Source: Mycoplasma iguanae (GTDB lineage Bacteria; Bacillota_I; Bacilli_A; Mycoplasmatales; Metamycoplasmataceae). From it: DNA of 64,000 nucleotides. The notes under the pieces are model-generated. The model ran no database searches. It saw nothing but the letters and a program-made list of their open reading frames with translations, and was not told where the DNA came from. The first letter of the stretch is position 1. Every line of letters begins with the position of its first letter. The position numbers were made by a program, and so were the translations under genes. Positions 1-64,000 of this stretch are shown piece after piece. The stretch spans positions 186,001 to 250,000 of the forward strand of contig NZ_CP102734.1 of NCBI RefSeq assembly GCF_024722375.1, read 5' to 3'.

Positions 1-347
1 CTTTAATTAGAGGTTACAATTCACTAAAGAAAAAAGAAACGAGTTTACCTTCACCATTTAAAAGAGGAGTATGTACAAGGGTTGCAACAATGACACCTAA
101 AAAACCTAACTCTGCCTTACGTAAATATGCAAGGGTTAAATTATCAAATGGAATGGAAGTTACAGCTTACATACCAGGAGAAGGGCACAATTTACAAGAA
201 CACTCAGTTGTTTTAATTCGTGGTGGTAAAGTTAAAGATTTACCAGGGGTTAGATACCATATTATTAGAGGTACCCAAGATGCTGCTGGAGTTGCAAAAC
301 GTAACCAAGGTAGATCTAAGTACGGAACAAAAAGAGTTAAAAAATAA
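1..347 (+). CDS. rpsL: 30S ribosomal protein S12, 5' end missing
   Basis: Small-subunit protein at the decoding centre. The reading frame is open from base 3, and its first visible residues ([12 protein letters not shown]) match the region after the N-terminus of S12, so the true start lies left of the window; the ATG at 90 is internal. The hallmark stretches [10 protein letters not shown] and [10 protein letters not shown] are intact, including the lysines where streptomycin-resistance changes usually fall. It ends 25 bases before rpsG, in the classic rpsL-rpsG-fusA order. Confidence 0.97.
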
Positions 348-372
348 TAAAAATTAGAAAGGAAATTTAAAT

Positions 373-843
373 ATGTCTAGAAAACACCAAGCACCCATTC
401 GTAAAGTATTAGCAGATCCAATTTTTAACTCTGAATTAGTTACAAAATTAGTTAATACAATTATGTTAGATGGTAAAAAATCAATTGCACAAAATATTCT
501 ATATTCTGCTTTTGAAATTGTCAAAGAAAAAACCGGAAGAGAACCATTAGAAGTTTTCCAAGAAGCGATTACTAACATTACTCCCCAACTTGAAATTCGT
601 TCAAGAAGAGTTGGTGGAACAAACTACCAAGTACCTATGGAAGTTTCACAAAGAAGAAAACAAACATTATCATTAAGATGATTAGTAAATTATGCAAGAT
701 TACGTTCAGAAAAAACAATGGATGTAAGATTAGCGCATGAAATTATTGATGCTTCAAATAAAACTGGTGCTTCAATCAAGAAAAAAGAGGATACTCATAA
801 AATGGCAGAAGCTAACAGAGCCTTTGCACACTTTAGGTGATAG
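373..843 (+). CDS. rpsG: 30S ribosomal protein S7
   Basis: Primary 16S rRNA-binding protein that nucleates the 30S head. It is 156 aa, the normal length, starting [11 protein letters not shown] after the Shine-Dalgarno AGAAAGGAA. Two UGA codons are read as Trp: one in the middle of the protein (SLRWLVNYA) and one as the last residue before TAG, which restores the conserved C-terminal end AHFRW. That makes it a clean example of the UGA=Trp code. Only three bases separate it from fusA, so the two are co-transcribed. Confidence 0.97.
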
Positions 844-846
844 ACT

Positions 847-2937
847 ATGGCCAGAAAATATGATTTAAAAGATTACCGTAATATCGGAATCATGGCACAT
901 ATTGATGCCGGAAAAACTACTACCACCGAAAGAATTCTTTACCACACAGGTAAAATTCATAAAATTGGTGAAACACATGATGGTGGATCACAAATGGACT
1001 GAATGGAGCAAGAAAAGGAAAGAGGTATTACAATCACTTCTGCTGCTACTTCAGCTTTTTGAAAAGATAAAAGAATTAATATTATTGATACTCCAGGACA
1101 CGTTGACTTTACAGTTGAAGTAGAACGTTCATTAAGAGTACTTGATGGTGCAGTTGCTGTTTTGGATGCCCAATCAGGAGTAGAACCTCAAACTGAAACT
1201 GTTTGGAGACAAGCAACAAACTACAGAGTTCCTCGAATTGTTTTTGTTAATAAAATGGATAAAGCTGGAGCTGATTTTGAAGCTTCAATTCGTTCAGTTA
1301 AAGATCGTTTAGGTGGAAATGCTGTAGCTATTCAATTAAATATTGGTGCAGAATCAGAATACAAAGGTTTAATTGATCTTGTTGAAATGAAAGCATTCGA
1401 ATATGATGGAAATGCTGATGAAACTGCAAAAGAAATCGAAATTCCTGCCCATTTAAAAGATAAAGCAGAATTAATGCGTTCTCAATTAGTGGAGGCTGTT
1501 GCTGATTTTGATGAAGAACTAATGATGGCGGTTTTAGATGGTCAAGAAGTTAGTGCAGAAACTTTAAGAGCTGCAGTTAGAAAAGCTACACTTACTTCAG
1601 AGTTTTTCCCTGTAGTATGTGGTACAGCTTTCAAAAACAAAGGTGTTAAAAAAATGATTGATGCTGTTGTTGATTATTTACCTTCACCGTTAGATGTACC
1701 TGCTATTAAAGGTTATTTACCAAATGAAGAAATGATTGAAATTCCTTCATCAGATGATTTTGAATTTTCAGCTTTAGCTTTCAAAATTATGAATGATCCT
1801 TATGTGGGAACATTAACTTTCTTTAGGGTTTATTCAGGTGTTCTTTCAAAAGGTTCATATGTTTTAAATTCAACCAAAGATAAAAAAGAACGTATCGGAA
1901 GAATTTTAGAAATGCATGCTAACTCACGTGAAGAAATTGATGAAGTTAGAGCAGGTGATATTGCTGCAGCTGTTGGTTTAAAAGATACAATTACTGGAGA
2001 TACACTTGTTGCTGAAAAAGGTAAAGGATTTATTTTAGAAAAAATGGTTTTCCCAGAACCAGTTATTTCACAAGCTCTTGAACCAGCTTCTAAAGCTGCA
2101 ACTGAAAAACTTTCTTTAGGTTTACAAAAACTTGCTAATGAAGATCCTACATTTAGAACTTGAACAGATGATGAAACAGGTCAAACAATTATTGCTGGTA
2201 TGGGTGAACTACACTTAGAAATTATTGTTGATCGTTTAAAAAGAGAATTTGGTGTTGAAGCTAACGTTGGAGCTCCACAAGTTTCATACCGTGAAACAAT
2301 TACCAAAACTGCTGAAGTTGAAGGAAAACACATCAAACAATCTGGTGGTAAAGGTCAATATGGACATGTTTGAATTAAATTTGAATCAAATCCAGATGGC
2401 GGTTTTGAATTTGTTGACAAAATTGTTGGTGGAAAAATTCCTAAAGAATACATCAAATCAATTCAAAAAGGTCTTGAAGAAAAAATGGCAGTGGGAATTC
2501 TTGCTGGTTATCCAATGATTGATATGAAAGCTACATTATTTGATGGATCATACCATGATGTGGATTCATCTGAAATGGCTTATAAAATTGCTGCTTCTAA
2601 AGCGCTTACAAAAGCAAAAGATCAAATTGGAACTGTTTTATTAGAACCTATTATGGATGTTTCAGTTATTGTTCCAGCTGATTATTCAGGTGATGTTATG
2701 GGTGATTTATCACGTCGCCGTGGACAAGTTAAAGAACAAGAAACACGTTCAGATGGAGCAAATGTTATTAAAGCTGATGTACCATTAAGCGAAATGTTTG
2801 GTTATTCAACTGAACTACGTTCAATGACTTCAGGACGTGGAACTTACCAAATGCAATTTGATCACTATGAAGTTACTCCAAAACAAATTGCCGATGTAAT
2901 CATTAAAAAAAGAGCAATCAAAAACGACGAAGAATAA
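847..2937 (+). CDS. fusA: Elongation factor G
   Basis: Translocation GTPase, 696 aa, the usual family length. It shows G1 AHIDAGKT (17-24), the switch II motif DTPGH (81-85) and the G4 motif NKMD (135-138), followed by domains II-V with the [10 protein letters not shown] region. Several in-frame UGA codons encode Trp (for example [10 protein letters not shown] in the switch I region). It starts three bases after rpsG stops and is followed directly by a terminator, so it closes the str operon. Confidence 0.98.
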
Positions 2938-2950
2938 ATTTTTCTTCAGA

Positions 2951-2982
2951 AAAAATGCAAATTCCCAGATTTGCATTTTTTT
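2951..2982 (+). terminator. Rho-independent terminator after fusA
   Basis: A 12-bp perfect inverted repeat, AAAAATGCAAAT / ATTTGCATTTTT, with a 6-base loop and running into T residues. It lies 13 bases after the fusA stop codon. Confidence 0.85.
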
Positions 2983-3069
2983 ATACAAAATATTCAAAAA
3001 ACTTGATTTTAAACAATGTTTTTAAGCCTTTAAAAAACCTTAAAATAGTCATAAAAAAAGGCTTTAGTG

Positions 3070-3082
3070 TAAAATTGAAAAC

Positions 3083-3083
<1 letters not shown>
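3070..3083 (+). promoter_or_regulatory. -10 box of a predicted leaderless gltX mRNA
   Basis: TAAAAT at 3070-3075, then exactly 7 bases, then the gltX ATG at 3083. There is no Shine-Dalgarno sequence. The box, spacing and flank (GTGTAAAATTGAAA) recur almost exactly before the permease at 44194. An inverted repeat AAGCCTTT / AAAGGCTT (3024-3031 and 3057-3064) sits just upstream. Transcription start at or next to the ATG is inferred from spacing. Confidence 0.6.
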
Positions 3084-4467
<1,384 letters not shown>

Positions 4468-4477
<10 letters not shown>

Positions 4478-4839
4478 AATTTAGTTCACTAATTAAACAA
4501 GAAGATAATGAAAATAAAATTGAATTTGAAGCTCCATTAAAAAAAGAACAATGAGAAGAATATGATGTTTATGAATTTTTGGAACCTCAAAATAATGTTA
4601 TGAATAGAATTGAAATTTCAGATGATAAAGTTAACATTTTTGCAGGACCGGCTTCAATTTTTCTTGAACTGCAAAATGAAGTCGATATTCAATTTCAAAC
4701 ACCGCAAGGAATCATTATTATGAAAAGTTTTTTAGAACAATTAGATAAAACTCAAAATTCCATTAAATTTAATTATTCCTTAAAAACAAAAAATAATGAA
4801 TTAATCGGCCACTACAAAATTCATTTAGAAATTAGTTAA
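4468..4839 (+). CDS. DUF1934 (YwiB-like) hypothetical protein
   Basis: 123 aa, starting at the ATG that overlaps the 3' end of gltX by 10 bases, so it is translationally coupled. No signal peptide or membrane segment is visible. The pattern of strands (NRIEISDDKVNIF, then FQTPQGIIIMKSF, then FNYSLKTKNNELIGHYKIHLEI) fits the DUF1934/YwiB family, a small beta-barrel of the calycin type whose role is not known. The family call rests on pattern only. A strong terminator follows the stop codon. Confidence 0.7.
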
Positions 4840-4846
4840 TAAAGAA

Positions 4847-4878
4847 AAAAAGTGTAGCTTTTAGTAGCTACACTTTTT
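4847..4878. terminator. Bidirectional terminator between the gltX unit and rpmE
   Basis: Stem AGTGTAGCT / AGCTACACT (4851-4859 and 4866-4874) flanked by an A-run on the left and a T-run on the right, so it can stop the rightward gltX unit and the leftward rpmE transcript. Confidence 0.85.
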
Positions 4879-4938
4879 AATATAAAAATCACAATAAAAA
4901 AAACTAATTTTTCATAAAAATAACTTTTTAAAAATAAT

Positions 4939-5163
4939 CTATTTAGAATTTTGTTTTTCTTGTGATTTAGCAACCAATTTATTAAATCTGTCAACTCTAC
5001 CAGTAGCTTTAGCCATGTTTTTATCTCCGGTATAAAATGAATGACATTTTGAACAAACATCCACAGAAGCTTCTTTAGTTGTTGATCCAAATGAGTGTTC
5101 TGAATTACATGTTGAACATGTTAATTTTAAAATACTATATTCTGGGTGAATATCCTTTTTCAC
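4939..5163 (-). CDS. rpmE: 50S ribosomal protein L31 (zinc form)
   Basis: 74 aa, starting MKKDIHPEY, the family's N-terminal signature. The zinc-binding cysteines are all present: C16-x2-C19 and C37-x2-C40, so this is the C+ type that needs zinc. A Shine-Dalgarno AAAGGAAA lies 8 bases before the ATG. It forms a single-gene unit converging on the gltX unit. Confidence 0.95.
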   Translation of the reverse strand: MKKDIHPEYSILKLTCSTCNSEHSFGSTTKEASVDVCSKCHSFYTGDKNMAKATGRVDRFNKLVAKSQEKQNSK

Positions 5164-5280
5164 AATTTTCCTTTCACATAAAGCGATTTACAACTTTATA
5201 TTTTTCCTTTTAATTTAAGTCTTTTAATTGTACCACTTATTTTTTTTATAAAAAGATATTTTTAAATACTTTTTATAATT

Positions 5281-5293
5281 TATAATTAAAAGA
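5281..5293 (+). promoter_or_regulatory. -10 box of a predicted leaderless dUTPase mRNA
   Basis: TATAAT at 5281-5286, 6 bases before the ATG at 5293, with no Shine-Dalgarno. A second TATAAT lies just upstream at 5273-5278. The same arrangement recurs at several genes in this window. Confidence 0.55.
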
Positions 5294-5784
5294 TGATTTT
5301 AAATTTACAAGAGATTTTTAATTCACAAAAATTATTAGATCAGTCAATCTCTAAAGCTCACAATATTATTGTTAATGATGAGATTATTGATAAACAAATC
5401 ATTGCTCTTTTAGTTGAAATTGGTGAATTTTCTAATGAAATAAAGACTTTCAAATATTGAAAAAAAGATCAAAAAAGAGATGAAACTAAAATATTGGAAG
5501 AATATGCTGATGTAATTCATTTTTTTATTTCTTTAGGAATAAAATATAATATGAATCCTCAAATAGAAGTTCCTATCTTTCAAGAAGATATTAATACTAA
5601 TATTATTCACATTTATAATAATATAATGTTATTTTGACAATCACGTTCATTGTCAGATTTAGAAAGTGCTTTTAAAATTTTTTTATCTTTAGTTCAATGA
5701 CTGGGTTATGAATACAAAACAATTTTGGATTCATATTATAAAAAAATGCAAATCAATTTTGAAAGAATTCAAAATAATTACTAA
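5293..5784 (+). CDS. dut: Dimeric all-alpha dUTPase-like protein
   Basis: 163 aa, predicted all helical. It has the metal-binding pattern of the all-alpha NTP pyrophosphohydrolases: LLVEIGEFSNEIKTFKYW (an E-x2-E-like cluster) followed by ILEEYADVIHFFISLG (E-x2-D). This fits the dimeric dUTPase group (dUTPase_2), which hydrolyses dUTP to dUMP and keeps uracil out of DNA; a MazG-type pyrophosphatase is the alternative. Two UGA codons are Trp. The next gene begins two bases after the stop, so they form a pair. Confidence 0.75.
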
Positions 5785-5786
5785 TT

Positions 5787-6695
5787 ATGGCCATTGCAAT
5801 TATTGCAGAGTATAACCCCTTTCATAACGGACATATTTATCAACTTCAATATGTAAAAAAGAATTTTCCCAATGACAAAATTATTATCATTATGTCTGGC
5901 AAATATGTTCAGCGCGGTGAACTAGCTGTCGTTTCTTTTGAAGAAAGAGCAGCAATAGCAAAAAGCTACGGAGCTGATGAAGTTTATGAATTAGCTTTTG
6001 AATATGCAACTCAGGCAGCACATGTTTTTGCTGCTGGTGCAGTGAAAATGATCGCAGATTTAAAAATTGAAAAAATGATTTTCGGTTCGGAATCAAATGA
6101 TGTAGAAAATTTAATTTTAATTGCAAAAACCATCAAAGAAAATATTGATCAATATAATAAATTATTAAAATTAGAATTAAAGCAAGGTTTTTCTTTTCCT
6201 AAAGCCAATGCTAATGTTTTAGAAAAATTAATTGGTCAAGCGATTAGCTTACCCAATGATATTTTAGGTCTTGAATATGTAAAAGTAATTATTATGAATA
6301 ATTATAATATTACTCCTTACACTTTAAAGAGAACGCTTGATTTCCATGCAGAACAAGCTCATGAAAATTTTGCTTCTGCTTCTTTAATTAGAAAAATGAT
6401 TTTTAACAATGAAGATGTTAGTAAATATACTCCAATGATTTTTAACCAAATTCCTGACAGAATTGAAAATTATTATCCCCAATTTCAAGAAATTATTCGT
6501 AACTCTTCTGTAAAAGATTTACAAAATATTTGCTTAGTGTCTGAAGGAATCGAAAATTTATTTAAAAAACATATTAATGCAAATTCTTATGATGAATTTG
6601 TTTCAAAAGTTAATTCTAAAAGATATACTTCTTCTAGAATTAAAAGAATTATGCTTTACATTTTATTAAATATTACAAAAAACAAAGAAAATTAA
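5787..6695 (+). CDS. tmcAL: tRNA(Met) cytidine acetate ligase-like nucleotidyltransferase
   Basis: 302 aa. The N-terminus IIAEYNPFHNGH carries the HxGH-type nucleotidyltransferase signature found in TmcAL (YlbM), which acetylates C34 of elongator tRNA-Met from acetate and ATP. Other family blocks are visible: IIIIMSGKYVQRGE and ENFASASLIRKMI. The protein is about 100 residues shorter than the Bacillus enzyme, mainly at the C-terminus, as expected in reduced genomes. It contains no UGA. It has no ribosome-binding site and probably relies on coupling to the preceding gene. Confidence 0.88.
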   Translation: MAIAIIAEYNPFHNGHIYQLQYVKKNFPNDKIIIIMSGKYVQRGELAVVSFEERAAIAKSYGADEVYELAFEYATQAAHVFAAGAVKMIADLKIEKMIFGSESNDVENLILIAKTIKENIDQYNKLLKLELKQGFSFPKANANVLEKLIGQAISLPNDILGLEYVKVIIMNNYNITPYTLKRTLDFHAEQAHENFASASLIRKMIFNNEDVSKYTPMIFNQIPDRIENYYPQFQEIIRNSSVKDLQNICLVSEGIENLFKKHINANSYDEFVSKVNSKRYTSSRIKRIMLYILLNITKNKEN

Positions 6696-6721
6696 TTATT
6701 TTTTGTATAGTGAAATTGATT

Positions 6722-6755
6722 AAAAAAACTATAAAAGCATTTTTATAGTTTTTTT
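6722..6755. terminator. Convergent terminator after tmcAL
   Basis: Perfect stem AAAAAACTATAAAA / TTTTATAGTTTTTT with a 4-base loop. It works for tmcAL and, in the other direction, for the leftward hydrolase. Confidence 0.8.
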
Positions 6756-6762
6756 GTTACAT

Positions 6763-6788
6763 AAAAATTAACTATATAGTTAATTTTT
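6763..6788. repeat. 26-bp perfect palindrome over the hydrolase stop codon
   Basis: AAAAATTAAC-TATATA-GTTAATTTTT reads the same on both strands and includes the stop codon of the leftward hydrolase. It is probably a second convergent terminator. Confidence 0.6.
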
Positions 6789-7574
6789 TAGAAAATTATC
6801 AATTATTTCGATATAGCCATCGATATTTTCTTTAAACATTAAATGACCAGTTTTGGGCATAATTTTTACTTCAATATTTTCTACGTTTTTTTCAAAGTAT
6901 TCTTTAGCATCATCACGATTAATTATTCCATCTTTTTGGCCTAAAATTAAAAGTGTTTTTACTTTAATTTGGTTCAAGCCTTTTTCAATATCATTCATTA
7001 AATTTATGTTGGGTAAACTTTTTCCTAATTTTCAAATATTTTTATTATTATATAAATTAAAATTAAAGTTTTTTCGTGCCTTAATCAAATAATCAACATC
7101 TTCTAAAAAAGTGGGATTATAAAATAAATTTTTCATAAAATTTTTTTCACCTTCAAAATTTTGAGGAAAATAATCTCTAAAAAATACTTTTTTTAAAGAT
7201 AATGAAGTTTTATTCATGGGAGCTATAAAAATCATACGATCAATTAATTGCGGAATTAATTGATAAGCCAAAGCAATAATTCCCCCACCCATAGAATGTC
7301 CCATTAAAATAACATTTTTTAAATTTTTAGATTCAATAAATGTAGCAATTAATTTGGCATAATAGTAAACATTTAGTTGTTCATTTGTTGCTTCCAACAG
7401 ATTGTTTCCTGGTAAGCTAATTGAATAATAATCATTTTCATGATAATTTTCATAAAAATTTTGATGTACTTGATATGAAGAATTAAAACCATGTACAAAA
7501 ACAATTGGTTTTTCTGGTTTCTTATTATCTATAAAAATTTGTGGTAATTTCTTAATTACTTCATGCATTTTCAC
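6780..7574 (-). CDS. Alpha/beta-hydrolase (esterase-like)
   Basis: 264 aa, one UGA (Trp). No signal peptide, so cytosolic. The oxyanion-hole motif FVHGFN (26-31) and nucleophile elbow GHSMGG with Ser94 are clear; the acid is probably the Asp of LILGQKDG and the base the His of PKTGHLMF near the C-terminus. The substrate cannot be told; lysophospholipase or short-chain ester hydrolysis are typical for such mycoplasma enzymes. It is a paralogue of the hydrolase in the nan operon (11188-12018), sharing MNKTSLSLKKVFF versus INKTSCNLKELFL. Good Shine-Dalgarno (AAGGAAAGAAGG) and an upstream TATAAT. Confidence 0.88.
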
Positions 7575-7626
7575 CTTCTTTCCTTAAATTATATATATTT
7601 TTTCATTTGGCTAAAATTGCAAAGAA

Positions 7627-7655
7627 ATAAAAAACCACCTCATATAGAGGTGGTT
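7627..7655 (-). terminator. Terminator of the leftward tRNA cluster
   Basis: On the minus strand, stem AACCACCTC / GAGGTGGTT with a 5-base loop, followed by T residues. It is GC-rich for this genome and lies 24 bases after tRNA-Gln. Confidence 0.85.
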
Positions 7656-7678
7656 AATCTTTTGGTCACTATTGTGAT

Positions 7679-7753
7679 TGGCTGCCCCGGTTAGATTCGA
7701 ACTAACGAATGTCGGCACCAAAAACCGATGCCTTGCCACTTGGCGACGGGGCA
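7679..7753 (-). tRNA. trnQ: tRNA-Gln (UUG)
   Basis: Cloverleaf with acceptor TGCCCCG / CGGGGCA, D-arm GCCAAGTGGCAAGGC, anticodon loop TTTTGGT (anticodon TTG), T-loop TTCGAAT and an encoded GCCA end. Confidence 0.95.
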
Positions 7754-7756
7754 AAA

Positions 7757-7840
7757 TGGTGGGGGGGGAGGGATTCGAACCCCCGAACTCGAAAGAAGTG
7801 GGTTACAGCCACCCGCATTTGGCCGCTTTGCTACCCCCCC
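7757..7840 (-). tRNA. trnY: tRNA-Tyr (GUA)
   Basis: Class II tRNA with a long variable arm. Acceptor GGGGGGG / CCCCCCC, anticodon loop CTGTAAC (anticodon GTA), T-loop TTCGAAT, discriminator A and encoded CCA. It is separated from tRNA-Gln by 3 bases. Confidence 0.94.
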
Positions 7841-7925
7841 ATATTTATTTGTTGCTTAAATGCTCTGTTAATTATATAAAAAAAATATAAAAAGTAAATT
7901 TTTTTTATATAAAAAATAAAAAAAA

Positions 7926-8000
7926 TGGCAGGGGTGACAGGACTCGAACCCATAACACACGGGGTTGAAGCCCGTTGTTCTACCATTGAACTACACCCCT
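7926..8000 (-). tRNA. trnW: tRNA-Trp (UCA), decodes UGA
   Basis: Acceptor AGGGGTG / CACCCCT, anticodon loop CTTCAAC with anticodon TCA, T-loop TTCGAGT, encoded GCCA. The UCA anticodon reads UGA as Trp (and UGG by wobble). It explains the dense use of UGA in genes across the window. A selenocysteine tRNA is ruled out by the ordinary tRNA length. Confidence 0.95.
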
Positions 8001-8063
8001 ACGCGTAATTGCGCTAATAATTATATAATAAATCCTTGTTTTTATCAAGCAATCTCCTATAAA

Positions 8064-8894
8064 TTAATCTTTTCTAAAGTTTTTCTTTTTAGATCTTCAT
8101 AATTCTTGAAATTCATGATAAAAATTACCATGTTCTTTTTTTATTAATGAATTTAATTTTAAAGAAATAATATCTAGAATAAACATTTCGGCAATTTTAG
8201 AAGATAAAGGCACTATTCTTTTTTCTTGTTCTAAGGTGGCAAAATAAATTACATCAACATTTTCTGAAGGATGAATTTTTTTATTGGCAGTTATTAAGCA
8301 AACTTTGATTTTGTGTTTATCTAATAACTTGATAATTTGATTGTTTTCTTTTGAATTCATACTTTTAGAAAAAATAACAATCATTTGAGCTTTTTTATAA
8401 TCTTCATCAATTCATAAACTAATATCGTGTAAAGTTCTGGCATTAACAGCATTAATTCCTACAATATTTAAAGCATTAACCATTTCTAGAGCAGCTCAAG
8501 CAGAAGAACCAGCACCAAAAGTAATTACTTTTGAAGAAGTCATAATTTTTTGAGTAACTTGGTGAATTATTGCTAGATCTAATAGCTCTAAAGTTTTTTC
8601 TAATGAATGTACATAAAATAAATTTACATTTTCAATTTTGTCATTCATATCAAAAAGGCCTTTTTCTGTATTTTCATCAATTTTTTCAATTACATATTTT
8701 TTCAAATCTTTGAAATTTGCAAATCCTGCCTTTTTGACAAAATGGGTAATTGTAGCTACAGAAATAAATAACATGTCTGCTATTTCTTTAATTGATGAAT
8801 TAACAAACTTTTTAGGTTTTGTTTCAATAAAACGTTTGATAATTAAATCAACATTTGAAAATTTTACTAAATCCATTTTTTCTAGTTTTATCAT
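8064..8894 (-). CDS. RpiR/MurR-family regulator with SIS domain
   Basis: 276 aa with three visible UGA-Trp codons. The N-terminal third is an RpiR-type helix-turn-helix (SIKEIADMLFISVATITHFV, residues about 34-53). The C-terminal half is a SIS phosphosugar-binding fold (VITFGAGSSAW then MIVIFSKSMN). Regulators of this type sense N-acetylmannosamine-6-P or related phosphosugars. It lies directly downstream of nanE and divergent from the other nan genes, so it is the likely sialic-acid regulator (NanR role, inferred). Confidence 0.88.
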
Positions 8895-8962
8895 TATTAA
8901 TTTAAAATTATAAGTAAAAAAAGCAAAAAAATACTTTTTTGCACTTATAGTTTATTAAAACA

Positions 8963-9646
8963 TTATTTTTTAATTTCATCTACAAAAAGTTTTGTAATAA
9001 ATTGTGGTCTGGTAATTGCAGATCCTACAACAACGACATCAGCAATCTTTAAAGCTTTTTTTGCTAATTGAGGAGTGTCAAAACCCCCTTCAGCAATTAA
9101 AAGTTTATTACTTTTTGTTGTTTGTTTTTTAGCTCATTTCAAAAATTTCATGTCATCATCAATATTTGATAAAGACTTTGTTTCTTGAGTATATCCCCTT
9201 AAAGTTGTTCCGATATAATCAAAATCTAATTTAATTGCATTTAAAACATCTTCTTCATTGGAACAATCAGCCATTAAAAATTGCTTTTCATTACGGTGTT
9301 TTTTAAATCAAGTCACAATTTCTTCTAAGCTTTCTTTTGGCCGCTGTCTTAATGTTGCATCAGTTGCAATAATTGTTGCTCCAGCTGCCATTAATTGTTT
9401 TACTTCATCTAAAGTAGGAGTTATAAATACTCCTGAATTTTCATATTTTTTTTTAATAAGAGAAATCACTGGAACATTAAAATTAGCACTCATAATATCT
9501 TTAACATTATCCAATTGACTAGTTCTCAATCCTTCCGCACCACCTTGTATTACAGCTTGTGCCATTTTTAAAACAATTCCAGGGCCAAACATTGGTTCAT
9601 TTTCTAATGCTTGACATGAAACTATAAATGTGTTTTCTTTTAACAT
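8963..9646 (-). CDS. nanE: N-acetylmannosamine-6-phosphate 2-epimerase
   Basis: 227 aa TIM-barrel enzyme converting ManNAc-6-P to GlcNAc-6-P in sialic-acid breakdown. Family blocks: [13 protein letters not shown] at the N-terminus, [24 protein letters not shown] with the catalytic lysine region in the opposing strands, and [12 protein letters not shown] plus [13 protein letters not shown] at the C-terminal phosphate site. Shine-Dalgarno AGAAGGTAG is present. A -10 box (TATAAT on the minus strand) lies at 9673-9678. Confidence 0.93.
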
Positions 9647-9672
9647 TCTTCTACCTTCTTGTATTTTTAACT

Positions 9673-9678
9673 ATTATA
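9673..9678 (-). promoter_or_regulatory. -10 box of the nanE-regulator unit
   Basis: TATAAT on the minus strand, 27 bases before the nanE ATG. No convincing -35 is seen. Confidence 0.45.
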
Positions 9679-9775
9679 TAAATTTTTTTACAGCTTTTAG
9701 ATAATTCAAAAATTCTTAAAAAAATTTTAAATTTTGATTGAAAATGTTCAAAAATTAAAATATATTTTACATTTT

Positions 9776-9834
9776 TATAATATTAAAAAATATTTTCTAA
9801 TTAATTAGATAATTTAAACAGGTTATTAAAACCT
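9776..9834 (+). promoter_or_regulatory. Promoter and candidate operator of the yhcH-nanA unit
   Basis: TATAAT at 9776-9781 is followed by a perfect 14-bp palindrome TCTAATTAATTAGA (9796-9809) at about +8 to +21 and by AGGTT-N5-AACCT (9820-9834). Their position around the expected transcription start suits a repressor site for the RpiR-type protein; no binding site is known for it, so this is inference. Confidence 0.45.
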
Positions 9835-9859
9835 AAACATTTTTAACTAAGGAGCAACA

Positions 9860-10315
9860 ATGATTTATGATAGGTTAATCAATTTAAGTAGATACAAAAA
9901 TATTCATCCTAATTTAAATAAGGCAATTGAATTCATTGAAAAAAATGATTTACGACAATTATCAGTTGGTAAAACGATAATTGATAATGAAAATTTATTT
10001 GTTTTAAATATGGAAGTAGACACATATGATGATAAAAATGCATTATATGAGGTTCATTCAAAATATGCAGATTTACATGTTTTAGTAGATACAAGGGAAA
10101 AATACTTTTTTGCTTATCCAGAAGAATTAAGTAATCTTCACAGTGAATTCGATGTAGAAAATGATGTAACTTTGTATTATAAAGATACTAGCAGAAATTT
10201 TTTACAACCATTTCCTGGAGAATTCATTTTGTTTTTTCCTGGTGAGGCTCATTTGCCAAAATACACCAATAGTCGAGGAAAACTTTTTAAAATTATTTTC
10301 AAAATTGCTATATAA
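9860..10315 (+). CDS. YhcH/YjgK/YiaL family protein
   Basis: 151 aa, beta-rich cupin-like family often found in sialic-acid operons, where an anomerase or accessory sugar-binding role has been proposed. Visible features: YEVHSKYADLHVLVDTREKY (the EaHrkyiDiqy-type block), and FPGEFILFFPGEAHLPKY near the C-terminus, which supplies the conserved Glu and His of the metal site. Strong Shine-Dalgarno AAGGAG 7 bases before the ATG. It is the first gene of the rightward nan unit. Confidence 0.88.
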   Translation: MIYDRLINLSRYKNIHPNLNKAIEFIEKNDLRQLSVGKTIIDNENLFVLNMEVDTYDDKNALYEVHSKYADLHVLVDTREKYFFAYPEELSNLHSEFDVENDVTLYYKDTSRNFLQPFPGEFILFFPGEAHLPKYTNSRGKLFKIIFKIAI

Positions 10316-10325
10316 ATATTAAATT

Positions 10326-11204
10326 ATGAAAAAAATTATTACATTAGATATTGGGGGAACCAATATTAAATACGGAATTATTAATAAAAATTATGAATTC
10401 ATTTATCAAGAAAAATCTCCAACAAAAACTGCTAATATTTTTTTACAAGTAAAAAATATTATTGAAAATTTATTGGAGAAATATGCTGATATTTGCAATC
10501 AAATTGCAGGAATTGCACTTGCAACTACCGGAGCTGTTGATTCAAAAGAAAGAAAAATTGCTTGAACTAATTCATCGATGAGTTTTTATAAAGATACAGA
10601 TTTTTCTTTATTAGAAAAAATCTTTAACTTACCAGTTATTTTAGAAAATGATGCAAATTCAGCGGCATTTTCAGAAAAAATCTTTGATGAATATGCAGAT
10701 AATTATGCTTTTGTAACATTAGGTACAGGTGTAGGAATTGGAATCATTAAAGAAAATAAGTTATTTTCAGGTTCTAATTATTTAGGTGGTGAATTAGGCT
10801 ATTTAAAATATGGTGATCAATATTTAGATCAATATCTTTCATTTACTAAACAATCAAATGAAATGAAAAATCAATTTGATATTCATATTAATGAACATGC
10901 AAAATTTAACAATTTATACTTAAATAATGAAAAATTTAAAAATTTCATGGATGACTATTTTGATAAAATTGTGAAATTTACAGTGCAATTGGCAATGTTT
11001 TTAAATCTTGATAAGATTTTTATTAGTGGCGGGTTTTCTTATATTGAAAAAAAATATTTTAAAACTGTACAAGAAAAATTTCAAAAAGCATTAGCAATAA
11101 CACCTTTTAAAACACGATTAATTTTAGCAAAATCACAAAATAATGCTGGAATGTTAGGTGTGAGTTATTTAATGTTTAATAAAGGCAATGATGAGAAAAA
11201 TTAA
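10326..11204 (+). CDS. nanK: ROK-family N-acetylmannosamine kinase
   Basis: 292 aa sugar kinase. Phosphate-1 motif LDIGGTNIKYG at the N-terminus, catalytic ENDANSAA, and GTGVGIGII plus LGGELGY. The usual ROK zinc motif (CxCGxxGCxE) is absent: the matching stretch after GGELGY has no cysteine cluster. Many NanK-type kinases vary there. Its place between yhcH and nanA makes ManNAc the likely substrate. One UGA-Trp. It starts 10 bases after yhcH and overlaps the next gene by 17 bases. Confidence 0.85.
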
Positions 11205-12018
11205 AATACTAGATTCATTGATTGAGTATAAAACTTTATGTCATGAAGATGAATGTAATCCTCAAAATAATATTTTATACATTCATGGTTTTGGCGGTGA
11301 TTTAAGTCGCATTATAGAATTATCAGAGCGCTTTGTAGAATACAATATTTGAGGGTTAAATTTACCTTTTAGTGAAATAACAGCAGAAAATGAAAATAAA
11401 CATTTAAATTTATTTTACTATAGTGCCATTATTAATGAATTTATTGACACTTTAAAAATTCCTAATGTTATAGGTTTTGGTCACTCAATGGGTGGTGGAG
11501 TTTTAGCTTTAGCTATGAATCAAAAATCTCAAAATTTTAAGACAGGAATTTTTGTAGCTCCAATAAATAAAACAAGTTGCAATTTAAAAGAATTATTTTT
11601 AGAGGGTTTTTATCCAGAAACGCTAACAGCTAGAATTGAATTTTTAGATAAAGTATTTTATGATGCAACTAAATTTAAAAATAATCCACTTGTTATAGAC
11701 AAAGCTTTAAAATATGTTGAGAATTTAAAAAATGATAAAGCTTTCAGTCGTAAATTAAAAAAATTGGGTGCACATTTAATTTCAGATGAAGTAATGAATG
11801 GTATTGAAAAATCATTAAATAGAATTGAAAAAAATACTTTATTAATTTATGGAGATAGTGATAACATCATTGACTTAAATAATATTTATAGTTATTACCA
11901 AAAAAACTTAAAAAACCATCAAACAATTATTGTTCCAAAATCAGGGCATGCACCTTGAGAAGAAAACCCCGATTTTTTCTTTGAAAGCGTAAAAAAATTT
12001 TTAACAAAAAATAAATAA
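11188..12018 (+). CDS. Alpha/beta-hydrolase in the nan operon
   Basis: 276 aa (275 if the second ATG, at 11191, is used), overlapping nanK. Oxyanion motif YIHGFGGD, nucleophile elbow GFGHSMGGG, acid in YGDSDNIID and base in PKSGHAPWEE. No signal peptide. It is a paralogue of the 6780-7574 hydrolase. Position in a sialic-acid operon suggests an esterase that removes O-acetyl groups from sialic acid or its products, which is inference. UGA is used as Trp near both ends. Confidence 0.82.
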
Positions 12019-12090
12019 TTTTTTAAGACTTTAAAATTATTTTTTATTCCTTATTAAAATCATAAATAATAAAAAAATTCAAGGAGAATT

Positions 12091-12972
12091 ATGAAAAAAT
12101 ACCAAGGACTATTTTCAGCTTTAATTACTCCATTTGATGAAAATGGAAAAGTAAAAGAACAAGCTTTAAGAGATATTATTAAGTATTTAATTGAGTATCA
12201 AAAAATAGATGGACTTTATGTAACAGGTTCAACAGGAGAATTTTTATTACTTTCTGTTGAAGAAAGAAAAAGAATTTTTGAAATCGTAGCTCAAGAAGCA
12301 AAAGAAAAAATAACTTTAATTGCTCAAATTGGAATACTTAATCTTAATGATGTTGTTGAAATGGGACAATATGCACAAAAATTAGGTTTTGATGCAATTA
12401 GTGCCATTACTCCTTATTATTACAGCTTCTCATTTGAAGAAGTGAAATCATATTATCAATATATTGCTCAGAGAGTGGATTTGCCAATGTTTATTTACTA
12501 CTTACCTCAACTAGCAGGTGGAAAAATGGGAATTCAACAATTTGGTGAATTACTAAACATCAAAAATGTTTTAGGATGCAAATTTGGAGCTACTGATGTG
12601 TTTTTATTTGAAAGATTAATCAGTGCATATCCAGAAAAAATATGAATGTGAGCTTGAGATGAATCATTAGTAACAGGTTTAATGTTGGGAGCTACAGGAT
12701 TTATCGGTTCAACTTACAATGCTAATGCTAAAGGTGCAAGAAGAATGATTGAAGCTTTTGATAAACATGATATTGTTACATTACGTAAAGAAATTAAAGA
12801 TTATAATGATTATATTGAAGCATTAATTTCAACAGGATTAATGCAAACTTTAAAAGCAATAATGCGTTTACACGGAATTAATGCTGGATTTAACAAAAAA
12901 CCATTTAAATTAATTCCTGAAGAAGAACTGGAATTAGTGGCTAAAGAATTAATAAAAAAATTCAATTTATAA
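12091..12972 (+). CDS. nanA: N-acetylneuraminate lyase
   Basis: 293 aa class I aldolase that splits sialic acid into ManNAc and pyruvate. Family signatures: GLFSALITPFDENG, YVTGSTGEFLLLS, the catalytic Tyr in FIYYLP (Tyr136) and Schiff-base Lys164 in GCKFGATD. The C-terminal GATGFIGSTYN block is also present. Three UGA codons fall in a short stretch (IWMWAWDES). Shine-Dalgarno AAGGAG. It closes the rightward nan unit; the sialic-acid transporter and nagA/nagB are not in the window. Confidence 0.95.
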
Positions 12973-12982
12973 AAACATTTTA

Positions 12983-12988
12983 TATAAT
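12983..12988 (+). promoter_or_regulatory. -10 box close to the dinB start
   Basis: TATAAT 9 bases before the dinB ATG, no Shine-Dalgarno; probably a leaderless or nearly leaderless mRNA. Confidence 0.45.
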
Positions 12989-12997
12989 AATTTTTTA

Positions 12998-14197
12998 ATG
13001 CCTAAAGTAATTTTTCACATTGATATTGATTCATTTTTTGTGTCTGCACACAGAATTATAAATCCACAATTAAAAAATAAACCTGTGATAGTTGCTAAGC
13101 AAAAAACAGGTATACACGGAATAGCTACTTCAGTATCTTATGAAGCGAGAAAATTAGGGATTAAAATTGCAACTCCTTTATCTTTAATTCGTAAAAATTT
13201 TAAAAATGTGTATTTTGTTACTTTATGATACGAGCTATATAGTTATTTTTCGAATAATTTTTTTCATCACCTTACAAAAACATGAACTAAAAAAATAGAA
13301 AAAATGTCAATCGATGAGTGTTATTTAGATGCTACAGATTTATTAATCCAAAAAAATATTTCTCAACAACAATTAGCACAGCAAATTCAAAAAGATATTT
13401 GGGATAATTTAAATTTACCTGTCACAATTGGGATTGGAAAAAATAAATTTCTTGCCAAAATGGCTACTAACCGCGGAAAACCTGCAGGTATTTTTCATCT
13501 TGATGAAAAAAATTTTAAATCAGTGATTTATCCTCTTCCCATTCAAGAATTTTTATATATCGGTAAATCTTCTATTCCTAAATTGAATAAAATGGGTATT
13601 TATACCATTGGAGATTTTGCAAAACAATCATTAAATAATAAGAAATTACAAACACTTTTTGGAATTCGCTTCAAAAAACTTTTAGATAATGCTCACGGAA
13701 TGGGTGATGATTTGATTAATAGTAAAAGTTTTGAATTTCAACAAATTGGAAAAGAAAAAACTTTTGATAATGGTTTTACAACAGACCATAGTTTTATTAA
13801 AAATGAAATAAAGAAAATTTGTGAACAAATTTCACAAAAAGCTAAATCACAAAATACTTTCGGACAAGTTATATCAATTAACTTTAAAATCAATTTTCAT
13901 GAATCATTTAATAAACAAAAAAAATTAAATGAAAAAGTTAATAATTTCAAACAAATTTTTCAAGTTGCATCAGATATTTTTGAAAAGTATTGAAATAATC
14001 AAGAATTACGAGGAATCGGGGTTTACTTATCAGAACTTGAAAAGGGAACAGAAAAATTTAAACAAGTTGATTTATTTAGTACAGAAACAAACTCAAAAGT
14101 TGATTCAAGAGTTTTGAATGTTGTCGAGCAAGTAAATTTAAAATTAGAGAAAAAAGCAGTATTTTTATTAAACTTAAATCATTATAAAAAAAACTAA
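12998..14197 (+). CDS. dinB: DNA polymerase IV (Y family)
   Basis: 399 aa translesion polymerase. Metal-binding carboxylates: Asp9 in HIDIDSFF and Asp106-Glu107 in MSIDECYLD. The finger/palm block VTIGIGKNKFLAKMATNRGKP and the helix-hairpin-helix IGKSSIPKLNKMGI are clear, and the little-finger domain follows. QVDLFS near the C-terminus resembles a beta-clamp-binding peptide. In-frame UGA codons are Trp. It stands between nan and nadD with no evident damage-response operator. Confidence 0.93.
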
Positions 14198-14220
14198 TTT
14201 TCATGTATTATTTATTCTTA

Positions 14221-15297
14221 ATGAAAATAGCTATTTTTGGTGGGTCCTTTAACCCCGTTCATCAAGGTCATATTTCAATCGCAAAAGAGGCAGTTGAAAA
14301 ATTAAATTTAGATAAATTATATTTTGTACCAGCTTACAAAAATCCTTTTAAATCAAAACACAAATATGTTGATGTAGAGCACAGAATTGCTATGCTAAAA
14401 AGAGTATTGTTTAATAAAACAGATATTTCACTTTTTGAAGCAAATCGCAAAGGAATAAGTTATACAATTGATACTGTGCTTTATTTTAGAAAACAGTTCC
14501 CAGATGCAGAATTATATTTAATTTTGGGTTCAGATAATTTACCCAAATTAAATAAATGAAAAAACATTGAAACAATTTCACAAGAAACAAAAATCATTAT
14601 TTTTAAAAGATCAAATAATATAGTTAAAACCAACATCAAAAAATTTAATTGTTATCTTCTAAATAATGAAATTTATGATTTTTCTTCTACAGAATTTCAA
14701 CAAGGAAAATTAGATGTTGTACCAATAGAAGTTAGAAAATATATTGGTGAAAATTTCTTATATTTAGAGGAAATTTTAAAAAATTCTGTTGATGCTAAAA
14801 GATTTAAACATTGTCTAGCTACAGCTAGTGCTGCCGCCGAGTATGCAAAAGTTCTAAAATATGATGCTAAAATTGCTTGAATAGCAGGATTAGTTCATGA
14901 TATTACAAAAACAATTCCCAATGATGCTCAACGTCAATATTTAGAATCACATAAGATTGATGCTAGTCAATACAGAGATTATCAATTACATCAAACTACA
15001 GCAGCAGTTTGATTAGAAAAAGATTACTATATTAACAACAAAGATATTGTTGAAGCAGTTAAATGACATACATCATTAAATTCTGAAATGACAGTTTTAG
15101 GGAAAATAGTTTTTGTAGCTGATAAATTAGCACAAGGTAGAAGATATCCCGGAATTCAAAAAGTCCGTCAATTAGCATTAACTGATTTTAATGAAGCTTT
15201 CAAAATAGTTGTACAACAAACTTGAGATTTTAATAAAGCTAAAAATATTGAAATTACTTCCGAGCAAGAAACTTTGTATAAAAAATGAACTAGTTAA
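14221..15297 (+). CDS. nadD: Nicotinate-nucleotide adenylyltransferase fused to YqeK-like HD hydrolase
   Basis: 358 aa. Residues 1 to about 185 are NadD: GGSFNPVHQGH (GxFxPxHxGH) and SSTE near 160; it makes deamido-NAD. The remainder is an HD phosphohydrolase of the YqeK type (KHCLATASAAAEYAK then GLVHDITK), a family with symmetrical Ap4A hydrolase activity. In most Firmicutes these are two adjacent genes; the fusion is known from other mycoplasmas. The start at 14221 gives the conserved N-terminus MKIAIFGGSF; an ATG at 14203 would add six unlikely residues. TATTAT lies 9 bases upstream with no Shine-Dalgarno. Confidence 0.92.
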
Positions 15298-15790
15298 TTA
15301 TTTATTTTTAACTAAAATTAGTTTTAATACTAAAAATGGTTAATTATGAACTTTTATAGAATCGCAAATACTAAAAATTAATATGTTACTAGATTAAATA
15401 GCATCTAGAAATTAAAATTTATAGTATTAAAAATATTAAAATTTAAATAAAAAATATATCAAATAATGTTTAACATACATAAAAATAAAATTGTTAAACA
15501 GCAGAAATAATCAAAAAAATATCCATAAAATTAAACCTAATTTCACCGGTTTTTATTTTATGGATATTTTTTTAAAATTAGGTGGCGAAAATTCAGTTTC
15601 CTTTTTTAAAATATAACTTTTGTTCATTTTGATGAACTTTTATGAATTAAATAGCATTTTAAGAATTTTTTTTGACTTTTTACATCAATTTTTAAATTTT
15701 TAGGAATATAATTAAGTGAATTATTAGAGACTTTTAGTTCTTTAATAATTATAATTTTCAAACTATTTATAAAAAAAGGAATTTATAAAA
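15298..15790. other. Gene-free AT-rich region before the ascorbate operon
   Basis: No plausible coding frame. It holds a weak hairpin just after nadD (AACTAA/TTAGTT at 15309-15323), a CTAGAT/ATCTAG hairpin (15389-15408), a large inverted repeat at 15513-15573, GTTCAT/ATGAAC (15622-15637), and a TATAAT (15750-15755) that suits the ula promoter. ATGAACTTTTAT and ATTAAATAGCAT each occur twice in it. Confidence 0.6.
15513..15573. repeat. 19-bp perfect inverted repeat
   Basis: AAAAAAATATCCATAAAAT and its exact reverse complement flank a 23-base loop; AAACC/GGTTT inside the loop could extend the stem. A/T runs on both outer sides would let it act as a terminator in either direction, but it lies 216 bases from nadD and 218 from the next gene. 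Confidence 0.7.
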
Positions 15791-16846
15791 ATGAAAAAAT
15801 TTGTAAGAACAATTTTAGGGGACGTTGATCCCTCGGAATTAGGAGTTACTGACTGTCATGATCACTTAATTAAAAATTATGGGCCAGAGGCTCATGAACA
15901 TCCTGACTTTGTTATGTTATCTATTCCTGCTGCAAAAGCAGAAATGGAAGAATATTTAGCAAAAGGTGGAAAAACTATTGTAACAATGGATCCACCTAAC
16001 GTGGGACGCGATGTTCACAAAATGTTAGAAATTGCTGAACATTTTAGAGGAAGAGGTCATATTTTAATGGCTACAGGATTCCACAAAGCAGCATTTTATG
16101 ACAAAGGTGCATCTTGATTGGCTTTAGCTCCTGTTGACGAAATTGTAAAAATGGTTGTTGCAGAAATTGAAGAAGGAATGGATGAATACAACTATAGTGG
16201 ACCAGTTGTAAAACGTTCAAAAGCAAAAGCTGGAATTATTAAAGCTGGTACAGGATATGCAGCAATTGATCGTTTAGAACTTAAATCTCTAGAATCAGCA
16301 GCACGTTCATCGATTGCAACGGGTGCCCCTATCCTAGTACATACTCAATTAGGAACGATGGCTTATGAAGCTGCCCAACACTTAATTGATTTTGGTGTTA
16401 ATCCAAGAAAAATTCAATTATCTCACTTAAATAAAAACCCTGATAAATATTATTATGAAAAAATCATTAAAGAATTAGGAGTAAGTCTTTGTTTTGACGG
16501 TCCTGACCGTGTTAAATATTACTCAGACGCAACTCTTGCAGAAAATATTAAATATCTTGTAGATAAAGGATATCAAAAACATATTACTTTATCACTAGAT
16601 GCGGGTAGAATTTTATATCAAAGAAATTATGGTTTAGAAAAAGGAAAACAAACATTTGGATTAGGATATTTATTCGATCGTTTTATTCCTTTATTAAAAC
16701 AAGTTGGAGTTAGTGAATCAGCTATTGAAGATATGCTTGTAAACAACCCAAGAGAAATTTTAACTTTTGATGAACCTCGAACATATGATGTTTCAAAAGT
16801 TAATCCTAGAGTTTTAGAATTAAAAAAAGAGTTCAAAATAAATTAA
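15791..16846 (+). CDS. Phosphotriesterase-like sugar-lactone phosphate hydrolase
   Basis: 351 aa amidohydrolase-fold protein. Metal-site motifs: HDH in TDCHDHLIKNYG, the bridging Lys in AGIIKAGTGY, His in ILVHTQLG and IQLSHLNKNP, and Asp in LSLDAGR. Close relatives from Mycoplasma synoviae and M. agalactiae were shown to open phosphorylated pentono-1,4-lactones. Here it heads a complete ula set lacking ulaG, so it most likely supplies the lactonase step after ascorbate-6-P import or a related lactone. One UGA-Trp. Shine-Dalgarno AAAAGGA. Confidence 0.9.
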
Positions 16847-16867
16847 TATAAAAAAGGAGAAACTTAT

Positions 16868-18646
16868 ATGAAGGATAAATTAGAAAAAGCCTCTAAGAAA
16901 AAAACCTTAATTGGCTGATCTATTTTTCTAGCTGTTTTCATCATCCTTTCAATTATAGTGCTACTTATTTGAATGGGAACCAATGAAAATGGTTGAAGTA
17001 AATTTGGTGAAGCTTTCAGCTTTTTAGTTAGTGTAGTTTACCTAGACAACTTCTTAAGACAACCAGTATTACTAATTGGTACTTTAGTATTTGTTGGTTA
17101 TTTAGTGCTTGGTAGAGGACTTGTCGAATCATTTACTGGCGCAATGAAATCATCTATTGGTATTTTATTAATGGGTATTGGTTCAGGAATGCTAGTAGGT
17201 ATGGCAAGACCTGTATTCAACGGATTACAAACATTAGGGGAAGGAACTACTGTTGTTCCATTAGATCCTTACTTTGCCTTAACAATTGCTAATCCAACAG
17301 GATTTTTATCAAGATTAGCTGGTGAAGGGTTTACCTATGCTGCATGAGTAATTTATGCATTTTTAGGGGGATTAATTATTAACATAATTCTTGTAGTATT
17401 CAAAAAATGAACAAATGTTCACTCAATTGTTATTACAGGTCACATTATGATCCAACAAGCAACTGTATTAGTGGCTTTCTTATACTTCTTATTATTTAGA
17501 GAAACAGAATTATCAGCAGGTGGAGTAAAATCAGGACCTGAATGAGCGATGATTATTATGTCATCTATAATGTTAGGTGTTTACTGAGGAGTTGGTTCAA
17601 CTTCAACAATTAAACCAACAAATACAGTAACTGAAAATGCAGGATTTGCAATTGGACACCAACAAATGTTATCAATTTCTGTAGCTTATAAATTAGGAAA
17701 ATATGTTGGTAAAAAAGAAAACTCAGCAGAAACAAGAGTTTTACCAAAATGATTAAAAATCTTTGAAGACAACATTTTTACTCAAACATTTATTTTATTA
17801 ATCTTATTCTCAATCTTAATGATTATTCTATTTGTTTCTAACAAAGTAAATTATGACTGAGGTAAAAGAGAATTTCGTGGTGATTTTGGTTCTTGAAATG
17901 CCTTAAGTTCAGGAGCTTGAGTAGGATTACAATTTATCTTTGGAGCATTCAAAATAACAGCTTCAATCTTAACTCTAATTACAGGAGTTAGAATGTTTGT
18001 TACAGAATTACAACAATCATTCCAAGGAATTAGTGAAAAAATTATTCCTGATTCAGTAGTTGCAGTTGATATTGCTGCAGTTTACGGATTCGCACCAAAC
18101 TCAATTACATATGGATTTATTTCTGGAACATTAGCGCAATTTGCTGCTGTAGGTCTAGTAATTGCTTTATCAAGAATTCCAGGACTAAGTATTTCAATTA
18201 CAATCCCATTATTTATTACTTTATTCTTTAACTCAGGAGCACTTGCAGCTTACTCAAATGCTTCAGGAGGAATCAAAGGTGCTATTATAGTTCCAGCAGT
18301 TATCGGTATATTTGAAATCTTGATTATATCATTCGCTTTAGGAGCTGTTACACACGTTTCTACTGCAGCAATGCCAGGAATTGTACCAGATCCAGAAACT
18401 CTAAAACCTCAAACACCAGTTCCAGGCGGATTCATAGGAATGGCTGACTGAAACTTATTCTTTGGTGCATACATTTTAGTTTCAGCTTGATCAACAGCTG
18501 GTGCATGAATCTTTACAATTTTAGCAATTCTAGGATTACTATTCTATGGACAAGCATTAGACTCAGGAATGCAACACAAAAAAACATTTGTACAAAAATT
18601 CTTAAAGTTAAATCCAGAATTAATATCAGCAAATAAAAAAGCTTAA
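16868..18646 (+). CDS. ulaA: PTS ascorbate transporter, IIC component
   Basis: 592 aa membrane protein with about 11-12 hydrophobic segments. It imports L-ascorbate (vitamin C) coupled to phosphorylation by UlaB/UlaC. Family stretches include FVGYLVLGRG, SFTGAMKSSIG, ENAGFAIGHQQML and AFGAFKITASILTLITGVRMF-like membrane blocks. It is over 100 residues longer than E. coli UlaA, with added hydrophilic segments. Many UGA codons are Trp, as usual for a membrane protein here. It follows the lactonase by 21 bases, with AAAAAGGAGAA as ribosome-binding site. Confidence 0.92.
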
Positions 18647-18673
18647 TTATTTTAATATAAAAAAGGAGAAACT

Positions 18674-18958
18674 ATGGCATTAAAAATTGTTGCAGCTTGT
18701 GGTAATGGTATGGGTACAAGCATGATTATTAAGTTAAAAGTGCAAAAAATTTGTAAAGCTTTAGGAATTGAAGCTGATATAGAAGCTTTATCAATGGGAC
18801 AATCAAAAGGATTAACAGCTTCAGTTGATATCATTATTTCTTCAACTCATCTATCAAGTGAATTTAACCACAATCAAAAAGCTAAAATTGTTGGTGTTAA
18901 AAACCTAATGGATGAAAAAGAAATTGAAAGCGCTTTAAAAGCAGCTTTAAATCTTTAG
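18674..18958 (+). CDS. ulaB: PTS ascorbate IIB component
   Basis: 94 aa. The P-loop AACGNGMGTS carries the phosphorylated Cys9. Cytosolic; takes phosphate from UlaC and passes it to ascorbate in UlaA. Its leader repeats the AAAAAGGAGAAACT ribosome-binding site of ulaA. Confidence 0.94.
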   Translation: MALKIVAACGNGMGTSMIIKLKVQKICKALGIEADIEALSMGQSKGLTASVDIIISSTHLSSEFNHNQKAKIVGVKNLMDEKEIESALKAALNL

Positions 18959-18971
18959 TGACGGATAAAAC

Positions 18972-19448
18972 ATGAAAATTAATCTATTAGAAATTTTAAA
19001 AAAATATCAAACAGTGCAATTACAGTTAAATGCCAAAACATGAGAAGAAGCTGTCTTTTTATCAGCTAAACCTTTAATTGATAAAAAATTAGTGGAACAT
19101 TCATATTATGATGCAATTATAGCGAGTACGCTAAAACATGGACCTTATTATATTATTGCTGATGATTTAGCGATGCCTCATGCTCAAAGTGATGCCGGTG
19201 TTAATGAAAATAGTTTCTCACTTATTACTTTACAAGAACCAGTTTTTTTCCCTGGTGATGAACGTCCAATTAGAGTATTAATTACTCTAGCAGCTACAAG
19301 TGCTGAAGTACATACATCAGAAGCATTACCTCAGATTGTTGCAGTTTTTGAAGATCCAAAAACAATTCAAGAAATAGTTGATGCTAAAACAGTAGAAGAA
19401 GTTTTTGATATTATTGAAAAAATTGATTTTACTAAATATTTATCATAA
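18972..19448 (+). CDS. ulaC: PTS ascorbate IIA component
   Basis: 158 aa, mannitol/fructose-type IIA domain. The phospho-acceptor is His70 in DDLAMPHAQSD. The ATG at 18972 gives the full N-terminus MKINLLEILKKYQ; a UGA-Trp in KTWEEA hides this start if the standard code is used. 13 bases after ulaB. Confidence 0.93.
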
Positions 19449-19465
19449 TTAAGAAAAGAGTTTAT

Positions 19466-20122
19466 ATGTCGAGAAAACCAATGTTACAACTAGCTTTAGA
19501 TACATTAACTATTGAAGAAGCAATTAGTAATGTCCAAAAAGTGCGTGATTACATTGACATTATTGAAGTTGGAACAATCTTAATTTCTTCAGTTGGAAAA
19601 AGTGCAATTTCCATCTTAAAAGCAACTTTTCCTGAAAAAATTATTATTGCTGATGGAAAAGTGGCTGATGCTGGTTCAATTTTTGGGAAAATGTTTTTTG
19701 GTCAAGGTGCCAATTATGTAACCGCTATCTGTGCAGCAGAACCACAAACAATGTCTGAACTTTTAAAAGTGGGACAAGAAATTGATGTTAAAAATGAAGT
19801 CCAAGTGGAACTAACTTCTAATTTCACTTGAGAACAAGCTCAACAGTGAAGAGATCATCATATAACTCAAGCAGTTTGACATCGGGCACGTGATGCACAA
19901 GCTGCTGGTGTAAAATGAGGCCAAAAAGACTTAGATAGTATTAGAAAATTAGTAGATTTAGGATTTTTAGTAACTGTCACTGGTGGAGTCGAACTAGAAG
20001 ACATTAAATATTTCAAAGATTTGCCAATTTATATTTTCATTGCTGGCCGCTCAATTCGTGATGCGAAAGATCCAGCTGCGGCAGCAAAGGCCTTTAAAGA
20101 TGAATTTAACAAATATTGATAA
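19466..20122 (+). CDS. ulaD: 3-keto-L-gulonate-6-phosphate decarboxylase
   Basis: 218 aa TIM barrel of the orotidine-phosphate decarboxylase superfamily. The active-site D-x-K-x-x-D motif is IADGKVADAG (Asp63, Lys65, Asp68). C-terminal phosphate loop VTVTGGVELED and FIAGRSIRDAKDP match the ulaD/sgbH family. It turns 3-keto-L-gulonate-6-P into L-xylulose-5-P. Ends YW (UGA) then TAA, and overlaps ulaE by 23 bases. Confidence 0.94.
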
Positions 20123-20978
20123 AAAAAAACGTTACTTAGGGATTTATGAAAAAGCTTTAAATAATAAGTTTTCTTGAGAAGAAAAAATTTTATTAGCAAA
20201 AAAAGCCGGTTTTGATTTTATTGAATTTAGTGTTGATGAAGCTGATTTTCGACTAGCGCGTTTAGATTGAAATGATGAAGAAATCAACCAATTACGTCAG
20301 TTATTAATTAAACACGATTTTTATTTCAATTCAATGTGTCTTAGTGGACACAGAAGGTTTCCTTTTGGTTCAAAAGATGCAGCAACACGCCAAAAAGCTT
20401 TAGAAATTATGGAAAAAGCACTAATTTTAGCTAAAAAATTAGGAATTAGAATTATTCAACTTGCTGCATATGATGTTTACTATGAAAAATCAACTGAACT
20501 TTCTAAAAAACGCTTTATTGAAGGTATCAAAAAAGCTACAGAACTAGCGCAAAAATATAGTGTTACTTTAGCTTTTGAAACAATGGATACACCTTTTGCA
20601 GGTACTATTTCAAAGTGTTTAAATTTTATTAAGAAAATCAATTATCCACAATTGTATGTTTATCCAGATATAGGTAATTTAAATCAATTTACTAATGATT
20701 TTGAAAATGAAGTGGAATTAGGTCAAGATAAAATTGTTGCTTTTCACTTTAAGGACACAACACCAACGAAATTTAAAGAGGTTGCTTGAGGGCAAGGAAC
20801 AGTCGATTTTGTACGAAGCTTAAAAGCTATCAAAAAAATTAATTTTCGTGGTCCTTTAATGATTGAAATGTGATCAAAAAATGATCCTGAAGAAACATTC
20901 CAACAAAATTTAACAGAATTGAAAAAAGCTAAAAAATTTTACCAACAGCAGTGAAAATTAGCGGGTAATGATGAATAA
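20100..20978 (+). CDS. ulaE: L-xylulose-5-phosphate 3-epimerase
   Basis: 292 aa xylose-isomerase-like TIM barrel making L-ribulose-5-P. Family stretches: GFDFIEFSVDE, MCLSGHRRFPFGS, TLAFETMDTPF, VYPDIGN with metal-binding acids, KIVAFHFKDT and LMIEMWS. The start at 20100 lies inside ulaD, giving the standard N-terminus KKRYLGIYEKAL. It overlaps ulaF by 11 bases. Confidence 0.94.
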
Positions 20979-21684
20979 AGCAGAAATTGAAAAATTACAA
21001 AAATTAGTTTTTGATGCTAACCAATTATTATTTACTTATCGCTTAGCTATCCATACTTGAGGAAATGTTTCAGCAATTACTCAAGATCGGAAATATATGG
21101 TTATTAAACCTAGTGGTGTAGCTTATGAAACTATGACTTACAAAGATATGGTTATAGTTGATATGGAAAATAATGTCATTGATTCAGATTTAAATCCTTC
21201 AAGCGATACACCAACACATACATTATTGTATAAAGCTGATTCACGGATTCAAGCAATTGTGCACACTCACTCACCTCATGCAGTAGCATGGGCACAAAGT
21301 GGTAAATCAATACCTTGTTTTGGTACAACTCATGCAGATAACTTTTATGAAGATGTACCTTGTACACGTGATTTAAATGAAGCAGAAATTGCTCAAAATT
21401 ATGAACATAATACAGGATTAGTCATCATTGATCATTTTCATAAAAATAATCGTGATTTTGCTGCAACTCCAGCTGTTTTAGTGAAAGAACACGGACCTTT
21501 TGTATGATCAACTAAAAGTGCAAATGATGCCGTAAATCTGGCTTTAACTTTAGAAGAAGTAGCAAAAATGGCATTGTTTACTATAACAATTGATCCTAAT
21601 GCTCAAGAAGCTAAAAAAGCTTTACAAGAAAAACATTACAATCGCAAACACGGGAAAGATGCCTATTATGGACAAAAAAGATAA
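20968..21684 (+). CDS. ulaF: L-ribulose-5-phosphate 4-epimerase
   Basis: 238 aa class II aldolase/AraD-family enzyme giving D-xylulose-5-P, the link to the pentose phosphate or phosphoketolase route. Zinc ligands: HTHSPHA and later KEHGPFVW; the substrate loop WGNVSAI and IKPSGVAYE are conserved. Two tandem ATGs (20968, 20971) could be the start. It overlaps both neighbours. Confidence 0.95.
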
Positions 21685-22510
21685 TGTTCAAACTTTAGTC
21701 TTTGACTTAGATGGAACACTATTAAACTCAGAAAAAAATGTTTTAGATTCAAGTATTGAAACAATTAAGCATTTGCAGAAAAAAAATGGCACAAAAGCAA
21801 TTATTGCTTCTGGTCGTCCTTGATATTTTTGTAAAAAACCTTGAAATTTAATTGATAGCCAAATGCCAATTATTTCTTGTAATGGAGCTTTAGTATTTGA
21901 TCCTGTTAACAACAAAGAAATTTTTGTTAATCCCATTGAAAAAACAGTTGCTAAATCTATTTTTAATTATTTACACGCTTTAAAAATTAATTTTTTAGTT
22001 TATACATCAAAACAAATGTTTAAAAATGAAGCAATATCACCTTCTCAGTGATTTATTTGATTAGATGGTGAACTTGCTAAAATGGCAGAAGATGAAAAAT
22101 TTCAAATTAATCCTGTTAATTCAGATTTTGATTTGGATCAACACCAAGTTGTAAAATTTTTAGTTATTGCTAAGGAAACTGATCCCAAAAATCTTGATTT
22201 AATCCAAAAAGAATTCAAAAAATATCAAGAAAAAGTTTATTTAATTAAATCACAACCTACAGTTTTAGATATTATGCCAACTGGTTCAGACAAAGGTCAA
22301 GGTTTGAAACAAATTGCTCAACACGGTTTAATTAATTTAGATACAACTTTAGTTTTTGGTGATGAAGTTAACGACATTCCAATGTTTAAAGTAGCAAAAT
22401 ATTCAGTTGCTATGGGACAATCTAAATCAGAAGTTAAAACAATAGCAAAATATGTTACAGATTCTCATGATAAAGACGGAATTGCTAATTTTTTGAAAAA
22501 AATAATATAA
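21668..22510 (+). CDS. HAD-superfamily (Cof-type) sugar phosphatase
   Basis: 280 aa IIB-type HAD hydrolase: motif I VFDLDGTLLNS with nucleophile and acid Asp, motif II ASGRPW, and C-terminal LVFGDEVNDIPMF. Of the possible starts, 21668 is preferred because GGGAAAG lies 9 bases before it; ATG 21659 abuts that sequence. It overlaps the end of ulaF and closes the operon. The substrate is unknown; relief of toxic sugar phosphates is a typical role. Confidence 0.88.
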
Positions 22511-22518
22511 TCTAAAGA
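22506..22518 (+). promoter_or_regulatory. -10 box overlapping the stop of the upstream gene
   Basis: TATAAT at 22506-22511 includes the TAA stop of the HAD gene and is 6 bases from the next ATG (22518), with no Shine-Dalgarno. It predicts an independent leaderless mRNA for the next gene. Confidence 0.5.
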
Positions 22519-22997
22519 TGTTCTTTAAAAAAATTAAAGTAAGCCATTTAACTTCCGGTTATTGATTAGCACCAAAATTTTTAAATCTTTTTAGTCCTCA
22601 TAATAGTAAAGCAATTGTTAAACCGTTTGTATCTTTAGAAGATTTAATCCAAAAAAACAGATTATTGCACAGTGAATTTGCTTTCAGTTTTAATGGTGAT
22701 CATAATTTTTACAATGTTAACAAACTTTATAAAATAAGAAAAATTGATTTTCAATTTAATAAACAGTTAATGAATGAAATTGAAAAAAATGGCTTCCATT
22801 ATCATGAAATTATTCCTAATTTAGTTCTGGTTTGAGATTTTAAAGCAATTAAAACCATTTACAGTGGTTTAGCCCCTTTTTATTCTTTAGAATTTTATGA
22901 AAACTTATTAGCAAAGGCTAAAAAAAATATTTTGGTAGATAATAAAGCTTACTTTACTTGAAACAGAAATTGAGGATTTATTCAAATTAACAAATAA
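22518..22997 (+). CDS. Hypothetical protein, 159 aa
   Basis: Not recognised. Begins MFFKKIKVSHLTSGYWLAP and ends WGFIQINK. No signal peptide or membrane helix; mixed alpha/beta, rich in aromatic residues. UGA encodes Trp in GYWLAP, VLVWDF, FTWNRNW and elsewhere, and the frame is free of TAA/TAG, so it is a real gene. Not clearly part of the ula operon, since it has its own -10 box; a strong terminator follows. Confidence 0.75.
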
Positions 22998-23001
22998 TTT
23001 T

Positions 23002-23039
23002 AAACCCACTAAAATCTTTGTGTTTTAGTGGGTTTTTTT
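23002..23039. terminator. Terminator between the 22518 gene and gpmI
   Basis: Stem AAACCCACTAAAA / TTTTAGTGGGTTT, loop of 8, then T4. Best for the plus strand; gpmI converges on it. Confidence 0.85.
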
Positions 23040-23059
23040 ATATAAAAAATGCAGAATAT

Positions 23060-24562
23060 TTATTTAATTAATAAAGATTCTTCATCCATTTCAACAGGTT
23101 TTTCAATATTCATGTAATCTAAAATTGTGGGTGCAATGTTTGCTAATTTTCCATCTTTTAGTTTTAATGATTTATCTGTTGTAATTAACATTACAGGATA
23201 TGAAGTATGCTTTGTTGCAGGATTTCCGTTAGCATCTTCTGTAACTTCAGCATTTCCATGATCAGCTGTAATGAATTGAATAGCATCATTTTTTTCAACT
23301 CATTCTTTAATAATACCCAGCTGAGTATCTAAAACTTCTACAGCTTTGATTGCAGCTTGTAAATCACCAGTATGACCTACCATGTCAGGGTTGGCAAAAT
23401 TCATAATTACTAAGTCGAAATTTTTAGCTTCATTTAATAAAGCTTCTGTAATTGCTTGAGCTGACATTTGTGGTGCAGTTGCATATGACTCTACTTTTAG
23501 TGAAGGTATCATAATTCTCTTGCTATTTGCATATTCAATATCTTGCCCTCCATCCATAAAGAAAGTTACGTGAGCATATTTTTGAGTTTCAGCTAGACGT
23601 AGTTGTTTGAGTCCTGCATCAGAAATTACTTTACCAATCGGTTTTTTAATTTCCATTTCATCAAAAGCAATGTCACAATTAATGCCTTCATATTTCATCA
23701 TTGACACAAAAGCTGATAATTTTGCTCTATGAGAAGGAACATAGTCATATAAATCTGAATCAATTAACATATGAGTAATTTGACGAGCTCTATCTGGACG
23801 AAAGTTGAAGAAAATAACAGCATCATGATCTTTAATGAATTTAGCATCAGGATTTATTGCCGGAATTAAAAATTCATCAAATAATTGTTCTGCATATTGG
23901 GATTTAACATAATCTTTTGCTGAATGAAATGTATTTCTTGCTTTACCAAAAAGTGCATCATAAGATTTTTGATTTCTATCAAACATTTTATCACGATCCA
24001 TAGCATAAAATCTTCCGGCAATGGAAGCAATTTTATAACCTGCTTTATCAGCTATTTTTGTTTCTAATTTTTCAATTGAACTAAGAATTGATTGAGGCGC
24101 TACATCTCTACCATCACCAAAAATATGTATAGATAAGTTTTCTATACCATAAGCTTTAGCAGCATCAATTAAAGCAAATAAGTGGTCTTCTAAAGAATGA
24201 ACTCCACCGGGAGATAATAAACCCATCAAATGCAAAGTTGCATTATTTGTTTTTGCAGCTTCAAATGCTTTTACAAAAGCAGTATTTTGACCGAAAGTCC
24301 CATCTTCTAAAGCTTTTTTTATTAGCGAAAGCCCTGTATAAACAACAGTACCGGCTCCAATATTTAAGTGACCTACTTCACTGTTACCCATTTGTCCTTC
24401 AGGTAATCCCACATATTGACCTGAAGCTTGAATAATTGAATAAGGATAACTTTTAAAGTATTCATCAAAAGTTGGAGTTTTGGCCATTTTAAAGGCATTC
24501 CCCTGTTTTTCTGACCTTAAACCTAGCCCATCAATTACCGTTAAAATTACTGGTTTTTTCAT
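23060..24562 (-). CDS. gpmI: 2,3-bisphosphoglycerate-independent phosphoglycerate mutase
   Basis: 500 aa manganese enzyme of glycolysis. N-terminal metal site VIDGLGLR, catalytic Ser61 in GQMGNSEVGHLNIGAG, HIFGDGRDV, FNFRPDRARQ and the C-terminal metal ligands FANPDMVGHTGD and ITADHGNAE. One UGA (IIKEWVEKND) lies before the last 80 residues. Shine-Dalgarno AAGGAAT. It follows pgk on the same strand, separated by a hairpin. Confidence 0.97.
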
Positions 24563-24596
24563 TGTATTCCTTTTAAAATTTATTTTATATTTTATA

Positions 24597-24627
24597 AAAA
24601 AAGAAAACTAGGGTTAATTAGTTTTCA
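24597..24627 (-). terminator. Hairpin between pgk and gpmI
   Basis: On the minus strand, GAAAACTA / TAGTTTTC followed by six T. It should end or attenuate pgk transcripts before gpmI; TATAAAAT just beyond could be the gpmI promoter. Confidence 0.65.
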
Positions 24628-24639
24628 ATTTTTATAAAA

Positions 24640-25941
24640 TTATTTTTTGTGTAATCATCCAAATAATTTACAAAATAGTGTTTTATGTTGATGTTTTGCT
24701 TCTTTTGTTGTTGTTTCTTCTTTTTCTTGAACTTCAACATTTTCATCAGCATCTTGAATCGCTTTAATTCCTGGAAGCTCTTTACCTTCTAAGAATTCTA
24801 TTGAAGCTCCTCCACCTGTAGAAATATGTGAAAATGAAGCTTCTAATTTTAAATTTTCAATAGCAGCAACAGAATCTCCACCACCAACAACTGAGTAAGC
24901 TCCATCTAATTTACCAATAGCAACAGCAATTGCTTCAGTTCCTTTTTTAAAGTTTGAGAATTCTGTAACCCCCATAGGTCCATTTCAAAGCACTGTTTTA
25001 GCATTTGCTAAAGTTTTTTCAAATAATTTTATTGATTCTTCAGCAATATCTAATCCCATATATCCTTTTGGAATGTTTAGAGGATCTTTTTTATTAACTA
25101 ATCTTGCTCCATTTGCAAATTCTTTGCCTATAGCATGATCGATTGGTAAAACAATTTTATCTCCATATTTAGCTAAATATTCTTTTACAAGTTCTAATTT
25201 ATCTTCTTCTAATAAAGAATTTCCAATCTCATGTCCTTGCGCTTTTGCAAATGTATAAGCCATTCCTCCACCGATAATAACTTTATCAGCAACTTTTAAC
25301 AAGGAATCAACAATAGCAATCTTATCTGAAACTTTAGCTCCACCTACAATTGCTATGAATGGTCTTTCAGGATTGTTTAAAACTTTTGATAAAGCTTTAA
25401 CTTCTTTTTCCATTAAATAACCCATTGCAGATTCATTAATATAAGTAGCAATTCCTACATTGGATGCATGTGCACGGTGTGCGGTACCAAAAGCATCATT
25501 AATAAATACATCTCCCAATGAAGCTCAGTATTTTCCTAATTCAGGATTATTTTTTGATTCAGCTTTTTCATTTAAGTCTTCGTATCTTGTATTTTGAACT
25601 AATAAGATATCACCATCTTGTAAGTTCTCAACAGCAGCTTCTAATTTGGAACCTCTAGTTTGATTTACAAAATATACTTTTCTACCTAGTAGTTTTTCTA
25701 AATGTTTTGCCACTGGAGCTAGTGACTTAGATGCCTTATCTTCTTCTGTTTTAATTCTGCCTAAGTGTGAAAATAAAATTGCTTTTCCGCCTTCATTTAC
25801 AACTTTTTGAATAGTTGGCAATGATGCTCTAATTCTTTTATCTGAAGTAATATTTCCTTCTTTATCAAAAGGAACATTAAAATCATTTCTAATTAAAACT
25901 TTTTTACCTTTTAGTTCTATTTGATCAATTGTTTTTTTCAT
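24640..25941 (-). CDS. pgk: Phosphoglycerate kinase with C-terminal extension
   Basis: 433 aa. Substrate-binding N-domain ([20 protein letters not shown]), hinge and nucleotide domain ([35 protein letters not shown]). The family normally ends near LPGIKAI, which falls at about residue 395 here; a further ~35 residues follow, first acidic ([16 protein letters not shown]), then His/Lys-rich, ending in FCKLFGWLHKK. Three UGA-Trp codons, one in the tail. Shine-Dalgarno AAAGGAG. Function of the tail is unknown. Confidence 0.96.
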
Positions 25942-26093
25942 TTGGTCTTTCTCCTTTGAAAATGATTAATTAGTAAAATTTAAAATCATCAAGTAATTAT
26001 CATAAAATGTTTCTAAATATTAACTTGTTATTTATTAATTATATTAAATTGTTATAAATTTTTAAGTATTAAATTTTTTAATAAAAAAAACAT

Positions 26094-26126
26094 AAAAAAA
26101 TCCCCCTATTTTATTGAAAAGGGAGA
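26094..26126 (-). terminator. Terminator after tmRNA
   Basis: On the minus strand, a hairpin with TCCCT pairing AGGGGGA, then seven T. It lies about 65 bases beyond the tmRNA 3' end. Confidence 0.7.
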
Positions 26127-26188
26127 TAATTTTTTTTATGTTTTTAAATCTTTTATTATTAATTCTAAAGAAAAAATAATAAAAAAAA

Positions 26189-26573
26189 TGGTGGAGATGC
26201 CGGGAATCGAACCCGGGTCCACACATAAACATATTATTTAAATCTACAGTTTAGTAATTTTTATATTCAACAAATTAAAAACTTAAAATTACAAACAGTT
26301 GTTTAATTTGTCCAGTTGAAGTTCTGCAAAATTTAACTGAGTCCTTTTACATATCCCAATACCACATTGTAGCACTTTGGGAAGAATGCTACAAGACCAA
26401 CCGCTAAATATTAAGCGAAAGAAGGATTTAAGTTAAATGAAGAATTCATTGCTAAAGCGCTGTAGTCTTCGTTTGTTTTTTCTTTTCCATTTAGAAAAGC
26501 CTAGAAGTATTTATGGTTTACCAGACCACTGCATTAAATAATCGCTTATATATGTCGAAACCTTTACACCCCC
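26189..26573 (-). ncRNA. ssrA: Transfer-messenger RNA (tmRNA)
   Basis: Rescues stalled ribosomes with SmpB. The tRNA-like ends pair: 5' GGGGGTG with 3' CATCTCC plus A-CCA, and the T-arm GGGTTCGATTCCC is perfect. The characteristic 5' stretch AAAGGTTTCGACAT is present. The tag frame most likely runs from 26488 to the TAA at 26411-26413 and would encode GKEKTNEDYS...NLNPSFA (25 aa); it resembles the M. pulmonis tag and ends in a hydrophobic degron. The resume codon is inferred. Confidence 0.95.
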
Positions 26574-26594
26574 ATAGTATTTATAATGAGGAAT

Positions 26595-27020
26595 TTAAAG
26601 ATATTTTGCTATTTCATGCTCAATATCACGTTTTTTTTCTGTTTCTCGTTTATCTTGTTTATTTTTTCCACGAGCAAGCGCAATTTCAATTTTTATTTTA
26701 TCTTTTGATCAATAAATCATTGTAGGTATCAAAGTAAAATTATTTTGTTGTTGCTTTAAAGCTAGTCTTTTTAACTGTGCTTTATGCATTAATAATTTTC
26801 GTGGTCTTAGTACATCACCTTTGACTGCCATATATAAAGAAATATGCATATTTGAAATAAAAAGCTCGTGAAATTTAAATGTAGCAAAGGCGTTATTTAA
26901 ATTTACTTTATTGGCACGAATTGATTTTACTTCTCAGCCCAATAAAGCAATTCCAGCTTCATATTTATCTATAATTTCGTAGTTATAATTTGCTACTTTA
27001 TTTTTTGCTATTATCTTCAT
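26595..27020 (-). CDS. smpB: SsrA-binding protein SmpB
   Basis: 141 aa, with UGA-Trp in ALLGWEVKSIR, the tmRNA-binding loop LPR-like block VLRPRKLLMHK, and the C-terminal basic tail region ARGKNKQDKRETEKKRD. It sits 21 bases upstream of tmRNA on the same strand, an arrangement that would co-express the two partners. GATAAT lies 9 bases before the ATG; no Shine-Dalgarno is seen. Confidence 0.95.
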
Positions 27021-27513
27021 ATCTGATTTATTATCTATTAAATTTTAACAAAAAGCTATTTTTTCAATTAAAAACAAGAAAAAGTTTAAAATTTTATTGC
27101 TAAATACTCAAAAATAGAATTTTCTGCATTTTATAAAATTATTTTTAAACTAAAAAATTATTACAATTAGTTATTTCACTTATAATTTACATTAGTACTT
27201 ATTAATTATTATAACCAGTTATTTCATTGTCCAATGAGGTTAATAACTCGTGTTTTACAAATCATAGTAACATTTTTTAAATAAGCATTTTATTGATTTT
27301 TATTTAAATTCATCATTATTTTAGAAAAATATTAAATTTTTAAATATACTAGCTTTAATATAATTTAAAATTTTTTATTTTTAATTAGTTAAAATTTATT
27401 ATTTAATATAGATATTTTTAAAAAATATCACAGAATTGAGTTATTGATTTTCGTGGTATTATTTCAATATATTTTATATAATTATCTCAGTTTCATTACA
27501 TAAAGAGGGCACA
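27021..27513. other. Divergent promoter region, no gene
   Basis: Very AT-rich. It contains a 24-base imperfect direct repeat (27157-27180 and 27205-27228), two TATAAT boxes on the plus strand (27181-27186 and 27477-27482), and the AAGAGGG ribosome-binding site of the surface operon. The box at 27477 gives a leader of about 25-30 bases. No -35 stands out. Confidence 0.55.
27157..27228 (+). repeat. Imperfect direct repeat, 24 bases, 48-base period
   Basis: The two copies share 20 of 24 bases, including AGTTATTTCA. Unexplained; could be binding sites ahead of the surface-protein operon. Confidence 0.6.
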
Positions 27514-30258
27514 ATGAAAAAAGTTTCAAAAACAATCCTAGGAGCTATGTCAATAATTTCAGCTTCTACATTAGCAGTTGCTTTAATTCAACAAAGTAAC
27601 CAAACAAATTTTGTAGTTCCACAAACTTTTGCAGCAGTAGAAACAACTGCTAATGGCAAATATTTTTTTCGACCTTCTGCAATTACTTTAGATTCCACAA
27701 AATTTTCACAGTGAAATAAAAACAAATATGCAACACAAGTTAATGCTGAAGATATTCGTAAACTTTTTTCTTTTATTAGAACTTCTTATAATAGTAATGA
27801 GAATGCAACCACCAATATTAGTGGTTATAAATTTGAACAAATTTCAGAAAATGGAACTATAACATCTGTCCAAAGTTCAAATTTTTCATCAAGTTATGCA
27901 GGTTTTCAGTTAGGAAGTTTACAAAATTCTTCTATCAATAATTTAGTAGTAGAAATTACTAAAGCAGATAATTTTAAAGGTGAAATAGAATTCAAAGTTT
28001 ACCAGAATATTACAGCTTATACTACTGATGAAAATAATAATGTTATTTTATCTAGACCTGGTTCTACTGCTAGTGATTTTGGAAATTTAAGAGCACTAAT
28101 AACACCACCAACTGAATTTAAATCAGAAACAGATGCTGATGTTTGAAAATTACCAAAGAGCACATTACCATTAAATATTGTAAAATGAAAATTTCAATGA
28201 GCACCAGACGAACAAATTGATAGTTTTATTAAAAACACTACCAAAGATGTTAATTCAATCACAAATTCAGACATTAGTTCAAACTTTTTTTCATTAAGTT
28301 TAGATTACAATACAACAGAACAAGAAATTCCTGATGAATCTATGATTCCTACACCAACTATTTCTTTAACTCCAAATACTGCCTTAAATTTATTGACAGT
28401 ATCAATTAATTTAAGTAATAGCTTTTCAAATGCCAATAAATCTTTTTCAAAAACTTTTTATGGTTTCAGAACTAATGAAGAATCATTAATTGAATTAAAA
28501 ATGGTGACAAACGAAAACTTATTAAATGCTGATATTGCTATGCCTTATTGAGACCAAGATCAAACTGCTGATCCTACAAAATCTAAAATTGGTCAAAAAG
28601 TTTCAACTTTATTACCTTCAGAATTTGTTAATCCCCAGGCAAGATACGATGTTTCTTTTTTAGATATTTTTAATGGAGTAATAAAAAATGCTGTAGGAAT
28701 TGTGGGAACAAAATCAAATTCTGCATTATCAATTAATTCTACTAATAATAGAATTGGATTTTTAACATATCAAAATGCTGAAATTAATTCAAATCAATTG
28801 GCTAAAATTAATACAAGTATTAAAAGTGTTGAAACTTTTCCAGATGATTTAGAAGGAACTTTAGAACTAAAAATTACTTATCAAACAATTAATAATTCTG
28901 GAAAAGTTATGGATGGGCCTATAGAAATAGTTAAATATACCGGTTTTTCTAGAAACTTAGAAAGTGGTGAATTAGTTTATTTTAACTGATCAAATACCAT
29001 TCCTTCTAGATATGCTTCTTTAGTTGCTTCTGGAATTGTAAATGTTTTTAGGGAAACTGTTAATTCAGCAGATGGTTCATCTTCAACACCAATTGCTGGT
29101 GGATGATCAACATCAGAACAATCTAAAGATTTCGTTTCTTTATTTTTTGATTCTTCTGATTTTTTAAAAAAAGTTTATAAATTACCATATGTAAATCCAT
29201 CATTAGCTAATTTAGCTAATGAAACAGCTACTGGTTCAATGGTAAGAATTACAGATGCTTCAATCGAAAATAATGGTGAAATCATTCAAAGAATTAGAGT
29301 AGAAATCCAATTTTCACGTCTAAATGGACAAGATAATGTTGTTTTTTCTAAAACATATGTAACTTCCACTACTGCTCAAGATATTCCTGAATCATTACAA
29401 AGTAAAATTAGAATAAATCAGGAATTTACAAAAAGTCTGCATCAGTATAGTAATTTATTACCGAGTGAATTAACAATTGAGCAGATAAGAAAAATGTTTA
29501 TTTTAGAAACTCCTACAGCTGGTGCAGATTTCACAACACCATTAGATCAAGCTATCATTTTTGCTGTTCCAGATGATAAAAACGGTCGTTTAGCAGTTTC
29601 ATTGATTTTCGATAAATTTAATAATATTCCTTCATTTGAATATGGAAGAGTTTTCACTGGTTTTAAAGAAAATTTAGCACTAAAACTAAATTTAGAATTA
29701 AAACATACTCCTTTAACAAATTTAAGTGCAAACTTTTTATCTAAAAATCCAATGGATGAAAAAAGCTTAACTAAAAAAGACATTTTAGAAGCAATGTTTG
29801 GTGGTTTAGAGAGCACTTTATTTAAAATGATTTCTGAAGACAATCTTGAAATTACTGATCGATCACCAACCTCGGTAACCGCACAAATCAAAATTAACTG
29901 AGCCGACTTAACTTTAAAATTTCAACAAGTGCCTTTGACATTGTCAACTACCAGCGCAATTTTAAGAACTAATGACACAAATATTGATCTAAATACAAAT
30001 GATGTCACAACACTATCGTTTACTATTACCGGTTTTACAGGTGGAACTAATTTTAATCAACATAATGACACACCGATAAAACCAGGAGAAATTTTATCTC
30101 AGCAGCAAATTTTATGATTATGATTAGGATTAGGTTCTAGTTTGTTTGGAATTTTAGCAATCTTAATTTTATGAATATTAATTAATGCAACAAGATTTAA
30201 CAAAAAAACTAAGTCATTAAGACAACAAAATCAAAAATTTGAACACGAGGAGGAATAA
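27514..30258 (+). CDS. Large double-anchored surface protein A (Lipoprotein_17-like repeats)
   Basis: 914 aa. An N-terminal signal anchor (residues about 8-26) has no lipobox Cys; a second helix lies near 868-893 (LGLGSSLFGILAILIL) and is followed by a basic cytoplasmic tail ending FEHEEE. The extracellular part has at least four repeats that close with a GF motif (YGFRTNEES ~316, TGFSRNLESG ~475, TGFKENLAL ~713, TGFTGGTNF ~838), each after a beta-rich block; this resembles the mycoplasma Lipoprotein_17 (PF04200) surface repeat. Several UGA-Trp. First gene of a five-gene operon. Binding partner unknown. Confidence 0.85.
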
Positions 30259-30259
30259 A

Positions 30260-33200
30260 ATGCATAAAAAATACTCTCATTTAAAAATAGCTTCAGCAAT
30301 TATTATTCCATCTGTGATTATCAGTAGCACTTTTATTGTCACAAGTATTCAAAAAAAATCTCCTTTTACTCAAACAGTTAGTCCTCAAACTTTTTCATCT
30401 AGCACTGTATCTCTTAGTCAATTAACTTTTATTAATCCTGCTCTTTTAAACACCGATTTAAAATATCAAAATGTTGAAAATATTTTTAATAAAAATGGTC
30501 ATTCTTTTTTATATGCTCATAAAAAAACAAACGGAAATGCAAATGTCATTGATACTGTAGCTTTAATTCAAGATTCAACAAATCAAATGAAATGAGCTGT
30601 TGATGCTGAAAAAATTAAAGAAATAATTAAAAATTATAGAAATCAAAAAAAACCTAGCACTCCACCAAGTCACAATCTAGAAAATGTTAAAATCAACAAA
30701 GCTGAATATTCTATTTCTTCAAGAAGTTATTATTTAAACGTTTACGTTTATGAAACAGATGAAACTAAAGGACATACAGTAATTTTAAAAATATCAGAAT
30801 CATCTGGTGATGTTTCTGTTTATTTTGATGCTGCACTAGCAACAGAAAGTAAAATGACTGGTTCACAATCTAGAAAATATGTGAATACTAATTTTTCACA
30901 ATTTGTGATTAAAACTGATAATCAAAGTACACCTACTTTAATTTTAATTAAAGGTGATTATGAAAAAGCTACCAGTGGAACTAATCAAACAATTGCCATT
31001 GAAGTTACTGGTTCTACAGGTGGTTCTGTTGGTGATGTTACCGGTAGAAATGTTTTTGAAACTAGTTTTATAACTCAAGAAAATACTTATTTAAATACAA
31101 CAGGAAATAAAATTTATGCAACTAATTCGGCATGAATTAATGGTGGATTATTTTTATTACTTCAAAAACGTAATAGTGCTGGAAATACAACAGAAGTAGT
31201 GGCATATGCTTATTCAACTAGGGGTAATGGATTTAATGCTCCTTTTAGAACATCAATTAAAAAATTACCTGGAAATGACACTCACTATTCAATAACAGCA
31301 ATTAAAGGTCAAAATTACTTAGTTGCAAGACAAAATAAAGCAGCGCCAACTACTGGCAATTTTGCTGATAGTGGACCATTATTAGTCCAAAAACTAGATT
31401 TAACAATTAATGGAAATAACGCTAATGCTACAGTAACAAACGATCAAAAACAAATAAAATATTTTAACAATGGTTCATTACTAGGAATTAGTAATGTTTA
31501 TTCAACTACTAAAATTAGTTCTAATGCTGAATTTGTTGCTATAAGTAATAACAATGTACTTGTAACATTAGATAGAAACTTAAATTTTATTGATCAGTTA
31601 GCTTTAGTAGACTTACCAAGCAATGTGTCAATAATTGATTTAAAAACAGTTGGTATCAACTACTTTTTATACTTGTCAAATGGTGAAATTTGAGCATATA
31701 ATAATTCAGGTTTTGCAGGAACTCCAAAAACTTTAGCATCAAATGGTTTAGAAAAACCTGTAAGTATTTCCTTCAAAGATCAAAGCCAAGTAAATAATGG
31801 AGCTGCCATTTTTGCTGATTCATTAAACAAATTTAAGCAATCATTTGAAGCTAATTTAAATTCATTTTTAAATATTCAAAGAGCTTATAATAATGTTAGT
31901 CCTGTTTTAGAATTTGAAACAGTTGATAAAGAAGTTGCGGATCAAAAGCATAGTCATGAATCGACAATTAAAATATACCAAGTTCTAAGAACTTTAGATG
32001 CCAACGGAACAGTTAATCCTTCAGGTAATATTATCGGTGGAAATAAAATCCGTGTCTTTTTAGGTGAAAAAACTTTCCGATTTTTCTTAAATAATCCTGA
32101 TGTTAAAACCAAATCATTTGTTAGTTTACCAGAAGTTTTAAGACGTTCATTACCTAGTCAAATTGCTTCGATGTATGCAAATAATAACGACGTTTATAAT
32201 TTATTTTTAGATGTTAAAAATATCGATCTATATGATAAAGCTGGAAATGGAAGTAATATTTCAGTAAGATTAACTCCCAATGACAAAACAGGGCGTTTAA
32301 CCATTAATTTTAATGTAACTTATTTACATGAAAATGGAAAATTAACTAATAGAAATTTTTCATCTACAATTTCAGGTTTTCCTACTAGTCAAGTTGAAAA
32401 TTCTACATTGACATTTAATATTAATCCTTTTTCAAAAGATATTTTATCTGAGAAATTCGGAAAAATATTACCTTCTCAAATCAAACCTAGTGAAGTTTTA
32501 GATAACTTTATTATTCTTTCACCTTTTCTAAAACAATCAGATTATGAATTATCAATTCTTCCTCAAAATGCTAAAGGAAAAGCACTTTTTAAATTAAAAT
32601 TTAATTTCAAAAATAATTTAGTTTCTTTATCACAAGAAGCAGATGCAGCTAAAAAAGCTTTACAAGTAACACATGATTCAATTGTTTGAGAAAGTGAAGA
32701 AGTATTTAAGAGTAATACTGCTCAAAACCAAAATATTTTAATTAAATTTAATACTTTTGATGAAATCAAAGCTAAAAATCCTTCAATTGTATTACAAAAA
32801 CCTTCTCAAGTGAAAACTGCCATAGAAAATGCAGGTAATACACAACAAAAACTGAATGCAATTATTGGTTACAATTTTGTTACAATGTCAGATTATGTTA
32901 AAGACAAAGTAGCTAACATTATTATTTCAAATATAAATGACTTAACTGGAGAATTTACACTTCAGTTGAATTTTAATAATCCCTTAGGAAATTCATTAAG
33001 AACAACTTTCCCACATGACTTTAGTGGTTTCCAAACTGATGAAGCTACTGCAAACGATGTTTATAATATAACTTTTTTAACAAAAGAACAATATTTAGCA
33101 ACAAATAATGTTTCAGAACAATCTAATATTTTTAATAGATCAGCATCAGATGTAGAAATTTCAGATTTAATGATCAGACAAAGCGGTCAATTGAGTCCTA

Positions 33201-34450
33201 ACGGTGTTTTAGGTGGATTAATTAATTTTTCTGATAACGCCCTAAATTCACAATACAATATCACTTTAACTCCAGAAAATGCAACAGGTAAATTGTTAAT
33301 TACAATTGTTTTTAACTCATTTATTGAATTAGGTGATGATGGAAGAATTAAAAACATTAGTAATAAAAAAATCGTTCATTACTACGATGGATTTAATAAA
33401 ACTAATGAAAATGGTATTTTCTTCTTAAATTGATACACTGAAAATGAAATTGCACAAAAAAAATTACCAAATTCAGCTTCAGCTTCTAGTTCATCATCAA
33501 ACTCAACAAGTAATAATTTTTCAGAATTTACATCTGTTGAATTTGCTGGTTTTTTAAGAAATTTAGAACCTTTAGAATTACTACAATTTTTTGGACAACT
33601 TTCTGATGCTGCTCTTAAAAAATATCGTAATGATCCTAACCAATTCCAAGTACAAATTACTCCAAATGCAGATAGAGGTTCATTAAATGTAAGAGCAACA
33701 TTTAATGAATGAAATAATACAAACGGAATTACAGAATTTTCTCAAACATTTACCGGTTTTAAATTACCAATTGAAGTTTTCCAAACTCAAATTGGAACTT
33801 ATGATCCAACAAATTCACAATTTTTAGATCGAGCAGTAATTGAAGTTTCTAAAGTAAATAATTTACCTTCTGAAATGACTCCTGAAATGTTAAATAAGTT
33901 TTTTACTTTCCAGGATAATATTTTAAATAATTTGGAGAAAAAAATTTATTTCTTATATGATGATAGTACAGGAAGTGGAAAATTTGTTTTCTTTATTAAA
34001 AGACCAAGTAATTTAGTTCCAGAAAATAGTGATACTAATAATACAGAAACCAATTTAACTACAACTGCAGCAATAAGATCATTTAATAATGTTCAAACTA
34101 TTGCAGCACCAAATATATTTGATGATGAAGTGGAAACACACGATTTTCAAATTAGTAGATTAATACCAATAAGTGAGTTAGTTGCAGAAGGTTATGTTTT
34201 AATGACAAATCCATTGCAAAATGTTACAGGATTTAAAATTTATAAACCAGAAGAAAAAAGATTTGAAAGTATTGTTAATTTATCACTAGCAATAGGTTTA
34301 CCAATCATAATTTTCTTACCTTTAATTATCATCTTATTTGCTATTCGTCAAAAACCAATTATTCTTTTTGTTCAAAGTAAAATAATTAATTCATTATTTA
34401 AAAAACGTAAATTAGACAAAAAAAGGGAAACAATAGAAGAAGATGAGTAA
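30260..34450 (+). CDS. Giant double-anchored surface protein B (Lipoprotein_17-like repeats)
   Basis: 1396 aa, starting one base after protein A stops. N-terminal signal anchor IASAIIIPSVIISSTFIV; C-terminal membrane helix at about 1338-1362 and a basic tail (KKRKLDKKRETIEEDE). The N-terminal half, rich in Gly/Asn and short beta strands (YFLYLSNGEIWAY, NNNVLVTLDRNL), may be a beta-propeller-like domain. The C-terminal half has GF-type repeats (SGFPTSQ ~703, SGFQTDEA ~920, DGFNKTNE ~1041, TGFKLPIE ~1164) and a Ser-rich linker (SASASSSSSNSTS). The end overlaps the next gene by 8 bases. Confidence 0.85.
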
Positions 34451-36605
34451 AAGAGAAAAAACCGTTTTTTTAAATGTTCCTAATTTTGGTGTTAATTTAA
34501 ATAAAGATTCTGAAAACAATTTGTTTAAATACATTAAAATGTCTAACTTTAAAAAAATTATTAACATTTTTAGTGTATTGCAAATTATTGATTTTAAAAC
34601 TAAAACTTTAGATTTTAGAAAAGAATTATTTGATGCTTTTAATTTGCCATATCAAAATTTTTTACAACTTAATAATCTTAATTCCAAAGTTAATGAAGTT
34701 GTACGTTTTGCTGCAAAAAAAGAAATAATAAAGAATAATTATATTTTTCTTTATTTACATTTAGATAATGAATTTGATTTAAATAATGCAGATGCATTTA
34801 TTGAATTTTTAGAAAATCTTCAAAAAAAACTTTGACCTAAAGCCAAGGCACAAGATAGAAAATTTCGATTTTATTTAAATTTATTAATTGATAAACCTAT
34901 TTTTAACTGAGCATTTTTAAAAAGAGCAATTTTTAAATTACAAAAAAGTACATCTACGACAGTTATTATTCATAAATTTATTCCTAGTGAAAACTTATTA
35001 GCTGATAATTTTCAAGCTGCTAAATTTTATGAATTAATTGAAAACTGAAACAATCCTGAAAAAACTCAAATCATTAGTTCAATTTGAAATGCTGTTGCCG
35101 ATATCAGTAAAGACCATTCTTTTGAAAAAACATTTTTATATGATAGAGACAATGACAAAAAATTAAAAGAAAAATTCGCAATTTTTGTTTCCTTCCAAAC
35201 AGATGAATTAAGTGATTTTTATACTTTTTATCAACAAGAATTTCCAGATATTAATAGCTTACATATCAATCTAGATGATTGAAGTTTCAAAGCTAATGAT
35301 GAAAAAGTTGGAATTAAAGAATTTCAAGAACTGGAAACAGTTTTAATTTCTAAAAATAAAAGAAATAATTTTTTAACAGGTTTATTTCCTCATCATTTAG
35401 ATCATATAATCATAAGTCCTGCCAAAGATAATCCGTATTATTTTGTGCGTCAAAGTGCTAAGTTGTTTTATGAATCTTTAAAACAACAAGTTAGTCAAAA
35501 CAAAAAAACAATTGTTTTAAATTGAAATATTTTTCAGGAAGTAAAAGAGCATTTTTCATATAAATTATGAATGTATGCAGCTATGGTATTTGATGTTTAT
35601 ATTTCAAAAATCCTTTTTTATTTAAGTAGAAAAAATATTAAATGAATTTTATTTTCCGATGAAATTGGTTTTGAAAGATTATTTTCTATCCAATTGGATG
35701 AAGATATTAATTTATTTTATTTAAGTAACCAACTAACATTAAAAAATACTTCTAATACAATTGATGCCGAAAAATTTAAAGATGTATTAGTTAGTTTACT
35801 TTCTAAAAAATATAAATCAACTTTTAGTTTAAATTTGTTTGCTTCAATAAAGGTATCTAACAAATTAAAAAAAATTGAAGCAATTAATTCAGATAAAGAA
35901 TTAATTGAACATTTAAATTTAAAAAGACTACAAAAAACAAATAAAAAAGCATTTGATGAATTTGTTAATTTTGCATCTAGAATGCAAAAAAGAGAAATAA
36001 ATCACCAGTTTAGAATTATCACTAAGGGAATTGCTAATCCCCAAAATTATTCACTATCTTTAAATACAGAAAATATGTATTTAGCAATGTATTTCCATGA
36101 GAAAGATTTATATCAACTTCCAGTAAAGAACATTAAGTTGGGTGATCTTATTCTATTTTATAAATCTGCAGAAATGTTTTTAAATTTATTAAAAGAAGGA
36201 AAAAACGCAAACTTATTTTATAAAGCATCTGGTGAAGGAAGTTATAAACGTGAATTTTTCAATCGTTATTCTTCATACATTAATCAAGCTGTAAAAAGAT
36301 ATAAAGAATTAGAAAATCTGCCTGTAGCTTCTAGAGTAAAATATTTAAGAAAAAGCTTTTTAGAATTAGAAAATTTATTACTAAATTTACAAAATATCAA
36401 AATTGCTTCATTAAAAGAATTAGAAGATAATTATGCTTTCTTAAAACGAAAAGAAAAAGAAGAACTTCTAATTAAACAAGAAATTGAAAGAAAAGCCGAA
36501 GAACTTTTAGAACTAAGTAAAAATGAATCTAATTTAAATCTTAAATCTGAATTTCAACTTTTTGAAGATAAAAAGTTTAACAAAGATTTAAAAGACAAAA
36601 AATAA
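34443..36605 (+). CDS. Cytosolic protein C of unknown function, 720 aa
   Basis: Not recognised. It overlaps protein B and is transcribed with it. No signal peptide or membrane helix; alternating alpha/beta segments (VFLNVPNFGVNL, IFVSFQTDELSDFY, KTIVLNWNIF, IKWILFSDEIGFE) hint at a barrel-type fold. The C-terminal ~120 residues are strongly charged and helical (LKRKEKEELLIKQEIERKAE), probably a coiled coil. UGA encodes Trp many times. A cytoplasmic partner of the membrane proteins on both sides is the natural inference. Confidence 0.8.
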
Positions 36606-36614
36606 GGAGTTAAT

Positions 36615-37358
36615 ATGAAAAAAATTATTTTCAATTGAAAATTAAATATGAACTATTTTACAATTAGGCAATTTATTGAAAATTTAGAAAAACCTTTAGA
36701 TAAAAACTTTATCATATTGCCTTCTTATTTTGGTATTTTTAACTTACTTTCAAATTCAAAAGGAAAAATTGATATTTCACAGGTTGGAGTGCAAAACATT
36801 TCTGCTAATGCAACAGGAGATTTTATAGGTAAAGTTTCTTTTGTGGAAGCAAGAGAAGTAGGAATTGACTATATTTTAGTGAATCATCCATATATTTTAA
36901 AAAATTATATCGATGAAAAAAATAGCCATTCAATTAACTACAAATTAAAAGTTTTATTAGAAAATGATTTTAAACCAATTATTTGTATTGGAAATGAACT
37001 ACAAGAAAAAGTTACTGATATTGAAAAAGTAATTACTAATGAAGTAAAAAAACTTTTTGAAAATATCCAACTAACGAATTCAAACGAATTAATTTTTGTT
37101 TACATGCCTTATTTCTATGCAGCAAACAATGTTGCCATTGATAATGCAGAAATTGAAAGACAAGTTGGCATTGTTAAAAAAGTAATAAAAAAACAATTTG
37201 GAGAATTTTTATCAGAAAGCAAAATTTTAGTTCTTTATGGTGGATTATTCAATAAAGAAAGTAATGAATTACCTATGATTGACGGAATTTTCTTTGACCA
37301 CTGAGAAGATGTTGAATATATTCAAAAAATAATTAAAAATACTAAATTTGGGAATTAA
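36615..37358 (+). CDS. Triosephosphate-isomerase-like protein, probably catalytically dead
   Basis: 247 aa, the length of TIM, and clearly homologous: FNWKLN (Asn7, Lys9) matches NWKMN, GVQNISANATGDFIGKVS matches the GAQN...G-FTGEVS block, CIGNELQEK matches CIGE-L-ER, and LYGG near 208 the phosphate loop. But the catalytic HSERR becomes HPYIL (His91 kept, the next Glu lost), the catalytic Glu of YEPVW is Met164 (VYMPYF), and loop 6 (AIGTGK) is YAANNV. It therefore should not isomerise triose phosphates. Shine-Dalgarno AAGGAG; 9 bases after protein C. Probably a structural or binding component of this operon. Confidence 0.85.
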
Positions 37359-37400
37359 TAAAAAATTGATCAGTATTTGTTAAAAGCTAAAGGATAGAAA

Positions 37401-40385
37401 ATGAAATATAAAAATAAAATTAGAAAGACGATGATTAAAGGTCTTATTCCTTTAACTATTTTTGCTGCTTCTTTTGGTATAAGTAGTACAGTTTTTATCA
37501 ATCATTTTATTAAACCAAAAAAAATAGCTCCAAAAACATTTAATTCTGAGACAATACAAAATCAACAATTAACCAAAAAAAATAAAAATGTAATTGCTAC
37601 TTTAGATGGTTCTTCATTTATTCAAAATGAAGGAAGAATACTGAAAAAAAGAAATATTAATGGTGCTCTAGAATTAACAATTACATTGCAAGATAGTTCA
37701 GATGCAGTTTTAAGTATGGCTAATTTTGAGTTTTTAAATCAATCTTATCTTGCTTTAATTACCAAAAATGCTAAATTAATTATTTACAATTTAGCAAATC
37801 CTAAAAAAGCTTTTAAAGAATATCAAATCGATCAAAGCATTAATGCTTTTTCCAAAAATAAAGACTTTTTAATTTTATATAGTGATCAAAATTCAGTTAA
37901 TAGTTATTCTAAAGCTCAAAAACTAGATTTCAATAATTTTCAACTTAGTGATTTAAACATTGAAAAAACAGCAAAAAATAGTGAGCTAATTATTAAAAAT
38001 ATTTTTTATATTGCTCCTGATGTAAATTTAATAGCTTATATTAAACCAGAAATGGCAAATCTTTCTACAATTGCAAATGATACAAAATTTAGTGAAATAC
38101 AATTTGATTTTGTTAACAATGAGATGCAAATTAGAAAAGATGCTGGTATTCCAAATTGAACAAATCAACCAATTAAATTTTCAAAAGCTTTAGCTTATAA
38201 TGAAATTAATTTAAGTAATAAAGAAAATTCACTAGATTTACTTGCTAATATTGATTTAGCTTCAGTAATTTCTTTAGGTGAAAAAATTATGGTAATTAAA
38301 GGAAATCTATCAGCAGAATTTTTTAATACACCTCCAAATAAAATAATTCATGAAATTATTTTTCAAACATCAAACGCTAAAGTAATTTTTGCAGATGATA
38401 GAAATATTTATAACTTTAATTACAATACCGGTTTTTTTAGGTTAACTCATAATTTAGATACTTTTTTGGACAAAAATATTCAACTAAAAGATATTAATTT
38501 AGTAACAATTAAAAATGAAGAAGATCCATTCTTATTGTTGGTAAATAGAGAAAATGAAGATTCTTTAATTTATGGAATTTCTTTTGAAAGACAAGTATTA
38601 TTAGATGATAATCTTGTGTTTCAAATTAATATTAATAGACGGAATTTTCAAATTAATAGTGCTACAAACATTCCTTTACTAGCTTCTAATTTGAAAACCA
38701 ACAATATTTCTATTACTAACATTACAAATGAAAGAAAAAGATATTTACCAACTGGAAAATTAAAGTTTGTTGATTTATCCTTAGAACCGAAGGCAGAAAA
38801 TAGCACTGCAGCAGTTTTAGTAAGATTAAATAGCTCAGCTTGATACAATTCAAGTTTAAATGTTTCTTCTGATTTTTTTATTGAAATCAATAACTTTAAT
38901 TCAGTTGCCAAAGAAATGGGATCAATGTGAATTGATCAAAGAGCATTTAGCAATTTTTTAAATGTTTCTCTGGTGCAAATGACACCTGCTTATTTAAAAG
39001 ATTTAGTAAAACCTCTAAATCTTCTTCCTTTAGAAAATGAATATTTAAAAGTTAATTCAATTGATTATTTTGTGGAATATTTATCACCAAATAATGACAT
39101 AATAACAATTGGAGCTTTCATTAATTTCTTGGATTTATTAAACAATTCGATTCAAACTTTTAAAATTAGTCAAAGTTATTTAGCTAACATTAGTACTGAA
39201 AAGGTTTTCACCATAGTTGGTGAAAGAATCAACCAAGCTGATGAAAATAATGAAGAAAATATTATTGATATTAGAGAAGCAATTGCCGATTCAGAAGGAA
39301 GATTGCCAGCTAATTTAAATAACTTTTTACCATCTTATTTTTATCGTTCTATTTCTGATAAACTAGATCCTACTGTAGAAGAAATTAATGCTTTTTTACT
39401 AAGATTTGTTAAAAAAATATCTAATTTAAATGTAAGTATCACAGCCAATGCAGATGATAGAGCAGGTACTTTGAAATTAAATTTTAATTTAGATGATAAT
39501 GTAGCAACTCAAAATGGTTTCTTTTCATCTAAATCAATTACATTTGTTAATTTTAATAAGATTTCAGATTTTTATGTTAATTTCCGTGGTGCTACAGAAA
39601 ATAATGCCGATGTAGTAGATATTTCAAAAATTAATAATCCCATTTTTGCAGAACAATCACCTTTTACTTTAGTAACAGGCTTTAATTTAAGAGATTTATT
39701 TTATAATCAATGACCTTTTTCAATCACTTCAGATGAAAAAGAAGCCGAAAATATTCAAAACAATATTAAAGCTTTAATTAATACCAACCTAAACTTAATG
39801 AATTTTAACCCTGAATTTGAAACTTCATCTAATACTTCAATTGAAGCTATGTTACTTTCAATTAAAGATGGAATATTAAAAATAAAGATTTCTTACCCTG
39901 CAATAACAAGTGAATTAAGTACTGCTTTAGGTTTAGATCTAAATAAATCTAAAGAGGTAACTTTCATTAATTTACCTAAAATTAATGAAGTTTTTAATAT
40001 AACTATGGATAATGAAAAAGTCAATGAAATTATTGAAAAATATGATTCAGAATTTACCATTGATGAAACCAAAACAAAAGAAATCTTTGAAGCTATGAAT
40101 ATTAATGGATATGATAAAGATCAAGATTTAGCTTTTGATCTTAAATGAGATGGTGAAATATTAAAAATTAATGCTAAAGCTAAAAGAAATAATTTTAATA
40201 GTTCAGGAGTTAATTTCTTACCTGTAGAATACAATTTAGAAATGTCTTGAGTAGCTAAAAATTATCCTGGACATGTCAAAAGAATTGTAAGCATCACCGT
40301 ACCAATTTTAGCTATTTCAATCAGTTTATTTATAACACTGATTATAATTTACAAAAGAAAAGTCAAGTTAAGAAAATACTTCTAA
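37401..40385 (+). CDS. Large double-anchored surface protein D
   Basis: 994 aa. N-terminal signal anchor (GLIPLTIFAASFGISSTVF) after a basic start, C-terminal helix at about 962-985 (ITVPILAISISLFITLIIIY) and a short basic tail KRKVKLRKYF. No lipobox. The N-terminal half has repeated beta strands (NVIATLDGSSF, YLALITKNAKLIIYNL) like those of protein B and may be propeller-like; the C-terminal half has beta blocks resembling degenerate GF repeats (TFVNFNKISDFYV, TFINLPKINEVFN). Same topology as A and B; shares the KPKKIAPKTF / VSPQTF / VVPQTF start of the mature part. Last gene of the operon. Confidence 0.83.
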
Positions 40386-40389
40386 TAGC

Positions 40390-40425
40390 AAAAAAGTTAA
40401 CTCAAAAACAGGGTTAACTTTTTTT
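40390..40425 (+). terminator. Terminator of the surface operon
   Basis: Stem AAAAAAGTTAAC / GTTAACTTTTTT with an 11-base loop, starting 5 bases after the stop codon of protein D. Confidence 0.85.
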
Positions 40426-40441
40426 AGCGCAATTTAAGAAT

Positions 40442-40474
40442 AAAAAAACTTTGAACCCTAAAGCACAAAGTTTT
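40442..40474 (-). terminator. Terminator of the leftward permease
   Basis: On the minus strand AAAACTTTG / CAAAGTTTT with a 12-base loop, then a T-run. Confidence 0.75.
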
Positions 40475-40495
40475 ATAATAAAATAATTTTAAATT

Positions 40496-42064
40496 TTATT
40501 TAACTTGATTTTGATCTGAAGTTTGGATAATTTCACTATCATCATCCAGATTAGGACCCGCAATTTCATCAAAATCTTTGATTAAATCTCTTTTTTCAAA
40601 GATTTTAACAAGTCAATAATTTATAAATGGTGCAATAATTAGAATTGCTAAAAAGCTTAGTCATATTGCTAATTCTTGGGCAGCTGATACAACAACGCCA
40701 TTATCAAAGAAAACACCTCATGAAGAAGTATATGTATCTTCTGATAAAGCTAAAACTAGTAAAGCAATATTGATGATAAAAGCAGCAATAAATCCCAATG
40801 ATCCAATAATTGATGCTGTTCAGATTAAAAATTTATTTAATCCTTTTTTGTTTTGAGCTCTTTGTTCTTCAATTCATTCCGGATTCTTAACTTTTTTAAT
40901 TAAGTAAAGAATAATTGTTACACCATGTAAAGCAAAAAAGAAAACAGTTGGTAAATTTGAAAATCCATCAATAAATTTATCTGTATTTAAAATAATTGTT
41001 GGAATAAAAGTAGCTAGTGCTCAAACAATCATTGTTCCAGCTGTTAAAATAGCAGTTGTTACATTTCTTGATCTTTTTTTGCTTAAGGCTGATATTCCTA
41101 GTAGTAATTTAATTCTTCTTTGTTGCTCCATTTCCGCAACAAATCCCGCTGAAAATCCGTTAATAACTCCGTAAGTAGAAATTAACAAAAAGAAGAAAGT
41201 AAATATAATAATAGGTTTTTTAGCTTTTTCTGGCAATGAGTCAGCTAATAAATTGTGAATTTGACCTTGATTGTGTAAGATAGAAGAAATGGCAATTAAT
41301 GTGTATAAAACAATAACAGCCAGCATTCCAAAAATAACAATTAAAGGAATATTTTTATTAGGTTTTTTAACTTTTTTACCAAGTGAACCAACTGTTAAGA
41401 AAGCATCATAAGCAAACAATACAGCAGGTAAAGCCATAATCATCTTTTTAAAGTCAAAACTTTTTTCTGTTAATGCAAATGCGTTTTCTCCACCAATAGA
41501 GTGAGTTTGAAATGCAATAATACCAATGAAAATAGCCAACACTAATGGAACAAATTTTAAAATTGTTGTTACTGCTTGAATTCATCCACTTACAGTTGTA
41601 GAAACAAAGTTAACTGTTACAAAGAAAGCGGCAGTAAAAATTGTAATAATTACTAAATGTCAAATTTTAAATGCTGATATATCAAATTGGAAAGCATTAG
41701 CTAAAAAGAAAATTAAAACTTCTGCCCCGAAAAAGGCAAGAATAACACACAAAATTCCAAAGTAAAAGAATGATCATCCAAAAGAAATGAAGTATCCATA
41801 TCCTTTACCTCCTACTTTGTGAGCTCAGTTAGCTAAACCAGTTAATTTAGTATTTTTGAAAAATCCCATTTCCGAAAAAGAGATAGCAGCTGCAGCTGCC
41901 ATAACTCCACCCACGATTCAGGCTGCTAATCATGTTCATCCTTCTGAATCTACTTGTCTTTGAATTGAACCGTTTTTAAAGAAAATTCCAATTCCAATAA
42001 CAGAACCTAATAACATAGTCAGAGCTAGTCAAAAACCTATTTTTTTTGCGCTTTTTTGCGTCAT
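40496..42064 (-). CDS. APC-superfamily amino-acid permease
   Basis: 522 aa, about 12 membrane helices. The helix-1 signature GSVIGIGIFFKNGSI (unwound Gly-rich segment that binds the amino acid) follows MTQKSAKKIGFW. C-terminal cytoplasmic tail is acidic (NLDDDSEIIQTSDQNQ). Substrate not predictable. A strong Shine-Dalgarno AAAGGAG precedes the ATG. Many UGA-Trp codons. Divergent from an aminopeptidase, which suggests a joint role in peptide and amino-acid supply. Confidence 0.9.
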
Positions 42065-42352
42065 AGATCTCCTTTCAAATATTTTTATTTTATTTATTGA
42101 AATAAAAATAAAAATATTCTTTTTTCCAAAAATAATTAAATATAAAAAATTACTAGCAAAATTGCCTGGTAACTATATTTAACTTGATTTTTGAACAAAA
42201 GAATATTGTAGACATTATATCATATTTTTCAAAAAAACAAAGCCTTTGTTTTTTTGACACTCTTTTTTCAATAAAAAAGTTAAAATTAAATCAATATAAT
42301 TAAATTTGTTAGTAAAAGAAAGCTTATTGCTTTGATTTTAAATGAGGTATAT

Positions 42353-43441
42353 ATGAAAAATATTGATCATGAAAAAATTTTTTCAAGATTAAAAGAATAT
42401 ATGGAAGTACATGGTATTTCACGATATGAAGATGAGGTTGTAGCATTAATTAAGAAAAATACAGCTCAAGCTAATGTTGAATATACAAGAGATGGATTAG
42501 GATCCCTGATTATGACTAAAAAAAGTCATAATCAGGGTCCCAAAATCATGATAAGTGTGCATATGGATGAAGTAGGTTACATTGTTTTAGATATTTTAGA
42601 AAATGGACAATTAAGAGTGCAATCTGTTGGTGGAGTTTGACCTAATGTTGTTGTAGGTTCAAAAGCAAAAGTAGTTACTACAACAGGCAAAGAATATGCA
42701 GGAATTTTTGGTCACACTTCAATTCATATTTTAGAACCTGAAAAAGCTAAAAAAGCTGTTACAAATAAAGATTTATTTGTAGATTGTGGTTTTGATAATA
42801 AAAAGATAGCTGTAGCAGCAGGAGTAGAAATAGGAGATAAAATTTATATCCATGGTCCCACTTTGAGACTATATAACAAAAATCTAGTCGCAGGTAAAGC
42901 AATGGATAACAGAGCTGGAATTACTGTTTTAGATTTTATTATTAATGAATTATCAAATGAAACTTTACCAAACCAAACCTACTTTGTAGCTTCAGTTCAA
43001 GAAGAAGTAGGAACTCGTGGAGCTAAAACTTCTGTAAGTATGATTAATCCTGATGTTGCAATTGCAATTGATACAACAAGTTCATATGATACTTATTTAT
43101 CTGGAACAGGAGAAAATAAATTATCAAAAGGTGTAGCACTTAGAGTAGCTGATAGAGGAACATTAATGGATCCCAAGTTAATTCAATATTTTAAAGATTT
43201 AGCTCAAAAACATAACATTCCTCTATACAAATTTGTAGCTCAAGGCGGAGGAACTGATGCTGCTGAACTACAATTTGGCCGTGGCGGTGTTGCTACAATT
43301 TGCTTGTCAATTCCCCAAAGATATCTTCATTCACCAATTGGTGTTTGTGATTTAGAAGATTTAAAAAATAATATCGTTATAGTTGTAGAATTTTTAAAAT
43401 CATTCGATCAAACCGCACTTGATAGTATTAAGTACAAGTAA
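42353..43441 (+). CDS. M42-family glutamyl aminopeptidase (copy 1)
   Basis: 362 aa. Two-metal peptidase motifs: VHMDEVGY (His70), AMDNRAG, catalytic EE in SVQEEVGTRGA, AIDTTS and the final His in RYLHSPIG. Tetrahedral aminopeptidases of this family trim short peptides in the cytosol. Its paralogue lies at 49756-50847 in the opposite direction; the two share long identical stretches (NTAQANVEY, DGLGSLIMTKK). Shine-Dalgarno GAGGT; TATAAT at 42295-42300. Confidence 0.94.
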
Positions 43442-43445
43442 TATT

Positions 43446-43469
43446 AAAGACACGGAAGTGTCTTTTTTT
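43446..43469 (+). terminator. Terminator after M42 peptidase copy 1
   Basis: Stem AAAGACAC / GTGTCTTT, 4-base loop, followed by T4-5. Confidence 0.85.
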
Positions 43470-43498
43470 AACATTAAATTTTAAATTTAATCATTAAC

Positions 43499-43536
43499 AA
43501 AAAAGAAGCCGCCCAAAGCTTAGAATATGGGCGGCT
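43499..43536 (-). terminator. GC-rich terminator of the ncRNA candidate
   Basis: Nine-bp stem with seven G/C pairs, loop of 12, then TTCTTTTTT on the minus strand; on the plus strand no T-run follows, so it works leftward only. Confidence 0.75.
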
Positions 43537-43766
43537 AAATTATAATAATGTGTTAATCAACACTAGTATTCTTAAAGTTTATATATATTAATAAAAAAGA
43601 GGATAAAACTTAAATAAATATTAAAATAAAAAGGTTATAAATATAAAATAATAAAAACTTCAAACCTAAAATTAGGTAATTATCCATACTGTTGTTTTTA
43701 ATAACAACAAAAATACAAAATAACCATTTTGAATTTTTGCAATAGCCCTAGAAATAAGCTATTGCT
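43499..43766 (-). ncRNA. Candidate structured non-coding RNA (~268 nt)
   Basis: On the minus strand an extended -10 box (TGTTATAAT; hexamer 43772-43777) predicts a start at about 43765. The transcript would run through five perfect hairpins in series: 43739-43765, 43716-43731, 43690-43709, 43664-43677 and 43550-43563. It ends at a GC-rich stem AGCCGCCCA/TGGGCGGCT (43507-43536) followed by TTCTTTTTT. The first stem begins at the predicted start. No reading frame. It does not match RNase P, SRP or tmRNA signatures that I know. Existence and strand are inferred from sequence alone. Confidence 0.55.
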
Positions 43767-43771
43767 TCAAA

Positions 43772-43780
43772 ATTATAACA
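43772..43780 (-). promoter_or_regulatory. Extended -10 box of the ncRNA candidate
   Basis: Minus-strand TGTTATAAT. Same extended form as the box in front of ffh. Confidence 0.5.
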
Positions 43781-44180
43781 TCATTTTTAACAGAAAATAA
43801 CTAATTTTCACCCTGTAAAAAATCATTTTTTTACTAGGTTTTTCCACAAAAAATAAAAAGTTAATTTTTATTATTTTTTTTATTTAAAAAACGATTTTTT
43901 TAGAAAAAATGAAAATTAATTTTTAAAAATAAATTTTGTAAAAAAAGAAAAAAATATTTAAAACTTTAAAATTTGAACAAATTTTTAGACAAAATCAATT
44001 AAAAGAAATAGGTTTTCTACGGCTTATTTCTAACAGAAAATACATCAAAAAATAGCTAAATTATTTAAAGTAAGCATTTGTTTTATTTTTTCTTTTTATT
44101 ATATTTTGCATAATAAAAAGAAAAAAACTGCTTTTTCTCTATTTTTTCTTAAAAAAATAAACTTTTTATATTTTTTTGTG
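43781..44180. other. AT-rich gene-free stretch with a long hairpin
   Basis: No coding frame. Contains TTTTCT/AGAAAA (44013-44040) and a perfect 17-bp inverted repeat with a 7-base loop (44086-44102 and 44110-44126) made of T-rich/A-rich arms. The rest is nearly pure A/T. Confidence 0.6.
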
Positions 44181-44194
44181 TAAAATTGAAACTA
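44181..44194 (+). promoter_or_regulatory. -10 box of a predicted leaderless permease mRNA
   Basis: TAAAAT at 44181-44186, 7 bases before the ATG, in the context GTGTAAAATTGAAA that is shared base for base with gltX. No Shine-Dalgarno. Confidence 0.6.
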
Positions 44195-45579
44195 TGTTTT
44201 TGAAATTTTTAAAATTTGGTGCAAAAGGATCAACCGATGCAAGATTTACTGAAAAACAATTTTTTGCTTTTAGTTTAAATTTTGTGGTTGGTTTTGGTTT
44301 TATTGCCACTATTGGAGATATTGTTAGCTTAGGTGCTTGAGGAATGATTGTTTTTGCCATTACTGCATTTGCAGCAATGGGAACATCATTGGCTTTTGCT
44401 CGAGTTTCTGAAAGATATCCAAATGAATTAGGAGGATCATATGGATATGCTAAAAAAGCTTATAAAAGTAAAATAGCAGCTTTTTTGCAAGGATGAAATG
44501 TTTTATCACAAGTTGTAGTAGGTTCGAATAATACTCCTCTATTTATTGGAGCATTATTATCTTATTTTGATCCGGCTAGATCAAATATTTATAATTTAAT
44601 ATCACTAGGAGTTTTTATTTTTATTATTTTCTTAGTGACATTAGGTTTAAGATTATCAAAATGATTAGTTTTTTTATCTAGCTCTGTTAAATGATTAACA
44701 ATTATTACTGGAATGGTTTTAGTTATTATTTTAGCTGCAAAAGATGGAAATTTTGTAGATAATATATCAAATAATAAATACATTTCTCCGGCAGTAATTA
44801 TTGGAACAAGCTTAACATTTATGTATGCTTTTGGTGGTTTTGAATCACTTGCCGGTTTATCAATGGATGTAAAAACCAAAAAAATTCGTATTTTATTAGT
44901 TAAAGTATTTGCAACAGTGTTTGTTTTATACTTTATTGCTTATCTTGCTTTCTTATTTATCAATGTAAATCGTGATGTACCACTAAACTTTAGAGGTATT
45001 TTCCAAATAAGTTTTGGTGCTACAGGAATTGTTTTATTTACAATTGGGATTTTCTTTAACCGTTTTTCTGCCAGTGTTTCTAATGTTTTATATTATTCAA
45101 AAGTTTTTGCTTCACTTTCTATAGATGGGTATTTACCAAAAATTTTTTCAAAAATAAATGCAAAAGGTCAATACGGAAATGCTTTGTGACTAATTTCATT
45201 TAGTACTTCAATTTCATCTCTTTTACTTTACTTTTTACCTCGATGAATAGGAATTGAAACAGGATTTGATACTTTTATTCAATCAACAACTATTTCTATG
45301 TTTATTCAATTTATTTTAACGATTTGAACTGTTTTATACTTATCAACGCAAAGTAAAATCAAAATTCCTTTTTGGGAAAAAGTACTTTATTTCTTAACAA
45401 TTTTCTTATTAACTTATATTTTATTAATTTTTGTATTTCCCCCAGCATTAGGAGATGCAATTAATTGATCAAATTTATTCGCATTTTTAATTTGATTAGG
45501 AACAATGTTATTAGGATTCTTAATTTCATTCTTTACAACATTACTGAAAAAAGTTCAATTTTTCAAACAAAAACAATAA
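44194..45579 (+). CDS. APC-superfamily amino-acid permease (short type)
   Basis: 461 aa, about 12 membrane helices. After the amphipathic start MFLKFLKFGAKGSTDARFTEKQFF comes helix 1 with VVGFGFIATIGDIVSLG, the Gly-rich substrate segment, and helix 6 with FMYAFGGFESLAGLSMD, a typical APC motif. Substrate unknown. It is distinct from the 40496-42064 permease. Overlaps the foot of its own terminator. Confidence 0.9.
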
Positions 45580-45641
45580 TATAAACAAAAAACATTAAAA
45601 AACTAATTTCTATCAGATTTTTAATGTTTTTTGTTTATATT
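45578..45641 (+). terminator. Terminator with a 24-bp perfect stem
   Basis: AATATAAACAAAAAACATTA... and its exact reverse complement (45578-45601 and 45618-45641) flank a 16-base loop. The left arm begins inside the permease stop codon. Confidence 0.85.
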
Positions 45642-45707
45642 AAAATTTTATTTTCAAAATTACACCATTTTTTTCATTTCAAGTAAAAAATGTGTAAAAG
45701 TCTTATT

Positions 45708-45725
45708 AAAAAAAAAAAAAAAAAA
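45708..45725. repeat. Homopolymeric A18 tract in a promoter
   Basis: Eighteen A residues, ending 12 bases before the TATAAT box of the 45851 surface gene, where the -35/spacer should be. Such tracts change length by slipped-strand mispairing and switch expression of Vlp lipoproteins in M. hyorhinis. Confidence 0.85.
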
Positions 45726-45737
45726 GCCAAAATTTTA

Positions 45738-45743
45738 TATAAT
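45738..45743 (+). promoter_or_regulatory. -10 box of the surface-protein gene
   Basis: TATAAT, giving a leader of about 100 bases to the ATG at 45851. The A18 tract takes the place of a recognisable -35. Confidence 0.6.
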
Positions 45744-45850
45744 TAATTACATATTATCTAGACTATTAAAAGTTAAAGTTGTTTTAACTTTTTTAGCTAC
45801 AAATTAAAACTATCTCTAATCACAAACCAGAAATATAAATGAGGTTCATT

Positions 45851-48800
45851 ATGAATGTTAAAAATAAAAAATTAATAGGAATTTTCTTTGCTGCTTGAGG
45901 TGTCTTAACAATTTCAACAGCAGTTGCAGTTCCTTTAATTTTAAGAAATAATCAAAAGACATTAAATAGTTCAAGTCAGTTTTCCGATATTAATAAAATT
46001 GATGTATCTATTGTTAATATTTCACCTACAGAAGTAAAAATAGAACTAAATGACTTAGATAATTTTTTAAATAGAAATTTAACTTTAGAATATTCTCCTG
46101 TAACTGAAGTACAAAAAACTTCATCAAATTCTAGCTTACCATCACAAAAAATTAATTTATTTGTTTCTAAAGAATCTATGAGCCTTTTGATTGGTGACTT
46201 AAAATTAAATACAACATATTCATTAAAAGTTTTATCAAATGATCAACCTATAAATTTTAATAATAATACAAAAACGGATGCAATCGTTTTTTCTACTTAT
46301 AATAAACCTAAATTACATGCTTCTACATCTGATGAAAGTATTTATGTTAAATCTTCAAAATTAAATGAACAATTTTTAAAATCTAATATTAATATTCGTT
46401 ATAAAAAATATTCTTCATCTTCTAATTCAGTTGATAGTTTTTATCAAAGTGCCAAAGGGATTGTAGGTTTAGATGCTAAGGAAAACGGTTCAGAAGAATA
46501 TGTTGTTTCAGCAAATTTAGAAGGTCTACAAAAAGGAACTGCTTATGTTATCTATTTAGAAATCGAAGGACAAAGTTCATTCATTTCTGATCCAGTTATT
46601 GTTTGGACTAAGGGTGGGAATCCAGACGCTATAATTATGGAAGATCACACATTTGCAACCGGAGCATTAGGATTTTTAGGTGGAGTAGAAGATTACTCAA
46701 TAGTTAAGGATACAAATACAGTTTTCTCTGTTCGTTATTGAGAAACAAACGGAAATTCTAGAGATGTTAAAGAACAAAAAATAGAATTTCAAAATACTCC
46801 AGATGTTCCTTTTGTTTTAAAAGGATTAAAACCGGTTACAGAATACACTTATATATTAGTTAAAACAGAAAACGGAAAAGACAGCAAAATTGTTAGTGAA
46901 GCTACTAAAAATTTCACAACAATAGCCCAACCAACTGTTGAACCGGTCAAAAGCGATCTAAATGATAATGTTTTTTCAGTAATTCGATCAAGATTTAGTA
47001 ATGATTTAACCCTTAATGTTTGAAAATCTGCTTCAACTGCAGAAATTAAATTTAATAAAATTGCATCTGCTACAAATGAGGCAAAAGAAAGAGATTTAGT
47101 TGCAGTTGCCATCTCTGAACCTGTCAATAAAGATAACATTAATTGATCTCAAAATCAAAGTGGTAAAGTTTCATTAAATAATAAAGAAGCTAAATTTAAT
47201 AATTTAACAGCTGGCAAATACATTGTTCAATTATTTAATAAGTTAGATGTAAATTTTGAGGCTCCTTATTTAGCACAAGGAATTAGCTTTGAAATTCCCC
47301 AACCTTTTAAGATTTTTGCGAACCAAACTGAATTATTAAAATCACAATTTAAAATTAATGTTTCTGATATTAGTAATGTAGTTTCTGGTGAAATCAGTCT
47401 TGTATGAGATATTAAAGACTCAACAGATCCAAAAACTAGAAAAGTTTCAACCATTAATTTAGAAGAAAATCAAAATGATTTTGAACAAACTATTTCAAAT
47501 CTTTTAGCTTCAAAAGAATATGTAGTAAGTGTCTTTCCTTCAAAAGCAGATTTAAATTCACCGAGTGATGCCTTTGCAACGCTTAATTTTAAAACAGAAG
47601 ATTTTGTTTATATAGAAAATATAGAAGCAACAGTTAAAAATCCAGAAGCAAAATTTACTTTAGCTGGATTAAAAGATACTTATTTAGATAAACCGCTAAA
47701 ATTCCAATGAAAAAACAGAGATGAAGATTGAAATGAAACTAATTCAAAAGATTTTACTATTGACAAAACTTCAGTAAATAATGAAAAATATCAATTTTCT
47801 CTTCCGATTAAAGATTTAAAAGAAATTAAACTGAATAATATTTATGAATTTAGAATTGTGGAGCCAAATAAAACAGAAAATGTTTCTCAAGGTGGAGAAA
47901 ACACTTTCTATTTTAATGATTCAATTTATAGTATTTCATCAGTCAAACAAAATTTTAAAGATGCCAATCTTTTTGATTGACATCAAGATTTAGATGTCAA
48001 AAAAGCAACTTCATGAAATGCTGGTAGAGCTCCATCTGGAACTAAATGAGGAGATACTGCATACACTTATGGTGGAATGAATGGAACAAATCAAGCTACA
48101 ACTGTCGCCGGAATACAAACAGGTAAAACAGTTGATCTTGCATATCTTTTTGGTGCACCAGCAAAAACAAGGCAAGAATGATTGGAAATTTATCAATTTT
48201 TAGCTTTTAAAGGAACTGAAGCAAAACAAAAAGAAATGGCTGATCAGTTTTCATATGCTTACTGATTTAACGTTGGCGATAATATCACAAGTAAATATAA
48301 AGTTTTACCTTATGCTACTGATTCAACTGAACCAGCTAGAGTAAGTAGTAATGATTTCTATGGTGGAATTTATTATACATTTTTAGGAGGATTAGGTCCC
48401 CAATCAGATCTAAGTGCAACCCCTAAATCATCGGATTTCATTAATCAATCATGAAAAATTAGCAGCTTAGAAGGACTAGGTAAAGCTCTTTTATACAAGT
48501 TATATAAGATTAAAGAACATGGTTTTGATATGAATAATAGATTCATAAAAAATAAACTAGCAAGTAAACAATCAGATATTTATGCTTCACAAGTTAACTC
48601 AATCGATAAATTAAAAGGATATTTTAATTTATCATCAGCAACAAGTTCTAGTTTTAAATTTGAACTTGCTACTCCATTAGATAATGAAAAAAATATTTTT
48701 GCCAATGATGTTGAAGGAAGATTATATTACAAAGTAAGTGTTAAAAATAATACTGATAACGCTGAACAATTCACTTATTGAACTTATATACCTGGATTTA

Positions 48801-49675
48801 AAAAACCTACAGCTGCAACTGCAAATGATGTAAAAATTGAAAGAAGACTAGATTCGCTTTCTACACCTTTAATTTTGGAAGCAGAATTTAAATTATTAAA
48901 AACACAAGAACAAAAAAATGCTTTTATTAACAACCATTTTCTTGTGGATGTACCTTATATTTATGATTGAGAAGTTAATGAATTAACTAAAATTAATGAT
49001 GAAAAAGTTAGTGTTTCTCTAACTTTAAAACCAAAAGATACTGTTTTAGGTAGTTATGAAAATCATAATAAAACAGAAAAATCTTCTTTAAGTGAAATCA
49101 GCTTTAAAAAAGAAGTAGATGTTTTAAGAACTGTGCAAAATACAAAAGATTTAACATTTACTTATAAATTCCCTGGTGATAGAAATGAGATGGCTAGTTT
49201 TGGAAGTCCAATCGGAAAATATAGTGAATGATCTAATATATTAGAGTATCGTGGTTTTATTCTTTTTAATCAGACATATGAAAAATTAATTATTAATTTT
49301 AAAGAAGCAATCATCAAAAAACAAAATGGTGATTCAACTGATTATGATGATTTAGTTACTAAACTTTCAAATTTAATAAATGAAAGTAACTCTAATGATA
49401 GCTTCAAAAAAGGACAGAAACTATACATTAGAGGAGCTCATCAACCTTTCTTTACTACCCAAACAGGAAATAATTCATTTATTAAAGAACAAAGTGTTTT
49501 AGGTACTGGAACTAATGGAGAAATAAAATTAGATTATTTCCTTTCAGATTCTGGTCATGATGAAGATAATAAAACTACATCAATCAAAAAAATGGTAGAA
49601 GAAATAGTTAATAAATACGGTAAATTAGCTAACCCCGAAGCAGACACACCTTCTGCAACTAATCCTAAAGCTTAA
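45851..49675 (+). CDS. Surface protein with FN3-like repeats, 1274 aa
   Basis: N-terminal signal anchor (LIGIFFAAWGVLTISTAVAV) without a lipobox; no C-terminal membrane helix, so it is anchored at the N-terminus or secreted. Residues ~50-680 contain several beta-sandwich repeats, each with a strand like that of fibronectin III: LKLNTTYSLKVL, LQKGTAYVIYLEI, LKPVTEYTYILVK, LTAGKYIVQLF, LASKEYVVSVF. The C-terminal half is different: aromatic- and Gly-rich (YTYGGMNGTNQATTV, FYGGIYYTFLGGLG) and unrecognised. UGA is Trp throughout. Shine-Dalgarno GAGGT. The A18 tract suggests phase-variable expression, so an adhesin or antigen role is likely. Confidence 0.85.
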
Positions 49676-49678
49676 TTT

Positions 49679-49711
49679 AAAAACTTAATCTTTCTAAGGA
49701 TTAAGTTTTTT
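49679..49711 (+). terminator. Terminator of the surface-protein gene
   Basis: Stem AAAAACTTAATC / GATTAAGTTTTT, loop 8, then T. Confidence 0.85.
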
Positions 49712-49716
49712 ATATT

Positions 49717-49742
49717 AAAAAACGTCACTTTAATGACGTTTT
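49717..49742 (-). terminator. Terminator of M42 peptidase copy 2
   Basis: Stem AACGTCA / TGACGTT with an A-run on the left that reads as T on the minus strand. Confidence 0.75.
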
Positions 49743-49755
49743 ATTTTTTTTGATT

Positions 49756-50847
49756 TTATTGATATTTAATTTTATCTAAAGTAGTTTGATCAAATACTTT
49801 TAAGAATTCAACCATTAAATCAATGATAGCTTGAATATCTTTTAAAGATGCAACACCAATTGGTGAGTGAAGATATCTTTGGGGAATTGAAATACCAATT
49901 GTAGGTACACCACCTTTACCATATTGAAGCTCTTCGGCATCAGTGCCTCCACCTTGAGCTACATATTTATAAATAGCAATATTATGTTTTTTAGCTAAAG
50001 ATATCAGATATTCTACAAGTTTAGGATCCATTAATGTACCACCATCTGCTACATTAATAGCTACACCTTTACCTAATGTAGGAACTCCACTAATTGCTCC
50101 GTGAGTATCATGAGATGCACCTGTATCAATTGCAAAGGCAACATCTGGTTCGATTAGTGAAACTGCTGTTTTAGCGCCACGTAATCCTACCTCCTCTTGA
50201 ACTGTTCCTACAAAGTAGGTTTGGTTTGGTAGTTTTTCATTTGTTAGTCTTTTTATTATTTCTGAAATAATAGTAACTCCAGCTCTGTTATCCATAGCTT
50301 TTCCACCGACTAATTCAGGGTTATAAAGTCTAATAGTTTCACCAGTAAAATAAATTCTATCACCTGGCTCTACACCTAGTGATTCAGCTTCTTTTTTATC
50401 TTTAAATCCACAGTCAACGAATAATTCTTTCATCGGAACTGCTGCTGTAACTTTTTCTTTTTCAAGAATATGAATTGAAGTGTGACCAAAAATTCCTGCA
50501 TATTCTTTGCCTGTTGAAGCAATTAATTTGGCTTGTGTTCCTACAACAACATTAGGTCAAATCCCACCCACAGATTGTACTCTCAGTTGACCGTTATCTA
50601 AAACATCAAGCACCATAAAACCAACTTCATCCATGTGAGCAGCTAGCATAATTTTTGGCCCTTGATTATGACCTTTTTTAGTCATAATCAGTGATCCTAA
50701 TCCATCTCGTGCATATTCAACATTAGCTTGTGCTGTATTTTTTTTAAGTGCATTAACTACGGCATCTTCATAACGAGACATAGCTTCAATTTCCATGTAT
50801 TCTTTTAAAGCTAAAAACAAATCATCATATTGTTTTTTATCTCACAT
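49756..50847 (-). CDS. M42-family glutamyl aminopeptidase (copy 2)
   Basis: 363 aa, paralogue of 42353-43441. Motifs AAHMDEVGF, AMDNRAGVT, TVQEEVGLRGA, AIDTGAS and RYLHSPIGVAS are all present, so it should be active. The true start is the ATG at 50847, giving MWDKKQYDDLFLAL with a UGA as the second codon; AAAGGAG lies 8 bases upstream. One more UGA follows VQSVGGI. Confidence 0.94.
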
Positions 50848-51013
50848 ACTAAACTCCTTTGTCATTTTTTTATTAGATTTAATTATAAATTAAAACCCTT
50901 TTTAATGTAAAGATTTTTAACCACTAAAAAGCTATAAAAAACAAAGAAATGATTTGTTTTAAAATTATCTATTTATTTAAATAACATTTCAAAAAAAGAA
51001 TAATTTTTTAAAA

Positions 51014-51030
51014 TGTTATAATTTTATACA
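51014..51030 (+). promoter_or_regulatory. Extended -10 box of a leaderless ffh mRNA
   Basis: TGTTATAAT (hexamer 51017-51022) ends 7 bases before the ffh ATG, leaving no room for a ribosome-binding site. Confidence 0.65.
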
Positions 51031-52385
51031 TGTTAGATTTTTTAGGTAAACGGCTACAAAAAGCAATGAATTCAATGAGTAAAAAAACAGTTCTTACAGA
51101 GGAAGATATTGTTGTAGTAACTCGCGAAATTCGTTTAGCTTTATTAGAAGCCGATGTTAATTTAAATGTAGTAAAAAGTTTTATAAAAAATATTAAAGAA
51201 CAAGTTGTTGGAAGCGAAATTGTCGGCAAACTAAACCCCGAACAACAAATGATTAAAATTGTACACCAAGAATTAAAAAATATTCTTGGTGGTAAAACAC
51301 AAGAAGTGACTTTAAATTCTGGCCAAAATATTTTTATGATGGTTGGTTTACAAGGAACGGGAAAAACTACTTCTGCTGCTAAAATTGCTAATTATTTTTT
51401 AACAAAAAAACAAACTCAAAAACCATTATTAATTGCAGCTGATACTTATCGCCCGGCTGCTATTGAACAATTAAAGATTTTAGCTAAAAATATCAATGTT
51501 GAAGTTTATAGTGAACATCATGAAAATAAACCAGAAGATATTGTTGCTCGTGGAATAGAATATGCAAAAGCTAACAATTATGATTTAATTATTATTGATA
51601 CAGCTGGACGTATTAGTATCAATGCTGAACTAATGGAAGAGTTAGTAAAAATTAAAAAGATTGCAAAACCTCAAGAAATTATCTTTGTAACCGATGCCTT
51701 AGTTGGGCAAGATATTATTAATGTCGCAGAAGAATTTCATAATAAATTAACACTTTCTAGTTTAGTGATTACTAAACTAGATTCCGATGCTCGTGGTGGA
51801 GCTGCTCTTTCTTTAAGACAATTATTAAATGTACCTATTAAATTTATCGGTACAGGTGAAAAAAGTTCTAACTTGGATTTATTTCATCCAAACAGAATGG
51901 CTGATCGTATTTTGGGTATGGGTGATGTATTATCTTTGATTGAACAAGCTGATCAAGTAATTGATAAGGAAAAAACCAAAAAAATCACTAATCGAATGTT
52001 ATCAGGTCAATTTGATTTAGATGATCTTTTAGAATCATTAAAACAAATGCGTAAATTAGGCAAAATGTCTAAATTATTAAAAATGGTACCCGGCCTTGCA
52101 ACAAAAGCTATCGATCAATCTAAAATCGATGCTGCTGAACAAAAGATTAAATTATTTGAAATTTTACTTTCTTCAATGACTCAAAAAGAAAGAAAAAATC
52201 CTAAATTATTAAAAAATGCCGCACGGAAAGATAGAATAATTAAAGGATCTGGAAGAAGCAATCAAGAATACAATACTTTAATTAATGAATTTGAAAAAAT
52301 GTCAAAACAAATGCAACAATTTGGCCAACTTTTTAAAAAAGGTGGCACTGGTTTTAATCCAGGATCATTTAATGGAATGTTTTAA
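51030..52385 (+). CDS. ffh: Signal recognition particle protein Ffh (SRP54)
   Basis: 451 aa GTPase that targets membrane proteins. N-domain (EIRLALLEADVN), G-domain P-loop GLQGTGKTT (106-114), LIAADTYRPAA, IIIDTAGR and TKLDSDARGGAALS, then a Met-rich M-domain (LKQMRKLGKMSKLLKMVPGL) that binds signal peptides and SRP RNA. The Gly-rich end GGTGFNPGSFNG is typical. The start is fixed by the conserved N-terminus MLDFLGKRLQKA and needs a leaderless mRNA. No UGA is used. Confidence 0.97.
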   Translation: MLDFLGKRLQKAMNSMSKKTVLTEEDIVVVTREIRLALLEADVNLNVVKSFIKNIKEQVVGSEIVGKLNPEQQMIKIVHQELKNILGGKTQEVTLNSGQNIFMMVGLQGTGKTTSAAKIANYFLTKKQTQKPLLIAADTYRPAAIEQLKILAKNINVEVYSEHHENKPEDIVARGIEYAKANNYDLIIIDTAGRISINAELMEELVKIKKIAKPQEIIFVTDALVGQDIINVAEEFHNKLTLSSLVITKLDSDARGGAALSLRQLLNVPIKFIGTGEKSSNLDLFHPNRMADRILGMGDVLSLIEQADQVIDKEKTKKITNRMLSGQFDLDDLLESLKQMRKLGKMSKLLKMVPGLATKAIDQSKIDAAEQKIKLFEILLSSMTQKERKNPKLLKNAARKDRIIKGSGRSNQEYNTLINEFEKMSKQMQQFGQLFKKGGTGFNPGSFNGMF

Positions 52386-52387
52386 TT

Positions 52388-52434
52388 AAAATAATAAAAC
52401 CAACAACTAAAATTGTTGGTTTTATTATTTTTTT
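52388..52434 (+). terminator. Terminator after ffh
   Basis: Perfect 19-bp stem (52388-52406 and 52413-52431), containing CCAACAA/TTGTTGG at the loop end, followed by T. Confidence 0.88.
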
Positions 52435-52470
52435 GGCACAAAAAACCTGTATAAATGATTTATTTAATAG

Positions 52471-52486
52471 ACTTGATTAATCAAGT
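52471..52486. promoter_or_regulatory. 16-bp palindrome, candidate operator of the sugar ABC operon
   Basis: ACTTGATTAATCAAGT is a perfect palindrome just upstream of the promoter. Its 14-base core recurs with two changes at 58301-58314, before the second transcription unit of the same module. Likely target of the GntR-type protein encoded between them. Confidence 0.6.
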
Positions 52487-52489
52487 TAA

Positions 52490-52520
52490 TTGAAAACTAT
52501 GAGTTTAATAAATATATAAT
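52490..52520 (+). promoter_or_regulatory. Promoter of the sugar ABC operon
   Basis: TTGAAA (52490-52495), 19 bases, TATAAT (52515-52520), about 30 bases before the first ATG. Confidence 0.55.
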
Positions 52521-52550
52521 TTTATTAGTCAAAATTGAGAAGAGGATTTT

Positions 52551-53405
52551 ATGTACAAAAAAAGATGATTTTTTTCTTTAGTAGCACCTTCTTTGACTGT
52601 CTTTTCAATTGTAATGCTAATTCCAACAGTTATGGGTATTATTTTGTCTTTTACTGATTGACAAAAAGGAAAAGAATTATATGATAACGGTTGAGTAGGA
52701 TTTGCCAATTATCATAAAGCATTTCAAGATGGTGTCTTTGGCACTTCAATTTGATTTACTTTTGTTTTTTCAATTGTTTGTTTAATTTTAGTAAATTTAA
52801 TAGGTTTTACAATTGCTTTAATGTTAAATAAAGCTTTTTATGGAAAAAATCTTTTCAGAAGTGTTTTTTTTATCCCCAATTTGATAGGTGGTCTAATTCT
52901 AGGTTACTTATGACAATTAATTTTTGATCGTGTCTTTATTGAAATTTTTGGTGGTGAATCCTTAAGACTAAAATCACAAATGGGGGGAATGTTTGCAATG
53001 GCAATTGTTTTTGCTTGACAAATGTCAGGTTATGTCATGATTATTTATTTAGCTGCTTTACAAAGTGTAGATAAAAATCTATCAGAAGCATCCAAAATTG
53101 AAGGAGCAAATAGATTTAGAATTTTTAAAAATGTAACATTACCAGCGGTGATGCCTGCTATTACTGTGTCTGTATTTTTAGTATTAAGTGGTTCATTTAA
53201 AATGTTTGACCAAAATTTAGCTTTAACAGATGGAACTAATAATACAGGACTTTTATCATTCGATATTTATAGTACAGCCTTTAATCCTGCCTATTTAGGA
53301 ACTTATGGAATTGCTCAGTCTAAATCATTTATTTTTACTTTATTAGTATCAGCAATTGCTATTAGTCAGGTTTATATTTCCAAAAAATTCGAGGTGCAGC
53401 AATAA
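52551..53405 (+). CDS. Sugar ABC transporter permease (MalF/UgpA type)
   Basis: 284 aa, six membrane helices. The EAA loop that contacts the ATPase is EASKIEGANRFRIFKNVTLP. UGA-Trp codons are frequent in the helices. Shine-Dalgarno GAAGAGGA. Its stop overlaps the next start by one base (TAATG). Corresponds to the MG188-type permease of the mycoplasma sugar importer. Confidence 0.92.
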
Positions 53406-54289
53406 TGAAATTATTTGAAAAAAAATTTATTTTGGAAAAAGAAAAAAAATCGCCCACTTTAGTAGCTCTAAAAATTACTTTTTTTACTTTTTTAGTAGCA
53501 ATTGCAGTTATCTGAATTTTCCCATTTTTTTTAATGATTAATAGTTCTCTAAAATCTACTAGCGATTTTATTTTTGAAAATGTTTTAAAATTAGCCAAGA
53601 TAGGTCAAGGAGCAAGTCAAAATTATAGCAATGCTTATGTTGCTTTAAATTTTTGGGAGTCTTTTTGAATTACTTTATTAATTACTGTTTTAGCGAACTT
53701 TTTCATCATTCTCTTTAGTTCACTAGCTGCATGACAATTAGCAAGAAATAAGAAATGATATTCAAAAATAATTTTTTATTTGTTTTTAATTGTTATGATT
53801 GTTCCTTTTCAAGCGATTATGTTACCACTTGTTTCTATTATGGGTAAATTACATTTTATGAATATTCCTGGTTTAATTTTTATGTACACAGGTTTTGGAA
53901 TGAGTTTATCAATTTTTATGATGCACGGTTTTTTAAATACAATTCCTGTATCTTTAGAAGAAGCTTCTAAAGTAGAAGGATATAACCCTTTAAGAATTTA
54001 TTTTAAAGTAATTATTCCTTTATTAAAACCTATTATTACTACAATTGTAATTTTAAATACAATGTGAATTTGAAATGACTTTTTATTACCTTACTTGATT
54101 TATCAAAATAATCCTAATATGCCCACAACTACTGTTGTCAAACTATTTACTAGCTTAGTTGGAACATATGGAACTGATTTTAAATCATTAATGGCTGGAT
54201 TAACAATTTTGATTATCCCTGTAGTAATATTCTTTATTTTTGCTCAAAGAAACATTGTAGCTGGATTAACAAAAGGAGCAATTAAATAA
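53405..54289 (+). CDS. Sugar ABC transporter permease (MalG/UgpE type)
   Basis: 294 aa, six membrane helices. EAA loop EEASKVEGYNPLRIYFKVI. The N-terminus is long and basic (KLFEKKFILEKEKK). Pairs with the previous protein to form the channel. One-base overlaps at both ends show a tightly coupled operon. Confidence 0.92.
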
Positions 54290-56040
54290 TGAAAATATCT
54301 AATAAAAACAAAATACTACCTTCTTTTCTAGAAAAAAATTATCAAAAATTATTAGCAGAATCAAAAGATCAAACTGAAGATAATAATGTCTTAGAATTAA
54401 GAAATATTGATAAAGTTTATGATAATGGTTTTCAAGCCATTTTTGGTACTAATATAAAAATTAAAAAAGGTGAATTTTTAGCACTTTTAGGTCCTTCAGG
54501 TTGTGGAAAATCTACTACATTAAGAATGATTGCCGGTTTAGAAGATGTTACAAGTGGTGAAGTTATTTTAAATAATGTAAATGTTACCAACTTAGAGCCA
54601 GCAAGTAGAAATTTAACAATGGTTTTTCAAAATTATGCTCTTTTTCCACATCTAACAGTTAAACAAAATATTTCATTTGGATTAAAATCTAATAAGAAAA
54701 AATTAGGCCAAGGTGGCAAAATTTTTAAACAAATTCTTTTTTTAAAAAATAATTTAAAAGCAAATTTAAATCTTTTGAATAGCATTAAAAATCTTGAAAA
54801 AAGTAAAACAAAAATTATTGCTTTTGAAAAGCATCTAACTAAATTGGAACAACAGTTAGAACAACTTTTAAAAACTCAAACTAATACTTCTACATGAAAA
54901 AGGAAATTCAAGAAATTAAAAATTCAAAAAAATATGTTGGAAAATATTATTGAAATTTCCAAAAATAAAGTTCAATATTATGAAGCAAAAAAAGATTTGC
55001 AAAAACCAATCATTTTAGAGAATGAAAAAATTAAGCAAGAAATTGAAGTATTAGAAAAACAAAGAATTCAACTTGCTAAGAATGATAATTACAAACAAAT
55101 TATTGATCAAAAAGTTGAATTAGTTTCTAAAGTTTTAGGTTTGGAATATTATCTAAATCAAAAACCAGGTGCTCTTTCAGGTGGTCAACGTCAAAGAGTT
55201 GCTTTGGGTAGATCAATTGTAGGAAATCCCACCTTATTTTTAATGGATGAACCACTATCTAACTTAGATGCTAAACTAAGAGCAACAATGCGTACTGAAA
55301 TCCGTAGTTTGCATGAAAAAATTAATGCAGGGACAGTTTATGTAACTCATGATCAAATTGAAGCAATGACAATGGCCGATAAAATCGTTGTTATGGCTGA
55401 TGGATTCGTTTTACAAACTGGAACACCTAGTGATGTTTACAAAAATCCTTCATGTATTTTTGTAGCAGGTTTTGTAGGAACTCCTTCAATGAATTTTATT
55501 TCAGGACAAGTTAAAAATAAAACTTTTGTATCAGATAAAGGATTAGTAATTCATCTAGATTATCCAGATAAAATTCAAAACACTTATGATGGACAAAAAG
55601 TTATTTTAGGAATTAGACCAACTGACTTTGCAGTTGATGAAAATTTTAAAGAAGTTTATAAAGCTATCAAAGTAAAAATAACTCATAAAGAATTATTAGG
55701 TAATGAAATTCAATACAAAGCTTTAATAAAAGTAAAGGAAGAATTTTTAGAAGAAATTATTTTTATTACTAATTCATATGAAAATTATGAAGTTGGAAGT
55801 ATACAAGAAATTTCACCAATTCATTCAAGAGTTCATTTATTTGATCAAGAAACATCAATTGCATTAACTTCAAAATTTAACTTAGAAACAATTAGTGCAT
55901 TAAAAAACTGAATTATTTCAGAGGAAAAAATTCAAATTAGAAGAGAAATTTTAGAAAAATCGAAAAATAAGAAAAAATATTCATTAATAAAAAAACTAAA
56001 AAATCAAATATTTAAAAAGGAAGATAAAAATGAAAAATAA
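54289..56040 (+). CDS. Sugar ABC transporter ATPase with coiled-coil insertion
   Basis: 583 aa, against about 370 for ordinary MalK/MsmK. Walker A GPSGCGKST (68-76), Q-loop Gln114 (VFQNYALFP), signature LSGGQ (296-300), Walker B LFLMDEPLS and H-loop VTHD, then a regulatory OB-type domain. The Walker A to signature distance is about 130 residues longer than normal, because a Lys/Glu-rich coiled coil (near 140-285) is inserted in the helical subdomain. The M. genitalium homologue MG187 is of similar length. A C-terminal basic tail is added too. Confidence 0.92.
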
Positions 56041-57520
56041 TAAATTTAAATGATTAAGTGCATTAACTTTAGCAACAACTCCTGTAGTATTTTTAGCAGC
56101 TTGTGCATCAACTGCTGCTTCGGAAACAAACTCAAAATTATTTGAAGCTATGTCTAAAGATCAATTAGCAATCAATTTAAAAACATCATTAGCTGGTTAT
56201 TCAACAGAAGCAATGGAAATTATTTCTAATAAACAAGAAATTAGTCAGCAATCTAAAGATTTAATTGATGCTTTCAATAAATTTTATGGTACAAAATTAT
56301 CATATACCCAAATTGGCGGATCAACTGATTATGGACAGTTTTTAGCAACAAAATTTGCCAATGGAGTAGGTAATGTTCTGCTTCTAAGCGGCGGATCACT
56401 TGCAGGTTTCCAAGATCAAGATAATATTTTAATTGATACTCCTTCATCTAAAATGCTTGCCAATGAAACTTCAACAATTGGTCAATATGTAGTAGGGAAT
56501 AAAAGATATATGGCTCAAACAATTGAATCATATGGTGTAATTTATAATAGAGATGCTTTCCAAAAAGCTAAAATTACAGTTTTTGAAGGTCAACCTTTTG
56601 AAACAACACAAACAAAGCCTGCTGAATTACCAGCTGATAAACCACAAAACTACAACGGAACTATAAAAGTTGGTGAAACATTATATGTATTTACCGATGA
56701 TTTAAATTTAGAAGGTTGAAAAGCAATCATCAGTCAAGTAAAAAATGCTGGTCTAAAACCTTTTTATACAACTTCAAAAGCTACAAGCGGAAATATTTGA
56801 CCTTTAACTAATCATTTATTAGGTGCAGTAGTTACAGCACAAACCGGTCTAAAACCTTCTAACTTGACAGAATTACAAGATGCTGAAAAAGTTTTAACAG
56901 ATAGTGTAATGCAAGGAATGAAAGACGGATTAGAAATTTATGGTCAAAATGAAACTTATAATAGAAACACTAATACAGTAGATATTGCGATGCAACAAGT
57001 AGCTTTTGGTAGAGAATATGCCATGAGTCAAAATGGTACATGAGCTACGCCACAAATTAAGCAAGCTAATCCAAATGCAAATGTAGGATTTTTACCTCTT
57101 CCAGTATTTGATGCAACTTCAAAAACTTCTAAAATTGTTAAAACAGTATCTCAAAGATGAGGTGCTACAACTTTAGCAAACGATCCAGCTAAATTAAAAA
57201 CAGCCCAATTATTTTTACAATTTTTATACCAAACAAAATCAGGTGCAGAATATGCAGCAAATGAAATGCAATTAAGTACACCTTATGGTCAAGTTTCAGG
57301 TGTAAGTTTAGAAATTAATGATCCACTTTCAAAATCACAATCTCAATATTTAGATAGTGATATTATTGAATCGGTAGATAATTACTTTGTACAAGGGTTT
57401 AATAATCAAAACCAAGTTTTAGTATCAGCTGTTAATTCTGGTTTTGCTAATCCAACTGAAGAAAAAACCAAATTAACTGCTGAGTGAAACAGATTAAAAA
57501 ATAGTGCAACTGATAAATAA
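56030..57520 (+). CDS. Sugar-binding lipoprotein of the ABC transporter
   Basis: 496 aa. Lipoprotein signal with lipobox FLAAC (Cys25), so it is lipid-anchored outside the membrane. The body looks like a cluster-B solute-binding protein (GQFLATKFANGVGNVLLLSGG, YGVIYNRDAFQKA, ISQRWGATT-like segments). The ATG lies inside the end of the ATPase gene. Its place with pullulanase and glucosidase genes suggests maltodextrins or other glucans as ligand. Confidence 0.88.
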
Positions 57521-57537
57521 TCATTCAAATTTATTTT

Positions 57538-57575
57538 TAAATTCTTCTTTTTTCTAATTAAGAAGAATTTTTTTT
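57538..57575 (+). terminator. Terminator after the binding lipoprotein
   Basis: Stem AAATTCTTCTT / AAGAAGAATTT, loop 10, then T residues. Confidence 0.85.
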
Positions 57576-57616
57576 ATGCTTTTATCTTTTATAATTAATT
57601 GATTATTTTTATAAAT

Positions 57617-57633
57617 TGATAAAATTAGACATA
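57617..57633 (+). promoter_or_regulatory. Extended -10 box of a leaderless gntR mRNA
   Basis: TGATAAAAT (hexamer 57620-57625) followed by 7 bases and the ATG at 57633. No Shine-Dalgarno. A second TATAAT lies at 57590-57595. Confidence 0.5.
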
Positions 57634-58292
57634 TGAAAAATGAGAATTTAAACTTAACACAACGAATTATGTTGTATTTAAAAGAAATAATGGATAATAA
57701 AAAAGTAGATATAGATCAACAACTACCATCAGAGCACTTTTTAATGGAAAAATTTTATTGTTCACGTCTTACTGTTGTGCAAGTTTATAATAAATTAAAA
57801 AGTTTAGGCGCAGTTTATACGAAACCTAAAAAAGGTTATTTTGTTGCAAGAAATTATCATAATTTAATAAAACCCATTTCAGGTTCTATAAAATATAATA
57901 AAACAAATATTTTAAATAAATCTAATTATGAAAATACTTGATTTAAAGATTATGAAATCAAGTTTGATTATGGATTTAATGCATTTACAAAACAATACTT
58001 TAATGATTTAGAAATGATCATGGAAGCTGATTATTTCATTTCTAAAAAGTATAATCAATCTACAAATATCGAATTTGAACAAAATATTATTGAATATTTA
58101 GTAGGTAAAATCTTAGTATTAAATAATGTCGTTTATCATTTACAATATGAAGATAATAATTTATGAGAATATAAAAAAATTGTGGTAATTTACATGTATG
58201 GTTATGATGAAGAAGGAATTATTATAGCTGCAAAATATAAAATAAAACCGGAGCATTTCAAATTCAGTAAACAGGAATTTTCACTATTTTAA
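57633..58292 (+). CDS. GntR-family transcriptional regulator
   Basis: 219 aa. Winged helix at the N-terminus with the GntR signature LPSEHFLMEKFYCSRLTVVQ and wing KPKKGYFVA; the C-terminal half resembles a UTRA/HutC effector domain. It is encoded between the importer and the hydrolases and is flanked by matching palindromes, so it most likely represses both units until a glucan or sugar phosphate binds. Confidence 0.88.
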
Positions 58293-58300
58293 TTTTGTTG

Positions 58301-58314
58301 CTTGATTAGCCAAG
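58301..58314. promoter_or_regulatory. Second candidate operator of the glucan regulon
   Basis: CTTGATTAGCCAAG matches the core of the palindrome at 52471-52486 in 12 of 14 positions and lies 9 bases after the gntR stop, ahead of the pullulanase unit. Confidence 0.5.
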
Positions 58315-58364
58315 AAAAATCTTAATAAAAATTTTTTTTGTATCAAAATATAACAAGAAAAGTA

Positions 58365-58379
58365 TTTTTTTTTTTTTTT
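58365..58379. repeat. Homopolymeric T15 tract in the pullulanase leader
   Basis: Fifteen T residues between a possible -10 (TATAAC at 58349-58354) and the ribosome-binding site TAAGGA. Prone to length change; effect unknown. Confidence 0.7.
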
Positions 58380-58396
58380 ATATTTAAGGATACAAA

Positions 58397-60423
58397 ATGG
58401 CTAATAATAATATAGAAAGAATAACAAAAATAGATGCTAACTTAGCTAATGTTAAAGCTAAATTAGGTGTTTATTTTTTCAAAAAATTTATTAAATTTTC
58501 TTTATGACAACCTGAAGCTTTGGAAGTTTCACTTTTAGTTTATGATCAAGCAAATCCCCAGTTATTAGTTTTTAAAAAAACATGTATCAAAAAACAAAAT
58601 GTTTGAACTACAAAAATAGATTTAAAATATGAAAAATATTTTTATACATATTTAATAACTCATCCTAACAAAACTCAAAAAGAAGTTTTAGATCCTTATG
58701 CTAAATCTATGGCAGCTTTTAATTGATTAGAAGTCAAATCTCAAGCAAAAGGAGCTATTGTTAATTTAAATGCCACTCATAAAATAGAATATAGAAACAA
58801 CCTTAATGAAACTTTAATAAATAACCCCGTAATTTATGAATTACATATTAGAGATTTTACTTCTTTATGAGAAGCAAATCTTAAAACAAGAAAAGGCACT
58901 TTTTTAGCAGCGATGGAAGCAGGTCTTTTTCCTTACTTAAAAAATTTAGGTATTAGTCATTTACAAATTTTGCCTATTAATGCTACTTATACAATTGATG
59001 AAACAAATTTAAATATTTTAAATAAATCTCAAGGAAATGGATTAACTACTAACTATAACTGGGGTTATGATCCTCATAATTATTTTACAATCAATGGTTG
59101 ATTTTCTTCCAATCCCCATGATCCTTACAGCAGAATAAATGAATTTAAAATGTTTGTTAATGAAGCACACAAACACAATATCAAAATTGTAATGGATGTA
59201 GTTTACAATCATCTTTTTAAAAATGATATTTTAAATGATGTTTTATCAGATTACTATTTTAGAGACTTTTCTCAAGTTTGACCAGTAGATCAACCAGCAT
59301 TAGCTTCTGAAAGAAAAATGGTCCAAAAATTAATTTTAGATTCACTAATTTATTTTGTAAAAGAATTTGATATAGATGGTTTTAGATTTGATCTATCATG
59401 CTTTATTGATAAAATCACTTTAACCAAAATAGTCAAAAGATTGCAAAAAATAAAAAAATCTATTTTGCTTCATGGCGAAGCATGACCTTGAAGTGATTTA
59501 GATTTTAATAATACTTGAATTAAGGGAGTTAACACCAACAAATATGGTTTTGCTTATTTTAATGATTCTACAAGAAATGCGATTAAAGGTAAAGATTTAT
59601 TTCAAAATTTAGATACTGGATTAGTGAATGGTAATTTAAATTATTTTAATTCATATATTAATGGTATTGTAGGTAATATTAAAAATTATCCATTCATTAA
59701 TTCATTTTATTCTCAAAATAAATATGATAACTTTGCAGTTTCACCTTTAATGAATTTACAATATTCAGCTTGCCATGATGGTTTTACATTATGAGACAAA
59801 ATTAATGTGTCCTCTGATGCAAACTTAATAACAAAAATTGATCAGTATCGTCAAGCCTTGATGCTGCAATTAACAACACAGGGCAAACAATTATTTTTAG
59901 CTGGTACAGAATTTTTGCAATCTAAACCAAATGATGCAACAGGTGCAGAATCAGGCAGAATTTTAAAAATAAACCCCATAAATGATTTTTTTAATTTAGA
60001 ACCTTTTGACAATGGTTTTAATGAAAATTCTTATAAAACAACAGATTATGTGAATGGTTTAAAATGATCTAATTTAAAAAACATAAATGTAAAAAAAGCT
60101 ATTTTTAATTTTTTTAAGGAAATCTTACATTTTTACAAAAACACTAATTATTTTCAGTTTAAAACCTCCCAAGAAATTATTGATAATATCCATTTTATAA
60201 AAGTAATTTATGGCTTCACAATTTTTAGAATTTATGATCAAGCAAATCCCCAAAAAGAAATTATTGTAATCCATAATTTTTTAAATCAAAAAATTGATCT
60301 TGCAAAAGACATCAATTTGCAAAATTATGAATTAATTTTCAGTTCAAAAGCAAATATTAGAAAAATAACTAAAAATATTGAGCCTCACTGCTCATGAATT
60401 TTAAGTAAAAAAGGAGAAAAATA

Positions 60424-60424
<1 letters not shown>
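58397..60424 (+). CDS. Type I pullulanase / debranching enzyme (GH13)
   Basis: 675 aa. No signal peptide, so it acts in the cytosol on imported branched dextrins or stored glucan, cutting alpha-1,6 bonds. The pullulanase hallmark YNWGYDP is present, and the GH13 triad is Asp332 (GFRFDLS), Glu361 (LHGEAW) and Asp461 (CHDGFTLWD). An N-terminal beta domain (CBM48-like, residues ~30-130) precedes the barrel. UGA-Trp codons are frequent. Shine-Dalgarno TAAGGA. Overlaps the next start by one base. Confidence 0.92.
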
Positions 60425-62078
<1,654 letters not shown>

Positions 62079-62079
<1 letters not shown>

Positions 62080-64000
62080 TGGCAAAGTTAATTTATGATT
62101 TAGATAATAAAATTATTTCACAAATAGGATATGATAAATTAAAAACCGCTAAAACTGAGTCAATTTTTGCACAAGGAAATGGTTTTTTAGGAATTAGAGC
62201 AGTTGATGAAGAAAGATCTATTTATAATAAAGAAGATTTTTTCATTGCAGGTTTATTCAATAAAGGTGACAAAAATGAAACTACAGAATTAGCTAACATG
62301 GCTGATTTATTGCAAACTTCAATTCTTATTGATGGAGAAATATTCGAAATATTACCAGAATTTGAATATAGTAAAAGCTTAGATCTAAAAACTGGTGAAT
62401 TAAAAAGAACTATTAGATTTCAAAAAAACAATAAAAGCTTTGAGTTTATTTTCCAAAGATTTGTCAGTCAAGAATTTAAAAATTTTTATTTTCAAAAAAT
62501 TACTTTAAAACAATTAAGTGGATATAAAACAAAAATCAAAATTTCTCCTATGATTAATGGTCAAACAACTAACAGAGGAATTCAACATTTCGATGAAGGT
62601 TTTAAAAAATATGTAAGTAAAAATACTTTGCAATATGAAGAAACCACCAACGAATCAAATATTTTTGTAATTCATTCTATGGCGATCAAAGCTTATTTAA
62701 ACAACAAACTTTTAGAAAGTGGAAATGATGATTATGTTATTAAAATGCATCGCCGACAAGTAGGATTTGACATTAGTTTTGAATTAGAAACTAATCAAGA
62801 ATTTAAATTAGAAAAAAATATGTCAGTTTTTACTAATTTAAACCAGCCAGAAAAAACAAAAAAAGATATAATAACTCAAGCTCTAAAAAATATTGAAATT
62901 TTAGAAAATCAATCATATGAAGATTTTGCTCAAGATAACACAAAACATTGAAATAATATTTACCAGGAATTTGATGTTAAAATCCATGGCAAAACAGACC
63001 ATGCAAAATATACACAATTAGCATTAATGTTCGCCATTTTCCATATGAATACTTTTGTACCAAAGAATAATCCTTTTGCTTCTGTTGGAGCTAAGGGTCT
63101 TTCTGGGGAAGGGTATCAAGGACATTGTTATTGAGATACAGAATTTTTTATTAATCCTAACTATCTTTTCACTAATCCATCAGTAGCAAAAAATCTGTTA
63201 ATTTATCGTTATAAAGGAATTGAAGGTGCTAGAAAAAAAGCTGCTGAATCAAATTTAAAAGGAGCACAATATCCATGAGAATCAGCCCAAGGAGATAGTG
63301 GGGAAGTGACACCTTTTTGAGGTCAGCCTGATGTTAAAACTTTTAAACAAGTACCCATTGCATCACGCAATCAAGAAATTCATGTTTCAGGTGATGTAGC
63401 ATTTGCTTTTGATCAATATTATCAAGTAACAAAAGATCAAAAATTCATGGAAGATTACGGTTATGAAGTAATTATTGACACAGCTATTTACTGAGCTTAT
63501 AGAGCAGAAAAAAAAGATGAATATTTTGTTATTACTAATGTAATGGGTCCAAATGAATATAAAGGAAATATAGACAACAATAATTTTATTAATTTGGTAG
63601 CTAAAAGAAATTTAGAGTTAGCACTAGGCTATATTCAAGAATTAAAATCAACAGCAGAAGGGAAATTAATCCTTGAAAAAGTGAATCAAAAAATCCCTTA
63701 TGATTATGATATTAATTTGATGCAAAAAGTTGCTGAAAAATTAGTTCAGCAACTTCCTAATGAAAATAATATAATTGCAGAAAATGATCAATTTTTAAAA
63801 TTGCCTTTAATTGATGTAAAACCTTTTCAATGTTTAGGTGATGCTGGTAAAAAATTATTTAATACAACAGAAGGACATAAAAGATTAGCTTCTCAAATTG
63901 TCAAACAAGCTGATGTTGTTTTGTCAACCTTTATTTTTGGAGAATTATTTTCCCAAGAAGTTGCCGCAGCTAATTTTGATTATTATGAACCGATTACTAC
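62079..64000 (+). CDS. GH65 glycoside phosphorylase, 3' end missing
   Basis: 640 residues visible, still open at the window edge; the family is about 750-790 aa. N-terminal super-sandwich domain then an (alpha/alpha)6 barrel with GHCYWDTEFF and the catalytic Glu493 in VMGPNEYKGNIDNNNF. Such enzymes split maltose, trehalose or kojibiose with phosphate to glucose and beta-glucose-1-phosphate; a beta-phosphoglucomutase gene is expected downstream. Maltose phosphorylase fits the context, but the substrate is inference. Intracellular. Confidence 0.9.

Follow-up and report, generated by a model that had tools for sequence, protein, structure and literature searches.

A candidate small RNA transcription unit with a G-C-rich terminator in an intergenic gap of Mycoplasma iguanae

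Trans-acting small RNAs of Firmicutes, staphylococcal RsaE among them, carry a C/U-rich single-stranded seed that masks the Shine-Dalgarno (SD) sequence, and type I toxin mRNAs of the Fst/Ldr kind are composed of a structured leader, a short hydrophobic open reading frame (ORF) and a terminator. In swine mycoplasmas, RNA-seq has yielded 78 putative noncoding RNAs (ncRNAs) in M. hyopneumoniae, 130 in M. flocculare and 72 in M. hyorhinis, in a study that examined sizes of 30–600 nt and found most of them to be 51–200 nt long (PMC4198240).

The locus described here was found in a window of 64,000 bp of M. iguanae DNA (positions 186001-250000 in the genome, which has 688,439 bases and reads with the mycoplasma code, TGA being Trp; positions below are those of the window unless stated otherwise), and it resembles each of these systems in part. 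With the RsaE type it shares an unpaired C/U-rich stretch, a strong terminator and an intergenic position, although its candidate seed lies within an A+U-rich open region; with the Fst/Ldr mRNAs it shares a structured leader, a short hydrophobic ORF and a terminator, but its ORF lacks a ribosome-binding site. Like the orphan ncRNAs of mycoplasmas (PMC4198240), it is intergenic and has neither a credible protein nor an Rfam family, and its predicted size is within 30–600 nt. It differs from them in having a predicted promoter of its own, an unusually strong terminator and a length of ∼268 nt rather than mostly 51–200 nt, and, unlike both these RNA-seq-based ncRNAs and RsaE, it is known from sequence signals alone. 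Because RNA-seq produced so many putative ncRNAs in the swine species, we consider this a locus of a kind common in mycoplasmas, with unusually clean ends, and not a new class.

Signals bounding the predicted transcript

The original prediction placed the RNA in a gap of about 750 bases between a peptidase and a permease, and the gap indeed measures 752 bp (43442-44193), which makes it the longest intergenic gap in the window by the gene limits set in this analysis. The predicted RNA is on its minus strand. To the left is an M42 glutamyl aminopeptidase gene (42356-43441, plus strand), convergent with the RNA, and to the right an amino-acid permease gene (44194-45579, plus strand), whose start looks leaderless, with a TG-N-TAAAAT box ending 8 nt upstream of the ATG. 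The peptidase gene has a plus-strand terminator (43446-43470) separate from that of the RNA. It also has a paralogue, 68% identical, ∼6 kb away in the opposite orientation (49756-50865, minus strand); in some relatives there are tandem M42 peptidase pairs instead. Within the coding sequence of the first copy there is a perfect 14-bp hairpin, CCCTGATTATGACT-AAAAAA-AGTCATAATCAGGG (42500-42540, plus strand), which has the lowest fold z-score among the window pieces scanned, occurs in a weaker form in the paralogue and was not present in the relatives looked at.

The predicted unit opens with an extended −10 element, TGTTATAAT (43780-43772, minus strand), unaccompanied by a good −35 element, and transcription would begin 6–7 nt past the −10 box, at 43765 or 43766. 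Both this box and a start at the foot of an 8-bp hairpin had been proposed, and the two agree with what we see, the predicted start at ∼43765 coinciding with the outer end of a hairpin at 43765-43739. A 12-mer of the promoter, TGTTATAATTTT, is also present at 51014-51030, directly upstream of the leaderless-looking start of ffh (51030), where, provided that this start is correctly placed, it must drive leaderless transcription. Because −10-like boxes in the window are no more numerous than expected by chance, the promoter call rests on placement. The genome has exactly two perfect copies of the sequence ATTTYTAACAGAAAATA, each of them in this gap (43783-43799 and 44026-44042, plus strand), and one copy overlies the spacer of the predicted small RNA promoter.

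Four hairpins fall within the first 102 nt of the RNA and a fifth lies near its 3′ end, all of them perfect inverted repeats on the minus strand at the positions originally given. The one at the 5′ end (GCAATAGC-11 nt-GCTATTGC, 43765-43739), which is single copy in the window, has 8 perfect pairs and 10 in the fold. It is followed by a 6-bp stem with a 4-nt loop (43731-43716) that is absent from the centroid fold, by a 7-bp stem with a 6-nt loop (43709-43690) and a 5-bp stem with a 4-nt loop (43677-43664) that are also in the fold, and, near the 3′ end, by another 5-bp stem with a 4-nt loop (43563-43550). An 11-mer within the 5′ hairpin, GCTTATTTCTA, has only one further copy in the window, at 44022-44032 on the plus strand.

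At the other end is an intrinsic terminator (43536-43499, minus strand), whose nine-pair stem (43536-43507) is followed by TCTTTTTT. Its seven G-C pairs are the most among the 113 terminator candidates in the window, as suits a stem earlier described as among the most G+C-rich there, and its stem energy is the second lowest; the heptamer GCCGCCC, of which 0.17 occurrences are expected in the window, is found solely in the two arms of this terminator. Read from the sequence, the strand is fixed by the U-tract at one end, which is on the minus strand only, and by the putative promoter at the other. The hairpins alone cannot fix it because the plus strand too folds better than shuffles, and exceeds its own shuffles even more than the minus strand does (z −5.0), since perfect inverted repeats fold on either strand.

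Fold statistics, composition and relatives

Compared with shuffled sequences, the whole minus-strand RNA folds with a z-score of −3.5, and the 5′ hairpin and the terminator account for this excess. The 5′ 103 nt reach z −4.0 (0 of 400 shuffles as good) and the terminator folds far better than its shuffles (z about −4), whereas the RNA without the terminator has a z of only −1.5 (35 of 400 shuffles as good) and the middle 124 nt fold no better than shuffles (z +0.65). The arms of the perfect inverted repeats add up to a length of 45 as compared to 23 in shuffles, none of 500 reaching it, and there are seven hairpins as compared to 4.1, with 16 of the 500 shuffles having as many. When 2,296 window pieces of 103 nt were scanned, 51 (∼2%) had a z of −3.8 or below, several of them from this very locus. 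The 5′ domain and the terminator are clearly non-random and the remainder is modest; the term "structured small RNA" in the original prediction thus suits the 5′ third and the terminator but not the middle, which is unstructured and has 11% G+C. Elsewhere in the window, a 24-pair stem, AAAAAAATATCCATAAAAT ... ATTTTATGGATATTTTTTT (15513-15573, plus strand), situated in a 493-bp gap ahead of the gene at 15791, has a z of −4.9 and no Rfam match.

The G+C content of the RNA is 22.4% overall and 18.3% without the terminator, and its body is in the ordinary range of the gaps in the window (12.5–29.2%). Known RNAs of this genome have 33.5% (tmRNA), 34.0% (SRP RNA), 41.8% (RNase P RNA) and 55–63% (tRNAs). 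Raised G+C marks structured RNAs in A+T-rich genomes under the GC-IGR criterion, by which the body of this RNA would not stand out (PMC11109978). Covariance models of Rfam 15 at the gathering cut-off identified no family at the locus, and the best match at lax thresholds, ctRNA_pT181 (26 of 56 bits, E 0.53), was owed to the terminator; with nothing credible at either threshold, the RNA stays unassigned, as it was first called. RNase P RNA, SRP RNA and tmRNA were each rejected as identities for the feature, the genome having its RNase P RNA at genome position 537350, its SRP RNA at genome position 434819 and its tmRNA at window position 26189.

BLAST searches of 57 relatives, phages and plasmids returned A+T-rich noise or nothing. 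Two covariance models, one of the whole RNA and one of the 5′ domain, were each built from this single sequence, and among 135 genomes of the family both recovered, at a meaningful score, the locus itself alone; with the whole-RNA model this was also the outcome for 36 relatives, searched under laxer filters, and for 298 genomes from the order, all remaining matches being weak (E 0.18 or worse). In the relatives examined, the peptidase and permease genes are not adjacent, the gap is not syntenic and the gap upstream of the permease is mostly short, and a contig scan with the peptidase as query gave distant loci only. The genus is represented by only one species in the genome collection searched, and, as far as can be seen, the RNA appears to be single copy and lineage-specific.

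Alternative readings of the locus

The main rival to a functional RNA is transcriptional noise from an A+T-rich gap, in which the terminator serves to insulate the peptidase gene from antisense transcription and the RNA itself is inert. An increase in noise transcription from simplified promoters has been reported for reduced, A+T-rich Mollicutes (PMC5138195), and the locus fits such a picture: the body has ordinary gap composition, the middle has no excess structure, no conservation was found in the genomes searched, and the terminator is ∼30 bp from that of the peptidase gene. However, noise has no need of a hairpin exactly at the predicted start, in a 5′ region that folds as well as this one does, and the −10 box is of the extended form, as it also is upstream of ffh. 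We thus consider noise unlikely, although it is an explanation to be taken seriously.

Less likely than noise, and in our estimation improbable, is a relic or an element that acts as DNA and not as RNA, in which the inverted repeats would be operator sites or the remains of a divergent permease control region that has been rearranged. The fold excess of the plus strand, the two genomic copies of ATTTYTAACAGAAAATA, both in this gap and one over the promoter spacer, and the lack of synteny in the relatives examined would all accord with it, but the hairpins have no common sequence and the terminator is one-directional.

As predicted, no ORF spans the feature from end to end, but a 25-codon hydrophobic ORF, MDNYLILGLKFLLFYIYNLFILIFI (43687-43610, minus strand), does lie inside it. 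A ribosome-binding site is missing, its ATG is preceded at a distance of 2 nt by the end of a hairpin, and the ORF is neither leaderless nor close behind an upstream gene, in contrast to most genes in the window that have no SD match. An mRNA for this tiny membrane peptide with a structured leader, similar to those of type I toxins, is likewise less probable than noise and can be given little credence: a structured 5′ region, an unstructured stretch with the ORF and a strong terminator do follow one another in order, but the ORF was judged noncoding on the above features, hydrophobic codons are the default product of T-rich DNA, the peptide has no Pfam matches, and no antisense antitoxin was identified (in what was not a systematic search).

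Candidate pairing seed and biological meaning

The reading that we favor is a free-standing intergenic transcription unit for one small RNA of ∼268 nt (43766-43499, minus strand), with SD pairing as its likeliest mode of action, and we give this reading as a whole an even chance. That the locus is a real minus-strand transcription unit seems quite probable from the signals at its ends; that it is a functional small RNA is evenly balanced. A small regulatory RNA is a probable product because a promoter and a strong terminator enclose ∼270 bases that encode no credible protein. Of the "RNA gene" of about 270 nt first proposed, the extent stands, the promoter and terminator marking a minus-strand unit of ∼268 nt, but the structure is limited to the 5′ third and the terminator.

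Transcription would start at the extended −10 promoter, and the stable hairpin would at once close the 5′ end of the RNA, with an expected protection from 5′-end decay. The long A+U-rich middle (to ∼43564) would stay open and expose UCCUCUUUUUU, and the G-C-rich terminator would halt transcription ahead of the convergent peptidase gene. The likeliest action of such an RNA would be the pairing of UCCUCUUUUUU with SD regions of mRNAs, reducing their translation.

The candidate seed is an accessible pyrimidine stretch, AUCCUCUUUUUU (43604-43593, minus strand), put forward for its accessibility and its SD complementarity. Within it, UCCUCUUUUUU (43603-43593) is the only well-exposed C-containing stretch of the RNA and could pair with SD sequences, and, among the parts of the body that contain C, 43606-43597, within UUUAUCCUCUUUUUUAU, is the most accessible (85% unpaired). 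The motif CCTCTT, which was picked after the sequence was seen, occurs in the middle in 0.4% of composition-matched shuffles. When 40 gene starts were compared, the best complements of the seed were the SD regions at 52551 (−13.4 kcal/mol) and 56030 (−11.9 kcal/mol), belonging to a sugar ABC permease gene and a lipoprotein gene (as named by reading their translations) in what looks like one operon for a sugar ABC transporter. For the middle as a whole, the strongest duplex with 40 gene starts did not surpass that of shuffled controls, 14 of 100 doing as well. Non-significant duplexes thus count against a functional RNA, as do the ordinary gap G+C, the unstructured middle, the failure to find a homologue and the non-enriched promoter motifs. 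A far more specific proposal, that an isolated mycoplasma lineage has a regulatory RNA family of which this RNA is the first member known, pairing through UCCUCUUUUUU at the ribosome-binding sites of the sugar ABC transporter operon (52551-57520) and controlled via ATTTYTAACAGAAAATA at its promoter, we regard as very improbable.

Mycoplasmas often have candidate intergenic RNAs that are not conserved, and this locus adds a candidate, not a principle. Transcription factors are few in mycoplasmas, and a small RNA that had its own promoter and a costly G-C-rich terminator would therefore, in a genome this minimal, be a candidate regulator.
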